Origin: Verrucomicrobiales bacterium
Lineage (GTDB): Bacteria > Verrucomicrobiota > Verrucomicrobiia > Limisphaerales > UBA1100
DNA length: 64,000 nt
Direction: 5' to 3'
Assembly: GCA_005809105.1 (NCBI GenBank)
Contig: SYLI01000053.1
Coordinates: 1 to 64,000 of the forward strand
Shown: in pieces, positions 1 through 64,000 of the stretch
How positions within the stretch are numbered: position 1 is the first letter of the stretch
Layout of the letters: each line of letters begins with the position of its first letter
Notes under the pieces: model-generated
What the model saw: only the letters and a program-made list of their open reading frames with translations
What the model was told of the DNA's origin: nothing
The model's database searches: none
Position numbers and translations under genes: made by a program

Positions 1-100
1 GCACTTGCGGCAACACCTGCGGCTTAACTGATAGCACAACGATGTTGGCACCCTTGATTGCGGCGCGGTTGTCAGTGGTGGCATGCTCTTTGAAGCGCGC
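1..100 (-). pseudogene. proC: proC fragment (pyrroline-5-carboxylate reductase), cut at a junction
   Basis: Read on the minus strand from base 94 down to 2, this stretch is an open frame with ATTDN followed a few residues later by GANIVVLSVKPQ. That matches the end of the dinucleotide-binding region of pyrroline-5-carboxylate reductase, the last enzyme of proline synthesis. It has no start codon and leaves the window at base 1. On its other side it stops at a GC run (about 95-103) where the plus strand abruptly becomes typA. Only about 31 codons are visible. The family call rests on this short motif; whether the break is real or an assembly join cannot be told from here. Confidence 0.6.
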
Positions 101-141
101 GCGACGCCGCCTTCAAGTATCAGACTTACCACGTCAACATC

Positions 142-1758
142 GTGGACACTCCCGGCCACGCGGACTTCGGCGGCGAGGTGGAGCGGATCATGAACATGAT
201 TGACGGCGTGCTGCTGGTGGTGGACGCCGCAGAGGGCCCGCAGGCGCAGACGCGCTTTGTGCTGCGCAAGGCACTGGAGGCCGGCGCCAAGCCCATCGTC
301 GTCATCAACAAGATCGACCGCGACAACGCCAATCCGAAGAAGGTGCTCGATCAGGTGTTTGATCTCTTCATCTCCCTCAACGCGACCGATGAGCAGCTCG
401 ACTTTCCCTATGTGTTCTGTTCGGCCAAAGCCGGCTACGCCCATCTCGAAATAGGCCAGGAGGGGGGCACGATGGATCCGCTTTTTGATGCCATCGTCCG
501 TCACATCCCGCCCCCGCGCGCGAAGGCCGGTAACGGCTTCCAGGTGCTCGTGTCCAACTTGGATTACTCCGATTACTTGGGGCGCATCGCGCTTGGCAAG
601 ATCGTGGAGGGCAAGGTGCGCGTGGGCGAAACCGCCTGCTGCCTGCACGGTGATGGCCGAGTGACGCCCGGCAAGGTCACCATGATCTACCACTTCGAGG
701 GGCTTAAACGCATCGAGATCACCGAGGCGCACGCCGGCGACATCATCGGCATCACGGGCTTTGACGACGTGTTCATCGGCGAGACCATCGCCGACGCGGC
801 CGATCGCGGCGCCTTGCCCTACATCCCCGTCGATCCGCCGACCATTCAGATGGAGTTCGCCGTCAATGACGGCCCGCTGGCCGGTTTGGATGGCAAGTTG
901 GTCACAGCGCGTCACCTTTGGGACAGGCTCAAGAAGGAAGTCCGCACCAATGTCGCCCTTCGCATCGCGACGACGAGCGACCCCAAGGTCTTTGCGGTGA
1001 GTGGCCGCGGCGAAATGCAAATCGCCATCTTGGTCGAGCAGATGCGACGCGAAGGCCACGAGGTGCTGGTTTCGCGCCCCGAGGTGCTGTGGAAGCAATC
1101 GCCCGAGGGCCAACCGCTGGAACCCATCGAGCATCTCTACGCGGAAATCCCCAAGGAAGACTTGGGCGCTGTGATGGAAAATCTGTCCCACCGCCGGGCG
1201 CAGATCACCGCGATGAATCATCACGACACCCAGATCACCATCGAGGCGCACATCCCCATGCGCGGATTGATTGGTTTTGAGACCGACCTCATGAACATGA
1301 CGCGCGGCATGGGCGTCATGAGCCACCTCTTCCATGAGTACGGTGGCGACCGCGGCGAGATTCCCGCGCGCAAGAATGGCTCGCTGGTGAGCATGGAGAA
1401 CGGCGACGCCACCTCGTATGCGCTCAATCTCATTCAGGAACGCGGCCGCCTGATGGTCGCGCCCGGCGACAAGATCTACAAAGGGATGATCGTCGGTGAA
1501 AACGCCCGGGAACAGGATTTGCCCGTGAACCCCTGCAAGGCCAAACACCTCACCAACATGCGCTCGCAGGGCGATGGAAAAGGCATCCAGCTCAACGCGC
1601 CCTTCAAGCTCAGCCTCGAGCGCGCCTTGGAGTACATCGACGTCGATGAATATGTGGAGGCCACGCCCGACCACCTGCGCCTGCGCAAGAAGATCCTCGA
1701 CGGGAACCAGCGCAAACGCTCCGAGCGGGCGCGCAACATCCGCTTCGTCAACCCGTGA
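142..1758 (+). CDS. typA: TypA/BipA ribosome-associated GTPase, 5'-truncated
   Basis: Translational GTPase of the TypA/BipA family, which binds the 70S ribosome and helps stress and cold adaptation. Visible: G3 motif DTPGH (residues 2-6 from base 142), G4 NKID (56-59), G5 SAK (94-96), then the EF-G-like domains and the C-terminal TypA region with [16 protein letters not shown]. Family members are about 600 residues; here 538 remain. The matching frame extends upstream only to about base 103 and meets a stop at 91-93. The P-loop (G1) and switch I region are therefore absent, so as drawn the protein could not bind GTP. The GTG at 142 is simply the first in-frame start-like codon inside the G3 region, not a credible natural start. 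The 3' end overlaps the convergent U32 gene by 11 bp. Confidence 0.9.
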
Positions 1759-4321
1759 GCTTGGCGGCACCCGCGTGCTCGCCCGGGCCGCGCGTCACTC
1801 CCAGCTGGTTTTGCAGGCGCAGCTCGCGCCGGAGCCGCTCTCCGGTGATGTCGCCGCGCAGCAGCGCCTGATACGCTGCCATCACCCGCCCGGCTTCCGC
1901 GGCTGTCTCATCCACAAACTCAATCCGGAACCGGCGAGCCCCCAGTGCCAGCAGTGCGGGCACCGACTCCGCCCCCGTCTGCGCCCGCGCGTTAAACACC
2001 GTGTTGCGGCAACCCGCATCTGCCTTGAGGGGATGCAGCGCGCCCACGCGATCGCGCAGCTGCACGGCGTGCCGGTCGCAGGGGCGGCCGCAGTCGCGGT
2101 AATCGTGCCCGGCGGACAGGAATGCGCAAAACACGCAGTGCTCCATGTGAAACATCGGCATGTGCTGATGGATCACCACCTCGAACCACGAAGGGGGTGA
2201 GTTGCGCAAGAGCGCTTCGATCTGCGCGAGGTTGAGATCATAGCTGGCCGTGACGCGCTCCAGCTTCCAGCGCGTGATGAAATGCTCGGCCGCCAAGGTG
2301 TTGGCGACGTTAAGTGAAAAGTCACCGATCCTCCGGCAACCCTCAAAGGAGCGCAGGTGCTCCGGGTTGCGTACGAGGTAACCGTCGGCGTCACAGGAGC
2401 GCACCAGCCGCAGCACCCATTCTTCGCCAGTCTTGAAAATCCGCGGCGGTGCCACCCACAGCGAACGCGCCATGGGTGCGCTCGCGGAAAACCCCCGCCA
2501 GCATTGCACGGCATCGCGGTATCGCTTGGGATCCTCGAACTCGCAATAGACCGTGCGGATGCCGCAGCACATCGCCGCATCGAGCTGCGCCATCGATCGC
2601 ACCAGCACGATGAGCTCGGCCTCGCCGCGCCCGGTTCCGTTCGGATCAGCCTCCTCCCGGGCGCTGGCGTCTGTCTGCCGCGGCAACAGCGTCCATCTTC
2701 GGGGCGCGGCGCGTTGCGCCATCAACTGCGCCACGATCTCGCGCCGCATTCGGTTCAGCTCGCTCACCGGCAGCATCACCGCCCCTTCAATCCGGCTTAC
2801 CAGTTCCCCCATGCGGAACGGGGTTCCGCCCAATCGGCCCAATTGTTCGTGGAGCCGTTGCGTGGTGATCGGCTGCCGGGTCGCGGCAACGAGCGTGTCC
2901 GCCGATTCTGACCGGGCCACGCAACCCGTCCCATCGCGCGCGATGAGCGTCAAGGGCGAGCCGGCGTGGCCATGCGCCTCCCAATCGAGCGGGCGCTGGA
3001 ACCGAGGATCGTCGCCTTCAAACGTGCGGCGCAACGCACGGTTCAATTCAGGGTCATCCGTTTTCCAAACCTTGTCGCCGATGTGGACACAATCGAAATT
3101 CACCGCACCCTTCAGAAACGCCACCATGACAGCGTCCCCATCCTTCCCAAGCCGGCGAATTCCAAACACGCGACCGCCTTCCTCGTGATCGTCGCCGCGA
3201 CCGGCGTCAAACACCACGCCATCCCCAGCCTTCAAACCGCTCTGAAGCCGCACCCGCACGTGGCCGCGCTCCACGCCCAACACTTCGCCAAGAAACACTC
3301 CACGCTTCTTGCCAAACCTGCCATGAACCAGCCGCTGGTTGTCATTGCCCCCGAGCCAGCCGGTGTGCAGCCCGCGGCTAAACGCCATCTCCAGTTCGTA
3401 CCGCTCGGTGGCGGGGCGCGCCTCGGGCGGGCGCGGCGCCCCCGTGGCCAGCCGGTCCAGAGCCGCGCGGTAAACGCGCGTGACACTGGCGACGTACTCG
3501 GGCGACTTGAGCCTCCCTTCAATCTTCAATGAGGCAACCCCCGCCCGCGCCAGTTCGGGCAGCACGTCAATCCCGGCGAGATCCTGCGGGCTCAGCAGAT
3601 AGCGGCGCCCGCCCAGTTCCACCGACGCGCCATCCGAAACCAGTTCATAGGGCATGCGACAGGCCTGTGCGCATTCACCGCGGTTGGCACTGCGTCCTCC
3701 CAGCGATTCGCTGGTGAGGCACTGCCCGGAGTACGCGACGCAAAGCGCGCCGTGGACAAACACCTCCAGCGGCAGGGGCGCACTCAAGGCCGATCGGATA
3801 CTGGCGATCTCTGGAATGGAACATTCGCGTGAGAGCACCACGAGGCTGCAGCCAAGCTCGCGCGCGAACTCGACCCCGGCGGCACTGGTGATGGTCATCT
3901 GCGTGGAGGCGTGGATCGGGAAGTCCGGCGAACACTGCCGGATGAGGCGACAGAGACCCACATCCTGCACGATGGCGGCATCGGCGCCTGCGGAAATGAG
4001 GGCGCGCAATTGCGCCTCGGCCTGCGCCATCTCCTCTTCAAAGATCAGCGTGTTGAAGGTGACGTATCCGCGCACGCCGCGCCCGTGTAGAAATTCCATG
4101 AGGCGGGGCAGATCGGACACGGTGAAGTTCCGGGCGCGCATCCGCGCATTGAACCGGTCCAGACCGAAGTAGATGGCATCGGCCCCGTTTTCTACCGCGG
4201 CGCGCGCGCACTCCCAATCACCCGCCGGCGCCAGCAGCTCGGGCACACCAAGTGGGAAGGGGGCGGCAACTTCAGACATCGCAATCACGGGAGAGTGACC
4301 CACCGCGGCGCGGGCCACCAA
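1748..4321 (-). CDS. U32-family protein (RlhA/YhbU-like, probable Fe-S RNA hydroxylase relative)
   Basis: Peptidase U32 family protein of 857 residues. The N-terminus carries the family signature LLAPAGDWE (29-37) and NGADAIYFG. The central block has the Cys-rich motif GECAQACRMPYE. The C-terminal part holds a second U32-like segment with HCVFC, DCGRPC and HPLKADAGCRNT. In characterised relatives (RlhA, TrhP, UbiU/UbiV) such cysteines bind a 4Fe-4S cluster and the proteins hydroxylate rRNA, tRNA or ubiquinone precursors; the old collagenase label is probably misleading. Start: TTG at 4321 is preceded by AAGGA with six bases between, which is a good ribosome site; the ATG at 4279, just before the conserved domain, has none. 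I kept the TTG, with doubt. Substrate unknown. Confidence 0.85.
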   Translation of the reverse strand: MVARAAVGHSPVIAMSEVAAPFPLGVPELLAPAGDWECARAAVENGADAIYFGLDRFNARMRARNFTVSDLPRLMEFLHGRGVRGYVTFNTLIFEEEMAQAEAQLRALISAGADAAIVQDVGLCRLIRQCSPDFPIHASTQMTITSAAGVEFARELGCSLVVLSRECSIPEIASIRSALSAPLPLEVFVHGALCVAYSGQCLTSESLGGRSANRGECAQACRMPYELVSDGASVELGGRRYLLSPQDLAGIDVLPELARAGVASLKIEGRLKSPEYVASVTRVYRAALDRLATGAPRPPEARPATERYELEMAFSRGLHTGWLGGNDNQRLVHGRFGKKRGVFLGEVLGVERGHVRVRLQSGLKAGDGVVFDAGRGDDHEEGGRVFGIRRLGKDGDAVMVAFLKGAVNFDCVHIGDKVWKTDDPELNRALRRTFEGDDPRFQRPLDWEAHGHAGSPLTLIARDGTGCVARSESADTLVAATRQPITTQRLHEQLGRLGGTPFRMGELVSRIEGAVMLPVSELNRMRREIVAQLMAQRAAPRRWTLLPRQTDASAREEADPNGTGRGEAELIVLVRSMAQLDAAMCCGIRTVYCEFEDPKRYRDAVQCWRGFSASAPMARSLWVAPPRIFKTGEEWVLRLVRSCDADGYLVRNPEHLRSFEGCRRIGDFSLNVANTLAAEHFITRWKLERVTASYDLNLAQIEALLRNSPPSWFEVVIHQHMPMFHMEHCVFCAFLSAGHDYRDCGRPCDRHAVQLRDRVGALHPLKADAGCRNTVFNARAQTGAESVPALLALGARRFRIEFVDETAAEAGRVMAAYQALLRGDITGERLRRELRLQNQLGVTRGPGEHAGAAKLTG

Positions 4322-4365
4322 GTTAATTCCTTGGAGCGGCGGGGTGGCGGCGGTAAAAACCGGAT

Positions 4366-5250
4366 GTGCGCGTCCTGATACTTGGCTGCGGATATGTTGG
4401 CGTGCCGCTGGGAGCGGAGCTGGCGCGGCGCGGTCATGAGGTCGTGGGTGTGCGCCGATCCCACGACGGCGACGCCCTGTTGCAATCGGCTGGCATCACA
4501 CCCGCCGTGGCGGATGTCACGCGAGCGTCGTCGCTGCGCGCGCTGCCCGGTCCATTCGACTGGGTCGTGAACACCATCTCCTCCGGAAAAGGCGGCGCGG
4601 CCGAATATCTCGCGTTGTTTGTCGAGGGAACACAAAACGTGCTGGACTGGCTGGATCCGCAGCAACCGCGCCGGTACGTGCAGTTTGGCAGCACCAGCGT
4701 CTATGGGCAGACCGATGGCTCGTGGGTGGATGAGTCCAGCCCCACCGCACCGGCTTCCGAAACCAGCCGCGCGCTCTTGCAGATGGAGCAGCTACTGCTT
4801 CAAGCCGCGCATACCCGAAGTTTTCCGGCGGTCATTCTGCGCGTGGCGGGGATCTACGGGCCGGGGCGCGCCCACATGCTCAAGCAGATGTTAAACGGCG
4901 AGGCGCGCATGACAGGTGAGGCCGCGCGCTGGCTCAACATGGTCCACCTGGAGGACGTGGTGAGCAGCACGGCCGCCGCCCTCGAACATGGGAGCGCGGG
5001 TGGCATCTTCAATGTGGCGGATGATGCGCCGGTGGCGCAGCGTGATTTCTGGGAGTGGCTGGCCACGCGACTGGACAAGCCCCTGCCGCCACCGGCCGGG
5101 CTGGATGCGGGACGCAAGCGCGGCGTAACAAACAAACGCGTCAGCAACGCCCGGCTGAAATCAATTCTGGGCTGCACCTTGCGCTACCCGACCTTTCGTG
5201 AGGGCTATGCGCAGGAGATTTCCCGGCTGGGGCTGGTGTTAAAACCGTGA
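4366..5250 (+). CDS. SDR-family NAD(P)-dependent epimerase/dehydratase, YeeZ-like
   Basis: Extended short-chain dehydrogenase/reductase fold of 294 residues. The N-terminal strand and glycine loop read MRVLILGCGYVGVPLG, the form seen in YeeZ-like proteins. Further signs are QFGSTSVYG in the position of the catalytic Ser/Tyr region and RVAGIYGPGR, typical of the extended SDR substrate domain. The usual YxxxK pair is not obvious after the SVYG motif, as in other YeeZ-like members, so the reaction is uncertain. The GTG start at 4366 leaves 44 bp to the divergent U32 gene. The stop lies two bases from the stop of the convergent DUF721 gene. Substrate unknown; a nucleotide-sugar role cannot be assumed. 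Confidence 0.8.
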   Translation: MRVLILGCGYVGVPLGAELARRGHEVVGVRRSHDGDALLQSAGITPAVADVTRASSLRALPGPFDWVVNTISSGKGGAAEYLALFVEGTQNVLDWLDPQQPRRYVQFGSTSVYGQTDGSWVDESSPTAPASETSRALLQMEQLLLQAAHTRSFPAVILRVAGIYGPGRAHMLKQMLNGEARMTGEAARWLNMVHLEDVVSSTAAALEHGSAGGIFNVADDAPVAQRDFWEWLATRLDKPLPPPAGLDAGRKRGVTNKRVSNARLKSILGCTLRYPTFREGYAQEISRLGLVLKP

Positions 5251-5252
5251 CT

Positions 5253-5663
5253 CTAGCCCACCCGGAAGGAAATGCGCTGAATCTGCCCGGTCCCAAAACT
5301 GTGTTGCAGGCGTTGAAGGATTTCCTTGCGGCGGTATCGCACGATCTCATCGAGCCAGACGCTGCTGTCCACATTGACAAAGAGCGTTCCCTTGCGAAGG
5401 CCCGAGGGCTGCGCGTGAGCCGTCAGGGCCGGATCAATGAGGTGATTCCAAACGCGCACAATCTCCGCTTCAGACCGGCGCTGCTCCAGGCCCATCTTGT
5501 CGAGCAGGCTGGGCAGCACGTTGCCGGCGGAGCGGGCGCGGTCGGCGCGCGCCTGCTCCTGCTCCGTGAAATCTCCGCCGCGCCACTGCGCGAGCACCCG
5601 GCGCCGGGCAAAGGCCGGCACTCCATTTCCGTTGGATCGAAATCCTGTTGGCATTTGTGGCAT
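5253..5663 (-). CDS. DUF721 / DciA-like protein
   Basis: Small protein of 136 residues with the DUF721 pattern: an N-terminal RRVLAQWRG, then LPSLLDKMGLE, IVRVWNHLIDPALTAHAQP, LFVNVDSSVWLDEI and a short C-terminal helix before QIQRISFRVG. DUF721 proteins include DciA, the loader of the replicative helicase DnaB in bacteria lacking DnaC. The match is to the fold family; function as a helicase loader is inferred. The ATG at 5663 is the first good start and a second ATG follows two codons later. No Shine-Dalgarno site is seen. The 245 bp between this gene and nrdR would hold both divergent promoters; a TTGACT at 5831 is the only -35-like box and has no convincing -10 partner. Confidence 0.8.
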   Translation of the reverse strand: MPQMPTGFRSNGNGVPAFARRRVLAQWRGGDFTEQEQARADRARSAGNVLPSLLDKMGLEQRRSEAEIVRVWNHLIDPALTAHAQPSGLRKGTLFVNVDSSVWLDEIVRYRRKEILQRLQHSFGTGQIQRISFRVG

Positions 5664-5908
5664 CTGGCGGCTGCAGAGTCTCTAGGAACGCGCGCCGACC
5701 GCAACCGGACGATGTTCGAAATTGTGCCCACCATCTTGGCTCGAAATTCTCTGGAATAGTCGGCCAACAATTTGGAAGGAAACGGGCGTTCGCTGACTCG
5801 CTTGGTGAATAAGACCCGACGTATAGTCGCTTGACTGCACAATTCAAGGTGTGTTACCGGATAGTCCGCTACTATATGTAGCCTTCTGCTAAGGGGGGGT
5901 TGTGGAAA

Positions 5909-6394
5909 ATGCGGTGTCCGAAGTGCGACTGTTTTGATGACAAGGTCATTGATTCACGCGCTTCCAAGGAGGAGACACTCATCCGACGGAGGCGCGAATG
6001 TGGCAAGTGCGGCCATCGTTTCACCACCTACGAGCAGATTGAGCACCAGCAACTGAGAGTGGTGAAGCGTGACGGGCGGCACGAAGATTTTTCAAGGGAG
6101 AAGCTGGTGGCGGGCATGGCCAAGGCCTGCCAGAAACGTCCCATCAGCCAGCAGACCATCGAGGATGTGGCCCAGCGCATCCACGATTCGCTTTCCGAAA
6201 AATTTCCAGAGGGGGTTCCCGGCCGCGCCATTGGAGAGAGCGTCATGGAGTCCTTGCGCCAGATCGATCCCGTCGCCTATGTGCGTTACGCGAGCGTCTA
6301 TCGCCGGTTCGAGGAGGCCGGCGACTTCATCGACGCGGTGAGGAATCTCGAGGTCAAGCATGATACAGCTACATACCGACTGCCTGGTATTTGA
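5909..6394 (+). CDS. nrdR: NrdR transcriptional repressor
   Basis: Ribonucleotide reductase regulator NrdR, 161 residues, the normal length. It begins MRCPKC with the zinc ribbon (CPKC then CGKCGHRFTTYE), followed by RRRECGKCG and an ATP-cone domain (VVKRDGRHEDFSREKL, then MESLRQIDPVAYVRYASVYR). NrdR senses ATP/dATP and represses nrd genes by binding paired NrdR boxes; no nrd gene is in the window. The start at ATG 5909 is preceded by AAGGGGGGG at 5891-5899, a usable ribosome site; a TTG three codons upstream (5900) is unlikely because it would lie on that site. The 3' end overlaps the next gene by 35 bp, so they are probably co-transcribed. Confidence 0.96.
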   Translation: MRCPKCDCFDDKVIDSRASKEETLIRRRRECGKCGHRFTTYEQIEHQQLRVVKRDGRHEDFSREKLVAGMAKACQKRPISQQTIEDVAQRIHDSLSEKFPEGVPGRAIGESVMESLRQIDPVAYVRYASVYRRFEEAGDFIDAVRNLEVKHDTATYRLPGI

Positions 6395-6920
6395 GACCTC
6401 CGATGGGGAGGCCATCCCGTGCTCGGCGAAGGATGTGACGATCGAGTTGCTCGGCGAGGCCGCGCGGCACATCCAGCCGCACATCATTCAGGAGGCGGCG
6501 ATGGCGGCGCTGCACTATTTCAAATCCGACAAGGGCCGCACCGTGGTGTCCGTCGGGGAGTTCACGATGGCGCTGGAACGCATCCTGCGCGGCTTTGGCT
6601 ATCAGGTGGCGCCCACCCTGCCGCCCGTCAAGGCCGCCCCCACTCATGCGGAGACGGATCTCTCCTTGCTGGCTCAGAAGACTGCGCAAGGCAAGGAGCG
6701 AGTTTTCCTCGGCGCCCTGCGCGACCATATCCACAACCAACTCCACGAGGGGCCCTCCGTGCTTCGGATCCGAGGCCTTCGCGATGCCGTCAAGAAATTG
6801 GTGGGAGCGCGCCGCTGGGGCCGGCGCTGCCAGAAGCTCAACGACCAGGTGGTGGAGTACCTTCGCAATGTCGCCCTGCACCATCCGCGGGGTGCGAAGT
6901 TCACACTCATGATCCTGTGA
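6360..6920 (+). CDS. Conserved-looking unknown protein between nrdR and HIT gene
   Basis: I do not recognise this 186-residue protein. It has no signal peptide or membrane segment. The N-terminal third, with DGEAIPCSAKDVTIELLGEA and HIIQEAAMAALHYF, looks like a small mixed alpha/beta unit; the stretch AKDVTIELLGEAARHIQPHIIQ recalls ATP-cone type regulatory helices, but I would not call it. The C-terminal part is basic (VKKLVGARRWGRRCQKL) and could bind nucleic acid. The ATG at 6360 has GAGG seven bases upstream and lies inside the end of nrdR. The downstream HIT gene starts in a 4-bp GTGA overlap. This coupling to nrdR and HIT suggests a role tied to nucleotide metabolism or its regulation, which is inference. 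Confidence 0.75.
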   Translation: MIQLHTDCLVFETSDGEAIPCSAKDVTIELLGEAARHIQPHIIQEAAMAALHYFKSDKGRTVVSVGEFTMALERILRGFGYQVAPTLPPVKAAPTHAETDLSLLAQKTAQGKERVFLGALRDHIHNQLHEGPSVLRIRGLRDAVKKLVGARRWGRRCQKLNDQVVEYLRNVALHHPRGAKFTLMIL

Positions 6921-7255
6921 CGCTCTTCGAGAAGATCGTCGCGCGGCAGATCCCCGCGGAGATCCTGCACGAGGACGAGCGATCCATCGCCTTCCGCGAC
7001 ATTCACCCGCAGGCACCCATCCACTTTCTGGTGGTTCCCAAGAAGCCCATCGCGCGCCTTGCACAGGCGACCGATCAGGACCAGCCGGTTCTGGGGCACC
7101 TGTTGTGGACGGCGCGTGTCGTCGCCGCAGCAAGCGGACTGGCCGAGTCGGGTTATCGCGTGGTGATCAACAACGGACGGGACGGGGGCGAGAGCGTGCC
7201 CCACTTGCACCTGCACGTGCTGGGCGGCCGCAGCATGGAATGGCCCCCGGGCTGA
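6917..7255 (+). CDS. HIT-family protein, HinT-like
   Basis: Histidine-triad protein of 112 residues in a frame that overlaps the previous gene by GTGA. It starts TLFEKIVARQIPAEILHEDE, then FRDIHPQAPIHFLVVPKK, and ends with the catalytic triad HLHLHVLGG and the terminal WPPG that marks HinT. HinT enzymes hydrolyse purine nucleoside phosphoramidates (AMP-lysine, AMP-NH2) in the cytoplasm. All expected triad histidines are present. The gene closes the nrdR-unknown-HIT run. Its TGA stop abuts the stop of the convergent heme-binding gene, the two together forming the palindrome TGATCA at 7253-7258, so there is no room for a classical terminator. Confidence 0.93.
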   Translation: MTLFEKIVARQIPAEILHEDERSIAFRDIHPQAPIHFLVVPKKPIARLAQATDQDQPVLGHLLWTARVVAAASGLAESGYRVVINNGRDGGESVPHLHLHVLGGRSMEWPPG

Positions 7256-8365
7256 TCAGCGCTTGCGCAGTCGCGCAAGGTATTCCAGCAGATCGGCAAG
7301 CTCCTGCGTGCTGAGGGTCTGAGCCAGCCCTGCGGGCATCGCCGAGAGCTTGGACTGGCGGCGCAGTTGCACCTCCGACTTCCGGATGCGCGTCACCACG
7401 CCGCCGACAGCCTTGATGGCAAGTTCCTCCGCCGCGTCGCTCACCAAGAGCCCCGTCCACTCGCTGCCATCCTTGGTTTGCACCTCCCACGATTCAAAGC
7501 CGAAGGAAATGCCCGCGCTCGGATCGAGAATCGACTCGAGCAAACCTTCGCGGCCCAGCTTGCTCCCGATCTCGGAAAGCGCCGGGCCAAAATCCGTGCC
7601 GCGGCCGTTCACCTGATGACACTTGGCGCAGCCCACGGCCTCGCGGAAATACACCGCCTCGCCCCGGAGGGCATCCCCGGGCATCCTGAGCAATTCAGCC
7701 ACGGGAGGCAGTGGCCGGTCTTTCGGGCCGACGGGCAGGGGCAGGCGACGGGCCGCCTCGGCTTTCACCTCCGGCCAGCGCGCGCCATTCATCTCGACGG
7801 AGGCAACAAACCGCACATCAGCCGGCAGCTGGCTGGCGCGCTCCCACGCCAGCAGTTGCATCGCGCCTTCCCGCGTGCGCGACAGGCCTCGCACGGCTTC
7901 CTTTCGGACGAGCGCATCCACGCGCAGATCGGTGACCAGGCCTGAGAGCCATCCGGCAGCCTTGGGATGGTTGCTCTGCGCCAGTGCTTGGGCCAACCCC
8001 AAAGCCCGGGCCTTGTCGGGCCCGCGCAGCAAGGGCTGCAAATTGGGGCCGGGAGCAGTGCCCAGAACAAGACGGATGGCCTCCACGCCGTGCTCCTCGC
8101 CGGGGAATCGTGAGGCCAATTCCAGAAGATCCGCCTCGCGCCCGGCGACCGCGAAGCGACGCACCAATTCCACAAACCGCGGAGTGCCCCGCACGGCATC
8201 GAGCACCTTGGAGAGCGCCTCCTGCAGCTTGGGATTGCCCTGGAGTGTCGCAGGTTCGAGCCGGCTCAACGCCTCGACCATCGTGTTGAGACGCTCTGGC
8301 GCGATGGCGTCGGCGGCACCCAGCCGCATCGTTGCCGACAGGGCGCAGAGGCAAAACCATCTCAT
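7256..8365 (-). CDS. Exported PVC-type heme-binding (cytochrome c) protein
   Basis: A protein of 369 residues starting MRWFCLCALSATMRLGAADA, a plausible signal peptide. Residues 30-220 look like helical HEAT-type repeats. The C-terminal 130 residues match the Verrucomicrobia/Planctomycetes heme-binding domain: CAKCH at 246-250, then GTDFGPALSEIGSKLGREGL, ESILDPSAGISFGFESW and, near the end, LSTQELADLLEYLARL. Such c-type heme domains take electrons from the sugar dehydrogenase with which they are usually fused; here that enzyme is the separate gene upstream. The open frame continues upstream to 8866, but that part lies inside the neighbouring gene in another frame and looks non-coding, so I chose ATG 8365. 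Last gene of the five-gene operon; 76 bp separate it from the gene before. Confidence 0.85.
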   Translation of the reverse strand: MRWFCLCALSATMRLGAADAIAPERLNTMVEALSRLEPATLQGNPKLQEALSKVLDAVRGTPRFVELVRRFAVAGREADLLELASRFPGEEHGVEAIRLVLGTAPGPNLQPLLRGPDKARALGLAQALAQSNHPKAAGWLSGLVTDLRVDALVRKEAVRGLSRTREGAMQLLAWERASQLPADVRFVASVEMNGARWPEVKAEAARRLPLPVGPKDRPLPPVAELLRMPGDALRGEAVYFREAVGCAKCHQVNGRGTDFGPALSEIGSKLGREGLLESILDPSAGISFGFESWEVQTKDGSEWTGLLVSDAAEELAIKAVGGVVTRIRKSEVQLRRQSKLSAMPAGLAQTLSTQELADLLEYLARLRKR

Positions 8366-8441
8366 CGCGCCCGAGCCTAGTCGCTGGCGACAGGCTCTGG
8401 CCAGTCTGAAACCTGAAACCGGTGACTCGAAGCAGTGCTTC

Positions 8442-11369
8442 CTACAGCCCGCCCAAGGCGATTCGGGCCAGCGCGTCGTCCTTCTCCTTGCTCTTGGGGA
8501 TGAAGTCGAGCGCGCGCAGGAACCGGGCCTTGTCAGCCTCCGCAGAGTTCTTGTCGGTGATGGCGTCGGCCAACAACTTGGCCGCATGCGTGCCGCGCGA
8601 ACGCCACAGGATGTCGCGCCCGGCCGGACTGTTCCACTGGCCGCCGGCCGATTTGAGCCATGCGTCGAGGCACTCATTCTCGCGGCGATCCGCGCCAATC
8701 CCCAACGCCTCAAGATACCAGCGATCTTTCCCGTCGTGGTGTTTGGCCAATTCAGCCCAGAGGGTGGGCATCCCCGCATCGGTATGGTGCCGCAATGCGA
8801 TAAGACATTCGCGGCGCACGAGCGGCGACCGGTCGGCCGCCATTTTCCGGACGAGCGGGAGGACATCGAGCTTGTGCAGGCGCGCCATGCGAAGCGCCAT
8901 GCCGCGCACGTCGTCGCTGGCGTCAGACTGTGCTACCTCCACTGCGGCCGCCGCTCCGCCGCGGATGGCCGCGAGCAGCCACAGGGCGCGGGCGCGGGCG
9001 CGGGGATCGGCGTCGTGGGCCAGTTTTTCCAACGCCGGCCGCGCCTGCTCCTGCATGGTGTTGAGGCTGGTCCATGCCACCTGGCGCACGGCGAAGTTGG
9101 GATTCCGAAGCGCAGCCACACAGCCCTCGGCTGTGGCGAAGTTGAACTTCGGCGTCTTGTATCCGGTGTGGCCCTTGGGGGTGAGGCGGAAGAGGCGGCC
9201 CCGTTCCAAGTCTCCCATGGCATGGCCGCCCACGCCTGGATCGTACCAGTCGGCCACGATGAGCGATCCATCCGGCGCCACTTTCACGTCGGAGGGGCGG
9301 AACCACTTGTCGCGCGCAGCGCCATCCAGAACGTTGACAATGGTGGCAGAGTAGCCGGCGCCCTGGCGTTGCACCGGATACGCACGAACGATGCTGGGCC
9401 CGGCGTCGCAGTGGATGACCTGACCCTGAAAGGTCTTTGGCAACAGGTCGCCCTCGTACACGGTGATGCCGGTGGGCGAACCCTGTCCGGTGTTTAACAG
9501 GTTGGGCACGACACCCGGGTCGTCCAGATGCCAGTGGTACCGGTACTTTTGTTCGTCGGGCAGCTTGGCCTTGGCGTTGGCCTGCTTCCATGCATCGCCC
9601 CAGCCCGCGCCCGTCAGCTCATCACGGTAGCCGTAGTTACCAAACTCCATCACGAAGTTGATGCGGACGCCGCGGTTGCCATCGTCGTCATTGTCCGACT
9701 GCCACAGCGACCCGAAGCTGTCCACCGTCACCATCCAGTTGTTTCGGAAGTTCCAGCCGAGCGTCTCCACGGCGCTGCCGTCAATCCGGCACCGGAAGGC
9801 CATGCCTTCCTGATAGGGCTTGCGCGAGGCCTTCACCTCGTTGCCCGCCAGATCCACCACGGGCTTGCCGTCGCGGTCCTTGAGCTGGCTGCCGCTGTTT
9901 CCAAAGTTGAAGTAGAGCCGCCCGTCCGGCCCGAAGGTGAAGGCGTGGATGCCGTGGTCGTGCTGCGTGCCGGAGATGCCGGAAAAGAGCGTCTCCTTGC
10001 GGTCGGGCTTGTCATCGCCGTCGGTGTCGGTGAACACCTGCACCTTGTCGCCGGCACTCACAATGACGCGCGTGTTCCGCCCGTCGGGGGTGCCCAGCAC
10101 GCACACGCCGTGCGGCGAGTCGATATCGGTGCCCTGATAAAACACCTTCGCCTTCTCCGCCGTGCCATCCCCATCGGTGTCCTCCAGAATGAGGATGCGG
10201 TCGCCGCCGGGGCGCTTGCCCTTGTGGCCGCGATAGTTGATCACCTCGCACACCCACACGCGGCCGCGGTGGTCGATGTCGATGTTCGAGGGGCTAAAGA
10301 GCATGGGCTCGGCGGCGAAGAGCGACGCCTGCAGTTCCGGATGCACGTCCAGGTTGCCCAACGCCGCGGCCGGATCCCTGCCTCCGGGTTTCTGGCCTGC
10401 AATGGCAACCGGCTTCGGGGCGGCCGTAGCAGGTGCTGCGCTGGTGGCAGGCTTGGGCTTGGCTCCTCCCTTGGCATCCAGATTGGCCATGAGTTCATCC
10501 TGCGTGAGCTTACTCTGAACGCCCCCGGTGGGAACGGACACGCCCGCAATCCAGAGAATGGCGTTGCCGATGAGCTTGCGCTGGTCGTCGTTGCCCCAGC
10601 CCATGTGATTGTGGCCGCCGGTAAATCCAAACCCGCGCCCGCCATCGGGCCGCGTGGCCACCCACATCATGTGCTGCGCCTCCTTGCGATCGGCCACGGC
10701 CCGGAACACGTGCGGGTTGCCGCCATGGCTGGAAGTCTTGGCGTCGGCGGGCTTGTCCTTGCTCCAGCCGGTGGTGCGCTCAGGCGGCAGCACCGAAAGG
10801 ATGGGCGTCACGTCCTTCATGCCCTCGCGAAAGCGCATGTGGTAGTACCACTCGTCATTGGTCTGAAAGGGATTCACGCCTTGGGTGACTTCGTGCTTGG
10901 GAAGTTGAGTGTACGAGGCCGTCCAGTGGGGGTTGACGCTCCAGTGCGTCTCGAAGCATCCGCCAATCCAGTCGCGAAACTCGGCGTTGCCCTTCTGCGT
11001 GGTCGGCTCGACGGCGTAGTGAAGCGTGCCCAGTCCAACGCCCTGTTTCATCAAGGCACCAATCTTGGCCAGCCGATCGCCCTGCAGCAGGGGATGGCCG
11101 CCGCCGCCGTCACTGTACACCACGATGGCCGCGGCGCCTTCCAGCGCCTTCTCATTGCTCACCCAGCCGTTGGTGTGCACCTGCGTGGTGACGCCCGGAA
11201 TCCCCGCGAGCGTCTTGGCCAGCAGCAAGCAGCCGGCGCGATGCTCGTGCGAGAGCGGCCCGTGGCTGGGCCCTCCGGCAATGAAGATGATTTTCTTGTC
11301 GGCGGCGGCACCGTCCATGGCCAGCGAAAGCGCCAGGAGGCTGAGTGTCGTGGTGATTTTCCCGTTCAT
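8442..11369 (-). CDS. Exported ThuA domain + PVC-type membrane-bound dehydrogenase + HEAT repeats
   Basis: Multidomain exported protein of 975 residues. A signal peptide (MNGKITTTLSLLALSLA...GAAA) is followed by a ThuA-like domain (IIFIAGGPSHGPLSHEHRAG; MRFREGMKDVTPIL; FGFTGGHNHMGWGND), a Pro/Ala/Lys linker around residues 290-330, a beta-propeller of the PVC membrane-bound dehydrogenase type (DIDHRGRVWVCEVINYRG; ILEDTDGDGTAEKA; HGIHAFTFGPDGRLYF), and C-terminal HEAT repeats. The propeller family resembles soluble sugar dehydrogenases; ThuA is linked to 3-keto-disaccharide use in rhizobia. Related proteins normally also carry the heme domain at the C-terminus, which here is the next gene. Start ATG 11369 is chosen for the signal peptide; the 37 upstream codons look non-coding. 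It lies 19 bp after the ThuA gene. Confidence 0.88.
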   Translation of the reverse strand: MNGKITTTLSLLALSLAMDGAAADKKIIFIAGGPSHGPLSHEHRAGCLLLAKTLAGIPGVTTQVHTNGWVSNEKALEGAAAIVVYSDGGGGHPLLQGDRLAKIGALMKQGVGLGTLHYAVEPTTQKGNAEFRDWIGGCFETHWSVNPHWTASYTQLPKHEVTQGVNPFQTNDEWYYHMRFREGMKDVTPILSVLPPERTTGWSKDKPADAKTSSHGGNPHVFRAVADRKEAQHMMWVATRPDGGRGFGFTGGHNHMGWGNDDQRKLIGNAILWIAGVSVPTGGVQSKLTQDELMANLDAKGGAKPKPATSAAPATAAPKPVAIAGQKPGGRDPAAALGNLDVHPELQASLFAAEPMLFSPSNIDIDHRGRVWVCEVINYRGHKGKRPGGDRILILEDTDGDGTAEKAKVFYQGTDIDSPHGVCVLGTPDGRNTRVIVSAGDKVQVFTDTDGDDKPDRKETLFSGISGTQHDHGIHAFTFGPDGRLYFNFGNSGSQLKDRDGKPVVDLAGNEVKASRKPYQEGMAFRCRIDGSAVETLGWNFRNNWMVTVDSFGSLWQSDNDDDGNRGVRINFVMEFGNYGYRDELTGAGWGDAWKQANAKAKLPDEQKYRYHWHLDDPGVVPNLLNTGQGSPTGITVYEGDLLPKTFQGQVIHCDAGPSIVRAYPVQRQGAGYSATIVNVLDGAARDKWFRPSDVKVAPDGSLIVADWYDPGVGGHAMGDLERGRLFRLTPKGHTGYKTPKFNFATAEGCVAALRNPNFAVRQVAWTSLNTMQEQARPALEKLAHDADPRARARALWLLAAIRGGAAAAVEVAQSDASDDVRGMALRMARLHKLDVLPLVRKMAADRSPLVRRECLIALRHHTDAGMPTLWAELAKHHDGKDRWYLEALGIGADRRENECLDAWLKSAGGQWNSPAGRDILWRSRGTHAAKLLADAITDKNSAEADKARFLRALDFIPKSKEKDDALARIALGGL

Positions 11370-11388
11370 GATGCAGCGAGGATTTGGG

Positions 11389-12258
11389 TTACTTCTTGCC
11401 TTTGGGGTCGAGGTTTTGACGAAGGTCATTCTCCGAAAGCTGCGAGGCAACGCCCTCCGGCGGCACTTCCACTTTCGCAATCCACAGCAGCGCGTTGAGC
11501 ACCACCTTGCGGAAGTTGTCGTTGCCCCAGTTCACGTGCTTGTGGCCGCCGGTAAATCCAAACCCGCGCCCGCCATCCGGCCGCGTGGCCACCCACATCA
11601 TCACCTCCGACCGGCCCCTGGCTTGCTGAATGTGCGCGTAGGGCCCGCGCGGAAACACGTAGGGGCCGTTGCGCACCGCGTCGCTGGGCTTGGCCACGAG
11701 GATGGGCGTCACGTCCTTCATGCCCTCGCGAAAGCGCATGTTGAAATACCACTCGTCCACCACGGCAAAGGGCTTCACACCATTGGCCACGGGGTGCTTG
11801 GGAAACTCCTTGAACTCCGGCGCCCACATGGGGTTCACGGAGAACTGGTGCTCGTAGTAGCCGCCAATCCACTCCTGCAACGCCGCGCCCGGCTCGCCCT
11901 TGGGCACTTCCACCCCGAAATGCGCGCAGCCGATGCCGACCCCCTGCTTCGACAACCCATCCAGCAGCTTGAGCCGCGCCGGCTGGATCGCCGGATGCCC
12001 GCCGCCGCCGTCCGCGTAGAGGAACACCGCCGACGCGCCCGCAAAGACCTTCTCGTCCTTGGGCCAGCCCATGTCATGCACCTGCGCGTCGATCCCCGGC
12101 ACGGCGTCGAGGCACTTCTTGAGCAGCAGGCTGCCCGCGCGAAACTCATGGTCGCCCGGACCGTGGCTGGGCTTGCCGGCGATGAGCAGAATGCGCTTGT
12201 CGGCCGCCGACGCGCCAAGAGTCAGCGCACAAAGCGCAACGATGCAGAGCCAGCGCAT
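11389..12258 (-). CDS. Exported ThuA-like protein
   Basis: Stand-alone ThuA-like protein, 289 residues, with signal peptide MRWLCIVALCALTLGASA then ADKRILLIAGKPSHGPGDHE. The class I glutamine-amidotransferase-like fold motifs match the ThuA part of the downstream gene: FLYADGGGGHPAIQP, GIGCAHFGVEVP, MRFREGMKDVTPIL, FGFTGGHKHVNWGND. Two DNA blocks are almost identical to that gene (11540-11601 with 10609-10670, one mismatch in 62; 11699-11741 with 10798-10840, no mismatch in 43), so the pair arose by duplication or exchange sequence. ThuA proteins act on 3-keto sugars in the trehalose/maltitol pathway of Sinorhizobium; here the protein would be periplasmic. It sits 10 bp after the DUF1080 gene and 19 bp before the next gene. 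Confidence 0.88.
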   Translation of the reverse strand: MRWLCIVALCALTLGASAADKRILLIAGKPSHGPGDHEFRAGSLLLKKCLDAVPGIDAQVHDMGWPKDEKVFAGASAVFLYADGGGGHPAIQPARLKLLDGLSKQGVGIGCAHFGVEVPKGEPGAALQEWIGGYYEHQFSVNPMWAPEFKEFPKHPVANGVKPFAVVDEWYFNMRFREGMKDVTPILVAKPSDAVRNGPYVFPRGPYAHIQQARGRSEVMMWVATRPDGGRGFGFTGGHKHVNWGNDNFRKVVLNALLWIAKVEVPPEGVASQLSENDLRQNLDPKGKK

Positions 12259-12268
12259 GGGGAAAACT

Positions 12269-12967
12269 CTACTTCAGCTCCTTGAGGCGCAGGTTGCGAA
12301 ACTGCACTTTCATCGGCGGGCCGGCGTGCAGCTGCAGCGCCAGCACCCCCTTGGCGCGGCGCGTCTTTTCATCGTTATCAATCAGCTCGGTGGTCTTCAC
12401 GCCGTTGATGTAGTGGGTGAATTCAAAGCCCTTGGCCACGATGCGGTACTCGTTCCAGTCGCCCTTCTTCACGGCCTTGCCGATCTCGGCTGATTCGCCA
12501 AACTTTTCGGTCTTGCGCACCAGCTTGCCCTTGTCATCCACCGTGAGGGTGGACTTCTCGCCGCGCCCGGAGAGGATGCCGCGGAAGCCTTCGCCGTAGC
12601 AGATGCCCGAGTAGGTGTCGCCAGACTCAAAGTCGGCCTGATAGCCGCCAATGCGCCACGGGTCGGTCTTGCTCAGCCCGAAGCTGCGGTATTGGATGCC
12701 CGAATTGCCGCCTTCAATCTTGAACTCCAGCTTCAGCTCAAAGTCCGCCAGTTCGCCGTCCTTCCACACGATGAAGGTGTTGCCTTGCGTGGGGTTTTCC
12801 TTCGTGGTCTGCCCCACGATCACACCGCCATCGGCGCGCCAGAACTTGGGATTGCCATCCCAGCCTTTGAGATCCTTGCCATTAAAGAGCGACTTAAATC
12901 CGTCGTCCTCGGCAGCGAACGCCGCGCCGCCGGCCAACAGAGCACAGAGTGCGAGTGTGAGTTTCAT
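12269..12967 (-). CDS. Exported DUF1080 protein (3-keto-disaccharide hydrolase family)
   Basis: Protein of 232 residues with signal peptide MKLTLALCALLAGGAAFAAE and one DUF1080 domain: FKSLFNGKDLKGWDGNPKFW, DFELKLEFKIEGGNSGIQYR, GYQADFESGD and, at the end, LQLHAGPPMKVQFRNLRLKE. This concanavalin-like beta-sandwich family is named 3-keto-disaccharide hydrolase; members cleave glycosides whose C3 has been oxidised. Length and motifs are normal. The neighbours (ThuA, a PVC dehydrogenase, a TIM-barrel epimerase) fit a route that oxidises, cleaves and isomerises sugars. The substrate is unknown. It starts 29 bp after the epimerase gene and is followed within 10 bp by ThuA. Confidence 0.9.
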   Translation of the reverse strand: MKLTLALCALLAGGAAFAAEDDGFKSLFNGKDLKGWDGNPKFWRADGGVIVGQTTKENPTQGNTFIVWKDGELADFELKLEFKIEGGNSGIQYRSFGLSKTDPWRIGGYQADFESGDTYSGICYGEGFRGILSGRGEKSTLTVDDKGKLVRKTEKFGESAEIGKAVKKGDWNEYRIVAKGFEFTHYINGVKTTELIDNDEKTRRAKGVLALQLHAGPPMKVQFRNLRLKELK

Positions 12968-12996
12968 GATTTGTGATGGGGAGTGTGTGGGGGGGG

Positions 12997-13848
12997 TTAG
13001 TGCTTTCCAAAAAACGTGTGCAGGTTGCGCAGGCCGCGGGTGGCAATCTCGTTGCGAGTGGGCTCCATCTTGCGCCAGATGGCAGCGGCGCGCGCAATCA
13101 CCTTCACGTCCGTGGTGAAGGATTCAATCACGACATCGCCCTTGTAATGAATGGACTTGAGGGCCGCGACGATGGGCTTCCAGTCCAGCGAGTCATTCCC
13201 TGGCGTGCCGCGGTCGGTGCCGCAGGCGTGGAAGTGGACAAGATGCTTGCCGGCCTTCTTGATGGCGGTGGCCTGACATTTCTCCTCGATGTTCATGTGG
13301 AACGTGTCCAAGTGCAGCCCCACGGCCTTCGAGCCCACGGCCTTGATGAGCTTGAGGCCCTGATCGCAGGTGTTGAGGAAATCCGTCTCAAAACGGTTGA
13401 GCGGCTCGATGCAAATCTGCACGCCCTTCTTCTCCGCATACTTGGCGAGCACCTTGAGGTTCTTCACCACGAGCGCCCACTCTTTCTTCTGCTGAGCCGG
13501 CTCCACGGCATCGGCCTTGCCCACCACCGAATACACCGGCCCAATGAGCGAGGGGCAACCAATCACAACCATCTGGTCGATGAGCGTCTTGCAATAATCC
13601 AGCGCCGTCTGCTGCTCCTCTGCACTGCCGCGCAAATCGCGACCCGGCCCCATGCAGGCGCAGATGGAACCGCACTCCAGCCCGTGTTTGTCCAGCTCGT
13701 GCCGCACATGATGGGGGTCGATGTGCTCGGGTGCTTCCACGGGGATTTCCACCGTTTGAAATCCCCACCGTTTGAACGTGGGAAACAAGGCCGTGCTTTC
13801 GTTGGTGAAAGGCGAGGTGAAAAGAAACGTGTTGATGCCAAATCTCAT
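12997..13848 (-). CDS. Sugar epimerase/isomerase, xylose-isomerase-like TIM barrel
   Basis: Cytoplasmic TIM-barrel protein of 283 residues with no signal peptide: MRFGINTFLFTSPF at the start, CIEPLNRFETDFLNT, VGLHLDTFHMNIEE, HFHACGTDRGTPGND and VVIESFT. These carry the Glu, Asp, His and Glu metal ligands of the D-tagatose/D-psicose 3-epimerase group; the same superfamily includes YcjR, which epimerises 3-keto-hexosides. The role is therefore likely isomerisation of a ketose or 3-keto sugar that enters the cell after the exported proteins have acted. It is first in the five-gene operon; the promoter should lie in 13849-14183, next to the 63-bp repeats. Exact substrate not determinable. Confidence 0.88.
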   Translation of the reverse strand: MRFGINTFLFTSPFTNESTALFPTFKRWGFQTVEIPVEAPEHIDPHHVRHELDKHGLECGSICACMGPGRDLRGSAEEQQTALDYCKTLIDQMVVIGCPSLIGPVYSVVGKADAVEPAQQKKEWALVVKNLKVLAKYAEKKGVQICIEPLNRFETDFLNTCDQGLKLIKAVGSKAVGLHLDTFHMNIEEKCQATAIKKAGKHLVHFHACGTDRGTPGNDSLDWKPIVAALKSIHYKGDVVIESFTTDVKVIARAAAIWRKMEPTRNEIATRGLRNLHTFFGKH

Positions 13849-14183
13849 AGTCGCAGGATTCGCTGCGCAGGCTAGTGAATCAACGCGCGCCGGTCAACCC
13901 CTTGCAGGGGGGCCATGAAGAGAATGGCCATTGCTGACCGCAGGTCGCCGTGGGCGTGCAACGCCCCTGCGGGGAGCAATAGGGCCCATGATCGCCCCGG
14001 CGCAGCCGTTGCACGGGAGTGAAACGCCCCTGCGGGGAGCAATAGGGCCCATGATTGCCCCGGCGCAGCCGTTGCACAGGAGTGAAACGACCGTTCGTGA
14101 GTACATTCGTTGGTATCTTCAATGCTGCTTGGCGCAATTCCATTGCGACCGCGCCCAAGGCGGGTGTAAGTGCAGATGCTGTC
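13849..14183. other. Non-coding divergent intergenic region with repeats
   Basis: 335 bp between the divergent epimerase and Sel1 genes. It holds a near-perfect 63-bp tandem repeat (listed separately), a decayed possible extra copy around 13897-13935 (CCCCTTGCAGGGGGGCC), and an AT-richer part at 14087-14135 that is the most likely promoter area for the plus-strand gene. I find no convincing -35/-10 pair. Open frames crossing the repeats exist because 63 is a multiple of three and are not considered genes. Confidence 0.7.
13961..14086. repeat. 63-bp tandem direct repeat, two copies
   Basis: Copies at 13961-14023 and 14024-14086 differ at only two positions (C/T in ATCGCC versus ATTGCC, and G/A in CACGGG versus CACAGG). 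Each begins ACGCCCCTGCGGGGAGC, where CCCC-TGC-GGGG can form a tight hairpin, and contains the palindrome GGGCCC and the run CGCCCCGGCGCAGCC. The array lies 113-238 bp upstream of the start of the minus-strand sugar operon. It may be a spreading intergenic repeat or a structured leader; nothing here decides. Confidence 0.95.
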
Positions 14184-14414
14184 ATGAAAACCGCGCCCCC
14201 CCTTGCCCTTCTGTGGGTCGCAGCCACGCTGGCTTATGCCGCGCCTCAGGTTGACAAGGAGTTGGCCGCGCTCGCTGCGTTGCCTGTGCCGGAGCTGCGC
14301 ACGTCGGCTGAGAAAGGCAACGCCCAAGCCCAGTCTCTTCTGGGTCGCCGCTATGCCTTGGGCGAAGGCATCGCGAGCATCGAAGGGAATCTCGGCCCGG
14401 AAGGCCGAGTTTGA
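14184..14414 (+). pseudogene. Truncated Sel1-repeat exported protein
   Basis: ATG 14184 opens a frame with a clear signal peptide (LALLWVAATLAYAA) and then the start of a Sel1-like repeat, LRTSAEKGNAQAQSLLGRRY followed by ALGEGI. The normal continuation (a second helix with WY residues) is missing: after ALGEGI the frame reads into ASIEGNLGPEGRV and stops at 14412-14414, inside hairpin-rich sequence. The product would be 76 residues with about half of one repeat. I read it as a gene broken by insertion or deletion at about 14370. Its intact relative lies at 15605-15970, on the far side of the dehydrogenase gene. Confidence 0.65.
14391..14411 (+). terminator. GC hairpin with short T run
   Basis: CTCGGCC (14391-14397), loop CGGAA, GGCCGAG (14403-14409), followed by TTT. 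The 7-bp stem is perfect. It overlaps the last codons of the broken Sel1 gene. The T run is too short for a strong intrinsic terminator, so it may instead be part of the hairpin element that follows. Confidence 0.35.
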
Positions 14415-14427
14415 CCGCAAGGCCAAC

Positions 14428-14508
14428 GCCCCCGGAGTGGGGCAATTGAAATAAGCCTCCCCTTTTGCCCCACTGCAAGGGGCGCAGCACCCGGTCGGGG
14501 ATTGAAAT
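14428..14508. repeat. Hairpin pair with repeated ATTGAAAT motif
   Basis: Two GCCCC...GGGGC hairpins (14428-14443, loop of six; 14467-14483, loop of seven) are each followed by an ATTGAAAT box (14445-14452 and 14501-14508; period 56). The first hairpin is 1 bp from its box, the second is 17 bp away. This looks like a palindromic intergenic repeat element that abuts the broken Sel1 frame. Two diverged units only. Confidence 0.55.
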
Positions 14509-14536
14509 TGCTGGGGCGAACGGCTAAATCCCTCCG

Positions 14537-15547
14537 ATGCAAAAGCCCCAACGCGGTGCCGCACGTTCCAAGCTCATCGCCGTGGTGGACTGGCGCCCCT
14601 CACCCGCCAGCCTCAATGACATCACCGTCGAGCGTCGCATCATCGGCAAGGCCGCGCCCGTCCGGTATTTTCTGGCCAATGACGAGGGCGATTTCACGCC
14701 GGAGATCCTGGGCGCAAACATCGTGATCGTCTGGCACAACACCGTGATTTCCTCCGCCACCATCGGGAGGCTGAAAGGATGCCGCGCCATCATTCGCAAC
14801 GGCGTGGGCTACGACACCGTGGACGTCGCCGCCGCCGCGCGCCGCGGCATCGCCGTGTGCAATGTGCCCGACTACGGCACCGAGGAGGTGGCCGATCACG
14901 CCATCGCGCTCACGCTGGCACTCACCCGCCAGCTTTTCCCGCTGGACGCCGAGGCCAAGCGGCTGGGCTGGAAAATCCACCCGATGAAATCCCTGCGCCG
15001 CACCCGCACGCGCACCTTCGCCGTTCTGGGACTGGGCCGCATCGGCACGGCCGCCGCACTGCGCGCCAAGGCGCTGGGATTCCGCGTCGTGTTTCACGAT
15101 CCGTACCTTCCCAACGGCGTGCACAAAGCCGTGGGCATCGAGCGCGCCGCCACGCTGCCAGACCTGTTGCGCCAGGCCGATGTGCTGTCCATCCACTGTC
15201 CTTTGAGCGCCGCCACCCGGCATCTCATCGCCGAAAAAGAACTGGCGCTGCTCAAACCCACCGCCTACGTGGTCAACACCGCCCGGGGTGCCATCATCAA
15301 GAAGACCGCGATTCTGGCCGCGCTGCGCGAAGGCCGCATTGCCGGCGCAGGTCTGGACGTCATCGAAGACGAACCGCTGCGGACGGCCGCGGAAGCCGCC
15401 ACGCCCAACCTCATCGCCACCTGCCACGCCGCCTTCTGCAGCGTGGAGGGAATGATTGAGATGCGCAGCACCAGCGCGCGGATTGCCCGCGCGGGTGTGC
15501 TGGGAGAGCCCTTGGAGAATGTGGTGAATGGCGTCGCGGCGCAGTAG
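14537..15547 (+). CDS. D-isomer-specific 2-hydroxyacid dehydrogenase, CtBP-like
   Basis: NAD-dependent 2-hydroxyacid dehydrogenase of 336 residues. The N-terminal domain has RNGVGYDTVDVAAAARRGI and VPDYGTEEVADHAI. The Rossmann loop is GLGRIGTAAALRAKALGF, followed by an acidic NAD ribose ligand in HDPYL. The catalytic set is NTARG (Arg), DVIEDEP (Glu) and the His of IATCHAAF. The GVGYDTVD and YGTEEV motifs resemble the CtBP/phosphoglycerate-dehydrogenase-like group. ATG 14537 is the first start and is poorly preceded by a ribosome site. It stands alone between the hairpin repeats and a Sel1 lipoprotein. Substrate unknown (a 2-keto or 2-hydroxy acid). Confidence 0.9.
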   Translation: MQKPQRGAARSKLIAVVDWRPSPASLNDITVERRIIGKAAPVRYFLANDEGDFTPEILGANIVIVWHNTVISSATIGRLKGCRAIIRNGVGYDTVDVAAAARRGIAVCNVPDYGTEEVADHAIALTLALTRQLFPLDAEAKRLGWKIHPMKSLRRTRTRTFAVLGLGRIGTAAALRAKALGFRVVFHDPYLPNGVHKAVGIERAATLPDLLRQADVLSIHCPLSAATRHLIAEKELALLKPTAYVVNTARGAIIKKTAILAALREGRIAGAGLDVIEDEPLRTAAEAATPNLIATCHAAFCSVEGMIEMRSTSARIARAGVLGEPLENVVNGVAAQ

Positions 15548-15604
15548 GCTCCCTTCGGGCCCATTTGCCTTGCCATCCATTTTGGGAATGCCAAGAGTGG
15601 CCTC

Positions 15605-15970
15605 ATGCTTGTGATCGCTCCCAAGTACGTTGCGTTGTTGACACTGGCCGCCCTCGCCTTTGCCTGCGGCAATGGTCCCTCGCCGGACGGCCCCACGGCT
15701 CAAGAGGAATTTCCCAAGCTGATGGAGAAGGCGAAAGCGGGCGATGCCAAGGCGCAGTTTCAAGTGGGCGGCATGCTCAAGAGCGGTGACGGCTGCACGC
15801 GGGACCTCACGGAAGCCTACATGTGGTACCTGGCCGCAAAAGCCAACGGCGAGGATGCCGCTGCGGGCCCCATGATCAAAATGATGGAAGAGGGTGGCGA
15901 GCTGACTCCAGAACAGATCAAGTCTGCGACAGACAAGGCGGCCGCACTCTCCAAGCCCAAGGCCAAGTAG
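15605..15970 (+). CDS. Sel1-repeat lipoprotein
   Basis: Protein of 121 residues with a lipoprotein signal peptide: hydrophobic LLTLAALAFAC, lipid cysteine at 21. It then has one Sel1-like unit, LMEKAKAGDAKAQFQVGGM, LKSGDGCTRDLTEAYMWYLA, and a charged C-terminal helix (LTPEQIKSATDKAAALSKPK). Sel1 repeats are protein-protein interaction helices. It would sit on a membrane facing the periplasm. The broken Sel1 gene at 14184 is a shorter cousin. Partner unknown. Confidence 0.8.
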   Translation: MLVIAPKYVALLTLAALAFACGNGPSPDGPTAQEEFPKLMEKAKAGDAKAQFQVGGMLKSGDGCTRDLTEAYMWYLAAKANGEDAAAGPMIKMMEEGGELTPEQIKSATDKAAALSKPKAK

Positions 15971-16009
15971 GCCCCACCAGCCCCGAGCCATCGGCGGGCG
16001 CCGCTTGTG

Positions 16010-16864
16010 CTAGTGGACGTGGCTTTCGAGCACGGGCACCCTGCCGCGATTGGCATTGTTCATTTCCGGCACCATGTACACCGGATTGCGGCCTTCGGCC
16101 CGCGAGACCATGCCCACATGCCAATCGGCAAAGAGGACGAAGGACGCCGGCTTTGTGGCGCTGCCCTTGCCATCCTTGTAGCCCGTCTGGTGGCGGATGG
16201 ACAGGACGTCGGGCGTGCAGACTTTCAAGTTGGCGTCGTAGCTCACCAAAAAGAAAGGGTCATTCACGGCGACGTTGGTGACGGTCTTGCCGGTGTCAAT
16301 CCCCGTGTCCGGATCGTGGAGCCTGCCGGTCCAGCTCCAGCGGTAGCCGGTCGCAACATCGCTGCCGTCAGTAGCGTCGGTGCGCTCGTTGCGGTCAAGC
16401 TGACAGGCTTCCTCCACCACCACCGCCAGCCGATCCGGCGCAGCCTGATCGAATGGCTGCTCGGACAGGCCAGAGTTCATCGAGAAACTCCATTTGTAGC
16501 CTCGCTTTTGGAAAAAGGTGTCCGCGGGGTCGTGCAGCACCTTGTTCATGCTGTCGGCATCCACAAAGCCAATGTACGTGGCCAACTGGCTTTGTTTGAC
16601 GTCTCCCCACCGAAGCCACTGCGGCAAGCCCCAGTTGCCACCGTTGCGGGGGAATTTGCTGCCGTTTTCAGGGATGAAACCCGCCATGCCGTTGGCAATC
16701 TGCTTGAGATTGCTGACTCCAATCTTGTCGCTGGCCGCCGATCGGGCCTTGCCCAAAACCGGGAACATCAAGCTGGCCAGGATGCCGATGATGGCGATCA
16801 CGACGAGCAATTCGATCAGGGTGAATCCGGCCGGGGTGCCGGGACTGGCTTTAGTCGTTTTCAT
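16010..16864 (-). CDS. Prepilin-like protein with N-terminal methylation/cleavage motif
   Basis: Type IV pilin/type II secretion pseudopilin-like protein, 284 residues. The leader ends TPAG and cleavage before FTLIELLVVIAIIGILASL is expected, with the Glu at mature position 5. Behind the hydrophobic helix come KARSAASDKIGVSNLKQIAN and a globular domain ending with FADWHVGMVSR, the common C-terminal pattern of the verrucomicrobial and planctomycetal secreted pseudopilin family. Those genomes hold many such genes and most have unknown roles. I used ATG 16864; an upstream in-frame start at 16906 adds 14 residues without adding homology. A run of seven T on the minus strand lies 74 bp upstream. 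Convergent with the Sel1 lipoprotein gene. Confidence 0.88.
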   Translation of the reverse strand: MKTTKASPGTPAGFTLIELLVVIAIIGILASLMFPVLGKARSAASDKIGVSNLKQIANGMAGFIPENGSKFPRNGGNWGLPQWLRWGDVKQSQLATYIGFVDADSMNKVLHDPADTFFQKRGYKWSFSMNSGLSEQPFDQAAPDRLAVVVEEACQLDRNERTDATDGSDVATGYRWSWTGRLHDPDTGIDTGKTVTNVAVNDPFFLVSYDANLKVCTPDVLSIRHQTGYKDGKGSATKPASFVLFADWHVGMVSRAEGRNPVYMVPEMNNANRGRVPVLESHVH

Positions 16865-17032
16865 TTCTGACAAACCCTTTTTCTGTGATTCTAGCGTGAG
16901 AGGCACGCGCCCCGCGCTGGAACCACGCCCATCTTTCCAAAAAAACCGCTTGGATTGGCTTGCGAGAGAAGGAATTGCCGCCCCCCCCAGCTCGCCCTGG
17001 CTCTTTCTAGCACGTCAGGTGCCAAAGCCCAT

Positions 17033-18328
17033 TTAGGAGTACCGAAGCGCCTCAATGGGATCCAGGTTGGCTGCGCGTCGGGCTGGATACACCCCGAATG
17101 CGATGCCGGTAGCCACGCTGATCCCCAAGGCCAGCAGCACCGACCACGGCGTGACGACGACCCTATATGCGTGGCCGGAAATGGCGTGGATGGCCCATGA
17201 CAGAAAGTACGGGAAAAACACCCCCACCACGACGCCGATCAAGCCGCCGGCCACCGACAGCACCCCCGTCTCCATCAGGAATTGTTCGACGATCTGCCTC
17301 TTCTTGGCACCCAGCGCACGCCGCACGCCAATCTCGCGCGTGCGCTCCGTCACCGTGGCCAGCATGAGGTTCATGATGCCGATGCCGCCCACCAAGAGGC
17401 TGATGGCGGCGATGCTTCCCAGCACGAAACTAAAGAGCCGCTTGGTGGCCTCGAGTGCGCGCAGTTCGTCCAGCGGCACCTCCACCACGAAGTCTTGCTT
17501 CTTGTGAAGGTCCGCCAGCGCGTGGCGAATGAGCGGCGCGGCGCGCGCCACGTCGTTCTCGGAGGCAAATTCGATGGTCAGGAAACTCAACTGCACCCGC
17601 TCCACCTGAAATGAACCCGCCGACCGCCGCACGTTCTGCTCACCCAAGTGCGTCCGAAACGTGTGCAGCGACACAAAGACGCGCCCTTCGCTGGCGGGCG
17701 CGCCACCCCCGGCGGCGGTATGGTAGACGCGGCTCAGCTCGCGCATCACCCCCACCACGGTGAAGGCCCGGTTGGCCACGCGAATTTCCTCCCCCAGCGG
17801 GCTCACATGGCCATAGAGCGTGCGGGCCAAATCCTCCGTCAGCACGCACACATTCTTCTGCTCGCGCTCGTCCCAGTCGGTCAGAAACCGGCCCTCCACC
17901 ATCTCCGTGGAGGTCATCTCGCGATACAGCGGCGGCGTGCCCACCACCTCGCATTCGGCGTGCTTGGGAAAGCGCACGCGCTTGGGCTCAATGCGCTGCG
18001 GCAGGATGCGCACAATGCCCGGCACACTGCGCCGGATGCGCTCCATGTCGGCATACTTCAAGCCATAGTCGGCGATGTAGCTGCGCTTGGCACCACCAGC
18101 GGTGGCGTCGCCGGCCGGCTTTTTGCTCCGGAGAATGATGTTGCGTGCGCCCTTCTGCCGGATGCGTTCCTGCGCCTCAAACGAGGCGCCCTCGCCAATG
18201 GCCAGCATCGCGATGACCGAGCAGACGCCAAAGATGATGCCCAGCATCGTCAGCAGCGACCGGGTCTTGTGGAGCAGCAGGCTTGCGACCCCGGCGCGCG
18301 CTCCTCGCAGCAACATGGGGAGGTTCAT
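17033..18328 (-). CDS. MacB-type ABC permease, module A
   Basis: Permease of 431 residues in the MacB/FtsX family. The first helix includes LTMLGIIFGVCSVIAMLAIG, then a large periplasmic domain (about residues 50-290), and a C-terminal FtsX domain of three helices with REIGVRRALGAKKRQIVEQF, ending YPARRAANLDPIEALRYS, the classic MacB terminus. With the ATPase next to it (4-bp overlap, ATG of this gene within the end of the ATPase) it forms a mechanotransmission pump driving substrates from periplasm to outside through the adaptor and outer-membrane protein. It is the last gene of an eight-gene run. Substrate not predictable. Confidence 0.92.
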   Translation of the reverse strand: MNLPMLLRGARAGVASLLLHKTRSLLTMLGIIFGVCSVIAMLAIGEGASFEAQERIRQKGARNIILRSKKPAGDATAGGAKRSYIADYGLKYADMERIRRSVPGIVRILPQRIEPKRVRFPKHAECEVVGTPPLYREMTSTEMVEGRFLTDWDEREQKNVCVLTEDLARTLYGHVSPLGEEIRVANRAFTVVGVMRELSRVYHTAAGGGAPASEGRVFVSLHTFRTHLGEQNVRRSAGSFQVERVQLSFLTIEFASENDVARAAPLIRHALADLHKKQDFVVEVPLDELRALEATKRLFSFVLGSIAAISLLVGGIGIMNLMLATVTERTREIGVRRALGAKKRQIVEQFLMETGVLSVAGGLIGVVVGVFFPYFLSWAIHAISGHAYRVVVTPWSVLLALGISVATGIAFGVYPARRAANLDPIEALRYS

Positions 18329-19038
18329 GCGCCCGCCATCTCCCTTTGCGCGCGGCTCACGTCGCGCACGATGCGCCCGTCGCTCATCTGCACCACGCGC
18401 GTGGCGCGCGCCGCCACCTCATCGCCGTGCGTCACCATCACGATGGTCTTGCCTTGCGCGTGCAATTCGGAAAAGAGATCCAGGATTTCGCGGCCCGTGG
18501 AAGAGTCCAGATTGCCGGTGGGTTCGTCGGCCAGAATCATCACGGGATCGTTGGCCAGCGAGCGCGCGAGGGCCACCCTCTGCTGCTGCCCTCCGGAGAG
18601 TTGTTTGGGACGGTGACCCAGGCGGTCGGACAATCCCACCCGATGCGCCAGCGCCTCACAACGGTCACGGCATTCGGAGAGCCCGAGGCCCTGGTAGGCC
18701 AGCGGCACGTGGATGTTTTCAACCACCGACAACTGGTCGATGAGGTTGTATTGCTGGAAGACAAAGCCAATACGCTGGCCGCGCATGTCGGAGAGCTCGT
18801 CGTCACCCATGTCCGACACGTCCATCCCGGCCAGCACGTAGCGCCCGCTGGTGGGCCGGTCGAGGCAGCCCAGAATGTTGAGAAGCGTGGACTTGCCCGA
18901 TCCAGACGCGCCCATGATGGCGACAAAGCTGCCCGGACTGATGGAGAGCGAGAGCGAGCGCAGCACCGTCAACTGAACCTCACCCAAGTCGTAGGTCTTG
19001 GTGAGCTGCTCGATGCGGATGATGGCGCCAGAGGCCAT
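18325..19038 (-). CDS. MacB/LolD-type ABC ATPase, module A
   Basis: ATP-binding protein of 237 residues: Walker A GASGSGKST, Q-loop FVFQQYNLIDQLS, signature LSGGQQQRVALAR, Walker B MILADEPTGNLD, and switch His in VTHGDE. All catalytic motifs are intact. The family drives MacB- or LolCE-type permeases; the partner is the gene it overlaps. In the cell it would act on the cytoplasmic face. It starts 22 bp after the end of the adaptor gene. Confidence 0.93.
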   Translation of the reverse strand: MASGAIIRIEQLTKTYDLGEVQLTVLRSLSLSISPGSFVAIMGASGSGKSTLLNILGCLDRPTSGRYVLAGMDVSDMGDDELSDMRGQRIGFVFQQYNLIDQLSVVENIHVPLAYQGLGLSECRDRCEALAHRVGLSDRLGHRPKQLSGGQQQRVALARSLANDPVMILADEPTGNLDSSTGREILDLFSELHAQGKTIVMVTHGDEVAARATRVVQMSDGRIVRDVSRAQREMAGA

Positions 19039-19060
19039 GCCAGAAACTCAAACTAGGCGG

Positions 19061-20563
19061 CTACTCATGCGCCGTCTCGGCGCTGCCATCGCCGGGATCC
19101 GAGGGCGGCGCCAGCGCCACCTCGTCCCCGTCCACAAGTCCCGACTTGATTTCGATGGTGGTTTCGTTCGACAGCCCCACCTCCACCCGCGTCCACACAG
19201 CTTTCCCGCCGCGGTGCACATAGCACCGGCTCTGCCCCCGGCGGCTGACGACGCACTGGATGGGGATGGTGGAGACGCCTTCGAGCTGAGCCACGAGGAT
19301 TTCCGCATGGGCCGTGACCCCCGGCTTGAGGTCCTCGGGCAGCGGATTGGACGGGTCATTTTCGATCCACACCTCGGCATTATACACCTTGAGATCGGGC
19401 TCGTAATAGCGGCTGTTGGTGTCGGGCAGGGGCGCGATTTTTTTGACCACTCCGCGAAACTGGCGGTCGGGCAGCGATTCAATGCGCACCTGCGCGGGCA
19501 TCCCCGGGCGCACCTGGCGCACGCGCGATTCGTGGATCTTGATCTCCACCATCATCTGCGACATGTCCGGCAGTTCCAGCAAATCCTGCCCGGGCTTCAC
19601 CTCCGTGCCCTTTTCCAAAGGGGCTGTGGAGCGCGCCGAGCTGTTGATGGTGTAGATGACCAGCCCCTCCTGCGGCGCGCGGATGAGGGTCTTTTCCTGC
19701 TGCTCCAGGAGTTTGGTGAGCACCCGCTGCTGCTCATCCATCGTGGCGCGGCGCCGGTCCACAATGGCGGCGTACGCGGCCATCGAGGCCTCGGAGTTTC
19801 GCTTGGTGCTCTTCTCGCTCACGCGCTTGTGGTCGAGCAATGCCTCAAACCGCTGCCGCTGCTTGGGCAGGTCGTAGCGTTGCAGCACCAAGAGCTCCAT
19901 GTCGTTCTGCTGCACTTGCAGCTGCTTCTGCCGCTCGGTGAATTCCTCCGCACGCACCTGCGCCTCGGTGGCGTAGCCCTTGGACTGCAGCGTCTTTGTA
20001 AGGCGGAGCTTTTCCTCGGCCCGTTTAAGCTCCTCCTCGGCAAGCGCCTTCTTGGATTTGAGCGCCAGTTCCTGCATGGGAAAGTCGCCCTCGATGTATT
20101 TCTTGAGATCGGACGCGGCGAAGAGCAGGTCAAATTCCGCCTGCTTGTCGGCCAGTGCCACCTCCTCGCGCTTGATGGCCAGGTCCTTGAGCGCGTTGGT
20201 CACCTCGCGCTGCGAATTGTCCATCGACACGCGCTGGTTGCTGATCTTTTCAACAATGGCCTCGTCGGCAAACTGCACCAGGAGCGCGCCCTTCTTCACG
20301 TACTCGCCCTCCGGCACGATGTGGACCACGGTGGCGGGCGAAGCCAGCTCGCTGGCGATCTTGATTTTTCGCGTGGAATCAATGGCGCCGCTTTCCACGA
20401 GCGTCACCCTGAAGGGCCCAGACTTCACCTTCTCCCACGCCATGGCGTCGAGCGCCGCGTCATGAGACTCGCGCCAGCGCGCGCTCATGGTGAGCCCCAC
20501 CAGCGCCAGCACCGCGACTCCCCATAATGGGTGCCGCAGGATGAATTGCTTAACTCGGGCCAT
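19061..20563 (-). CDS. HlyD/MacA-type periplasmic adaptor, module A
   Basis: Membrane-fusion (adaptor) protein of 500 residues. An N-terminal membrane anchor (HPLWGVAVLALVGLTM) is followed by a lipoyl half-motif with VVHIVPEGEYVKKGALLVQF, a long alpha-hairpin of roughly 250 residues rich in Glu/Lys/Gln (coiled coil), the second lipoyl half with IRAPQEGLVIY, and beta-barrel and membrane-proximal domains. The hairpin should dock on the outer-membrane protein encoded just upstream. Compared with the paralogue at 24416-26581 it lacks both the LysM-like insertion and the C-terminal extension, and serves as the reference for their boundaries. ATG 20563 lies 12 bp from the preceding stop. Confidence 0.9.
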   Translation of the reverse strand: MARVKQFILRHPLWGVAVLALVGLTMSARWRESHDAALDAMAWEKVKSGPFRVTLVESGAIDSTRKIKIASELASPATVVHIVPEGEYVKKGALLVQFADEAIVEKISNQRVSMDNSQREVTNALKDLAIKREEVALADKQAEFDLLFAASDLKKYIEGDFPMQELALKSKKALAEEELKRAEEKLRLTKTLQSKGYATEAQVRAEEFTERQKQLQVQQNDMELLVLQRYDLPKQRQRFEALLDHKRVSEKSTKRNSEASMAAYAAIVDRRRATMDEQQRVLTKLLEQQEKTLIRAPQEGLVIYTINSSARSTAPLEKGTEVKPGQDLLELPDMSQMMVEIKIHESRVRQVRPGMPAQVRIESLPDRQFRGVVKKIAPLPDTNSRYYEPDLKVYNAEVWIENDPSNPLPEDLKPGVTAHAEILVAQLEGVSTIPIQCVVSRRGQSRCYVHRGGKAVWTRVEVGLSNETTIEIKSGLVDGDEVALAPPSDPGDGSAETAHE

Positions 20564-20575
20564 CGTTATTCTTTT

Positions 20576-22318
20576 TCAGTTTCGGAAAATCTGATCCGGG
20601 GGCACCACCTCTGGCAGCGCCGCGCCTCCTCCGTTGACCGGGCCCTTGCCCTCCCCGGGAAGGCGCTGGGGCCGGAGCCAAAACTGGGTGCCTTCGACGT
20701 TAAGGGTCCCCAGCTCCTTCAACAAATTGAGGCGCGTCACGTGGTAGTCCACCATCGCCTCCGTCACGGCATTCTGCACGCGCACCAAGTCGGCCTGCGC
20801 CTCCAGCACGTCGCGGATGTCCGTGGTGGGATCCAGTTCCACCTGGATGGGCATCACCTCCACCCGCTGGCGCGCCAGGACAAGCGCGTTCTGCTGGATG
20901 AGGTAGTTCTGTCGCGCCTGTTCCAGGCTGCGCACGTCGCGCCGGATGGACTCGCGCAGTCCGTCCAGTGCGGTGGAGAGCAAGCGCAACTGTATTTCAA
21001 ACTGGATGCGCGCCGCGCGGTAGGCATTGCGCTCGGTCAACCGATCCAGCGGCAGATCGAGCTTGATGCCCGCCGCCGCCGTGGCCTGCCCCGGGCGGAT
21101 GGAGGAGTAGAATTGATTGGCGAGCTGGGCGTCGGCAATGAGTGTGAGATCCGGCAGCAGGCCATTGGAGGCGACGGCCACCTTGCGCTTGGAGTCCTCG
21201 AAACGGTCGATCGTGTTGAGAAAATCCAGCCGGTTCCCGATGGCCGCAAGGTAGCCTTCGCGCTCATCGAGCACCACGGGCTTGAGTCCCAACTGTTGCA
21301 CCTCTGCCAATGCGGTGGGATCGAGCTCCACGCGCTCGCCCAGCGGCAGGCCCAGCAGCTGCTTGAACTCATCGAGTCCGGTGCGGTAGCTCTCCACGCT
21401 GGCCAGGTATTGTTCGCGCGCGCCAAATTCCTTCTGCCGGGCCTGATCCACCTGATAGCGGGGCAGCTGCTGCGCCTCGCCCATCGCCTCGGCGCGCCGG
21501 CGCACCTCGGTAAGATTGCGGTAGTTGGTGTAGCTGTTGCGCACGGCGTCCTGCGACTGCAAGAGGCGCAGGTAATCCGTCACCACGCCGACGGCAAAGG
21601 TCTTCTGGTACTGGCTGAATTCGCGAATGCTGTAGACGACTTCGCGCTCGGCCTGCGTCAGCAACTCGGCCGCCATTTCCGAGCCGGCGCCGCGCAGCAG
21701 GGGCTGGGTGAGCGCCAGGGTGAGGCTGGGAATCTTGGGCTTGCCGTTGAAATAAAGCACGAGGTCATTGGCCAGCGTGGAGGTGATGGTGGCGCCGCTC
21801 TTGAGCAGCCGGGTGAATTCCAAGTCCAGCGACGCGTCGCCGGAGAGCCCGCCGTCCTCCGCGCGATTACCCGTGGCGCCCAAACTCGAGCCGGTGGCGC
21901 GAAAGGCGAACTCGTGGCGCGTCGCCGTCAGTTCCAGTGCCACGAGATAGAGCTGCTCGCGTTGCATTTGCAGCGGCCGGTTGTTGGCCGTCGCCATGCC
22001 CAGCGCGTTGGCCAGCGTCAACTTGCGTTGGCTGTCGGTGAAACGGTCGCGGATGATTTCCTCGGGCGCGATGGCCTTGGGATCTCGTGCGGAATAGGCC
22101 GTGTCCACGCGAAAGAGGCTGCTGCGCCCCAGCACCTGCGTCTCGCTCTCGGCCAGAATCCGGTACACCTCGCCGTCGGCGGCGGCGTGGTGGTGCGCGG
22201 CACTGCACGCCGCCAGCCCCAATGCGGCGATGCCACCCAAAACCGGGCCTGGATGAAAATGCGATGCGTTCAAAAAACCGCGCTTCCCTTTGTTGATCTG
22301 GTCAAAAATCCTCCCCAT
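20576..22318 (-). CDS. TolC-like outer membrane efflux lipoprotein, module A
   Basis: Outer-membrane factor of the TolC/OprM family, 580 residues from ATG 22318. The start MGRIFDQINKGKRG is followed by a hydrophobic stretch ending GLAAC, so a lipid-modified Cys38 is likely. After the Cys comes an extra domain of about 100 residues (DGEVYRILAE; RDRFTDSQRKLTLANALG) before the two repeated OEP coiled-coil units (SLTLALTQPLLRGAGSEM; GIKLDLPLDRLTERNAYR). The open frame runs on to 22570 but enters the upstream permease gene, so the later ATG is chosen. The shared EVYxIL motif behind the Cys also occurs in the module B protein. Confidence 0.88.
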   Translation of the reverse strand: MGRIFDQINKGKRGFLNASHFHPGPVLGGIAALGLAACSAAHHHAAADGEVYRILAESETQVLGRSSLFRVDTAYSARDPKAIAPEEIIRDRFTDSQRKLTLANALGMATANNRPLQMQREQLYLVALELTATRHEFAFRATGSSLGATGNRAEDGGLSGDASLDLEFTRLLKSGATITSTLANDLVLYFNGKPKIPSLTLALTQPLLRGAGSEMAAELLTQAEREVVYSIREFSQYQKTFAVGVVTDYLRLLQSQDAVRNSYTNYRNLTEVRRRAEAMGEAQQLPRYQVDQARQKEFGAREQYLASVESYRTGLDEFKQLLGLPLGERVELDPTALAEVQQLGLKPVVLDEREGYLAAIGNRLDFLNTIDRFEDSKRKVAVASNGLLPDLTLIADAQLANQFYSSIRPGQATAAAGIKLDLPLDRLTERNAYRAARIQFEIQLRLLSTALDGLRESIRRDVRSLEQARQNYLIQQNALVLARQRVEVMPIQVELDPTTDIRDVLEAQADLVRVQNAVTEAMVDYHVTRLNLLKELGTLNVEGTQFWLRPQRLPGEGKGPVNGGGAALPEVVPPDQIFRN

Positions 22319-22362
22319 TCTGACGCCCGCAAGGGCCGCGCCATCAATGTTTTTGTGGGAAA

Positions 22363-23649
22363 CTACGAGTGCCGCAGCGCCTCGATGGGGTCCAACGCCG
22401 CGGCACGGCGCGCCGGATAGAGACCGAACACCAGGCCCACGGCGAGCGACAGGCCAAAGGCCGCGAGCACCGACCATTCGGTGACAATGGTGGTGAGATG
22501 GAACCAGTGTTCGCGGGCCCATGCAAAGCCCCAGCCCCCCCCCACTCCGGCCAGTCCGCCGATGAGGCAAAGGATGAGCGTCTCGACCAGGAACTGCAGG
22601 ATGATGTCACCGCGCGTGGCGCCCAGTGCGCGGCGCACGCCAATCTCACGCGTGCGCTCGGTCACGGTGGCGAGCATGATGTTCATGATGCCGATGCCGC
22701 CCACCAAGAGCGAAATGCACGCGATGTAGAGCAGCATGCGGGTGTCCCGCGCGCGCTGTGCCTTGATGGCATTGAGGATGTTGAGCGGCACGATGAGTTC
22801 GTAGTCCTTCTTCTTGCGGTCCTTCTCCATGGCCGCCTTGATGAGGGGGATGGACGGCTCCACCAAATCGACCGAGGCGAACTCCAGCCGCACCTGGGTG
22901 AGCTCCACGCGCTCGAGCTTGAATGAGCCGGCGCGCGAATCCATGTCCATCTCGCCGAAGCGTGCGCGCAGCGTGGAGAGCGGCATGTACACGTTGGAAT
23001 CGAGCGGCTTGCCTTCGGGCTCGTTGCCCTGAGGGCGCTGCTCCACCCCGGACATCTCGCGCAAGAGTCCAATGACGCGAAAGTACTGGTCCTCCACGCG
23101 CACCTGCGACTCGAGCGGATCCTGATGGCCAAAGAGCCGCAGCGCTAGGCTCTCGGTCAGCACGCAGACATTGTTGCGGTGCAGTTCGTCAAACTCGGTG
23201 AGAAACCGCCCCCGTACCACAAGTGCCTTGGTGAAGTCGGGATAAAAGGGGTAGGTGCCCACAATCTGGCAGTCCTGCTGGAAACGGTCGTAGTACACCG
23301 GGCGCCGCTGCACCATCTCGGGCAGCACGCGCTTGAGGCCCGGCAGCGTGGCCTGAAGGCGGCTGGCGTCGTGGTAGGTGATGCCGTACTCGGAGACGAA
23401 ATTGCGGGTGGATGACGCGCCGGATTTTTCTTCCGCCGGCTCGATGCTTCGGATGAGGATATTGTGTGCGCCCAGCCGCTTGATGGCCTCCTGCGCGTCG
23501 TGGCTGGCACCTTCGCCAATGGCCACCAGCGTGATGACGGCCCACACGCCGATCACCATGCCCAGCATCGTGAGCCCGCTGCGCAGCTTGTGAAGGCGAA
23601 GGCTTTTAAACCCAAGCTGGATGATGCGAATGAGCGAGAACCCGTTCAT
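22363..23649 (-). CDS. MacB-type ABC permease, module B
   Basis: Paralogue of the permease at 17033-18328, 428 residues. Same layout: first helix in LTMLGMVIGVWAVITLVAIG, periplasmic domain with EYGITYHDASRLQATLPG, and C-terminal FtsX helices containing REIGVRRALGATRGDIILQF and the terminus ALDPIEALRHS. The ATPase gene overlaps its start by 4 bp. Its stop is 44 bp from the start of the module A outer-membrane gene, which is the seam of the tandem duplication. Confidence 0.92.
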   Translation of the reverse strand: MNGFSLIRIIQLGFKSLRLHKLRSGLTMLGMVIGVWAVITLVAIGEGASHDAQEAIKRLGAHNILIRSIEPAEEKSGASSTRNFVSEYGITYHDASRLQATLPGLKRVLPEMVQRRPVYYDRFQQDCQIVGTYPFYPDFTKALVVRGRFLTEFDELHRNNVCVLTESLALRLFGHQDPLESQVRVEDQYFRVIGLLREMSGVEQRPQGNEPEGKPLDSNVYMPLSTLRARFGEMDMDSRAGSFKLERVELTQVRLEFASVDLVEPSIPLIKAAMEKDRKKKDYELIVPLNILNAIKAQRARDTRMLLYIACISLLVGGIGIMNIMLATVTERTREIGVRRALGATRGDIILQFLVETLILCLIGGLAGVGGGWGFAWAREHWFHLTTIVTEWSVLAAFGLSLAVGLVFGLYPARRAAALDPIEALRHS

Positions 23650-24383
23650 GACGCCCGGCCCTTGGCGCCGTTTGCCGCGGCGACCATGCTGCGTTCATGG
23701 TGCTCCACGCGATCCACCAAGCCGTCCATGAGGTGAATCACCCGCTCGGCGCGAAGCGCCACTTTGGGGTCGTGGGTGACGATGATGATGGTCCGCCCAT
23801 CGGCGTGCAGTTCGTCGAGCAGCGCGAGAATTTCCTCGCCCGTGGTGGAGTCCAGGTTGCCCGTCGGCTCGTCGGCCAGCACCATGAGCGGATTGTTGGC
23901 CAGCGAACGCGCCACGGCCACGCGCTGCTGCTGCCCGCCGGAGAGCTGCATGGGCCGGTGATCGAGCCGCCCGCGCAGCCCCACCTTGAGCGCGAGGCCA
24001 GCGCAGTGGTCGTAGCAGGAGCGGATATCGCGCCCCTGATAGAACAGCGGCACGTGGATGTTCTCCACCACGTTGAGCTGCGGAATGAGGTTGTACGATT
24101 GGAAGATGAACCCGATGCGCTGACCGCGGATCTGCGAGAGCTGCCGGTCGCTCATCGCCGAAACGTCCTCGCCGCCCAGCCGGTACACGCCCCCGGTGGG
24201 GCGATCCAGACAGCCCAGAATGTTGAGCAGCGTGGACTTGCCCGACCCCGACGGGCCCATGAGCGCCACATAGCTGCCTTCCAAGACCTCAATGTTCACG
24301 CCATTCAAGGCGGGCACCTTGACCTGACCAAGGTTATACACCTTGGTCAGCGCCCGGATATCAATGATGGCCTTGTTGCTCAT
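23646..24383 (-). CDS. MacB/LolD-type ABC ATPase, module B
   Basis: ATPase of 245 residues from ATG 24383 (MSNKAIIDIRALTKVYNLG); a second ATG at 24401 would add six residues. Walker A GPSGSGKST, signature LSGGQQQRVAVAR, Walker B MVLADEPTGNLD and switch VTHDPK are intact. A C-terminal tail of about 20 residues (VDRVEHHERSMVAAANGAKG) extends beyond the normal end. It energises the permease it overlaps. It begins 32 bp after the adaptor stop. Confidence 0.92.
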   Translation of the reverse strand: MSNKAIIDIRALTKVYNLGQVKVPALNGVNIEVLEGSYVALMGPSGSGKSTLLNILGCLDRPTGGVYRLGGEDVSAMSDRQLSQIRGQRIGFIFQSYNLIPQLNVVENIHVPLFYQGRDIRSCYDHCAGLALKVGLRGRLDHRPMQLSGGQQQRVAVARSLANNPLMVLADEPTGNLDSTTGEEILALLDELHADGRTIIIVTHDPKVALRAERVIHLMDGLVDRVEHHERSMVAAANGAKGRAS

Positions 24384-24415
24384 CGGGAGTGCGAAAAGCA
24401 TCGCGCCGCGCCAAC

Positions 24416-26581
24416 CTACGGGCCGCCGCCCTTGGGTCCACCTGCGCCCCCGCCAAAGCCTCCGCCGCCTCCCTGAAACTGCTGGCGCATCTGCGCTTCC
24501 AGCTCCTCGTATTTCTGCACCTGCTCGGCTTTGAGGAAGCCCTTGATTTCCTCGGCAAACTCCTCGCGCGGCTTCTGCATCGCTGCCATCATTTCCTCCC
24601 GCGCAACACCACTGGTGAAGACCTCCCGGATTTTCTGGGTGAGCTTTTGCTGCGCGGCCTCGAACTTGGGCTTTTGCTCCTCGGTGAGATTAAGCTGGGC
24701 CGTATCCACACCCCCGCGCCGGCCGCCACCACCACCGGCTCCTCCAAATCCACTGCCGCCGCCACCGCCGGGCGGCCCCTTCATGCCGTCGCCGCCGGGC
24801 GCAGGCTGTGCGGGGCCCGGCCCGCCGGTCTTCGCCACGCCGCCGTTGGGAGCGGGCACGGGGGCCGCCTTGCTCGCCTCCTGACCGGCCGCAGCCTTGT
24901 CCTGAATCACGCTCCCTTCGATGTTGAGCGCCGCACCCGCACTCGACGGCGAGAGCATCACCAGTTCTCCCTCATCCAGTCCCTTTTTAATCTCGATGAA
25001 TTTCTGGTCGTAGAAACCCACTTCCACCTCGCGCGCCTCCGGGCCCTTGGCGCCCTGGACGAAGCAGAGTGTGCGCCCCTGAACGGTGATGACGCACTGC
25101 ACCGGAACCTTGACGACGTCGACGAGCTGTTTCACCACGATTTCGGCCGACGCAGAAAGGCCCGTGCTGATGCCCTCGGGCAGGGCTTCCTCGATCCAGA
25201 CTTCAGAATTAAACACCTTGACGTTGGCTTGGAAGCGGCTGGTGGAATCGGGCACGGGCGCCACGCGCTTGAGCACGGCCTTAAGGGGCTTGCCGGGCAC
25301 GGAGTCGATCTTCACGTAGGCGCGCATGCCTTCGCGCACCATGCGTCGCACCGATTCGTGAATCTTCACCTCGACCATCAGCGAGTCGGTGCGCGGCAGC
25401 CGGATGAGTTCCTGGCCGCGGCGCGTGGTTTCGCCCTGGCGAATCAACGAGGAGGAGGCGCCAAAGCGCCCGGCATCAACCGCGTAAACCACCAGCCCCT
25501 CCTGGGGCGCGAAGATGCGGCTCTTGCCGAGCTGATCTTCCAGCTCCGCCAGCTTTTGTTGCTCGAGCTTGAGGGTTTTATCGGCCGTGCGCACGCTGAT
25601 CTGGCTCGACGCCAGATTGGCAGCCGACTTCTGCTCGGTGCTCAGCTTGTCAATCTCGCGCTGCTCCACGCGCATGGCCATTTCGCGCTCCTTGATCGGG
25701 AAATCGAACAGGTCATACGCGCTCATGCTCGCACGCAGCATCTTGATGTCGTGCTGCGAGCGGGCAACGTTGGCCTCCTCGCGTTTGACCTCCATGGTGG
25801 AGGCAAAACCCGCCCTCTCCAGCTCGGCGTAGGCCACCAGCTTGGTTTGCGCCAGATCAATTTCCTTCTGGTTCACGGAAATCTTGCCGCTGTAATCCTG
25901 ACGCTGAGTGGGCGCGTCGCTGCTGCGAAACTTCTCCAGCTCGGCCACGGCGTTGGTGAGCGCGATGGACGCCGCCTTGTTGGTGGCGGCCGTGGAGAGC
26001 TTCACGATGTCCAGCTCTTGCATGGCATTGGTGACGCTCTGCTGGGCTTTGGTAACAACGATGTCCTGACTGGCAATCCGCTCGGCCAGCGTGTTGGGGT
26101 CGAGTTTGACCAACAGGTCGCCGGGCAGAGTGATGACGCTGCCCGATGCCAGCTTGTCCCAGTCCACCGTGCGGTTGAGGCGCCGCAGCACCTCCTCGAA
26201 TTCGAGCACCGGCATCTGCAGCCCCGCCGTGCTGTTGTTGCAGAACCGCTGTGCAAGCCCGCTCAACGTGTCGCCTGAGGCCACCGTCTGGGAGCGCGGC
26301 CCCTTGACCTGCGTGCCCTCGGCGATGATCTCCACGATCGTGGAGGCCCCTTCCATTTCATTCACCAGCGTGAGCTTGCTGGTGGAGGCCAGCGTGCCGG
26401 CCTCCACGACCGTGACGAGGAAGTCGCCACGCCCGACCTTGTGGTACTCAATGCCCGGCGCAGCGCTGGTTTCAGCGCGGAAATAACCGCAGCCGCTCCA
26501 CGCGGTCGCCGCCACGATCCCCGCGACCAACAGGCCCCAGAAGCCTGCGTGCGCCGATCTGGCCGGTGATGTCGTTCTCAT
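24416..26581 (-). CDS. HlyD/MacA-type adaptor with LysM-like insertion and LTxxQ-like C-terminal domain, module B
   Basis: Adaptor of 721 residues, about 220 longer than its paralogue. An N-terminal hydrophobic segment (FWGLLVAGIVAATAWSGC) anchors it. The first lipoyl half, STIVEIIAEGTQVKG, is broken at about residue 94 by some 60 residues with a LysM-like pattern (TVASGDTLSGLAQRF; LASGSVITLP to 153), after which GDLLVKLDPNTLAERI resumes. The coiled-coil hairpin, second lipoyl half (IFAPQEGLVVYAVD), barrel and membrane-proximal parts follow, closely matching module A. From about residue 580 it has a Pro/Gly-rich linker and then a helical segment (626-703) with LTEEQ and LKAEQ, resembling the Spy/CpxP LTxxQ repeat, and a final Gly-rich tail. 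Both additions would be periplasmic. Confidence 0.9.
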   Translation of the reverse strand: MRTTSPARSAHAGFWGLLVAGIVAATAWSGCGYFRAETSAAPGIEYHKVGRGDFLVTVVEAGTLASTSKLTLVNEMEGASTIVEIIAEGTQVKGPRSQTVASGDTLSGLAQRFCNNSTAGLQMPVLEFEEVLRRLNRTVDWDKLASGSVITLPGDLLVKLDPNTLAERIASQDIVVTKAQQSVTNAMQELDIVKLSTAATNKAASIALTNAVAELEKFRSSDAPTQRQDYSGKISVNQKEIDLAQTKLVAYAELERAGFASTMEVKREEANVARSQHDIKMLRASMSAYDLFDFPIKEREMAMRVEQREIDKLSTEQKSAANLASSQISVRTADKTLKLEQQKLAELEDQLGKSRIFAPQEGLVVYAVDAGRFGASSSLIRQGETTRRGQELIRLPRTDSLMVEVKIHESVRRMVREGMRAYVKIDSVPGKPLKAVLKRVAPVPDSTSRFQANVKVFNSEVWIEEALPEGISTGLSASAEIVVKQLVDVVKVPVQCVITVQGRTLCFVQGAKGPEAREVEVGFYDQKFIEIKKGLDEGELVMLSPSSAGAALNIEGSVIQDKAAAGQEASKAAPVPAPNGGVAKTGGPGPAQPAPGGDGMKGPPGGGGGSGFGGAGGGGGRRGGVDTAQLNLTEEQKPKFEAAQQKLTQKIREVFTSGVAREEMMAAMQKPREEFAEEIKGFLKAEQVQKYEELEAQMRQQFQGGGGGFGGGAGGPKGGGP

Positions 26582-26584
26582 GAT

Positions 26585-28276
26585 TCAGGGCCCCAGAACC
26601 TGGTCGGGCGGCACGACTTCCTGCTGCTGCACCGGCGGCGCCGCGATGAGCGGTGCCAGCGGCAACAGCGGATCGCGCAGCCAAAAGTCGTCGCCCGTAG
26701 TCTGCAGGATGCCGACGTCCTTGAGCAGATTCAAGCGCGTTGTGTGGTAGTCCACCACGGCCGTAGTGACGGCCAGCTGCGCGCGCAGGAGGGCATCTTG
26801 GGCGGTGATGATGTCGCTCGTACGCACGCCCTGAAATCCGGCGCGCAGACGCAGCTGCGTGGCCAGCAAGTTGCGCCGGGCATTCTCCAGCGCCGCCAAC
26901 TGCGTGGCGTAGTTTTGCCCCTGCCGATCCAGATTGCGCAGCCCCTGTCGCACTTCGTCACGAAGCTGATCGAGCGTGGTGGCCAGCGTGCGCATCTGCC
27001 GCTCAAAGTTGATCTCCGACTGGCGCAGCGCGTTGCGCTCGGTGAGCTGATCGAGCGGAAGGTCCAGCTTCAATCCCGCGTTGGCCCGGTACTGGTCGGG
27101 ACTGAAGGAGGAGTAGAACTGATCCTTCAACTCCATGTCGGCCACGATGGAAAGGCCGGGTTTGAGGTCGTTGCGGGCGACGAACACCTTGCGCTTGGAA
27201 TCCTCGAACTTGTCAATCTGGTTGATGACATCGAGCCGGTTGGTGATGGCCATGCGGTAGGCGGTCTGGTCGTCGAATGGCACGGGGGGCAGGCCGGCGG
27301 TTTCGATTCGGGAGAGCAGCGAGCGATCCAGCCCCACGCGCTCGCCCAGCGGCAGGCTCAGCTGCTGCTTGTAGTCGTCGAGCTGGTTCTGATACGTCTC
27401 CACGCCTCGGATGTAATCGAGCTTCGCGCGGTATTCGCTCTCCAGCGACTGCTCGCGCTCAAACTCCGCGCTGAGCCCGGCGCGCACGCGCGTTTCCATC
27501 TCGCGGCGGAAAACGATGCGTGACTGGTAGTTGGTGTAGTACTGGCGGACATTTTCCGCCTGCCTCAAAAGCGAGTAGTAGTCGCGGATGATATCCACGG
27601 CGAACTGCTTCTGGTAATGGCTGAAGCTGCGAATCTCGTACACCACATCGCGTTCGGCCTGTGTCAGCACTTCGGCGGCGATGTCGGCCCCGGCGCCGCG
27701 AAGCAGCGGCTGGGTGAGGCTCAGCGTAATGCTGGGCACCTTGGGTTTGGTGCCGTCAAAGAAGAACACCAGATCGTTGGCCAGCGTGGCACCGAGTTGG
27801 CCACCGGCCAGCAGCGCCTTCTTCAAGGTCGCGTCGGCGTCGCCATCCAAGGTGGTCTTGCCCGTGGTGGAGGATCGATCCGCGCCTGCGTCCACCGTGG
27901 CCTTGGTGAACTTGAGGGCGAACTGATGGCGCGTGCCCGTGAGTGAGAGCGCCTGCAGATAGAGCTTCTCGCGATTGAACTGATAGGTTCGGTTGTGCCG
28001 GACGGCCGTGCGCATGGCCTCGGCCAGCGGCAGGACACGCTGGCCACCTTGATACCGGTCCAACACTACATCGGTGCCGTTGACGTCCTCAGGGGCGCGC
28101 GCGGTGACCGGGGTGTCGATGCGAAACCGGTTGGTGTCGCCTAGGAGTTGCGCCCGCCGGGCGTCCAGAATTCCGTAAACCTCGGAGTCGGCCTGCGCAT
28201 GATACCGGTCGGCGCTGCACCCCGTCCACGAGAGGGTGCCCAAGACCGCAACGGTGGCTGCAAGGCGCCACATCAT
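26585..28276 (-). CDS. TolC-like outer membrane efflux lipoprotein, module B
   Basis: Outer-membrane factor of 563 residues from ATG 28276 (MMWRLAATVAVLGTLSWTGC), lipid Cys20. It shares with module A the post-Cys segment (ADSEVYGILD), the YQGGQRVLPLAEAM region and two OEP units (SITLSLTQPLLRGAGADI; GLKLDLPLDQLTERNALR). The open frame extends to 28414 through sequence that looks non-coding. First gene of the eight-gene efflux run, only 3 bp before the adaptor gene; its promoter should be within 28277-28600. Confidence 0.88.
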   Translation of the reverse strand: MMWRLAATVAVLGTLSWTGCSADRYHAQADSEVYGILDARRAQLLGDTNRFRIDTPVTARAPEDVNGTDVVLDRYQGGQRVLPLAEAMRTAVRHNRTYQFNREKLYLQALSLTGTRHQFALKFTKATVDAGADRSSTTGKTTLDGDADATLKKALLAGGQLGATLANDLVFFFDGTKPKVPSITLSLTQPLLRGAGADIAAEVLTQAERDVVYEIRSFSHYQKQFAVDIIRDYYSLLRQAENVRQYYTNYQSRIVFRREMETRVRAGLSAEFEREQSLESEYRAKLDYIRGVETYQNQLDDYKQQLSLPLGERVGLDRSLLSRIETAGLPPVPFDDQTAYRMAITNRLDVINQIDKFEDSKRKVFVARNDLKPGLSIVADMELKDQFYSSFSPDQYRANAGLKLDLPLDQLTERNALRQSEINFERQMRTLATTLDQLRDEVRQGLRNLDRQGQNYATQLAALENARRNLLATQLRLRAGFQGVRTSDIITAQDALLRAQLAVTTAVVDYHTTRLNLLKDVGILQTTGDDFWLRDPLLPLAPLIAAPPVQQQEVVPPDQVLGP

Positions 28277-28600
28277 CGCGGTCGGTTTTGATCCATTTTC
28301 CAAGCCATTCCTCGGTGTGCGGCAGCTCAAATAGACGCTCGCTGCGCCCAAAATGCTACCGCACCGTGAGCTCGACTTTGAGAAATCGCTTACGGTGCGA
28401 GTGCAGATTCTCACTAGTAAGTCGCCAGAAATCGCCGCGACTTTACCCCAAATCCACTGCCCTCCCCGAGCCCATTACCTCAGGAATCCTTCCGAAATGC
28501 CAGCCTAAAGCTCCCCTGACGCGCCCCCGCTTGACACGGCTGATAAGCTCCACGCTCCGATTTTGTCAGCCCCAGCCAGGGAAGGTTTGAGAAAAAGAGA
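28277..28600. other. Divergent intergenic region, efflux operon / kinase
   Basis: 324 bp upstream of both the minus-strand efflux operon and the plus-strand kinase gene. It contains an imperfect inverted repeat at 28360-28399 (listed separately) and a TTGACA at 28531-28536 that resembles a -35 box for the kinase gene, but no acceptable -10 hexamer lies 16-18 bp downstream. No small gene or structured RNA is recognisable. Confidence 0.6.
28360..28399. promoter_or_regulatory. Inverted repeat, possible operator
   Basis: CGCACCGTGAG (28360-28370) and CTTACGGTGCG (28389-28399) are complementary at ten of eleven positions, with an 18-bp AT-richer spacer. It lies 84 bp upstream of the efflux operon start. 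The spacing and symmetry suit a dimeric repressor or a weak hairpin; no regulator gene is adjacent. Confidence 0.35.
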
Positions 28601-29437
28601 ATGACAGGAAAGTTTGGAGATTATCAGCTGCACGAATTGCTCAACAGCGGCGGCATGACGGAGATTTGGTCGGCCACCGATGCCCGGGGCCGGTTGGTGG
28701 CACTGCGCCGCCTTCAGACGGGCTCCCTGCGGGGATCGGCGCCAAAGCTCTTTAAACATGGACGCGAGGTGCTGGAAAAACTGGCGCGGCACCCACACAT
28801 CGCCGGCATGCTCGACCACGGCAAGGTGGACGGCATTCCCTTCATGGCGCTCGAACTCATCCGCGGCGCCAACCTGCGCCAATGGACCCTGCGCGAGGAT
28901 TCCATCATCGACGAGAATGTGTCCGACGTCATCGTCGGCATGGCCGATGCCCTCGATCACCTGCACTCCCACGGCTGGATGCACTTGGATGTGAAGCCGG
29001 AGAACGTGATGGTGGACCTTCGCGGCCACACCTATCTCATCGATTTTGACACCGCCCGGAAGATTCCCCGCAAGCCCAAGGAATTTGATGTGGCATCGGG
29101 CACGCCTGCCTACATGCCGCCCGAACAGCTCCTGGGCCGCCCGCTCGACCATCGTGCCGACATCTACGCCTTCGGAGTCACGGTGTTCGAGCTGCTCACA
29201 CGGCGCAAGCCCTTCGAAGGCGACCGGCCCGATCTCACCCGGCAGAACCAGCTCAACGAACGCTTCCCCGTGCCGAACGCCAGTCAGTTCAACCCCGCCG
29301 TTCCCGCGCGCCTCAACGCCATCCTGCGGAGCTGCCTAGAATACCAGGCGGAGAAGCGCTACCCCAACATGACTGTCCTTAACGCCCAGCTTCACACCGT
29401 GCTGGGAGTGGAAAACGTGCGCGACAAAGCCCGCTAG
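28601..29437 (+). CDS. Protein kinase-like protein with degenerate ATP-binding motifs
   Basis: Single kinase domain of 278 residues without membrane segment. Positions of the family motifs are clear but several differ: the Gly-rich loop is NSGGMTEIW; the beta-3 VAIK motif reads VALR (33-36), so the usual ATP-anchoring Lys is Arg; HRD is HLD (128-130) with the catalytic Asp kept, and KPEN (132-135) intact; DFG is DFD (148-150), keeping the metal-binding Asp. The activation segment end GTPAYMPPEQ and DHRADIYAFGVTVFELLT are standard. It may be a weak kinase or a pseudokinase that acts as a scaffold. ATG 28601 has AAAAAGAGA just upstream. The stop shares the palindrome CTAG with the convergent ABC gene. 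Confidence 0.85.
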   Translation: MTGKFGDYQLHELLNSGGMTEIWSATDARGRLVALRRLQTGSLRGSAPKLFKHGREVLEKLARHPHIAGMLDHGKVDGIPFMALELIRGANLRQWTLREDSIIDENVSDVIVGMADALDHLHSHGWMHLDVKPENVMVDLRGHTYLIDFDTARKIPRKPKEFDVASGTPAYMPPEQLLGRPLDHRADIYAFGVTVFELLTRRKPFEGDRPDLTRQNQLNERFPVPNASQFNPAVPARLNAILRSCLEYQAEKRYPNMTVLNAQLHTVLGVENVRDKAR

Positions 29438-31350
29438 CCGGCCAATGCCGCCATGCCGCCGGCCGTGATGCCCTGGCGCCGGGCCATGCGGGCAAAGACC
29501 CCATCACGACGCAGCAGCTCCTCGAATGCCCCCTGCTCGATCACCCGCCCCTCCTCCAGCACGATGATCTGATCCATGCCGCGCAGTGTGGACAGGCGGT
29601 GCGCGACGCAAATCACCGTGCGTCCCTCTTCCAACTTTTCGAGGGCCGCCTGCACCTCCGCCTCCGCGTTCGAGTCCAGCGACGCCGTGGCCTCGTCCAG
29701 AATGAGGATGGGTGCCTGCCTCACAAACGCGCGCGCGATGGCGCTGCGCTGGCGCTGCCCGCCCGAGAGCCGCGTGCCCTGCTCGCCCAGCCGCGTGTCG
29801 TACCCCTGCGGCAGCTGCATGATAAATTCGTGCGCGTGGGCCGACCGCGCCGCCGCGATGATTTCCTCGCGCGAGGCCTCGAGCCTGCCGCAGGCGATGT
29901 TTTCCGCCACCGTCTGGTCGAACACCACCACCTCCTGGCTCACCAGCGCCATCTGGCCGCGCACGCTGGCAAAGCTCGCATCGCGCAGGTCCACGCCGTC
30001 CACCGTGATGCGCCCGGACTGCGGGTCGTAGAGCCGCAGCAGCAGGCTCGCCAGCGTGCTCTTGCCCGTGCCGCTCTCGCCGGCCACGCCCAGCCGCGTG
30101 CCCTTGCGAACCACCAGGTCCAGCCCGCGCAGCACCGGCTCGCGCTCGTAGGCAAAGCCGACCCGCTCCATCGCAAGCTCACGCGCCAGCGGGGGGATGG
30201 CCAGCGCGCCGGCCTTCTCCCTCACCGTGGGCTCCGCCGAGAAAAGCCGCTGGAGCATGCCCACGCCCACCGAGGCCTCCTGATAGTAGGTGTTGATGTG
30301 CGCGAGCTTCTTGAGCGGCTGGTAGAGCATGAGCAGGCCCGTCAGGAAACCCACGAGCTCGGGCACCGTCTTGCCGGTGTAAAACACGAACACCACCACC
30401 GCGCCCAGTCCCGCCACGCCGATGAACTCGATGAGCGGGTTCTGCAACGACCGCGCCTGCATCTGCTTCAAGCCCACCCGCGCCAGCCTTCCGTAGAGAT
30501 CCGCGAACCGGCCCAGCTGCCAGCGTTCCAGCCCGTAGGCCTTCACGGTCTTGGGGTTGCCGTACACCTCCACCATCAGGCTGTCCTGCCCCGCGCCCGC
30601 CTCGTAGCCGCGCACGGCCACGCGCCGCAGCTTGCGCGCGATGCGCCCGATGGGCAGCAGGCTCAGCGGCAGAAACAGCAGGCCCAGCAGTGCGAGCTGC
30701 CAGTCCAGCACGATCAGCGCCACCGCGATGCTGAGAAGCGTGCACGGCTCCTTGACGGCGTCGCTCACGCCATAGCGCATGCACGTGTTGAGCGCGCCGA
30801 CGCCGGTGTTGAGGATCATCGTGTGGTCGCCGATCTTCCGCGCCGTGAAGTAATCCAGCGAGAGGCGCTGCAATTGCCGGTGGGCCGCCAGCTTGAGGTC
30901 GCGGACGGCGTGTACGCTGGCCCACTCCAGACAGTACGCATTGCCGTAGCTCATGGCGCCGCGCAAGCCCACCAAGAGCGGCAAAAGCAGCAGGCCGCCC
31001 AGCGCCTGCGGCCAATCCAGCTTGCGCCCGGCGCGGGGAAGCCACTCATCGAGCCACGATTTAACCTCCAGGTTAAGCTGCGCCAGTCTCTCGGGCGCGG
31101 GGGTTGCTGCAGCGACATTGGCCGCTGAATGCGCTTGGGGTGATTCCAGCCGTTCAAAGAGGGTCTTGGTGCCCCAGACGAAGCTGGCGTTGATGAGGCC
31201 AAAGGCCACGCCAAAGGCCACGCCCAGCGCCATGCGCACGCGGTAGGGGCGGAAGAAGGGCCACGCGAAACGGAAGACGCCGCGCAGTCGCTGCAAAAAC
31301 GTCTCGCTCGTTTCGGGGCGCGCGGGGGCGTTGGGTGGGAGCGCATCCAC
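29434..31350 (-). CDS. ABC exporter, MsbA/multidrug type (TMD-NBD fusion)
   Basis: Half-transporter of 638 residues that would act as a homodimer in the inner membrane. Six predicted helices span about residues 35-370 (first FRPYRVRMALGVAFGVAFG). The nucleotide-binding domain has Walker A GESGTGKSTLASLLLRLYDP, signature LSGGQRQRSAIARAF, Walker B ILILDEATASLDSNAEAEVQ and the switch His in CVAHRLST. Lipid A core flippase MsbA and drug exporters share this form; without experiment they cannot be separated. The GTG at 31350 is the start; the nearest ATG is out of frame. It diverges from the metal-linked operon with 95 bp between. Confidence 0.9.
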   Translation of the reverse strand: MDALPPNAPARPETSETFLQRLRGVFRFAWPFFRPYRVRMALGVAFGVAFGLINASFVWGTKTLFERLESPQAHSAANVAAATPAPERLAQLNLEVKSWLDEWLPRAGRKLDWPQALGGLLLLPLLVGLRGAMSYGNAYCLEWASVHAVRDLKLAAHRQLQRLSLDYFTARKIGDHTMILNTGVGALNTCMRYGVSDAVKEPCTLLSIAVALIVLDWQLALLGLLFLPLSLLPIGRIARKLRRVAVRGYEAGAGQDSLMVEVYGNPKTVKAYGLERWQLGRFADLYGRLARVGLKQMQARSLQNPLIEFIGVAGLGAVVVFVFYTGKTVPELVGFLTGLLMLYQPLKKLAHINTYYQEASVGVGMLQRLFSAEPTVREKAGALAIPPLARELAMERVGFAYEREPVLRGLDLVVRKGTRLGVAGESGTGKSTLASLLLRLYDPQSGRITVDGVDLRDASFASVRGQMALVSQEVVVFDQTVAENIACGRLEASREEIIAAARSAHAHEFIMQLPQGYDTRLGEQGTRLSGGQRQRSAIARAFVRQAPILILDEATASLDSNAEAEVQAALEKLEEGRTVICVAHRLSTLRGMDQIIVLEEGRVIEQGAFEELLRRDGVFARMARRQGITAGGMAALAG

Positions 31351-31445
31351 GCGCCTTGCCTAGCACGCCACGCGGCGGTTGGCCAACGCCAAAACCGGAG
31401 GAGAAAACGGTTGTCATTGCGGGCCACATCCGCACAATCCACCCC

Positions 31446-33311
31446 GTGAATCCCGCGCGGTTTAAGCCCCTGCTGTTTTTGCCGCTGTGCCTGTGCCTCT
31501 GCGCCCTGAAGGGCCGCGCGGCGGTGCTGCAGGTGCGGCCCGGTGCCGTCAATCAGGTGTCGGTGGTGCAGGAGGGACAGGTGCTGGCGGTGTATGGCGG
31601 CCCCGCCACGGCGGAGTGGCTGCTCATGACCGACGCCCGGCGCGACGCAGGCTGGTCGCTGCCCCGGGGCGCACAGACGCGCGTGGCCGCGCCGCAGGCG
31701 GCGCGCGAGCACATCGAGAAGCCCGACCAATTCTGGGCGGCGTTTGTCACCAACCGTTTTCATGACTACGCGCAGCAAACCACCAAGGTGCTGGCCGAGC
31801 CGGCGGCCGTGGCGCGGTGGGTGAAAGAGGGCGACGTCATCGAATGGCGCGGGTTGAGCTGGCGTGTGCTCGACACCCCGGGGTTTGCGCGCGGCAGCGT
31901 GTCCTACGTCGCGCTGCTGGAGGGAAAGACGACCGTGTTCACCGGCGACCTCATTTACAGCGATGGAAAAATTCTGGACCTCTACAGCCTGCAGGACGCC
32001 ATTCCCGAGGCGAAGGTGGGGGGCTATCACGGCTACGGCGGGCGGTTGGGCGATCTCATCCAAAGCCTGCGCAAGATTCGCGCATTGAAGCCCGATCAGC
32101 TGGTGCCCGCGCGCGGCCCGGTCATTCTGGATCCGCTGCCGGCGATTGACCGCCTCATCGCCCGCTTGCAGGCGTTGTACAAGAACTACCTCTCCACCAA
32201 CGCGCTGCACTGGTATTTCAAGGAGGAGCGGATGCGGCTCTGCGGAGAGCGCGTGCTGGGGGACGGCGCGGCGGTGGAACTGATGCCCTACTCGCTCAAC
32301 ATCCCCGCACCCGACTGGGTGTTTAATCATTCCACGAGCCGCCTCTTGATTTCCGACGACGGCCACGGCTTCCTGCTGGACTGCGGCTACCAGCGCGTCA
32401 TCGACGCCGTGAAGGATCTTCAGGCCAAGAATCTGGTGAAGAAGGTCGAGGGCATCTTTGTCACCCACGCGCACGACGACCACAGCGACATGGTTCAGAA
32501 GGCCTCCGAGGTGTTTGGCTGTCCCATCTACGCGACGGAGGAGTACGCCGACGTACTCACGAATCCGGGCGCGTACCACCTGCCCGCACTCTCCTTCAAT
32601 GCCATGAAAAACCTGCGCGCCATGAAGGACGGTCAGAAGCTGGCGTGGCGTGGGCTGAACCTCACCTTCCACTATTACCCCGGCCAGATGCTCCACCACG
32701 GCGCCCTGCTCGTTGAAAAGAAGGGCCACGCGCCCATCTTTTTCATCGGTGATTCCTTCGCGCCTTCCGGACTGGACGACTACTGTCTGCAGAACCGCAA
32801 CCTGCTTCACGAAAACTCGGGCTATCTATACTGCCTCAAAAAACTCGGCCAGTTGCCCGAAGGCTGCTGGCTCATGAATGAGCACATCGCGCCGCTGTTC
32901 CGATTCAGCGACAAGGAGCGCGCCCATCTGGAGAAACGCTATCGCGAGCGCATCGCCCTCCAGCGCGATCTCTATCCTTGGGATGACCCCAACTACGGCG
33001 TGGACGAGCAGTGGGCGGTGTTTTACCCGCGCGTGGCCACCGCCGGAACCGACCGCCTCGCCACGGTGGAGTTGCGCGTCACCAACCACTCGCCCAAGAG
33101 CCGCACCTTCCAACTCACCCCGCGCGCGTGGAATGGGGCCGCCGTGGTCGGCGCGTGCGATCCCCTCACAGTGGTGTCGCGCCAGACTGGCGTTCGTCGC
33201 GTCACGGTGCGGCTGCCTGCCGGCATCGCGCGTGCCTTGGTGACGGCGGGCGTGCAGTCGCCGGGCATGGAATTTCGCGACTGGGTCGAGGCGCTCGTCG
33301 TGGCTCCGTGA
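31446..33311 (+). CDS. Exported protein with two metallo-beta-lactamase-fold domains, the first degenerate
   Basis: 621 residues from GTG 31446, with signal peptide FKPLLFLPLCLCLCALKGRAA. Two metallo-beta-lactamase-like domains follow. In the first (about 40-225) the metal motif position reads TDARRDA (62-68) instead of THxHxDH, and the next ligand motif DTPGH is DTPGF (143-147), although VFTGD is kept, so metal binding is probably lost. In the second (about 275-500) the motif is intact: THAHDDH with histidines at 341, 343 and 346, PGQMLHHGALLVE and FFIGDSF. The C-terminal 100 residues are beta-rich (ATVELRVTNHSPKSRTFQ). The in-frame sequence upstream to 31335 has no start with a better ribosome site. 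First gene of a five-gene run; the next start overlaps its stop by GTGA. Confidence 0.82.
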   Translation: MNPARFKPLLFLPLCLCLCALKGRAAVLQVRPGAVNQVSVVQEGQVLAVYGGPATAEWLLMTDARRDAGWSLPRGAQTRVAAPQAAREHIEKPDQFWAAFVTNRFHDYAQQTTKVLAEPAAVARWVKEGDVIEWRGLSWRVLDTPGFARGSVSYVALLEGKTTVFTGDLIYSDGKILDLYSLQDAIPEAKVGGYHGYGGRLGDLIQSLRKIRALKPDQLVPARGPVILDPLPAIDRLIARLQALYKNYLSTNALHWYFKEERMRLCGERVLGDGAAVELMPYSLNIPAPDWVFNHSTSRLLISDDGHGFLLDCGYQRVIDAVKDLQAKNLVKKVEGIFVTHAHDDHSDMVQKASEVFGCPIYATEEYADVLTNPGAYHLPALSFNAMKNLRAMKDGQKLAWRGLNLTFHYYPGQMLHHGALLVEKKGHAPIFFIGDSFAPSGLDDYCLQNRNLLHENSGYLYCLKKLGQLPEGCWLMNEHIAPLFRFSDKERAHLEKRYRERIALQRDLYPWDDPNYGVDEQWAVFYPRVATAGTDRLATVELRVTNHSPKSRTFQLTPRAWNGAAVVGACDPLTVVSRQTGVRRVTVRLPAGIARALVTAGVQSPGMEFRDWVEALVVAP

Positions 33312-34942
33312 AGCGACGGCCCGTCAAAACCCTGATTCGGGAGGCCATTGCGCTCTTGGGGGCGATCCTGGCCGCCGCCGCACCCTTCGCCGCCGCCCAT
33401 CCCATCTCCATGAGCACCGCCACGGTGAACGTGCGCGAGACCGAGGTGCTGGTGGAGCTGCGCATCATGGCCGAGGACCTGGTGTTGCAATACAAGCTCA
33501 AGCCCGACGCGGAGCCGCGCTACACGCCCGCCGATCTCAACCGCACGGCGCATGCCCATCAGGATTTTCTGCTTCGACATTTCACGGTGCGCAATGCCCA
33601 GGGCGAGGCGCTGGCCGGCACGGTGCTGCGCATGGACACCGAGCAGGTGGCCCAAGGCGCGCTCTTGACCGAACTCATGGCCCGCAACGTGGTGTACTTG
33701 ATGCGCTATCCGGTGGGCGCGCCGCCGCCCTTTCTCACGTTCACGCAGAATCTGGGCGGTGCCAAGGCCGGGGCGCCTTCGGTGATGGACCTTCTCGTGC
33801 TGCAGAAGGGCGTGTGGCTGGACACGCCCTTTCAGGTGCTGGCCGGCCAACCCCATACCGTACGGCTGACGTGGGGTGCCGGGCCCATCGAGCCTCCGAA
33901 GAACTGGCGCGAACTCAAGGCGCGCCGGGAGGAGGAGTTTCGCCAGCGCCTCGGCATCACCAGCTACGCGGGCATCTACTCGTACCTCTACCTCACGGCC
34001 CACGAGGTGCGCCACGAAATCCTCGTGCCCGCGCTTACGTTTGAACACTGGGTGCCGCTGACCCGCCGTCACCCTGATTTTCTCGACGTGGATGAGCAGC
34101 AGGCGGCGCGTGCCCGCATCGAGGCCTATTTTCGCGATCGCCACCCCGCCACACTGGACGGCCTCACCGTCAAGGCCACGCTGGCGCGCGTGGACTTCTT
34201 CGGGCTGGACATCAACGATTTTGCAACCCAGGCGCCGCCGCGCCGCGTGGGCATGCACCAGGCGCGTCTGGGGATCATCCTGAGCTACCCTGCCACGCAG
34301 GCGCCGCGCAATGTGGAGGTGCGCTGGGACGCCTTCCACAAGCACGTCGCCTTCCTGCGCAGCACCGTCTATGTGTACGACCAGCCGCCGCGCGAGCACT
34401 TCTTCATCGAGGACAAGCCCGTGTTCCAATGGACGGCGCCCGTGGGAACGCGCCCGCCCCCGCCACCGCGGCCCGTCCTCCACCAACTCGACGTGCGGCA
34501 GCCCGCGCCCCGCGATGCGGCGCTCATCTTCACCGCGCTGCACCGAAACCTCTACCGCGCCTTCGACCAGCGCGGCGACCGCGACATTTACGACGCGCTG
34601 GCCGCCAGCGTGGACGGGCCATTGCTGAGGCAGCTCTACCTGCAATTCCAGCGCAGCCTGTTGATGGAGGAACAGGGCGGTGCCGTCTCGCGCGTGCAAT
34701 CGGTGCGCATCCAGGAGGGCGCGGCGCGGGCCACGCGAGCGGGCGCGGGCTTCGAGTATCCCTGCCGATGGCGCGTCACCGGCACCGTCGAACACTGGGG
34801 GCACATCCACACGCGTGAGAACGAGTACGAGGGCACCTTCACTCTCGCGCCCACGCCCGGGGGCTGGCGCGTCACCGACTACGAGTTGACGGGCCAGAAG
34901 CGGGTTGGATTTCAGACGGGCCTGCGCGCCCCCCCGCCGTAG
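33308..34942 (+). CDS. Exported unknown protein, predicted mature N-terminus His-Pro
   Basis: I do not recognise the family. 544 residues from GTG 33308, coupled to the previous gene by a GTGA overlap. The signal peptide ends AAAAPFAAA and cleavage would leave HPISMSTATVNV. A free N-terminal His-Pro after cleavage is common in secreted metal-related proteins (HupE-like, DUF6702-like), so metal binding is possible, not shown. The body is predicted mainly beta with charged helices (REEEFRQRLG), a His-containing segment (AHEVRHEILVPALTFEHW), a Pro-rich run PPPPPRPVL and a C-terminal domain (YPCRWRVTGTVEHWGHIHTR). No membrane helix after the signal. It precedes an ABC ATPase gene by 4 bp. Confidence 0.75.
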   Translation: MKRRPVKTLIREAIALLGAILAAAAPFAAAHPISMSTATVNVRETEVLVELRIMAEDLVLQYKLKPDAEPRYTPADLNRTAHAHQDFLLRHFTVRNAQGEALAGTVLRMDTEQVAQGALLTELMARNVVYLMRYPVGAPPPFLTFTQNLGGAKAGAPSVMDLLVLQKGVWLDTPFQVLAGQPHTVRLTWGAGPIEPPKNWRELKARREEEFRQRLGITSYAGIYSYLYLTAHEVRHEILVPALTFEHWVPLTRRHPDFLDVDEQQAARARIEAYFRDRHPATLDGLTVKATLARVDFFGLDINDFATQAPPRRVGMHQARLGIILSYPATQAPRNVEVRWDAFHKHVAFLRSTVYVYDQPPREHFFIEDKPVFQWTAPVGTRPPPPPRPVLHQLDVRQPAPRDAALIFTALHRNLYRAFDQRGDRDIYDALAASVDGPLLRQLYLQFQRSLLMEEQGGAVSRVQSVRIQEGAARATRAGAGFEYPCRWRVTGTVEHWGHIHTRENEYEGTFTLAPTPGGWRVTDYELTGQKRVGFQTGLRAPPP

Positions 34943-34946
34943 TCGC

Positions 34947-35612
34947 ATGGAAATCCGAGTGCAGAATCTCGAGTTTGGCTACGCCGGTGCGCCCGGATTT
35001 AACCTGCGCGTGGCGCGGTGGGAACTGTCCTCCGGCCAGTGCGTCGCCCTCACCGGCCCAAGCGGCTCGGGCAAGACCACGCTCCTGCGCCTGCTCGCCG
35101 GCATGCTCGTCCCCCAGCGCGGACACATCCACGCCGACGCCCAGCCGCTGGCCGCACTCTCCGACGCCCAGCGCCGCGCCTTTCGCATCCGGCGCGTCGG
35201 CTTCGTGTTCCAGGATTTCCGCCTGCTCGACTATCTCGACGTGCGCCAGAATCTGCTGCTGCCCTATCGCATCAACGACGCCCTTCCCATGGATGAGGCC
35301 GTGCATGCGCGATTGGAGACACTGGCTCACCATCTGGGAATCGCGCACCGGCTTGGCCACAACGCGCGGGACCTCTCGCACGGCGAAAAGCAGCGCGCCG
35401 CCGTCGCACGCGCCCTGCTGCCTGGGCCGCGCCTGCTGCTGGCCGACGAGCCCACCGGAAGCCTCGATCCGGACAACGCCGGCCGCCTCGCCAGCCTTCT
35501 GCTGGAGCACGCCCGCGAGAGCGGCGCCACGCTCGTCGCCGCCACTCATGATCCAGAGCTGGCCCGCCGATTTGATGGCGCGGTCAGCGTCAACACCCTC
35601 GCCGCCCTCTGA
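34947..35612 (+). CDS. ABC ATPase, LolD/MacB-like
   Basis: 221 residues from ATG 34947 (MEIRVQNLEFGYAG). Walker A GPSGSGKTTLLRLLAGML, Q-loop FVFQDFRLLDYLD, signature LSHGEKQRAAVARAL (the usual LSGGQ altered), Walker B LLLADEPTGSLDPDN and switch His in AATHDPE. The form is that of LolD/MacB/FtsE-type ATPases, not of ZnuC. Its partner is the FtsX-like permease that starts 2 bp after its stop. Cytoplasmic face of the membrane. Confidence 0.92.
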   Translation: MEIRVQNLEFGYAGAPGFNLRVARWELSSGQCVALTGPSGSGKTTLLRLLAGMLVPQRGHIHADAQPLAALSDAQRRAFRIRRVGFVFQDFRLLDYLDVRQNLLLPYRINDALPMDEAVHARLETLAHHLGIAHRLGHNARDLSHGEKQRAAVARALLPGPRLLLADEPTGSLDPDNAGRLASLLLEHARESGATLVAATHDPELARRFDGAVSVNTLAAL

Positions 35613-35614
35613 CC

Positions 35615-36817
35615 ATGCGGCACCGACTTTTCCTCGCATGGCTTCACCTGCGGCACCATCGTGTGCGCTCCGCCATCCTGCTGGCGTGCCTGACGCTCAG
35701 CTTCTGCCTGCCGCTGGCCAGCCACTGGCTGGTGCGCGAGTTTGACCACCGCCTGAGCGGGCGCGCCCAGATTGGCCGCGCCACGCCCCTCATCGTGGGG
35801 GCGCGCGGCAGCCGGTTTGACCTGGTGCTGCATGCGCTCCATTTCCGGCCGCTCGCGGGAGGCGGCGTGTTTGACGCCTCGGAACTGGCGCGTCTGCGCG
35901 CCGCGCAGACTGCCACGCCCGTGCCACTCTGCCTGCTCGATTTCAAAAGCCGCCGCGGGCGCGCCTTCCCCATCGTTGGCACCACGCTGGATTATTTTGA
36001 ACTGCGACGGCTGGTCGTGGCCTCCGGCGAGGGGTTGACGATGCTGGGCGACTGTGTGCTGGGCGCGGGCGCCGCCGACGCGCTGGGCGTTGCGCCCGGC
36101 GGCACCCTGACGCCCGATCCGCGCAGCCTTTCGGATTTGTCCAGCCTGCCGCTCAAACTGTCGGTGGCTGGGGTTCTCGCGCCAACGCGCACGGCGGATG
36201 ACGACGCCATCTTTGTGGACATCAAGACGGCGTGGGTGCTGGCCGGACTGGGCCACGGGCATGACCCTGCCACGGCCGATCCGGCAGTGCGCCTGCCGGG
36301 GGCTCCGACCAATCAGGTGGTGTTTAACGACGCCCTGCCCGTGGCGGGGTTGATCCAGCCTGAGAATCTCGCCTCCTTCCATTTCCACGGCGACCTTTCG
36401 CGGCGCCCGCTGACGGCCATTCTAGCTCTGCCGCACAGCGAGCGCGACTCGGTGCTGCTGCAGGGCGACCGCGCCTACCTCTCGGGTGCGGGCCCCCTGC
36501 AAGCGCTGGTGCCCGCGCAGGTCGCCGGACAGATGGTGGAGATGGCGCTGCGCGTGAAGCGCTATGTGGACGCGCATGATGTGGTGGTCGCGGTGGGCAC
36601 GGTGCTGTTTCTCTCGCTGATGGTGCTGCTCTCACTGCGACTGCGGCGCGAGGAAATGGAAACCCTCTTTGCGCTGGGATGCAGCCGCGGAACGATGTTC
36701 GCGCTGCAGGCGTTGGAGCTGCTGATGCTTTTGGCGGCGAGCGCCGCGCTGGCGGCCGCACTGGCGTGGGCATTTGCCGCGCAGGCCGACCGTTGGATGC
36801 GGGGGGCGGGACTGTGA
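35615..36817 (+). CDS. FtsX/MacB-like ABC permease
   Basis: 400 residues. One N-terminal helix (VRSAILLACLTLSFCLPLA), a periplasmic domain of about 280 residues, and three C-terminal helices (VVVAVGTVLFLSLMVLLSL; ALELLMLLAASAALAAALAW). Between helices 2 and 3 it has REEMETLFALGCSRGTM, equivalent to the REIGVRRALGA loop of MacB. The periplasmic part contains a small His cluster, GLGHGHDP, and a FHFHGD motif. Such permeases do not usually form an import channel but transmit force to periplasmic partners, which makes the pairing with a ZnuA-like protein notable. Its stop overlaps the lipoprotein start by GTGA. Confidence 0.88.
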   Translation: MRHRLFLAWLHLRHHRVRSAILLACLTLSFCLPLASHWLVREFDHRLSGRAQIGRATPLIVGARGSRFDLVLHALHFRPLAGGGVFDASELARLRAAQTATPVPLCLLDFKSRRGRAFPIVGTTLDYFELRRLVVASGEGLTMLGDCVLGAGAADALGVAPGGTLTPDPRSLSDLSSLPLKLSVAGVLAPTRTADDDAIFVDIKTAWVLAGLGHGHDPATADPAVRLPGAPTNQVVFNDALPVAGLIQPENLASFHFHGDLSRRPLTAILALPHSERDSVLLQGDRAYLSGAGPLQALVPAQVAGQMVEMALRVKRYVDAHDVVVAVGTVLFLSLMVLLSLRLRREEMETLFALGCSRGTMFALQALELLMLLAASAALAAALAWAFAAQADRWMRGAGL

Positions 36818-37776
36818 AGCGCCCGCGCTTGGAATTGCTGACCTTTGCTGCGCTGGCGGCGCTGCTATTGGCAATGGCCGGCTGCCCCGCACCGCCAATA
36901 CGGCCGACGCCTGCCGCATCGGGGACAGGCCCGTTGCGGATTCTCGCTGCCAATCACCCGCTGCAATACTTTGCAGGGCGCATCGCGGGCACGGCTGCTG
37001 TGGTGACGCAACCGGCACCCGCGGGCGAGGACCCGGCCGACTGGCATCCGCTGCCCGCTCAGATTCGGACGTTCATTCACGAATGCCAGAAGGCCGACCT
37101 CATGTTGCTCAACACCCCCGGCTACAGCCGCTGGCTGGATTGGGGGTCGTGGGCGGAAGCAAGGATGGTTCACACGACGGGCACTTTCACCGACCACCTG
37201 TTGCGGCTTGAGGAACCATCTCAGGCGGGCACCCACCGGCATGGCAACGGCACGGCGCACGGCCACGGTGAATGGGCGGGCACTGTCTGGCTGGATCCGC
37301 AGCTTGCGTTGCGCCAAGCGCAGGCCACTGCCGCGGCGCTTGCCCGACTGCGCCCGACGCAGGCGGCCGAGTTTGATGCCAATCTGCGTGGGCTGGAGAA
37401 CGACCTTCAGGCGTTGCACCGCGACTGGACACAGTTGCTCCAGGGGCACGAGGAGTTGCCGCTGCTCGCCTCGCATCCGGTCTATCAATACTTCCAAAAG
37501 CGGTACCGGCTGAATCTGCGGAGCGTCCACTGGGAGCCTGACCAGATGCCCGACGAGGCGCAATGGGCGGAGCTTGAAGCGCTGCGGCAGAAACATCCGG
37601 CGCGCCTGATGCTCTGGGAGGGAACGCCCCTGCCGGCGGTTGGCGAACGGCTGCGCGAGATGGGGATTGCCGTGGTGGTGGTCTCGCCCGGGTTCGCCGC
37701 GCCGCAAAAGGGCGACCATCTGGATTTAATGCGGAGGAATGTGGCGGCGATGCGAGCTGCACTCTCCGAACCCTGA
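36814..37776 (+). CDS. ZnuA-like metal-binding lipoprotein
   Basis: 320 residues from GTG 36814: lipoprotein signal ALLLAMAGC (Cys24), then the cluster A-I metal-binding fold. Motifs in order: AANHPLQYFAGRIAG, GEDPADWHPLPAQIRTF in place of the usual DPHDYEPTP region (the His is shifted), LMLLNTPGYSRWLD, a His-rich loop HRHGNGTAHGHGEW (141-154), TVWLDPQLALRQA, LLASHPVYQYFQKRY and HWEPDQMPDEAQW. Classical ZnuA passes Zn or Mn to ZnuBC; no ZnuB- or ZnuC-type gene is here, and the ATPase and permease beside it are of LolD/FtsX type. It closes the five-gene run. Confidence 0.88.
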   Translation: MKRPRLELLTFAALAALLLAMAGCPAPPIRPTPAASGTGPLRILAANHPLQYFAGRIAGTAAVVTQPAPAGEDPADWHPLPAQIRTFIHECQKADLMLLNTPGYSRWLDWGSWAEARMVHTTGTFTDHLLRLEEPSQAGTHRHGNGTAHGHGEWAGTVWLDPQLALRQAQATAAALARLRPTQAAEFDANLRGLENDLQALHRDWTQLLQGHEELPLLASHPVYQYFQKRYRLNLRSVHWEPDQMPDEAQWAELEALRQKHPARLMLWEGTPLPAVGERLREMGIAVVVVSPGFAAPQKGDHLDLMRRNVAAMRAALSEP

Positions 37777-37917
37777 AGCTGCGGTGAGGTTGTTCACACG
37801 CCCCGAAAGGCGCGCCAGCAAGTTTGTGTTGGCCAGAGATTTCGCGCTCGCATAATTGCCCTCCAAGAGGAGGAGAAACCCATTCGGAGGAGGGGAGCCA
37901 TCGACATCCTGCGCCAA

Positions 37918-40900
37918 TTGAGCTGCGCGTGGCGCCAGCCCACGCAACCGGGAGGGTTCCCTCGCGTCTTGTCCCGCTGGGCATGGAGCAGTCTGGCTGC
38001 GGCCTGCCTGTGGCTGGGAGTTGCCCCCGTGGAGGCCTTCGTGCTCATCGGCCCCATGGAAACCAACCGGCTGACGACCACCAACGTCGGCACCACCATC
38101 GACCTCAATTACTGGGACGATCTGGGTGGGCCCAAGGAGGCAAAGAATTTCTACCGGTGGAACATGCCCAAGCTGACGTACGCATTTGACGCCAGCTTCA
38201 TCAACTACTTCGGGTTGGAAGGCCGGTTCGCGGTGAACGAGGCCGTCGCGGTGCTCAACGACTTCTTCAATAACGAGGACTACACGGGGGTAAGCGCACT
38301 GCGCATCGCCGATTCCAAGCACGGGTTTCTCGGCAACTACAACACGACGTGGGTCAACACCACGGCGCGCAACTCGCAGGTGCTCGACATCAAATCGCTG
38401 ACGCTGGGGCTGCTGCTCAACCATCTGGGAGTGGGCAACCCGCACCGCTGGGCCTTCAGCATCCATGACGCGACGACCAATCAGGCCAACACGATGGTGA
38501 ACTTCCGCGTGCGCCTGCGAAATTACGACCCGCTCACCTACCGCCCCACCGACTTCATCAACGGCGTGCAATACAGCTACCGGCTGGTGCACGACGGCAC
38601 CAATTCTCCGGGACTGAACAACGGCCCGGCCTTCATCATGCCGACCTTTGCCGACATGGAGGAGTTCACCACCGACATCAGCGGCAATGCGTGGTCGGCC
38701 GTGGCTGGCATTGGCGACGCCTTCTACGGCAACTCGCTGGTGTATTGGACCGACAAGCCCACGCTCTTTGACTTTGGCGTGTATTTCGATGGCAAGAATG
38801 CGATGGGCGGCAAGCGCCAGCCGCGCCACGCGCTGACGTACGATGACGCGGGTGGGCTCAAGTACCTCTACCGCACCAACAATTTTGTGTTCGAAACACT
38901 GCCGCTGGACGTCGTGCTGGTCGTGCCCTCGCAACTGCTGCCCCTGACAGCCGTGCCGGTCTTTCCCGGGCCCACGGGCCGGCTCTTCCCCGACACGCTG
39001 GGCGGCAATCAAGGCTTCATCCCTCGGCGCAACACCGCCTTCATTCCTGCGCTGCCCATCACCTCGGTGCTGCCCGCGCAGGGTCCGCCGCCGTTTTACG
39101 ATCTGGCCATGCGGGGCGGCGTGGACCAAATGCAGCTCATCGAGCAGCCCTTCGACTCGCTTTTGGGCATCACGTTCACGGCCACCAACATCATCTGGAC
39201 CGACACCTTTATCACCACCAACGGCCAGACGGTACTGGGCCGCAACAACACCTTCCCGGGATCGGAGCTTTATCTCGGCGTCCCCACACTGCGATTTGCC
39301 ACGCAGACGGTCGGCCGACCGGTGTTCCAGCCCGACATCATCTTTGTGGCCGACGATCTGGGTTTATCGCCCGACGGCGTGCCCATCGGCTGGAACCGCA
39401 CGGACTCGCTGGGCTGGATCGACAATTTCACGAACAACCTGGGGCCCACGGTGACGTTTGAGACCAACATGGGGCCGGGCGTCATCATCGGCCCCATTCA
39501 ATTCACCTACCACAAGGTGCACGAGGACTTTGAGGTGCTCTGGTCTGGGCAGGCCAGTGTGGTGGGCAACACGCAGTCCTACTCGCTGTGGGGCCACCTG
39601 CAGGGCCCGGGCCCCGACGACATCGTGCTCTTCCCGCGCGACGTGCGCATGTCCATCGTGGAGAATGCCGTGGCACCGGCCACGAGCGTGCCGCTGATTT
39701 CCAAGGTGTCGGACAACGGCGAGAAGACCAGCGAGGGTTTCACCCTCAGGCGCACCGAGGAAAAACTCACGCTGCTGGGCAGCCTGCTCGCGTCGGTGAC
39801 CGCCATCGAGGTGCTTAACGGCAACGTCGTCGTGCAGACCATCGTGCCGGCCACGCGCTACATCGTCTCCGATCAGCGCATGGACATCCCCCCCGGCGTC
39901 ATCAGCGACGCCGCCGAGGGCGTGGCGCGGTCGTTCCGCGTCTGGAACACGGTGGGTGTGAGCGAGAAGGCGACCGACACGTTTACCATCGAGTCCGGGC
40001 GGCCCGTCATCACCGGCACCTCGGCCGACGATGCGGTGCATGACCGCGCCCAAGAGCTGACCCTGCGCGGCTATGGCTTTAAGAGCACCGAGAGCGGCGC
40101 ACTGAAAATCGCCTACCTGCGCGTGGACAGCGGCACCGGGCTGGCCATCACGCCCTCGGATGGCAACGTGACGGCCGTCACCATCGATGTCTTGAGCGAC
40201 ACGCTGGCTGTCGTGCCGGTCAACGGCATCAGCAGCCTGGCCGACGGCAGCAACCGGCGCGTGCGGGTTTCACGCAAATATCCCACCCTCACCGCCCCCG
40301 CGGAGACCGTGCTCAGCCCCACCAACAACGTGCGACTGATGACGGCCATCACGGCCAGGCCGGTCATCGCCGCCTACCAGGCGTTCGGCCAGAGCGCGCT
40401 GGGGGGCGAGTTTAGGCGCGACACGCTCATGGAAGTCAACGGCACCGGCCTCAACACGGCCATCCGCATCGAACTTGTGGACGGCAGCGGCAGTGCCTTG
40501 GGCACTCCGGTCGCCGTGGATCTGCCCCACGCGGCCATCCATGTGGAGGACAAGGGCACGCGCATCCAGATTGCCGCGGATGCCTTTCTGAGCCCCGAAG
40601 CCGATGGCAATCACTCCACGCTGCTGCGGCAGTTCAAGGTGTTTAATGCCGTGGGCAACACCGCCAGCAACAGCTCGCTTCGGTTCAACGTCAACGTGCA
40701 ACCCCGCGTGGACTCGCTGGCGGCGTTCAACACGTCGGGCGCGTGGAATCGCGACAATGCCACCGGCGACAAGATCACCATCACCGGCTACGGACTGGGC
40801 GCGGTGGGCCGCATCGAGGTTCAGACCTATGAGGGTGCCGAACTGGTGCCACAGCCTTTTCTCGAACTCACCCCCAACATGCCCGGCGTGGTCGTGACCG

Positions 40901-41778
40901 ATGCCGCCATCACGATCGACCCACAGAAGCTGGGCGACATCGCCGCGGCAGGCTTTCACGGCGCGACGAGTGCCGACTCCACATCGGCGAACACCTACCG
41001 CGTTTTCAAGCTCTTGAGCGCGCGCGCCCCTGTGAGGTCGTCCTCGGCCCAGCGTTTCATCGTGGGAGTGCCCCCCACCTTTAGCTCCCTGAATGGAACC
41101 ACTGCCAACAACTACCGTCGTGACGCCGACACGCTGCTCATTAACGGCGGCGGGATGGGCATGGCCACGCGCGTGGAACTGGTGGACGCTGCCGGGATTG
41201 CCATCGCAGGGACGCACGCGCTGGACACCTCGGGTGGATTGTCCGCCCCGTCCACGACGCAGCTCTCCATCGCCGCGAAGGCCACCGGCTGGAGCAATAT
41301 CGCACATCTTCTGGACTCGCCGGCCGACCTAGGCCGCCGCGTCCGCGTCACCACGCCCTTTGGTGTGGTGACCAGCCCTGCCAACAGCGCGGGTGCCTTC
41401 ACGGTCTCGGCCACGCCGGCGTTCGGCCCCACGGCGCAGAACACCTTCTCGGGTGGCGGCTATGACGGCAGCAGCGGCAATGGAACCTATGACTTAAGCG
41501 ATGGCAATCTCATGGTGACCGGGCAGAATTTCCGGGGCGTCAAGCGCGTGTTCCTGGAGGACAGCAATGGCACGTCCTACGCCAGCGTGCCGCTCAATCC
41601 CGCGGCACCCCCCAATGGCATCGCCTTCAACGCCGAGGGCACGCAGATGGTGATTACGTCGGGCTTTGCGGGCTTTAGCAACTGGGCCACACAGAACGCG
41701 ACCAATCCCAAGTTCGTGACGGTCTTGAGCGCGGCGAACATCAACGCCACATCGCCCGTCATCCTGACGCGGCCCTAA
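37918..41778 (+). CDS. Large exported protein with tandem IPT/TIG-like domains
   Basis: 1286 residues. The N-terminus has a signal sequence (SSLAAACLWLGVAPVEA). Residues 40-590 form an unrecognised region starting WNMPKLTYAFDASFINYFG, reminiscent of secreted peptidase folds, but no HExxH or other zinc motif is present. From about 590 on there are six similar beta-sandwich units of 105-125 residues starting near 592, 696, 815, 928, 1051 and 1166; typical cores are LTLRGYGF, LMEVNGTGL, ITITGYGLG, LLINGGGMG and LMVTGQNFRG, as in IPT/TIG domains of surface proteins. The start is unsure: TTG 37918 is used, but AGGAGGGG lies 22 bp upstream of it. Probably on the cell surface or secreted; binding partner unknown. 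141 bp of apparently empty DNA precede it. Confidence 0.8.
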   Translation: MSCAWRQPTQPGGFPRVLSRWAWSSLAAACLWLGVAPVEAFVLIGPMETNRLTTTNVGTTIDLNYWDDLGGPKEAKNFYRWNMPKLTYAFDASFINYFGLEGRFAVNEAVAVLNDFFNNEDYTGVSALRIADSKHGFLGNYNTTWVNTTARNSQVLDIKSLTLGLLLNHLGVGNPHRWAFSIHDATTNQANTMVNFRVRLRNYDPLTYRPTDFINGVQYSYRLVHDGTNSPGLNNGPAFIMPTFADMEEFTTDISGNAWSAVAGIGDAFYGNSLVYWTDKPTLFDFGVYFDGKNAMGGKRQPRHALTYDDAGGLKYLYRTNNFVFETLPLDVVLVVPSQLLPLTAVPVFPGPTGRLFPDTLGGNQGFIPRRNTAFIPALPITSVLPAQGPPPFYDLAMRGGVDQMQLIEQPFDSLLGITFTATNIIWTDTFITTNGQTVLGRNNTFPGSELYLGVPTLRFATQTVGRPVFQPDIIFVADDLGLSPDGVPIGWNRTDSLGWIDNFTNNLGPTVTFETNMGPGVIIGPIQFTYHKVHEDFEVLWSGQASVVGNTQSYSLWGHLQGPGPDDIVLFPRDVRMSIVENAVAPATSVPLISKVSDNGEKTSEGFTLRRTEEKLTLLGSLLASVTAIEVLNGNVVVQTIVPATRYIVSDQRMDIPPGVISDAAEGVARSFRVWNTVGVSEKATDTFTIESGRPVITGTSADDAVHDRAQELTLRGYGFKSTESGALKIAYLRVDSGTGLAITPSDGNVTAVTIDVLSDTLAVVPVNGISSLADGSNRRVRVSRKYPTLTAPAETVLSPTNNVRLMTAITARPVIAAYQAFGQSALGGEFRRDTLMEVNGTGLNTAIRIELVDGSGSALGTPVAVDLPHAAIHVEDKGTRIQIAADAFLSPEADGNHSTLLRQFKVFNAVGNTASNSSLRFNVNVQPRVDSLAAFNTSGAWNRDNATGDKITITGYGLGAVGRIEVQTYEGAELVPQPFLELTPNMPGVVVTDAAITIDPQKLGDIAAAGFHGATSADSTSANTYRVFKLLSARAPVRSSSAQRFIVGVPPTFSSLNGTTANNYRRDADTLLINGGGMGMATRVELVDAAGIAIAGTHALDTSGGLSAPSTTQLSIAAKATGWSNIAHLLDSPADLGRRVRVTTPFGVVTSPANSAGAFTVSATPAFGPTAQNTFSGGGYDGSSGNGTYDLSDGNLMVTGQNFRGVKRVFLEDSNGTSYASVPLNPAAPPNGIAFNAEGTQMVITSGFAGFSNWATQNATNPKFVTVLSAANINATSPVILTRP

Positions 41779-41790
41779 GCTGGATGCGGG

Positions 41791-43740
41791 CTACTCCGGC
41801 GCCGACGCGGGGGGCGCGAAGGGCGTGTACTCGGGCACCATCTCCTGGAGCGCGGACTTGAGTTCTGAATCGGACGCGCCATCCAGCCGCCCTTCCAGCG
41901 CCTCCATCCGTGCCCGCAGCAGCGACAGCGTCGGCGCGTCGCCCTCCATGCTGCGAATCTTGGGATGAGCCGTGTGCGCCAGCCGCTCGCCCTCCAACTG
42001 CAGTTCCTCAAAGAGTTTCTCCCCGTGCCGCAGCCCGGTGTACACGATGGGGATGTCCACCTCCGCGCGCAAACCGCTCAGCTCAATCATGAGCGCCGCC
42101 AGTTCGGCGATCTTCACCGGCGCGCCCATGTCGAGGACGAACACCTCCCCTCCGCGGCCCATCGTGGCGCTTTGCAGCACCAGTCCCACCGCCTCGCTCG
42201 TCAGCATGAAGTAGCGCTTCATGTCCGGATGGGTCACCGTCACCGGGCCGCCCAAGGCAATCTGCTTGGCGAAGGTGGGCACCACGCTCCCGGAGGAGCC
42301 CAGCACGTTGCCAAAGCGCACGGCCAGAAACCGCGTCGGCCCCGGCTGCGACGCTTGGAGCGACTGCAGGCAGAGTTCGGCCAGCCGCTTGCTCGCCCCC
42401 ATCACGCTCGTGGGATTGACGGCCGTGTCGGTGGAGATGAGCACAAACCGCCCCACTCCCTGCGCTCGCGCCAGCTCTGCCAGCTTCAAGGTTCCGAATG
42501 AATTATTGCGCAGCGCCTCCGCGGGCTGCGATTCCATGAGCGGTACGTGCTTGTGCGCCGCCGCGTGGAAGATCACCTCGGGCGCCGCCTCGTCCAGCAG
42601 GCGCCGCATGCGCGCCACGTCGGTGATGTCCGTCACGGCCGCGCGCAGCACCGGGGCATTGGGCGTGCCGGCCAGCTCCTGCGCAATGGCGAACATTTGC
42701 ACCTCCGAGCGGTCCACCAGCGTGAGCTGCGCGGGTTGGTGCCCGAGGATCTGTCGGCACAGCTCCGAGCCGATGCTGCCGCCTGCGCCTGTGACCATCA
42801 CGCGACGCCCGCACAGCAGCGAGGTGATTTCAGCCGTCCCAAGCTCGACGCGCTGGCGGCCCAGCAGGTCTTCGATGGCCACAGGCCGCAGCTCGGTCAC
42901 CTTGCCGCGCCCTGCCGCCAGCTGTTCCAGCGAGGGCACGGTGCGATGCGGCAGACGAGCCTCACGCAGCAACCCCACCACTGCGCGGATCCGTTGCGAC
43001 GGCGCCGAAGGCATGGCGATTAAAAGCTCGTCAATCTCCCATCCGTCCAGACCGGCGGCGCGATCCAGCGCTCCGGCCACGGGGATGCCGTGGATGTTGG
43101 CGCCGCGCTTGCCGGGGTCATCGTCAAAGAAAACGACCGGCTTTAATCCCAATCGCGGCTTGGCCATCAGCTCGCGCGCCAGACTCGCACCCACTTCGCC
43201 TGCTCCAAGAATCGCCACCCGAACGAGCCCGTCGGCGCCCTTGGCCGGCAGGAAGCGACGCTCGCGGATGAGGCGGAACATCAGCCGTGCGGAAATCAGT
43301 CCGGCGAGGGACAGCATGGCGTCCACCAGCAACACTCCGCGCGGAACGGCGGGCGGCGTGAGGGCGGAATTGAGCGGTGCCCAGCCCAAGTGCCAGAGCG
43401 CCAGCAGTGCCGCCGAGGGCAACGCCACGGCCAGCGCCACGCGCCGCAGGTCGGGGATGCTAAAGTAGCTGAGCAGCGATGCGAACTGTCCGCACGCCAG
43501 CAGGCAGAGCAACTTGACCGCCAGCACCCATGGCCAGATGCGAACGCAGTGCCGGTGGTAGGCTTCCGGCACGGCGAATTCGAACCGGATCTGGTAGGCC
43601 ATCCACGCACTGGCTGCGAGCACGCCCGAGTAGAGCAGCAGCAGAATGATCCACCGCTCCAGCCGGCTGATTTTGATCGAGTGCAAGGCCATGGACAGGG
43701 GCGCCAAGGCCAGCGTAGGGAAAAGGGGCGCGCCACTCAA
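41791..43740 (-). CDS. PglF/WbpM/CapD-type nucleotide-sugar 4,6-dehydratase
   Basis: Membrane-anchored SDR of 649 residues. Four N-terminal helices (about 30-155) and a first Rossmann-like domain (RVAILGAGEVGASLAREL, 174-191) precede the catalytic domain: GAGGSIGSELCRQI (318-331), AAHKHVPLME, DTAVNPTSVMGASKR (Met in place of the usual Tyr, typical of this group) and RFGNVLGSSGSVVP. Relatives convert UDP-GlcNAc to UDP-2-acetamido-2,6-dideoxy-4-keto sugars, the start of bacillosamine or QuiNAc/FucNAc synthesis. It is last in the polysaccharide cluster and overlaps the phosphoglycosyl transferase gene by 4 bp. An internal ATG at 43692 also precedes the first helix. Confidence 0.92.
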   Translation of the reverse strand: MSGAPLFPTLALAPLSMALHSIKISRLERWIILLLLYSGVLAASAWMAYQIRFEFAVPEAYHRHCVRIWPWVLAVKLLCLLACGQFASLLSYFSIPDLRRVALAVALPSAALLALWHLGWAPLNSALTPPAVPRGVLLVDAMLSLAGLISARLMFRLIRERRFLPAKGADGLVRVAILGAGEVGASLARELMAKPRLGLKPVVFFDDDPGKRGANIHGIPVAGALDRAAGLDGWEIDELLIAMPSAPSQRIRAVVGLLREARLPHRTVPSLEQLAAGRGKVTELRPVAIEDLLGRQRVELGTAEITSLLCGRRVMVTGAGGSIGSELCRQILGHQPAQLTLVDRSEVQMFAIAQELAGTPNAPVLRAAVTDITDVARMRRLLDEAAPEVIFHAAAHKHVPLMESQPAEALRNNSFGTLKLAELARAQGVGRFVLISTDTAVNPTSVMGASKRLAELCLQSLQASQPGPTRFLAVRFGNVLGSSGSVVPTFAKQIALGGPVTVTHPDMKRYFMLTSEAVGLVLQSATMGRGGEVFVLDMGAPVKIAELAALMIELSGLRAEVDIPIVYTGLRHGEKLFEELQLEGERLAHTAHPKIRSMEGDAPTLSLLRARMEALEGRLDGASDSELKSALQEMVPEYTPFAPPASAPE

Positions 43741-44483
43741 GGCGCCTTCGCCGCCCCCAAGTCAACACCCACCACCTGCGACATGCCCGGCGGCGGATGC
43801 GGCACCAGCGTGCCTTTTCGGCCGGCGGCGGCGCACACCTCGGGCGCAGCACCCAGAGAGGCCACTAGTTTTTCCAGCCGATCCAACGCCGACCGCCGGT
43901 TCACCAGAGTCAGCGCCGTCAACCCCAGCAGCTGCAGATCCAACCCCACCGAAGCGTGGCTCACGTAGAGCAGTCCCAGCCGTGATTTCCACGGGCGGAT
44001 GAGTTGGTTGTAGGCCAAGTCCGGATCGGCGCTGCCGCGCAGCACGTCGGATTCGTCGGCAAACGCGATGGAGGCCATGTCGGTGATGCCCGGCCGTGCA
44101 TCGAGCAGATGGCGCTCCTGCGGCGTGTAGGCGCGCACCTCGCTCTCCACGTTGGGCCGCGGGCCCACCAGACTCATGTCGCCGATCAACACGTTAAAAA
44201 GCTGCGGCAGCTCGTCGAGCTTGAAGCGCCGGATCACATGGCCCAGCCGCGTGATGCGCCGGTCATCCCCTGCGGTGGAACTCACTCCGGTGGCGTCGGC
44301 ACGAATCACCATCGAGCGCAGCTTGAACATCCGGAACCGGCCGCCGCCACGCGCCACGCGCCACGGGATGTACAGGGGCGAATGAAAATCCTGAAGCCAG
44401 ACCAGCAGCGCGGCCAGAGCCATGAACGGCCCGGTCACCGCCAGACCGCAGAGCGCGCCCGCGATGTCCAGCAGCCGCTTCAC
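43737..44483 (-). CDS. Polyprenyl-phosphate phosphoglycosyl transferase (PglC-like sugar transferase)
   Basis: 248 residues from GTG 44483 (MKRLLDIAGALCGLAVTGPF). It has one re-entrant hydrophobic helix, then FRMFKLRSMV (50-59), the catalytic Asp-Glu pair in KLDELPQLFNVL (D90, E91), and GDMSLVGPRP (101-110). This is the short monotopic form, which moves a sugar phosphate from a UDP sugar to undecaprenyl phosphate and so begins the glycan. A C-terminal tail of about 50 residues (VGLDLQLLGLTALTLVNRRS) extends beyond the usual PglC end. It overlaps the genes on both sides by 4 bp. With the PglF-like enzyme next door, a 6-deoxy amino sugar as first residue is plausible. Confidence 0.92.
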   Translation of the reverse strand: MKRLLDIAGALCGLAVTGPFMALAALLVWLQDFHSPLYIPWRVARGGGRFRMFKLRSMVIRADATGVSSTAGDDRRITRLGHVIRRFKLDELPQLFNVLIGDMSLVGPRPNVESEVRAYTPQERHLLDARPGITDMASIAFADESDVLRGSADPDLAYNQLIRPWKSRLGLLYVSHASVGLDLQLLGLTALTLVNRRSALDRLEKLVASLGAAPEVCAAAGRKGTLVPHPPPGMSQVVGVDLGAAKAP

Positions 44484-45460
44484 CGTGTCAGTTCCCGCGC
44501 CCGCTCGGCGAGGGTTTCCGCCGTGGGATAATACGCCCGCTCCAGCCGGCCATTGGTGGGCGCAGGCGCCGGCGGCAGCGTGAGCCTGGCCGGCGCTGAC
44601 TTCCATGCGGTGGGCGGCAGGGTCTCGGCGGCCAGCGCCACCAGCTCGGCTGAGAAACCGCAGGCGGCCCAACCGCCATCCACCGCAAGCAGTCGGCCCG
44701 TACGCCGCACCGAATCGCATAGCACTCTTGCCGCTCCATCCGTCACGGGGCCGGGCACGGGGATGTCGATCACCTCCGCCGACACATTCTGGCGGGCCAG
44801 CAGCTCCGCAGCCTTTCCGCACAGGTGCGCGCTATGGCCCGTGCCCACAAGCGTGATGTCATGGCCTGCGCGTCTCACGCGCGGCAGCACGTCGCGCAGC
44901 GACACGGCCGCCATGGAGGTGTCGGCCTCCGACACGTCGTAGAGAGCGCGGTCATCAAGGTACACGACCGGATCATCGCAGAGCACACTGGCCACAAGCA
45001 GATCGCGCGCGTCCGCCGGCGTCGAAGGCATCACCACGCGCAGACCGGGCACGTGCGCAAACCATGCGTGCAGCGCCTGCGAGTGTTGCGCGCCCTGCTC
45101 GCCACCGCGGTTGATGATGGCCCGCACCGTCAGGGGCACCGGGATGCCGCCGCCAAACATGTGATTCCAGTTGGCGGCCTGATTGACGATGGCATCCAGC
45201 GCCAGCACGGCAAAGTCCACTCGGGGATGCACCACGATGGGCCGGTAGCCACCCAGTGCCGCACCCAGTGCCGCGGCAGTGGTGGCCGCCTCGGAGACCG
45301 GGCTGTCAATCACCCGCGCCGTGCCAAATTCCTTCTCCAGATCGCGCATGGTATTGCCCACATACCACGGGCTCCACAGTCCCTGCCCGATGCAGAAGCA
45401 TTCACGATGCTCGCGCAGCAGGTGCCGCAGGGCGACTAGGATGCCATCGGCGTAGGTCAT
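44480..45460 (-). CDS. TPP-dependent E1 beta subunit-like protein
   Basis: 326 residues from ATG 45460 (MTYADGILVALRHLLREH). It matches the beta subunit of pyruvate/2-oxoacid dehydrogenase E1: GLWSPWYVGNTMRDLEKEFG, VIDSPVSEAATTAAALGAAL, PRVDFAVLALDAIVNQAANW, GGEQGAQHSQALHAWF and, in the transketolase C-terminal domain, DITLVGTGHSAHLCGKAAEL. The E1 alpha gene overlaps its start by 4 bp. No E2 or E3 gene is in the window. In this setting the pair may build or modify a branched or acylated sugar instead of feeding central metabolism; that is inference. Confidence 0.88.
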   Translation of the reverse strand: MTYADGILVALRHLLREHRECFCIGQGLWSPWYVGNTMRDLEKEFGTARVIDSPVSEAATTAAALGAALGGYRPIVVHPRVDFAVLALDAIVNQAANWNHMFGGGIPVPLTVRAIINRGGEQGAQHSQALHAWFAHVPGLRVVMPSTPADARDLLVASVLCDDPVVYLDDRALYDVSEADTSMAAVSLRDVLPRVRRAGHDITLVGTGHSAHLCGKAAELLARQNVSAEVIDIPVPGPVTDGAARVLCDSVRRTGRLLAVDGGWAACGFSAELVALAAETLPPTAWKSAPARLTLPPAPAPTNGRLERAYYPTAETLAERARELTR

Positions 45461-46503
45461 GGGGCCGAGAAGACGCGTCCTTGCAGCGCCGCCTGCGGGG
45501 GATCGGGTGCCGCCTGCGCCGCATCCCAAGCCTGGGCGACGGCCGCGCGTGCATGCGCCTGGGCTTCGCTGAGCGCAGCGGCGGAAAGATGGCCGGCCTG
45601 CTCAAGCGCCGCCGCCAAACGCCCGATGGGATCGCGCAGCTTCCACTGCGCCAGGTCGTCCTTGCGTTTCACGCCCACGTCCACGTCCTCGCTCGGGCCC
45701 ACGTGGCCACGCCACCGGTAGGTGAGGGCCTCGATGTAAAAAGGCCCCGCGCCTGAGCGGGCGTGGTCCGCCGCCTGCCGCATCGCCGCCACCACCGCGG
45801 GCAGATCGTTGCCTTCCACGCGCAGAAAGGGAATGCAATGAGCCACGGCATGGCGGCAGGTGGAATCGGCCGGCTGGCGCAGCCCGATGTGGAGGTGGCT
45901 TGAGTAGAGATTGTTTTCGCAGAAAAAAACGACCGGCAGGCGCAGCGTGGCAGCAAGGTTGAGCGACTCATGGAAGACGCCTTCTTCCGTGGCTCCATCG
46001 CCAAAGCAGGTGACGGCCAGCGCGCCCCTGCCGTCCATCTGGGCCGCCAGCGCCGCGCCTGTGGCAATGGGAATGGTGGCGCCGACGATGGGCACCGAAC
46101 CCCAAAACTGGTGCGCCACATCGCGAAGGTGCATCGAGCCGCCCATGCCGCGCGAGCAACCGGTATCGCGTCCCAACACTTCATCCAAGAGCTGGCGGGG
46201 GCTCCCGCCCAACGCCAGAAAGTGCGCATGCGATCGGTGCGCACCAAAGACGCGATCGTGCGGCTGGATTTGCGAAGCCATGCCGACGGCAGCCGCCTCT
46301 TGGCCGATGGCCAGATGGCACGGGCACCGGATGGTCCCGGCGCGGACACCCTCGCCGATGCACACCTCCACCGCGCGAATGAGCAGCAGCGTGTCCAGCG
46401 CGGTAATCGCCTTGGCCGGCGGCAGGTCTCGCAGATCCACTGGCTCGTGGTACTGCGCGGGATCCGCCAGTGCGCCCAGTGTGGCCGGATCAGGCGACGC
46501 CAT
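45457..46503 (-). CDS. TPP-dependent E1 alpha subunit-like protein
   Basis: 348 residues from ATG 46503. Partner of the E1 beta-like protein. Motifs: GTIRCPCHLAIGQEAAAVGM, HRSHAHFLALGG, RGMGGSMHL and the thiamine diphosphate signature beginning GDGATEEGVFHESLNLA and ending ENN. It also has YRWRGHVGPSEDVD. All recognised TPP and Mg ligands appear present. It overlaps the aminotransferase gene by 14 bp and E1 beta by 4 bp, so the three are made together. A position inside a surface-glycan cluster with no E2/E3 suggests a sugar-directed two-carbon or acyl transfer. Confidence 0.88.
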   Translation of the reverse strand: MASPDPATLGALADPAQYHEPVDLRDLPPAKAITALDTLLLIRAVEVCIGEGVRAGTIRCPCHLAIGQEAAAVGMASQIQPHDRVFGAHRSHAHFLALGGSPRQLLDEVLGRDTGCSRGMGGSMHLRDVAHQFWGSVPIVGATIPIATGAALAAQMDGRGALAVTCFGDGATEEGVFHESLNLAATLRLPVVFFCENNLYSSHLHIGLRQPADSTCRHAVAHCIPFLRVEGNDLPAVVAAMRQAADHARSGAGPFYIEALTYRWRGHVGPSEDVDVGVKRKDDLAQWKLRDPIGRLAAALEQAGHLSAAALSEAQAHARAAVAQAWDAAQAAPDPPQAALQGRVFSAP

Positions 46504-47605
46504 AGAATTTCCGGATCGCACCACAAATGAAATCCACCTCGTCGTCGGTGAGCGAGGTGTTCATCGGCAGCAGGAAGCAGCGCTTAAAGAGGCGATCGGT
46601 GTGCGGCAGATGGACTTGGTCAAAGCCAAGGCCGCTCAGCCTGTGGACGGGTTTGCCTCCCCACTGCACGAGCGTGCCCACGCCCTGCTCCAAGAGGTGC
46701 GCCCTCAGCGCGTCGCGACGGCCCGATTCCACTTCGTAGTTTTGATAGACATCATAACGGCCGTTCTCGTCAGGCCCGGGCGGCAGTGTTAGATCCTCCA
46801 GCATGGACAGCCCAGCGCGGTAGCGGGCGGCGAGCGCGCGCCGGCGTTCCATTTCCGCCGGGTAATGCTTGAGCTTGGCCAGCAGCACCGCCGCCTGCAC
46901 GGTGTCCAGCCGCGAGTTAAATCCCCACGTCACCACCTCGCCTAGTTCGTTGCGCCCGTGGTCACGCAGCAGGCGCACGCGGCGGGCCATGTCGTCATCG
47001 TTGGTCATTACCAAGCCGCCGTCACCCAGGCAGCCGAGCAACTTGGCGGGGTAGAGGCTGATCATCCCTGCCAGACCGAAAGTGCCAGCGCAACGGCCCT
47101 GAAAGCGTGCGCCCAGCGCCTGCGCGGCGTCCTCGATGAGCAGCAGACCATGCCGCTGCGCCAGCGCCGAGAGCGCCTCCATGTCGCAGACACGGCCATT
47201 GAGCTGCGTGGGCAGCAGCGCGCGCGTGCGCGACGTGATGGCGGCCTCCACCGCCCGCGCGTCGATGAGGTGATCCGCGCCGCATTCCACCAGCACGGGT
47301 TTGGCGCCGTTGAAGTGCACGGCAGCGGCCGTCGCAACGTAGGTGTGTGACGCGAGAATGACTTCATCACCGGGGCCGACGCCCGCAGCGCGCAGGGCGA
47401 TAATGAGCCCGTCGGTTCCGTTGGCCACGCCCACGACATGGCGCGCGCCCGTGAGCTTCGCGATGCCCTCCTCGAACTGGCGCACCTCGTCCTGCAGGAT
47501 GTACGCGCCTCGTTCCATGGTGAGAAGCATCGCCGACATCACTTCTTCGCGGTGCTGCGCAAAGACGTGCGGGTAGCGGAAAAAAGGGATCTTGAGCGCC
47601 GCCAT
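46490..47605 (-). CDS. DegT/DnrJ/EryC1/StrS-family sugar aminotransferase (or PLP enzyme)
   Basis: 371 residues from ATG 47605 (MAALKIPFFRYPHVFAQHRE). PLP-dependent fold type I enzyme: VVGVANGTDGLIIALRAAGV, EVILASHTYVATAAAV, LIEDAAQALGARFQG, and the Schiff-base Lys in SLYPAKLLGCLGDGG, followed by RDHGRNELGEVVTWGFNSRL. Family members aminate 3- or 4-keto NDP sugars. A second member of the family is at 61254-62369; that one fits the WbpE role, so this one likely acts on the 4-keto sugar from the dehydratase or on the product of the E1 pair. The frame upstream to 47719 looks non-coding. Confidence 0.92.
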   Translation of the reverse strand: MAALKIPFFRYPHVFAQHREEVMSAMLLTMERGAYILQDEVRQFEEGIAKLTGARHVVGVANGTDGLIIALRAAGVGPGDEVILASHTYVATAAAVHFNGAKPVLVECGADHLIDARAVEAAITSRTRALLPTQLNGRVCDMEALSALAQRHGLLLIEDAAQALGARFQGRCAGTFGLAGMISLYPAKLLGCLGDGGLVMTNDDDMARRVRLLRDHGRNELGEVVTWGFNSRLDTVQAAVLLAKLKHYPAEMERRRALAARYRAGLSMLEDLTLPPGPDENGRYDVYQNYEVESGRRDALRAHLLEQGVGTLVQWGGKPVHRLSGLGFDQVHLPHTDRLFKRCFLLPMNTSLTDDEVDFICGAIRKFYGVA

Positions 47606-47676
47606 AAAGCGAAACCGCGCCGAGCGTAGAGGCGCGCGGCGCGGCTGCAAATCCCAATCTCTTAACAAGCCTGCCG

Positions 47677-48444
47677 TCAGCCGGGCTTGCGCGAATGGAC
47701 GACGATTTTGAAGGCCCACTCGCGCAGGCGCCCGCGCGGCTCGCGCGCCTCAACCCAGCACCCGGCTTGGCGCCCATCGCACCAGAGCCGCAGCAGCGGC
47801 AGCAGAAACGCCAGCACGTCGAAGTGCTCCACCTGCGTTCCGGGAAAGCGCTCGCTCCACTGTGCCAGCCAGCGCCTGTTGGGAATGCGCCGATTCACCA
47901 TTGCGGTGCGCCGCCCGCGCAGTCGGTGCAGCCACCGGTTGAAGCGGTAGATGGGACTGTGGTTATACGAGTCCACCGCCACGAACCAGCCGCCGGGCCG
48001 CAGCACGCGAAAGATTTCGTCGCGCACCCGCTGCCAGTCGCCGTACGAAAGTCCGCCTGCGCACGTCACGCCGCCGAACGCGCCATCCTCGAAGGGAAGC
48101 TGTTCGCAGTCGCCCTGCACCCAGTGCATCCTTTCGTGCAGTGCCTCCGGAGTGCGCCTGGCCGCAAGCACGAGCGCCCTGTCGGAAAAGTCCAGCCCGG
48201 TCACTCGCGCGCCCACCGACGCCGCCACGAAGCTGAACTGCCCGTCGCCACAGCACAAGTCCAGCACAGCGTCACCGGGCTTGTTGAGGCTGCATACGAG
48301 GGATGCAAATCGCAGATATGGCCGGCGCAATTCCTCCGGAATCCCATCCGCCCCGAGGGGTGCCAGCGGGTTCGGCGCGGCAAGCGACTGCGCGGCGCGG
48401 TCGTCGTACCGTCTGCGCTCGGTCTCTTTATCGGCCTGCGTCAT
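47677..48444 (-). CDS. Class I SAM-dependent methyltransferase
   Basis: 255 residues. It begins TQADKETERRRYDDRAA. SAM-binding motif I is VLDLCCGDGQFSFVAASVGA, then VTGLDFSDRAL, GDCEQLPFEDGAFGGVTCAG and LRPGGWFVAVDSYNHSP, the pattern of UbiE/type 11 methyltransferases. It ends with a basic helical segment (RLREWAFKIVVHSR). The start overlaps the end of the glycosyltransferase gene by 17 bp. Probably methylates a sugar or a terminal residue of the glycan; acceptor unknown. Confidence 0.85.
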   Translation of the reverse strand: MTQADKETERRRYDDRAAQSLAAPNPLAPLGADGIPEELRRPYLRFASLVCSLNKPGDAVLDLCCGDGQFSFVAASVGARVTGLDFSDRALVLAARRTPEALHERMHWVQGDCEQLPFEDGAFGGVTCAGGLSYGDWQRVRDEIFRVLRPGGWFVAVDSYNHSPIYRFNRWLHRLRGRRTAMVNRRIPNRRWLAQWSERFPGTQVEHFDVLAFLLPLLRLWCDGRQAGCWVEAREPRGRLREWAFKIVVHSRKPG

Positions 48445-49522
48445 CTGGAGTTGCCTGCGGGAGTGGAGGCCATGCGCGGAATCGCCCCGCCCCCGGCCAG
48501 GGCTCGCGGATGCTTTGCACCGGCGCCGTGCCCGTCAGCAGCCGCAGCAGTCCCGCCAGCACACCCACTCCATGCAGGAAATGAAACAGGAAGAAGGCGA
48601 AGGGCAGGACGAGAATGTGCCGCGGATCGCGATAGCGCGCCGCTTGTTGGGCACCGGCCACGATTGCCAGCGTCGCATACAGAACCATGGCGGCGCCAAA
48701 GCCCCATCCAATCCATGGCCAATGCGGAGTCAGTGCCGCCCCACCAATGACCCCAAGGGCGAACACGCCGGTGATGGCGTGGCGCGGCGCAAACGCGTAG
48801 GGCGCCAGATACCACATATACGCATTGTAGGGCGCCTCCCACCGGAGCTGTTTTATGAGGAAGCCCCAAAATGAAGCCTGGTTGTAATAGGCAGAAACGA
48901 TGGCCGGGTTCAGCCACACCTTGGCTCCCGCGGCGATGGCGCGGCGGTTGAACTCGTAGTCTTGGGCGCGAACAAGGCGCTCATCAAAACGACCCGCGCG
49001 TTCAAACACCGAGCGGCGATAGAGTGCAAAGGGGACGGTGTCGGCCGGCCCTTCCTCTGCTCCCGTGCGGAAGCCCGACCCTCCCACACCAAAGCGATGC
49101 GTGGTCAATGCCTGCACGACGGCCGCCCCGTATCCCGGGCCGCCGACGCGCGTCTCCAACACACCGCCCACAATGTCCGCCGAGGTGCGCCGGGCGGTCT
49201 CAAGCAGGAGCGACAAGTAATCGGCCGGATACTCCGCATGGGCACCAAGCCACAACAGGAATTCACCGGGCTTCGCGTCCAGCGCTTGGTTGAGCGCTGC
49301 GGCCTGCCGTCGCATGGGGTTGAGAAAATACCGGACGCGCGGCTCACGTGCGCCCCAATCTTGGATGACTTTGGCTGTGCGATCCTCGGACGCGCCGTCA
49401 AACACCCAGACCTGCCAAGAGACGGCCTCCAAGCCGGTGAATTGGAGGATGGATTCCAGACACGGCCCGATGCGCGATTCCTCGTTGCGCACCGCGATGA
49501 CGACGGTGACCGATTCAGGCAT
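48428..49522 (-). CDS. Family 2 glycosyltransferase with C-terminal membrane helices (ExoA-like)
   Basis: 364 residues. GT-A fold: VTVVIAVRNEESRIGPCLES at the start, VFDGASEDRTAKVIQDW in place of the usual VDDGSTD, then LNQALDAKPGEFLLWLGAHA, where the His after LGA replaces the DADD metal motif, as in ExoA-like enzymes that use DAH. Next come GGVLETRV and FDERLVRAQDYEFNRRAIAA. At least three C-terminal helices (for example GVFALGVIGGAALTPHW and HILVLPFAFFLFHFLHG) anchor it in the inner membrane. Its start overlaps the epimerase gene by 8 bp. It adds a sugar to the lipid-linked unit. Confidence 0.9.
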   Translation of the reverse strand: MPESVTVVIAVRNEESRIGPCLESILQFTGLEAVSWQVWVFDGASEDRTAKVIQDWGAREPRVRYFLNPMRRQAAALNQALDAKPGEFLLWLGAHAEYPADYLSLLLETARRTSADIVGGVLETRVGGPGYGAAVVQALTTHRFGVGGSGFRTGAEEGPADTVPFALYRRSVFERAGRFDERLVRAQDYEFNRRAIAAGAKVWLNPAIVSAYYNQASFWGFLIKQLRWEAPYNAYMWYLAPYAFAPRHAITGVFALGVIGGAALTPHWPWIGWGFGAAMVLYATLAIVAGAQQAARYRDPRHILVLPFAFFLFHFLHGVGVLAGLLRLLTGTAPVQSIREPWPGAGRFRAWPPLPQATPDDAGR

Positions 49523-50594
49523 GGTCCGCCAGGATGCGCACTATTTCCTCAGCCGCCCGGCCATCGCCGTAGGGCAGTTGGTTTACCGGCGGCAATGCGC
49601 TCCCGCGCGCGGACGCCACGGCATGGACAATGGCATCGGCATCGGCGGGATTGGCGAGGCGGTTCCATCCGCCCTCGACAAGTTCCACCCATTCGGTTTC
49701 GGTGCGCACCGTCACACATGGCACACCATGGAACGCGGCCTCCTTTTGCACGCCGCCCGAGTCGGTGAGAATGACGGCGGCCGATTGCTCAAGGCGCTGC
49801 ATGTGCAAATAGCCGACCGGACTCTCCATCCGCACGGCCGGATTGATGCCCGCGAGCGCCAGCTCTTTCCTTGTGCGAGGATGCACGGGCCAAATCACCG
49901 GGAGGTTCAGGTTGATTCGTTCGAGGGCCGAAACGATGGCACCGAGCCGGGCGGCGCAGTCGGCGTTTTCCGCGCGGTGAATTGTGGCGAGCAGGTAGCC
50001 CTTCTCTTTCAGCCCCCAGTCTTGAAGAATCTGGGATTGGCTGCGGGCCAGCGCCCCATAGTGCAGTGTCGCGTCGTACATCACATCACCCACCTGATGG
50101 ACGGAAGGGCCAGCGATGCCCTCCCGGGCAAGATTCTGAACAGCCTGCTGGGTTGGAGCAAAAAGCAGGCTCGAAAGATGGTCTGCGACGACGCGGTTGA
50201 GCTCCTCGGGCATGGCTCGATTGTAGGAACGCAAACCAGCCTCCACATGCGCGACCGGCACGCGCAACTTGGCCGCCGCCAGTGCGCCTGCTAAGGTCGA
50301 GTTGGTGTCGCCATAGACGACCACCCACTGCGGCTTTTGCTCGAGGATGACCCGCTCGAGTGCCGAGAGCATCCGGCCAGTCTGGTCGCCATTGAGCCCG
50401 GAGCCGATTCCCAGATTGTATTTCGGCCTTGGGATCTCCAACTCGCGGAAGAACACCTCCGACATCGTCTCGTCGTAGTGTTGCCCCGTGTGGACACAGA
50501 CTTCATGAAGCCGCCCGTGCCGCGCGATGACGCGGGAAACCATGGCGGCCTTGATGAATTGCGGCCGAGCCCCAACAATGGTGAGGAGGGTCAC
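49515..50594 (-). CDS. UDP-N-acetylglucosamine 2-epimerase (WecB/WbpI-like)
   Basis: 359 residues of the non-hydrolysing UDP-GlcNAc 2-epimerase family: LTIVGARPQFIKAAMVSRVI, HTGQHYDETMSEVFF, VVYGDTNSTLAGALAAAK, HVEAGLRSYNRAMPEELNR, TIHRAENAD, PVHPRT and LTDSGGVQKEAAFHGVPC. Either of two reactions fits: UDP-GlcNAc to UDP-ManNAc (WecB), or UDP-GlcNAc(3NAc)A to UDP-ManNAc(3NAc)A (WbpI). The WbpB, WbpD and WbpE homologues in the same cluster make the second attractive. 39 bp separate it from the gene before. Confidence 0.94.
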   Translation of the reverse strand: MTLLTIVGARPQFIKAAMVSRVIARHGRLHEVCVHTGQHYDETMSEVFFRELEIPRPKYNLGIGSGLNGDQTGRMLSALERVILEQKPQWVVVYGDTNSTLAGALAAAKLRVPVAHVEAGLRSYNRAMPEELNRVVADHLSSLLFAPTQQAVQNLAREGIAGPSVHQVGDVMYDATLHYGALARSQSQILQDWGLKEKGYLLATIHRAENADCAARLGAIVSALERINLNLPVIWPVHPRTRKELALAGINPAVRMESPVGYLHMQRLEQSAAVILTDSGGVQKEAAFHGVPCVTVRTETEWVELVEGGWNRLANPADADAIVHAVASARGSALPPVNQLPYGDGRAAEEIVRILADHA

Positions 50595-50633
50595 TTTCGC
50601 TTGCCGTTGCCCTGTGTTTTAAATGAAGGGCTT

Positions 50634-51932
50634 CTAACCGTAGAGTCGCTGCTTGAGCAGCGTTACCCGCAATAGATTGCCGACGGCAGTGGGCAGCATC
50701 CTCCAAATCTGCCTCCGCAATCGCAGGTACAAACTATCACCGGCCCTCAGGGAGCTTTGGCTGTGGCGCCCCAGCATGGCGCCCCATTCCGAAGCGCCAA
50801 ACCCCTCCGCGGGATGCGCGCCACGCTTCTCCCACTCTCGATTCAAATCTTCGTCAATGTCCTTGATGAAGGATCGGTATGAAAACTTGCCACTTTCGAC
50901 AATTTCCCGCCTTGTCCGATCCGCCAACTCCTGTAGAAATGCATCATCGCGCAGTTTGGAAACCACTGCAGCCATGTTGGAATGATCCTTCGCCAAGGGG
51001 ATGTAATGACGATCCGCCGCCAATACGCCTGAGTAGGCTCCCGGGTACATGATCATCGCAGTGCCGAAAGCCGCTGACTCAAAGCAGCGAGGCGAGATGG
51101 CAAACAAGGGCACATTGCCATCCTCACGGAGCAACTCCCCGGGAACGTCCTCGAATCTGGCGAAGGGATGGAAGGCCTGGAAACGATCCAGCCGATATTC
51201 AATCTTGCCCGTAAAATCCACCAGGCTCGTTCCGCTTTCGGTGCCCAGCGTCGCCCGGCAATTGGCAAGAAACTTAAACCAATGCTCACCGTACAGACGG
51301 TCGCGCTCCTTCGATGAAATGTCACACCGCAATCCAAAGGCGGGTGCGGCCCTATCAAATTTTTCTCCTATCCAGGCCTTCTCCATCGCGTGTCTCCCCA
51401 ACCAATACGGGCACTTCCGTGCTCGATACCCCACGTCAATGGGCCTGCCTTTGATGGGCTGAAGCACAACGCGCTCCATCGCTTCAGGCACGAATCCAGT
51501 CAGAGTGGAACGAAGCTGAACTTGGTTCCCAAGTCGGCCCCCATAGATTTGCCTCATGACGGGCTCTGGCGCGACGGAATAGAGCAGATCGATTCCCAAG
51601 CTCTGGATACTCGCACAGAGCCGGTCAACCCGCCGGTATTCATCCTGCACAAAGAGGATCTTGAGCCCGCGGTACCGGGCGATTCTCAAGGCCGTTTCCC
51701 GGGGAAGATAAGTCTCTTGGAACACCGGAATGGAATAGTGAATCACTAAAGCATCGAATCGCCCCAGATCCAATTCCTCCGGAATCCCCTTTACCGACGA
51801 CCATTCGCAGACTTGGTGGGACGAATACCTGCGAAACGAATCGATGTGGTCAATGATGGTGCCGGCGTTGCTGCCATCCTTGGGCCGGTTGCAAAGAAGG
51901 AGGATGTGCCGCTTGGGTTTTTCGGGAGTCAT
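50634..51932 (-). CDS. Probable glycosyltransferase, CgeB/GT4-like
   Basis: 432 residues from ATG 51932, which overlaps the previous gene by 4 bp. Weak similarity only: the C-terminal half contains ISPRCFESAAFGTAMIMYPG and SGVLAADRHYIPLAKDHSNM, the order found in glycosyltransferase B-fold proteins of the CgeB/YkvP type, with the Glu of RCFESAAFG in the sugar-nucleotide position. The N-terminal half has a Rossmann-like start (HILLLCNRPKDGSNAGTIID) and FDALVIHYSIPV. No membrane segment is clear. Codon and base use look less GC-rich than in genes of the left half of the window, by eye. The frame further upstream to 52010 is not needed. Confidence 0.65.
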   Translation of the reverse strand: MTPEKPKRHILLLCNRPKDGSNAGTIIDHIDSFRRYSSHQVCEWSSVKGIPEELDLGRFDALVIHYSIPVFQETYLPRETALRIARYRGLKILFVQDEYRRVDRLCASIQSLGIDLLYSVAPEPVMRQIYGGRLGNQVQLRSTLTGFVPEAMERVVLQPIKGRPIDVGYRARKCPYWLGRHAMEKAWIGEKFDRAAPAFGLRCDISSKERDRLYGEHWFKFLANCRATLGTESGTSLVDFTGKIEYRLDRFQAFHPFARFEDVPGELLREDGNVPLFAISPRCFESAAFGTAMIMYPGAYSGVLAADRHYIPLAKDHSNMAAVVSKLRDDAFLQELADRTRREIVESGKFSYRSFIKDIDEDLNREWEKRGAHPAEGFGASEWGAMLGRHSQSSLRAGDSLYLRLRRQIWRMLPTAVGNLLRVTLLKQRLYG

Positions 51933-52981
51933 GAACCCATGGCTGCTGCCATCTGAGTGCGGTGTTTGTTCATCACACTGCGAATGGTTTCGCGGTTGGC
52001 TTGAGTCCATGTCACCGTCCGGGCCAATCCTTCCTCAAGCGGGATGGCGGCTTCAAATCCCAGCGCCTCCCTAGACTTCGTCGTGGATCCAAAGCGCCGT
52101 CCTGAACGATCCCAATCGCGAGCGGGCCTTAGGTCCACGGGCGTCGTGTTCCCCGTAAGCCTGTTGATGATTGCGGCCAAATCCCCAATCGAAGTCTCCA
52201 TGCCCGACGCGAGGTTGTAGGCTTCCCCCGGGGTTCCTTTAAGCGCGCACGCCACCAAGCCCCGGACAAGGTCGCCGACATAGATGAAGTCACGGCTGGC
52301 AAGACCGCCGTTGTCGAGCGGCAGCGCCTCTGCGTGGATGGATTTCCAGATGAACGTCGGCACCACATTGCGCCAGACCGTGTGGGGCGTCCCCCTCCAG
52401 GAACCCGCGCCTAGGATTTCCCGGGGGCCGTACACGTTCTGGAAGCGCGCCTTCACAAAGGGCAGACCAAATCGCTGGAAGTAGTAATTGCCATACATTT
52501 CCCCGACGAGCTTGGAGATCGAATATGGGCTGTCATGAAACAGCGAGACCGGCGCGTCCTCGGGCGTGGCCAGCGCTTGACCGAAAGTCTTTTCCGCCAC
52601 AGCGCAACCCGCAGCGGCATACACCACTTTTTTTAGCCGCCCCATCGCCTTGAGCCGCTCGAAGAGTTTGAGCGAGGTCAGCAGGTTGTTGTCGTGATCG
52701 GCCAAGGGATCGGCGATGGAAGACTGGTTGCCATGAAAGCACGCCAGATGAAACACGACATCCAGATCTCCGGGCAGCTCCCGCAAGATTCGATCCTCCG
52801 TGATGGATCCACACAGGAATCGCACCCGCGCATCGTCTGGGACATTGGCGCGCTCGGAGGAAAGCAGGTTGTCCACCACCAGTATTTCCTGAGGGACGTG
52901 ACTCTCCAGCAGGTGATGGCAAAGGTTGCTGCCCACAAACCCTGCGCCGCCCACCACGAGCACTTTGGAATGATTAAACAT
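51929..52981 (-). CDS. NAD-dependent nucleotide-sugar epimerase/dehydratase (SDR)
   Basis: 350 residues from ATG 52981. Rossmann loop GGAGFVGSNLCHHL, then VVDNLLSSERANV, HLACFHGNQSSIADPLADHD, YSISKLVGEMYGNYYFQRFG with the YxxxK catalytic pair, ARFQNVYGPRE and FIYVGDLVRGLVACALKGTP. It belongs to the GalE/RmlB superfamily; the usual Ser/Thr before YxxxK falls in a divergent VVYAAAGCAVAE segment. Extended frame to 53068 lies in the neighbouring gene and is discarded. Second or third of three consecutive SDR genes. Confidence 0.9.
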   Translation of the reverse strand: MFNHSKVLVVGGAGFVGSNLCHHLLESHVPQEILVVDNLLSSERANVPDDARVRFLCGSITEDRILRELPGDLDVVFHLACFHGNQSSIADPLADHDNNLLTSLKLFERLKAMGRLKKVVYAAAGCAVAEKTFGQALATPEDAPVSLFHDSPYSISKLVGEMYGNYYFQRFGLPFVKARFQNVYGPREILGAGSWRGTPHTVWRNVVPTFIWKSIHAEALPLDNGGLASRDFIYVGDLVRGLVACALKGTPGEAYNLASGMETSIGDLAAIINRLTGNTTPVDLRPARDWDRSGRRFGSTTKSREALGFEAAIPLEEGLARTVTWTQANRETIRSVMNKHRTQMAAAMGS

Positions 52982-53007
52982 GCCGGTCGAGTCGGAGGGA
53001 AAACGCT

Positions 53008-53943
53008 TCAGGCCTTGGGCGCACTCAAGTGGGAGTAGACGGCTGCGACGCCATTCGAGTCGTACCACTGCAATTGGCGCGCCATGGTTTGCGCAAACGA
53101 AACGCGGGGACGCCAGCCGAATGCGTCGCTCGTCCGGCTCGGATCAAGGACCGTTTCCCGCACATCATCAGGCCCGGGCTCGACTTCCAGAGGAGGCGCA
53201 GGCACCAATCCTAAGTGGGACGCCACCGCTTCGAATACATCCCTAATGCCATGACCCTCTCCGGTGGACACGTTGAAGATTCCACAAGGGGCGTCCACTT
53301 CGAGCACCAGGTCCATCAAGGAAAGGAAATCGCTCATGTCCAGAAAGTCCCGCACGGTCTTGCTGCAAAAGCAGCTCTTCCCCTCCTTGAGGCGCCGATA
53401 GAAGGTTGGGATGGGGCCGATGGAAAGCCGCGGGCCGCAGATGTTGGCCAGCCGCAACGAGACGGCCGACAAGCCCGACTGCATCAGGTACGCCTCGCCC
53501 GCCACCTTCGAGATGCCATAGCTGGTGAAGGGCGCCACCGGGTGATCCACCGGAATGGGCAGGCGCGTCGCGCGGCCGTAGCACAGCGCCGTCTGAAAAT
53601 GGACCAGCCGAGAGACCCCGTGCCGCCTGGCCGCCCTCGCCACATGAAGGGTGCCGACGACGTTGGTGGCGATATCCTCGTGCCAATCGTTGGGATCCTT
53701 GTATGCCGCCGCGCTGTGGATCACGTGCGTGGGTGCGAACTGGTCAAACGTGCGGTTCACGAGCTCGCCATCGGCAATCGTTCCTTCCACCACCGGGTGC
53801 GGGGAAAACTGCGGGATGAGCTGCCGGCTGCTGGTGGCAAAGTTGTCCATCACGCAGATCGCATGCCCCTGGGCGGAATAGTGTTCAACCAGGTTCGAGC
53901 CCAGACATCCCGCCCCGCCCGTGATGAGGATTCGCTTGCCCAT
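53008..53943 (-). CDS. NAD-dependent epimerase/dehydratase (SDR), paralogue 1
   Basis: 311 residues: MGKRILITGGAGCLGSNLVE, VMDNFATSSRQ, HSAAAYKDPNDWHEDIATNV, LVHFQTALCYGRAT, YGISKVAGEAYLMQSGLSAV, RLANICGPR and FLDMSDFLSLMDLVLEVDAP. The YKDP(N/D)DW and QTALCYG motifs are shared with the next gene upstream and mark a distinct subgroup. Its start touches the stop of that gene (base 43 shared). Substrate unknown, probably a UDP-hexose or uronic acid. Confidence 0.88.
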   Translation of the reverse strand: MGKRILITGGAGCLGSNLVEHYSAQGHAICVMDNFATSSRQLIPQFSPHPVVEGTIADGELVNRTFDQFAPTHVIHSAAAYKDPNDWHEDIATNVVGTLHVARAARRHGVSRLVHFQTALCYGRATRLPIPVDHPVAPFTSYGISKVAGEAYLMQSGLSAVSLRLANICGPRLSIGPIPTFYRRLKEGKSCFCSKTVRDFLDMSDFLSLMDLVLEVDAPCGIFNVSTGEGHGIRDVFEAVASHLGLVPAPPLEVEPGPDDVRETVLDPSRTSDAFGWRPRVSFAQTMARQLQWYDSNGVAAVYSHLSAPKA

Positions 53944-54884
53944 CAGGTTTCCTTCTGGCCGTGGCGCAAATGGGTGTATTCGCCCAGCGTCCCGTGCTTT
54001 CGGAAATAGTCGACGGCGGCGGCCACCGTGATTTCCAAGGGGGTGAATTCAATCTTCCCAAAGTCCGCGAACGTGCGCGAAGGATCCAGGAGGATGGACG
54101 CCACGTCGTCGGGCCCCAGCTCGCGGATCTCGGGCTCGGGGCATGGGGCAATCCCCATGGCGTTTACGACGGCGGCGTAGAGATCCTGGATGGCGATATC
54201 CGTTCCCGAGGAGAAGTGATAGGCGCCATTTCCCACTCCGTCACAGGCGCGGAGAACGACGCGCGCCAGATCCTTCACAAAGACAAAATCGCGCCGCGCC
54301 TTGGTGACAAAGCACCGCTTCCCATCCTTAAGGCGCTGGTAGAAGATGGGGAGCGGCCCGGCCACATTGCGCGGGCCCACCACGTTGGCCAGCCGGAAGG
54401 TGACGTAGTCAAGCCCGCTCAGCTCCAGATAGTATTCATTGGTGGTTTTGGAGATCGCGTAGCTGCTGCCCGCCGGATGACGGGGATGATCCAGACGCAC
54501 GGGTTGTTGGGTCGGCTTGAGGCCGTAGCAAAGCGCGGTCTGGAAGTAGACAAATCGCCTCACGCCGTGCCGCCGGGCGGCCAAGATGACGTTGGCTGCA
54601 CCCACGCAGTTGGTAAGGGCGTCGTTATACCAATCGTCCGGATCCTTGTAGGAAGCTGCCGCATGGACTACGGCGTCCGGCCTGAACTCCGAGAACAGGC
54701 AGTCCACCGCGGCCTTGTCGGCGATGGTGCCAATCACCATCTTGAGGCGGGGATGATCGGCCAGATGCTCGCGGCGGCCCGTCGCCAGGTTGTCGATCAC
54801 CAGAACCTCATCGCCGCGCTCCACCATCATCTCGGCAACGTGAGATCCGATCTGCCCAAGCCCACCGGTGATGACTACTTTCAT
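53943..54884 (-). CDS. NAD-dependent epimerase/dehydratase (SDR), paralogue 2
   Basis: 313 residues from ATG 54884, which is preceded by AAGGAAA, one of the clearer ribosome sites in the window. MKVVITGGLGQIGSHVAEMM, VIDNLATGRREHL, HAAASYKDPDDWYNDALTNC, YFQTALCYGLKP, YAISKTTNEYYLELSGLDYV, RLANVVGPRN and DFVFVKDLARVVLRACDG. It is a close relative of the gene after it, so the pair came from a tandem duplication followed by divergence. Both would act on nucleotide sugars in the cytoplasm. Confidence 0.88.
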   Translation of the reverse strand: MKVVITGGLGQIGSHVAEMMVERGDEVLVIDNLATGRREHLADHPRLKMVIGTIADKAAVDCLFSEFRPDAVVHAAASYKDPDDWYNDALTNCVGAANVILAARRHGVRRFVYFQTALCYGLKPTQQPVRLDHPRHPAGSSYAISKTTNEYYLELSGLDYVTFRLANVVGPRNVAGPLPIFYQRLKDGKRCFVTKARRDFVFVKDLARVVLRACDGVGNGAYHFSSGTDIAIQDLYAAVVNAMGIAPCPEPEIRELGPDDVASILLDPSRTFADFGKIEFTPLEITVAAAVDYFRKHGTLGEYTHLRHGQKET

Positions 54885-54939
54885 TTTCCTTTTCCTTGTT
54901 GAGATAAGAGCCGTGTCAGGAAACTGCCATGGGCACGCC

Positions 54940-55767
54940 TCATTTTTCGAGTCTGCAATACAGATCCAACCCCACCACGGGTCCCAACAACAATCGGATT
55001 CTTCTGGGAATGAAGAAGAGGTGGCGTGCTCCTCCGATGTTCTTTTTCCAGATTCTGCAGCGCGCAAACGCACGACACAGATGCCCAAGCTCGGCCTTGG
55101 TGACGAATTCGGTCGCGGGCGCGCCCTTTCCTGATGAGTCGCGGTCGTACAGGTTCGTCATCTGAGTATTCGCATGGGAGTTGGCATAGGCTTTCTTATC
55201 CGAAAAGACCTGCCTGAGCGTGACTCGCGGCTGGAGGATCCATTGCCGGTAAGAAGCCGCGTTATACACCATGATAAGCGCATGGCCTCCGGGCCTCAGC
55301 AGTGAATGTACATTCTCGATGGCGGCGGCGAGATTGCCGGTGTGGTGCAGACAGCCGATGGAAACAATCCAGTCGAAGGACCCGGGCTGGAACGGAGGTG
55401 CGAGGATGCTCCCTTGGCGGACATCCCCGCGCAGTCCCATCTGCTCCAGGCGCTGGGCGGCCATCGCCACAGGGCCCGCGGCGATGTCCAGCCCGTGGAA
55501 GCGGCAACCCGCCGCTGCCAGCCTTTGCGAGAGGCTCCCGTATCCAAGGCCAATTTCGAGGACGTCCTTTGTGGCCAACCCGTCCATGGGAAGGAAGGGA
55601 AGCAGGTAGGGATAGTAATCAAAAAACCACGCGTCGAATCGAGCCAGGCTTTCCGGTGAGTGATCCTTGATCCCAAGCTGCTTGGCGTGATGTGTCCCGC
55701 ACAACTTATCCCAGAATTGGGCGTTTTTTTGATCGACCCTGGGTTGCGCAGGACTGCTTTGGTTCAT
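54940..55767 (-). CDS. Class I SAM-dependent methyltransferase
   Basis: 275 residues from ATG 55767, with AGGAG six bases upstream. Motif I VLEIGLGYGSLSQRLAAAGC, then FHGLDIAAGPVAMAAQRLEQ, GSILAPPFQPGSFDWIVSIG, LHHTGNLAAAIENVHSLLRP and GGHALIMVYNAAS. The C-terminal third (YDRDSSGKGAPATEFVTKAE; FIPRRIRLLLGPVVGLDLYC) looks membrane-near. Probably decorates the glycan. It starts 25 bp after the asparagine synthetase-like gene. Confidence 0.85.
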   Translation of the reverse strand: MNQSSPAQPRVDQKNAQFWDKLCGTHHAKQLGIKDHSPESLARFDAWFFDYYPYLLPFLPMDGLATKDVLEIGLGYGSLSQRLAAAGCRFHGLDIAAGPVAMAAQRLEQMGLRGDVRQGSILAPPFQPGSFDWIVSIGCLHHTGNLAAAIENVHSLLRPGGHALIMVYNAASYRQWILQPRVTLRQVFSDKKAYANSHANTQMTNLYDRDSSGKGAPATEFVTKAELGHLCRAFARCRIWKKNIGGARHLFFIPRRIRLLLGPVVGLDLYCRLEK

Positions 55768-55792
55768 GGCTGGCTCCTCTTGCCTTTGCTGG

Positions 55793-57715
55793 TTACTGGC
55801 TTGCGATTTTCCTGCGCCATTCCGTGGCACGGTCATGGAAGGCCTGATACCAAAGCTCCAGGCTCAACAGGCCCCAAGTCTTGCGCGAGAATCGGGCTTC
55901 ACTTCCAACGTTCTCAAGCACGGCCTTGGCGTTCACGAAGGGGCGGTGCTTGCTGGCCATGTGGTGAAACGTATCCCGCACAAATTCCTTCAGATCACCG
56001 TCGCACCATTCCTTGAGCGGAACGGGAAAGCCCATCTTGTCGCGCCGGTTGAGGATCTCGGCGGGGAGGTCGACTGCGAAGGCCGACTTGATGAGGTGTT
56101 TTAGGTTGCCGTCTTTGAACTTCACGTTGGCAGGGATGGTCGCGGCAAACTCCACCAAGGGATGATCCAGAAGCGGCACGCGGCTCTCCAGCCCATGAGC
56201 CATGCTCATGCGATCCTCCACTTGCAGCAAGGCTGGCAACAGGCACTTGAAATCGAAGTGGGTCATCGTGTCGAAATAAGCTTCCTTCTCAACATTGGCC
56301 GGGTTGTTGAAGATGGCGGCAAAGTCCTCAAAGACCTGCTTGCGGTCGAGCGCCGTCCAATCAATTTCGTCCTCCATGTCGGTGGAACGATCCACGAGCC
56401 TGAAGTAGCGCTGATCCATGGGGTCGAAAAGCCCGCTCCGCCAAAACTCCTTCATGAGCGGCTTGTATTCCCGGAGGAGGCCCAGGTTAGGCACGATGGA
56501 CTCGATGGTGACGACGTAGTTTTGGTTGTTCTTGTAGTTGCCCTCGATGGCAGCCTTCATACATTGCTCGAAGTAGGCCACCACATAGCGGGCGTAGCCC
56601 CCAAAGATTTCGTCGCCCCCCTGGCCGCCCAAGACCACCTTGAGGTGGCTGGCCGCCAGTTTTGAGACCATGTATTGGGGGAACGAGCCGGGCCCGGCCA
56701 CCGGGAAGTCCAGATGGTAAATGACATCGCGGATATGCGTCCGGAAATCCTGAGCGCGGATGTCGGCGATATGGAGCTTGCCGCCGGCGCAATCGGCCGC
56801 CGCTTGCGCGTATCGGCTTTCGTCGTAGCCTGGGAATTCGGTGAAGCGTCCGTGGAAACCCGGAGAGTCGGAGGTGCCATCGCGGTTGGCCAGAAGGTGA
56901 ATGAGGCTGGAATCGATGCCCCCGGAGACGTAGCTTCCCACACTGACGTCGCTGCGCAGGTGCAAGCTGAGCGATTCTTCCACAAGCTCGCGCAGGCGGC
57001 GGCGAAAATAGGCCGGACTGTGGTCCCAGTCGATTTGGAAGCGGACGTCCCAGTACCTCCAAATCCTCACCTTGCCGTTCTCGATCGAGAGCGCCTGTCC
57101 GGGAAGCAGCTGGTGAACCCCGTCAAAGAGCGTCTTTTCGCCAAGGGTATACTGGAAGGTGAGGTATTCCGCCAACGCGCTCGGGTTGGTGTCGATGGAG
57201 GGCAAGAAAGGCAGCAGGGCTTTGGCCTCGGAGGCGAAATAAAACACCCCGTCCACCTGGGCATAATAGAAGGGCTTGATCCCGAATCGGTCTCGTGCGC
57301 AGAAGAGGCGCTGCCGAGACTCGTCCCAGATTGCGAACGCAAACATCCCGCGCAGGTGGCCGACGCAGGCGTCGCCATGCCGCACATATGCGGCGAGAAT
57401 ACATTCGGTGTCGGAATGGCTCCGAAACGCCCACGAGCCAGCCAGAGATTCACGCAGCTCGCGGTAATTGTAGATCTCCCCGTTGAAGGAGATGACCGCC
57501 CCATTCTCCCCATGCATGGGTTGGGCGGCCGCTTCCGAAAGGTCGATGATGGCAAGCCGCCGATGCACGAGCCCGACACTCCGGTCCTGCCGTTGCCATT
57601 GGCCAAACCCATCAGGCCCGCGATGGGAGATGAGTGTGCCCATGGCCTCGAGTGCCTCCGGCAGCCGCTCTACAGGGCCGGAATTGGTATTAACGATACC
57701 TGCTATGCCACACAT
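55793..57715 (-). CDS. asnB: Asparagine synthetase-like amidotransferase (AsnB family)
   Basis: 640 residues with both halves complete. Glutaminase domain: MCGIAGIVN with the nucleophile Cys2, HRGPDGFGQW, HRRLAIIDLSEAA, FNGEIYNYRELRE and SHSDTECILAAYVRHGD. Synthetase domain: VSGGIDSSLIHLL (ATP pyrophosphatase loop), GQGGDEIFGGYARYV and SRVPLLDHPLVEFAATIP. Classical members make asparagine; homologues inside O-antigen clusters (WbpS-like) convert uronic acids to uronamides. Given the WbpB/D/E genes here, the second role is attractive; sequence alone cannot separate them. 156 bp without a gene precede it (57716-57871). Confidence 0.93.
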   Translation of the reverse strand: MCGIAGIVNTNSGPVERLPEALEAMGTLISHRGPDGFGQWQRQDRSVGLVHRRLAIIDLSEAAAQPMHGENGAVISFNGEIYNYRELRESLAGSWAFRSHSDTECILAAYVRHGDACVGHLRGMFAFAIWDESRQRLFCARDRFGIKPFYYAQVDGVFYFASEAKALLPFLPSIDTNPSALAEYLTFQYTLGEKTLFDGVHQLLPGQALSIENGKVRIWRYWDVRFQIDWDHSPAYFRRRLRELVEESLSLHLRSDVSVGSYVSGGIDSSLIHLLANRDGTSDSPGFHGRFTEFPGYDESRYAQAAADCAGGKLHIADIRAQDFRTHIRDVIYHLDFPVAGPGSFPQYMVSKLAASHLKVVLGGQGGDEIFGGYARYVVAYFEQCMKAAIEGNYKNNQNYVVTIESIVPNLGLLREYKPLMKEFWRSGLFDPMDQRYFRLVDRSTDMEDEIDWTALDRKQVFEDFAAIFNNPANVEKEAYFDTMTHFDFKCLLPALLQVEDRMSMAHGLESRVPLLDHPLVEFAATIPANVKFKDGNLKHLIKSAFAVDLPAEILNRRDKMGFPVPLKEWCDGDLKEFVRDTFHHMASKHRPFVNAKAVLENVGSEARFSRKTWGLLSLELWYQAFHDRATEWRRKIASQ

Positions 57716-57871
57716 TCGTGCGCCTCCCCCTTCTAAAGATGACCCTGCCGCAATAACTTTGCCCGCACATGGCGTCCTCTCCGGCGCGACGCCACTAAAC
57801 GCACCCCGGCGAGGTCCACGGAAGTGCGGGCATCCACTACGTCGATTATCTCCGCCCTGCTCAGATTCCCC

Positions 57872-58744
57872 CTAGCGCTTCTGCACCACCACGTTAATTT
57901 CGACCGAGTGCACTACCCTCTCGAGCAACTTGCGGTGCAGTGGGCGGGACATTTTCCGGAAGAGCCCGAGCAATTTCTTGTGCAAGAAATCCCAGCCACG
58001 GACGGGAATCGGATACTTGAGTAGGCTATAGGAATAGAGGTAGAGCCCCGAACTGAATTCGAGCACTTTCTCGCGAAAGATGCGCGTGAACAGGAGCTCG
58101 AGCGAGTTGCAGTCAAACGCCCTGAGGTGCGCGTACTCGTACGGGTAGTCGCGCTGAAGATACTTGCCAAGATTCTCCCGGTTGGGGACGCGCACGATCA
58201 AGTAGCCTCCCGGTTTCACCACGGACAAGCAGTTCCGTACACACAGGTTCAAGTCGAGGACGTGTTCCAAGACGTCGGTGCAGGTAACGATGTCGAAGTA
58301 GCCCTTTTGGTAGGGGATGTCTTCGATTCTCGACATCACCACGTTGATCCCCTGCTCCCGGGCGCGCTTGAGGTAAGGAAGGGCGATGTCCATTCCGTGA
58401 AGCTCGGCTTTAGTACCGGCGAGGCCGGCTTCGATCTTCTTGAGCAGCCTGCCAAGCCCCACCCCGATGTCCAACAATCTCAGGGTGCCTTGGGGCCCGG
58501 CATGCCTCGCATACTTCAAGGCTAGCCCAAGGGTTCCTTCCTCCATTTCAAGCCAGTCTTCCTCATCGATCCAAGGGTTGTCCCTTGTTGCAGTCATGCC
58601 CTGAATGTGATCAGTCGCGATCTTGAAATAGTTGTCCACGTAACTGTCGACCTCCGAGAACATAGGAATGCCATCGATCTCCTTCAGTGGCTCGCGTGCG
58701 AATGGACTTGATGCCGCCGTTCCGATGCCATTCATGATGTTCAT
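57872..58744 (-). CDS. Class I SAM-dependent methyltransferase
   Basis: 290 residues from ATG 58744; another ATG follows three codons later at 58735. Motif I LLDIGVGLGRLLKKIEAG, then HGMDIALPYLKRA, EDIPYQKGYFDIVTCTDVLE and SVVKPGGYLIVRVPNRENLG, followed by YPYEYAHLRAFDCNSLELLF, a pattern seen in type 11/12 methyltransferases of polysaccharide loci. The C-terminus is basic (HKKLLGLFRKMSRPLHRKLL). No close neighbour overlap: 66 bp to the flippase stop. Acceptor unknown. Confidence 0.85.
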   Translation of the reverse strand: MNIMNGIGTAASSPFAREPLKEIDGIPMFSEVDSYVDNYFKIATDHIQGMTATRDNPWIDEEDWLEMEEGTLGLALKYARHAGPQGTLRLLDIGVGLGRLLKKIEAGLAGTKAELHGMDIALPYLKRAREQGINVVMSRIEDIPYQKGYFDIVTCTDVLEHVLDLNLCVRNCLSVVKPGGYLIVRVPNRENLGKYLQRDYPYEYAHLRAFDCNSLELLFTRIFREKVLEFSSGLYLYSYSLLKYPIPVRGWDFLHKKLLGLFRKMSRPLHRKLLERVVHSVEINVVVQKR

Positions 58745-58810
58745 GTTAAAATCCGGTAGAGGCCACCTTGGTCGCCTTGGCACGTCTTCGGGAACGAATT
58801 CCTGTCGTGC

Positions 58811-60271
58811 TCATGCAGCCTTCGCCTTCACCTTGAGCAAGGAAGGGAAGGAGCCGACAAGCCGGACTTGCCAGTACGCAAAGGCTGTCAGGCCGGCACA
58901 GAGCAAGATGGAGAATGTGATGGACCAGATCAGCCGATCAGGCACCAGCAGCAGCGAAGCTGCAGCAGTGCCCAAGTAGGTCAGGGCGGGGATTGCGAGC
59001 CTGCGCCAAGGATAGTCGATTGCCACGTAGTCCCGCTTACGATGTTGATTCCAGAGCCATTGTGAAAGGGGCAGGAAGGTACTGGATACGGTTAGGGCTA
59101 GCCCCGCCCCGAAGAGTCCCCAGTGCGTGACCATGATAAATCCCAGGGGCAGCGAGACCATTGCCGAGATTCCCTGCCACAGGCTGACGAACCGGACCTC
59201 CTTCTGAAAATACATCCCTGGAGCCAGGAGGCTGAAGAGGCCGACCAAGAACTGTGACATAGCCGAGAATCCCACGACCAAGTAGGCTTGATGGAATGGG
59301 GGCTTCGTCAGCAGGAGTATCATCGGGTGGGCGAGGATGAAGAAAAGCACGGTGATACCCCCGACGATGATGACGTAGTAGTAGGTGATAACTCCAAAGG
59401 TTCGCCGCGCGTCCTCCGGCTTGTCGATGTACGACATGAAAAACGGGTACCACGCCTGTGTGACGCCGCCGACCACGATGGTCATCACCATGCCTATGTT
59501 GAACCCAATGGAGTAGATTCCCACCTGATCCAGCCCTTCGAGCCATTGCAGGATGTACCGGTTCCCCTGAAGTAGGATGAAAATGAATGCAAAGCCCGGG
59601 ACGAGCGGGATGCCAAGCCTAAGCAATTCGGCGCCGATTGGCTTGGCGTAGGCGATGGCAGTCCCTCGCGCGCCCGCGGCCAAGAACATCAGGAAATTCA
59701 GTGCCTGCCCGACCGCCTGCGCCGCAATCATGCCTTTCACGCCCCATCCCATGTGGGCCACTGCGACGACGCTTAGCGCGGTGGACAAAAGCGCGCCCAA
59801 GAGGGTGATGCGCACAAACTCCCTAGTCTTGCGGTCAAATTGCATCCGCATGGTGAACGGAGTCGCTAGGATTCCGAAGACGGTGCCCGTGAGCGTGAGG
59901 GAAACCAGCAGGCTGTGTTCATCCGTTCTTGTCACCAGCCTGCTGAGCGGCGCGGGCACCGCCCAAGCAAGCACCAGAAGCACGCAACTGCTGGCCAGCA
60001 AAAGCAAGAAGGCAGTCCAGACCGTCGCCGACTTCCTATTGGGATCATTCCCCTGAAAATAAGCGGGCCCCATGGCTGCGCCCATTCCCAGCCCGAATAC
60101 CGGCTGCGCGACCATCGCCAGCAGAGCCAGCATCGCCATAATCCCATAGTCTGCGGGCGCGAGGTAAGCGGTGAAGAGCGGAAGCAGCAAGAGGCTGATG
60201 AATCGCGAAACCATGGAGCCGATCCCATAGATCAGCGTATCCTTTCCCAGACCTAAAATCGCCTCCTTCAT
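58811..60271 (-). CDS. Wzx-type flippase / polysaccharide biosynthesis membrane protein
   Basis: 486 residues with about twelve to fourteen predicted helices. It begins AILGLGKDTLIYGIGSMVSR and FISLLLLPLFTAYLAPADYG, the signature of the MOP/PST superfamily, and has LGIPLVPGFAFIFILLQGNR and YSIGFNIGMVMTIVVGGVTQ. Wzx proteins flip undecaprenyl-linked repeat units to the periplasm. No Wzy polymerase or chain-length regulator is seen in the window; they may lie to the right. It overlaps the SDR gene by 4 bp. Confidence 0.92.
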   Translation of the reverse strand: MKEAILGLGKDTLIYGIGSMVSRFISLLLLPLFTAYLAPADYGIMAMLALLAMVAQPVFGLGMGAAMGPAYFQGNDPNRKSATVWTAFLLLLASSCVLLVLAWAVPAPLSRLVTRTDEHSLLVSLTLTGTVFGILATPFTMRMQFDRKTREFVRITLLGALLSTALSVVAVAHMGWGVKGMIAAQAVGQALNFLMFLAAGARGTAIAYAKPIGAELLRLGIPLVPGFAFIFILLQGNRYILQWLEGLDQVGIYSIGFNIGMVMTIVVGGVTQAWYPFFMSYIDKPEDARRTFGVITYYYVIIVGGITVLFFILAHPMILLLTKPPFHQAYLVVGFSAMSQFLVGLFSLLAPGMYFQKEVRFVSLWQGISAMVSLPLGFIMVTHWGLFGAGLALTVSSTFLPLSQWLWNQHRKRDYVAIDYPWRRLAIPALTYLGTAAASLLLVPDRLIWSITFSILLCAGLTAFAYWQVRLVGSFPSLLKVKAKAA

Positions 60272-61257
60272 GCCGCGGTCGCTGTCTGTTTCGGTTCGGC
60301 GACTCGTCTCAGCCGGGCGCGTACCAGCCTACCCAACCCCTCGTGTAGGCTGATTTCGGCGGCAAATCCCAGCTCTTGCGCGGCACGCCTAGGATCGCCG
60401 ATGCGGTTGCGCACCAGGGTGGCCTGGCTGCGTGGCGCGTAGCGGATCGGCTTGTCGCTCGCCGTGAGTTCTTGCAGCAACTCCGCCAGCTCCTTGAGCG
60501 AGGTGCGCTTGCCAGTGCCCACGTTGTAGAAACGATCGGTGGTGGTCGCCTTCATGGCGCAGACGTTGGCCCGGGCGCAGTCCTCCACCGCCACAAAGTC
60601 GAACGCCTCCGAGCCGTCACCCAAAATGGTCGGCGCTTCGCCCCTGTCGATGGCGTCGCGCATCTTCAGGATCACGGCGATGTCGGCGCCCTGATAGTCC
60701 TGTCGCGGCCCGTACACGTTCATGTACCGCAGGCCCACATAGTCCAGACCGTAACGGTGGTGGAACGCGCGCAGCATGGCCTCGCCGGCGATCTTGGTGG
60801 CGCCGTAGAAATTCTTGTTGTTAAACGGATGGCCCTCGTCCATGGGCTCCTTCACCGCGTCGCCGTAAACAGAAGCCGACGAGGAGTACACCAGCCGTTT
60901 CACACCCTGCTTCACGCACGCCTCCATCACATTAAACGTGCCGCGAATGTTCACATCGAACGCGCTGCGCGGAAATTCGTGACATTGCAACAGCCACAAG
61001 GCCGCGAAGTGGAACACGCCGTCCACACCGTCCATCGCCGACTCCAGAATGTCGGTTTGCAGGATGTCGCCGCCGGCGTCCCAGATTTTCACGCGCGGGT
61101 CGGTCAAGGCTCCGCGCAGATTTTCGGCGCGTCCTCGCACAAAATTGTCGTAGACCCGGATTTCGCGGGTGTTTTCCCGGATGAGCTGATCCACCGTGTG
61201 CGAGCCAATGAGGCCCGCACCCCCGACGACGAGCAGTGTGGAGCCTTCCAGTTTCAT
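60268..61257 (-). CDS. UDP-glucose 4-epimerase-like SDR (WbpP/GalE-type)
   Basis: 329 residues from ATG 61257. LLVVGGAGLIGSHTVDQLIR, VYDNFVRGRAENL, HFAALWLLQCHEFPRSAFDV, LVYSSSASVYGDAVKEP with the catalytic Ser, FYGATKIAGEAMLRAFHHRY with YxxxK, RYMNVYGPRQDYQG and NVGTGKRTSLKELAELLQEL. It fits the GalE/WbpP group of UDP-sugar epimerases. Overlaps the flippase gene and the aminotransferase gene by 4 bp each. Exact epimerisation unknown. Confidence 0.92.
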   Translation of the reverse strand: MKLEGSTLLVVGGAGLIGSHTVDQLIRENTREIRVYDNFVRGRAENLRGALTDPRVKIWDAGGDILQTDILESAMDGVDGVFHFAALWLLQCHEFPRSAFDVNIRGTFNVMEACVKQGVKRLVYSSSASVYGDAVKEPMDEGHPFNNKNFYGATKIAGEAMLRAFHHRYGLDYVGLRYMNVYGPRQDYQGADIAVILKMRDAIDRGEAPTILGDGSEAFDFVAVEDCARANVCAMKATTTDRFYNVGTGKRTSLKELAELLQELTASDKPIRYAPRSQATLVRNRIGDPRRAAQELGFAAEISLHEGLGRLVRARLRRVAEPKQTATAA

Positions 61258-62369
61258 GCCCGATGCGGTTCGTCCGCGCGGCTCAGCGCCGCCACGACAG
61301 CCCTCTGGTCTTCTTCGCTCACATACGCGCTCATGGGGAGGCTTAAACACTGTGAGGCCACGCGCTCGGTGACAGGAAAGTCGCCGCGCTGATGTCCCAG
61401 CGCGCCGAACACCGGCTGCAAGTGCAGGGGCACGGCGTAATAAGCCACCGAGGGAATGCCCGCCGCCTGAAGGCGGGCCTGCAACGCGTCGCGTTCCGGG
61501 GAGAGCACCGTGTATTGCGCATAGACGGAAGTGCAGCCGGATGCCACGTGAGGCAGCGTGAGGCCCGGGACGTGGCTGGACTTGAGCCCTTGGTCGTAGC
61601 GCGCACCGATCTCCTGGCGCAGCCGAACCTCGTCGGGGAATTGTTCAAACGCCGCCAGCAACATCGCAGCCTGGAGCGTGTCCAGCCGGCCATTGATGCC
61701 CAGCAGCGGATGATGGTGCTTGCGGGCCTGACCGTGGACGCGAATTTGTCTGAACTTCTCCGACAGCGCGTCGTCGTCGGTAAAGAGCGCGCCGCCGTCC
61801 CCAAATCCGCCCAAGGGCTTGGAGGGAAAAAAGGACGTGCTGCCAATGAGCGAGAGCCCGCAGGAACGGCGGCCGTGGTAGCAGGCCCCAAAACTCTGGG
61901 CGGCGTCCTCGATGACGGGCAGTCCGTGGCGCGCCGCGATGGCGTTGATGGCGTCCATGTCCGGCGGCTGACCGTAGATGCCCACGGGCAGGATCGCCTT
62001 GGTGCGCGGCGTGATGGCGGCTTCCAGAAGGTCCGGATTCAAGTTCCACGTCTGCGGATGGATGTCCACAAACACGGGCTTGGCGCCGAGCAAGGCCACG
62101 ACCTCCGCCGTGGAAATCCACGTGTAAGGCACGGTGACCACCTCGTCGCCCCGGCCGATGCCCAGCGCCATGAGCGCGACGAGCAGCGTGTCCGTGCCGC
62201 TGGACATCCCCACGCAATGCTTTACGCCCACGTACGCGGCCAGCCGCTGCTCCAGCTCCGCCACCTCGGGCCCAAGGATGTACTGGCCGTGATCCAGCAC
62301 CGCGCCGATGCGAGCCTCAAGCGAGCCGCGCAGGCGCGCCACGCGCGTGGCAAGGTCAATAAATTGCAT
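61254..62369 (-). CDS. UDP-3-keto-sugar aminotransferase, WbpE/WlbC-like
   Basis: 371 residues from ATG 62369 (MQFIDLATRVARLRGSLEAR). DegT/DnrJ/EryC1/StrS family: HGQYILGPEVAELEQRLAAY, CVGMSSGTDTLLVALMALGI, TWISTAEVVALLGAKPVFVD, IEDAAQSFGACYHGRRSCGL, and the PLP Lys in FFPSKPLGGFGDGGALFTDD. WbpE transfers an amino group to UDP-3-keto-GlcNAcA. The order WbpB-WbpD-WbpE with 1-4 bp between genes matches the known pathway set. The frame to 62546 runs into the acetyltransferase gene and is discarded. Confidence 0.93.
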   Translation of the reverse strand: MQFIDLATRVARLRGSLEARIGAVLDHGQYILGPEVAELEQRLAAYVGVKHCVGMSSGTDTLLVALMALGIGRGDEVVTVPYTWISTAEVVALLGAKPVFVDIHPQTWNLNPDLLEAAITPRTKAILPVGIYGQPPDMDAINAIAARHGLPVIEDAAQSFGACYHGRRSCGLSLIGSTSFFPSKPLGGFGDGGALFTDDDALSEKFRQIRVHGQARKHHHPLLGINGRLDTLQAAMLLAAFEQFPDEVRLRQEIGARYDQGLKSSHVPGLTLPHVASGCTSVYAQYTVLSPERDALQARLQAAGIPSVAYYAVPLHLQPVFGALGHQRGDFPVTERVASQCLSLPMSAYVSEEDQRAVVAALSRADEPHRA

Positions 62370-62370
62370 G

Positions 62371-63036
62371 CTAGGAAGGCTGGGACTGTTTGAATTGGCG
62401 ATAGGCGACCGCCCCCACCGCCAGCGTTGCGGGCAATGGCGCATCTTCGGCCACATCCACGCCGCGCACCACGCCCTCCGCAAGCCGGTAGCGCAGTTTG
62501 GACTCGGGGCAGAGGGCCTCTCCTTGGGCCGTGAAATGGAGCGCATGCCCGTGCCGGCTCATCCAGCCGCGCTGCCGCGCCGGAGTGCCCATCATGAGCG
62601 CGTAGTCGGGCACATCGCGCGTCACCACCGCACCCGCCGCGATGAACGCATAGCGGCCGATGGTGATGCCGCAGACAATCGTGGCGTTGGCGCCGATGGT
62701 CGCACCGCGACGCACGAGGGTCTTCTCGTACAGCGCGCGGCGCGCCACCTGCGAGCGCGGATTGCTGACGTTGGTCAGCACGCAGGAGGGCCCCAGAAAC
62801 ACATCCTCCTCCAGCGTCACCCCATCGTAGATGGCGACATTGTTCTGCACCTTCACGCGGTCGCCCAGCACCGCCGTGGGGGCGACATAGACATTCTGCG
62901 CCAGACTGCAGTGCGCGCCGATGCGCGCCCCCGCGCAGACATGCGCGAAGTGCCAGAGGCGCGTGCCCTCCCCGATGAAACAGGGCTCATCGATGACGGC
63001 CGTCGGATGAGCGGTGAATGCAGCCGGAGCGCTCAT
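62371..63036 (-). CDS. UDP-GlcNAc3NA N-acetyltransferase, WbpD/WlbB-like
   Basis: 221 residues from ATG 63036. Left-handed beta-helix with hexapeptide repeats: FIGEGTRLWHFAHVCAGARI, NVYVAPTAVLGDRVKVQNNV, AIYDGVTLEEDVFLGPSCVL, TNVSNPRSQVAR and IGRYAFIAAGAVVTRDVPDY with MMGTPARQRGWMSRHG. This is the WbpD/WlbB pattern, which acetylates the 3-amino group of the UDP-uronic acid. The C-terminal 35 residues continue with AVGAVAYRQFKQSQPS. Start overlaps the oxidoreductase stop by 4 bp. Confidence 0.94.
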   Translation of the reverse strand: MSAPAAFTAHPTAVIDEPCFIGEGTRLWHFAHVCAGARIGAHCSLAQNVYVAPTAVLGDRVKVQNNVAIYDGVTLEEDVFLGPSCVLTNVSNPRSQVARRALYEKTLVRRGATIGANATIVCGITIGRYAFIAAGAVVTRDVPDYALMMGTPARQRGWMSRHGHALHFTAQGEALCPESKLRYRLAEGVVRGVDVAEDAPLPATLAVGAVAYRQFKQSQPS

Positions 63037-64000
63037 TCCACCTTCACGGGCTGGCCATTGAGTTGCAATGAAGCCTGACACGCCTCCAGCACCTGCAGCA
63101 CGCGCACACCCGACGCGCCATCGGTGAGCGGCGGCTGGCGGTCCTCAAGACGCGCCAGAAAATGTTCGCACTCGGCGCGCAGCGGCTCCACGCCTGCGGG
63201 CAGCGGCACAGGCGTGTGCCCGTTCTTATGTAGCACCGGCTGCCTGCCTTGGAAATCCACGCGCTGATCAAATAGTACGAGCTTGTCGGTGGCAGCCACA
63301 TCGTCAAACACCGCCATGCGCTTCTCTCCCATCACCACCAGCCGCTGCTCCTTGAAGGGGTTGAGCCAGCTCACAAAAATGTGCGCGCGCATTCCTGAGC
63401 GGAACAGCAGCGTGGACACCGTGACATCGGCGAGGTTTGAGGTGATGTAGCTTCCGCCCGCGCAGGTCACCTCTTGGGGCAGCTCGCCGGCAAGTCGCAG
63501 GATCACCGCCACGTCATGTGGCGCGAAACTCCAGAGCGCATTTTCTTCCGTGCGGATTTTCCCGAAGTTGAGCCGGTGCGAATAGATGTAATTGACGCGG
63601 CCCATCTGGCCCTCCTGCAGCAGTTCACGCAGGCGCAACACCGCCGGATGATATTCGAGCAGGTGCCCCACCATCAGCACCCGCTGGCCTTGGGCCGCCT
63701 GCTGCACCAGCAGCCGCCCCTCCGCAGCGCACAGCGTCAGCGGCTTCTCCACCAGCACATCCTTGCCGGCGGCCAGAGCCTGCTGGACGAGGCCAAAGTG
63801 GGTTTCCGCGGGCGTGGCAATCACCACGGCGTCGATGTCCTCACGCTGGAACGCCGACCCGAAGTCCGTGCTCACTTCCACCCCCGGCGCGGCCGCCTGC
63901 GCGGCAGCACCTGCCTGCGGCGCCGGATCGCAAATGAGCCGCAGCGCGCCCAACTGGTGGAACACCCTCGCGAGGTTGCGCCCCCAGTAGCCGCAGCCCA
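63033..64000 (-). CDS. UDP-GlcNAcA 3-dehydrogenase, WbpB/WlbA-like, start beyond window
   Basis: Gfo/Idh/MocA oxidoreductase, 322 residues visible. The reading frame continues to base 64000 with GCGYWGRNLARVF, the nucleotide-binding loop, so only the first few residues are missing; a GTG at 63965 is not the true start. It also has VIATPAETHFGLVQQALAAG, DVLVEKPLTLC, YSHRLNFGKIRTEENALWSF with APHDVAVIL behind it, and GEKRMAVFDD. WbpB oxidises the C3 hydroxyl of UDP-GlcNAcA. The genes for WbpA (6-dehydrogenase) and others would be to the right. It is transcribed ahead of WbpD. Confidence 0.92.
   Translation of the reverse strand, partial: GCGYWGRNLARVFHQLGALRLICDPAPQAGAAAQAAAPGVEVSTDFGSAFQREDIDAVVIATPAETHFGLVQQALAAGKDVLVEKPLTLCAAEGRLLVQQAAQGQRVLMVGHLLEYHPAVLRLRELLQEGQMGRVNYIYSHRLNFGKIRTEENALWSFAPHDVAVILRLAGELPQEVTCAGGSYITSNLADVTVSTLLFRSGMRAHIFVSWLNPFKEQRLVVMGEKRMAVFDDVAATDKLVLFDQRVDFQGRQPVLHKNGHTPVPLPAGVEPLRAECEHFLARLEDRQPPLTDGASGVRVLQVLEACQASLQLNGQPVKVE

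Follow-up and report, generated by a model that had tools for sequence, protein, structure and literature searches.

A Zrg-related Type VII ABC system with a ZnuA-like lipoprotein, a candidate for ATP-driven metal transfer in the bacterial periplasm

The five-gene operon described here, which lies within a stretch of 64,000 nucleotides from a Verrucomicrobiales bacterium (contig SYLI01000053.1, positions 1 to 64,000; hereafter the window), encodes a relative of the Zrg-type Type VII ABC systems with four departures from them: loss of metal ligands in a ZnuA-like lipoprotein, invariant histidines in the permease, loss of the permease transmembrane helix TM4, and a ZrgA-like part that is tandemly repeated and fused to an NTF2-like domain. 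These features, together with the conservation and linkage of the components, were read from sequences and computed models. We propose, with moderate confidence, that the products form a Zrg-related Type VII ABC machine that uses ATP to transfer metal at the periplasmic face of the membrane. The initial annotation of the window had already linked the cluster to metal, a view that is supported here.

All five genes lie on the plus strand between 31446 and 37776 and are joined by GTGA overlaps or gaps of 2–4 bp, an arrangement which the initial annotation had given with the same coordinates and which was borne out base by base. The first gene (31446..33311, GTG start) encodes an exported protein with two metallo-beta-lactamase (MBL) domains and is a lineage-specific accessory. 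The remaining four are core components: a ZrgA-like protein, previously listed as an exported unknown (33308..34942, GTG start, GTGA overlap with the MBL gene), an ABC ATPase (34947..35612, after a 4 bp gap), a permease of the ZrgB/PA4065 clade (35615..36817, after a 2 bp gap) and a ZnuA-like lipoprotein (36814..37776, GTG start, GTGA overlap with the permease gene). A palindrome in the divergent promoter gap (GTTGGCCAAC, 31378..31387) reads ATTGGCCAAT in the sister genome, a symmetric change between the two sequences compared, and is a possible if weak candidate for an operator or promoter element. Directly 3' of the operon lies a gene for a secreted protein of 1286 aa without a Pfam match (37918-41778), which is kept downstream of the operon in the window's family (loci L033, L037, L038, L040, L042, L043, L046).

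A permease profile search of a one-genome-per-species collection returned 259 loci, and the system is thus common. The best 80 of the 259 were kept; they come from records named Verrucomicrobiota, Planctomycetota, Lentisphaerales, Kiritimatiellia, Hydrogenedentota and Sumerlaeota, from several gamma-, delta- and alphaproteobacteria, Acidobacteriota, Gemmatimonadales, Nitrospinota and Entotheonella, and from Rokuibacteriota, Dadabacteria, Eisenbacteria and Crocosphaera. Among all these records, single contigs of metagenome-assembled genomes may be misbinned. The core set is spread over twelve or more bacterial phyla. Full flanks, defined as more than 5.5 kb on either side of the permease, were available for 32 loci; the ATPase is present at 31/32, the ZnuA-like gene at 29/32, the ZrgA-like gene at 28/32, both partners at 25/32 and an MBL gene at 6/32, and the core is therefore ZrgA-like protein, ATPase, permease and ZnuA-like lipoprotein. 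The initial annotation had mentioned ATPase/permease/ZnuA-like groupings in other PVC bacteria and named random neighbourhoods in relatives as the outcome that would speak against it. The neighbourhoods are not random, and the groupings are found in PVC bacteria and in many other phyla besides.

Co-occurrence was examined in 289 Verrucomicrobiota genomes, with thresholds of E below 1e-70 for the permease clade and E below 1e-45 for the ZnuA-like subfamily. The permease clade is present in seven of them, all seven of which also have the ZnuA-like subfamily and the ZrgA-like protein; two other genomes have the ZnuA-like subfamily without the permease. The association with the permease gives Fisher p values of about 1e-12 for the ZnuA-like and 3e-13 for the ZrgA-like protein, the seven genomes representing some five independent lineages. 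Four genomes of one family carry permease, ZnuA-like and ZrgA-like genes at three separate loci, and because the parts are kept there unlinked, the association is not merely that of an inherited gene cluster.

The double MBL gene is found at 12 of the 80 loci, restricted to Verrucomicrobiota and Planctomycetota, and is thus a lineage-specific addition outside the core. Pfam detects two Lactamase_B stretches; the HxHxDH site is intact in the C-terminal domain (H341/H343/D345/H346, H418, D436, H480), whereas that of the N-terminal domain is degenerate. It had been suggested in the initial annotation that the motor supplies this secreted enzyme with metal; since an MBL gene lies near so few of the fully flanked loci, such supply cannot be the general function, although it is possible within Verrucomicrobiota. 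In addition, one or two exported MBL genes of the NCBIfam GntH family lie near the core at proteobacterial loci (L070, L071, L073, L086, L106, L113), at several directly upstream of the ZrgA-like gene. MBL enzymes have thus been recruited to the core system twice, the proteobacterial case being unrelated to that of the double MBL in PVC bacteria.

The ATPase (Pfam ABC_tran, 1.1e-31), whose Walker A and signature motifs are intact, is of the LolD/FtsE/YbbA/Zrg type; it was dropped as a classifier because LolD, YbbA and Zrg all score 200–220 bits. The permease matches FtsX (2e-6) and MacB_PCD in Pfam and, with a large periplasmic domain after TM1 and a LolD-like ATPase as partner, displays the features of the Type VII superfamily (Pfam, hydropathy), to which LolCDE, MacAB, FtsEX and YbbAP also belong. 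By analogy with these systems, the motor presumably works by mechanotransmission, and may do so without passage of substrate through the membrane. However, it differs from them in its fewer TM helices, in having metal-binding partners in place of LolA, MacA, EnvC or TesA, and in sequence. A profile HMM built from the permeases of the 80 loci scores E. coli YbbP (15 bits), LolE, MacB, LolC and FtsX at 15 bits or less, compared to 89 bits for the P. aeruginosa permease encoded in a ZrgA (PF10986)-ATPase-permease-DUF3299 operon (PA4065 type) and 95–112 bits for other Zrg-like permeases. In the permease tree the window clade is monophyletic (100/99) and forms a separate sister clade, the Zrg side being weakly supported (65/28) and the long MacB and Lol branches unsurely placed. 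Profile scores and tree together indicate that the permease belongs with the ZrgB/PA4065 clade, and a metal-linked motor of such a type therefore has precedent. The earlier label of LolD/FtsX type is supported in so far as it points to a motor of the mechanotransmission type, but it is too coarse for this permease.

Within the clade the permease is distinctive in two ways. The motifs GHGH (H214, H216) and FHFH (H256, H258) of its MacB-like periplasmic domain are invariant in all 80 homologues, whereas among Zrg permeases only the position of H216 is held in common (37/38). This invariance is not a selection effect, because the search patterns by which loci were collected end just before H214. 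Judged by hydropathy only, 79 of 80 window-clade permeases have three TM-like segments in total, two of them following the periplasmic domain, while all 38 Zrg-type permeases have four or more, with three or more following it. The usual Type VII permease has four TM helices (PMC12646458), and from the two segments remaining after the periplasmic domain we conclude that the window clade lost one helix (TM4). In one Zrg-type permease (L178:250-2115, minus strand) over 200 residues rich in His, Asp and Gly are inserted at precisely the position of the GHGH...FHFH motifs of the window clade. Besides the operon, the window's own genome encodes another LolD/MacB-type pair that belongs to the Zrg clade (G000:C54, L195:2660-5760), and genes for a His-rich lipoprotein (SHHHHEHDHGHE...) and a protein of the DUF3299 family come after it; this is a Zrg-like system in Verrucomicrobiota, and its ZrgA analogue matches no Pfam family.

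The ZrgA-like protein has DUF6702 as its sole Pfam match, below threshold; a PDB sequence search found nothing, and there is no match by sequence to PF10986 (ZrgA). The AF2 model of this exported protein (pLDDT 85) has as its top Foldseek match the Cu-bound domain of the anglerase Ang-1 (9gce, E 1.3e-6), with V. cholerae ZrgA (E 1.4e-5), P. aeruginosa PA4063 (E 3.4e-4) and NTF2-like folds also among the top meaningful matches; these are given for the whole model, and the fold match is moderate but specific (TM about 0.6 when normalised by target). In the N-terminal half a ZrgA/DUF6702/anglerase-like beta-sandwich is duplicated in tandem (hhalign prob 90, E 1.5e-6). The model fits a ZrgA-like protein whose repeated domains are joined to an NTF2-like one, a result which was reached independently of that for the permease and is consistent with a permease of Zrg type. 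In the published Ang-1 structure the nearest structural neighbour is ZrgA, and DUF6702 is a demonstrated Ni/Co/Cu binder (PMC12537917). With the HupE/UreJ-2 'anglerase' Ang-1 and the DUF6702 metal sequesterases, the protein shares the fold of its repeated domain and, in about half of homologues, a mature N-terminal His (PMC12537917). It differs in that the domain is duplicated, His-1 is not universal (His in 24/46, Asp in 20/46) and an ABC motor takes the place of the HupE permease as partner. TM-like segments separate the duplicated part from the C-terminal domain in most homologues and are lacking in the window version.

Histidine clusters had been noted in three members of the operon by the initial annotation, and all are present; those of the permease and lipoprotein are not due to chance, but the His-Pro mature end of the ZrgA-like protein is less general. 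A stronger signal in that protein, absent from the motifs listed at the time, is HWGHxH near the C-terminus (H496, H499 and H501 in the NTF2-like domain), which is invariant in 46/46 homologues.

The lipoprotein (lipobox LAMAGC; Pfam ZnuA PF01297, 1.8e-33) clearly has the ZnuA fold of cluster A-I binding proteins (AF2 pLDDT 91; Foldseek to AdcA 7jj9, E 1.4e-18). Its canonical ligand positions, read from an alignment of 58 homologues to AdcA, are altered: His-1 (position 75) is Ala in 49/58 and never His, His-2 (position 157) is Thr in 45/58 and His in 3/58, while His-3 (H221) is kept in 56/58 and the Glu (E269) in 55/58. A loop of the form HxHG...HxH (H141/H143/H149/H151), elsewhere usually an accessory feature, is invariant (57–58/58), and the metal is probably held by this His loop rather than by the canonical buried site. 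The pairing of a ZnuA-like binder with a mechanotransmission motor is indeed as unusual as first remarked, but with two canonical ligands replaced this is not the normal A-I binder then assumed. The system shares the ZnuA fold with the cluster A-I importers ZnuABC, AdcABC and TroABCD, but differs in having no ABC-3 (PF00950) permease in the operon, such genes being found elsewhere in the genome, and in the two replaced ligands. Relatives in the window's family carry a separate canonical TroABCD-type importer with a normal TroA, and the operon is therefore not the housekeeping A-I system. We also considered the lipoprotein as an orphan binding protein for the genome's ABC-3 genes, and rejected this since relatives possess, over and above the ZnuA-like protein, a canonical TroA next to TroBCD. 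In the window's genome, genes for an ATPase and two ABC-3 permeases lie beside an outer-membrane porin-like gene (G000:C14:165690-167884, L208) with no binding protein before the contig end, the spot at which relatives carry TroA; the genome's own TroA is probably missing at this contig end.

Recurrent neighbours of the core are limited to FadL-type outer-membrane proteins (6–7 loci) and exported MBLs; DUF3299 (ZrgE) is not among them, and occurs in the window's genome at the second, Zrg-like locus. TonB receptors lie beside some loci. Genes for CopC, NikR and DUF4198 beside others point to different metals, and further neighbours to none. A search for a Zur box of the gammaproteobacterial type within 400 bp upstream of the loci returned none. 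Copper is one candidate cargo: CopC and a P-type ATPase lie beside Methylococcaceae loci and one ZnuA-like gene lies in a cbb3-oxidase cluster, but this is not general across other loci. At L205:5277-12930 (genome G092) a member of the ZnuA-like subfamily (8244-9161) occurs without the permease amid genes for cytochrome oxidase (COX1), a ferredoxin and an HMA-type P-type ATPase, which suggests copper for this member.

In the machine that we propose, two metal-binding proteins, the ZrgA-like protein and the rebuilt ZnuA-like lipoprotein, would flank the motor, and the permease would present its four invariant histidines at the place where these partners dock. The periplasmic domain would open and close by mechanotransmission as the LolD-like subunit binds and hydrolyses ATP, and the movement would drive loading or release of metal, with Zn, Cu, Ni or Co as candidates, among these histidines, the lipoprotein and the ZrgA-like protein. 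What we infer is that the cargo is metal, which way it moves, that it stays in the periplasm and that the partners dock on the permease. A motor of this kind has a parallel in NosDFY-NosL, where an ABC motor drives periplasmic transfer of copper between partner proteins; the permease there is of a different family, and we draw an analogy in working, not a claim of homology. Periplasmic transfer is the best reading because two metal-binding folds and the permease histidines surround a motor from a family, Type VII, which typically does not pass its substrate across the membrane (PMC12646458), and with TM4 lost a path for translocation becomes less likely still. Invariant His clusters recur in three core proteins across phyla (permease, lipoprotein and ZrgA-like protein). 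Against it stand the zinc-import behaviour of Vibrio zrg mutants described below, the moderate fold match of the ZrgA-like protein, a genus within the window's family that lacks the ZnuA-like gene but keeps the remaining operon, the absent Zur box and the mixed metal neighbours. More tentatively, and short of calling it probable, we suggest that this is a minimal three-helix Type VII motor for ATP-driven hand-over of metal between two unrelated folds, ZnuA-like and ZrgA-like. It would then act as a powered metallochaperone instead of a transporter, one that is widespread and undescribed in the literature searched.

The role of Zrg/PA4063-type systems is itself disputed between zinc import (PMC9820375) and metal-chelate export (PMC11481552). 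Since zrg mutants of V. cholerae and V. parahaemolyticus, including those lacking zrgA or zrgABC, are starved of zinc and behave like zinc-import mutants (PMC9820375, PMC9817125), relatives may move metal across the membrane, and the window's ATPase and permease could likewise bring Zn, or some other metal, into the cytoplasm. This follows the proposal for V. cholerae ZrgABC and would make solute-binding proteins of the ZnuA-like and ZrgA-like partners. The ZrgB-clade permease and the ZrgA-like fold would fit such an importer, which we nevertheless consider unlikely: three TM-like segments leave little for a channel in a family typically lacking a translocation path, a TroABCD-type importer already exists in the window's family, and no Zur box was found upstream. 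A still more doubtful reading is that the motor expels a metallophore whose metal the binding proteins strip or buffer, as argued for pyochelin-cobalt and PA4063-PA4066, where genetic support for export exists for PA4064-4065 of the same permease clade (PMC11481552); FadL-type proteins or TonB receptors at some loci agree with this, but the conserved core includes no membrane-fusion protein or TolC, and metallophore synthesis genes do not recur beside it. A machine unconnected with metal, extracting lipids or lipoproteins in concert with an MBL hydrolase as YbbAP does with the periplasmic hydrolase TesA (PMC12646458), and with structural His motifs, is very improbable in spite of the exported MBL genes in two unrelated lineages, given that most loci lack an MBL, that two independent metal-binding folds and three proteins with invariant His clusters are involved, and that the permease is unlike YbbP.

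The preferred system, periplasmic metal transfer by a Zrg relative, resembles V. cholerae ZrgABCDE and P. aeruginosa PA4063-PA4066 in the clade of its permease, in having a LolD-like ATPase as a separate protein, in a periplasmic, putatively metal-binding protein with a ZrgA-like fold and in gene linkage (PMC9820375, PMC11481552). It differs in adding a cluster A-I lipoprotein, in the tandem repeat and NTF2-like fusion of its ZrgA-like part, and in a permease with four invariant histidines and three rather than four TM segments, again with no Zur box found. Because neither the DUF3299 partner nor four TM helices are present, we regard it as related to Zrg but not a member. A search of the open-access literature for the pairing of ZnuA-like and FtsX-type proteins returned the Zrg papers only, and the combination is undescribed there. 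Existing annotation often labels its genes simply 'zinc ABC transporter substrate-binding protein', 'ABC transporter permease' or 'hypothetical protein', and the components are therefore probably misannotated as an ordinary zinc importer. By joining a permease of the Zrg clade, with its four invariant histidines, to the known metal-binding fold of ZnuA, this branch offers exact targets for mutagenesis and a separate case on which to test the disputed role, and with TM4 lost it could reveal how mechanotransmission is put to use on metal ions.

At locus L036 (G013:C9:114001-134000) every gene of the five-gene operon is split by stops or frameshifts, reflecting decay or an assembly error. Within the window, the minus strand between 18325 and 28414 encodes an outer-membrane efflux protein resembling TolC together with two more LolD-like ATPases, possibly a cluster of the MacAB-TolC type.
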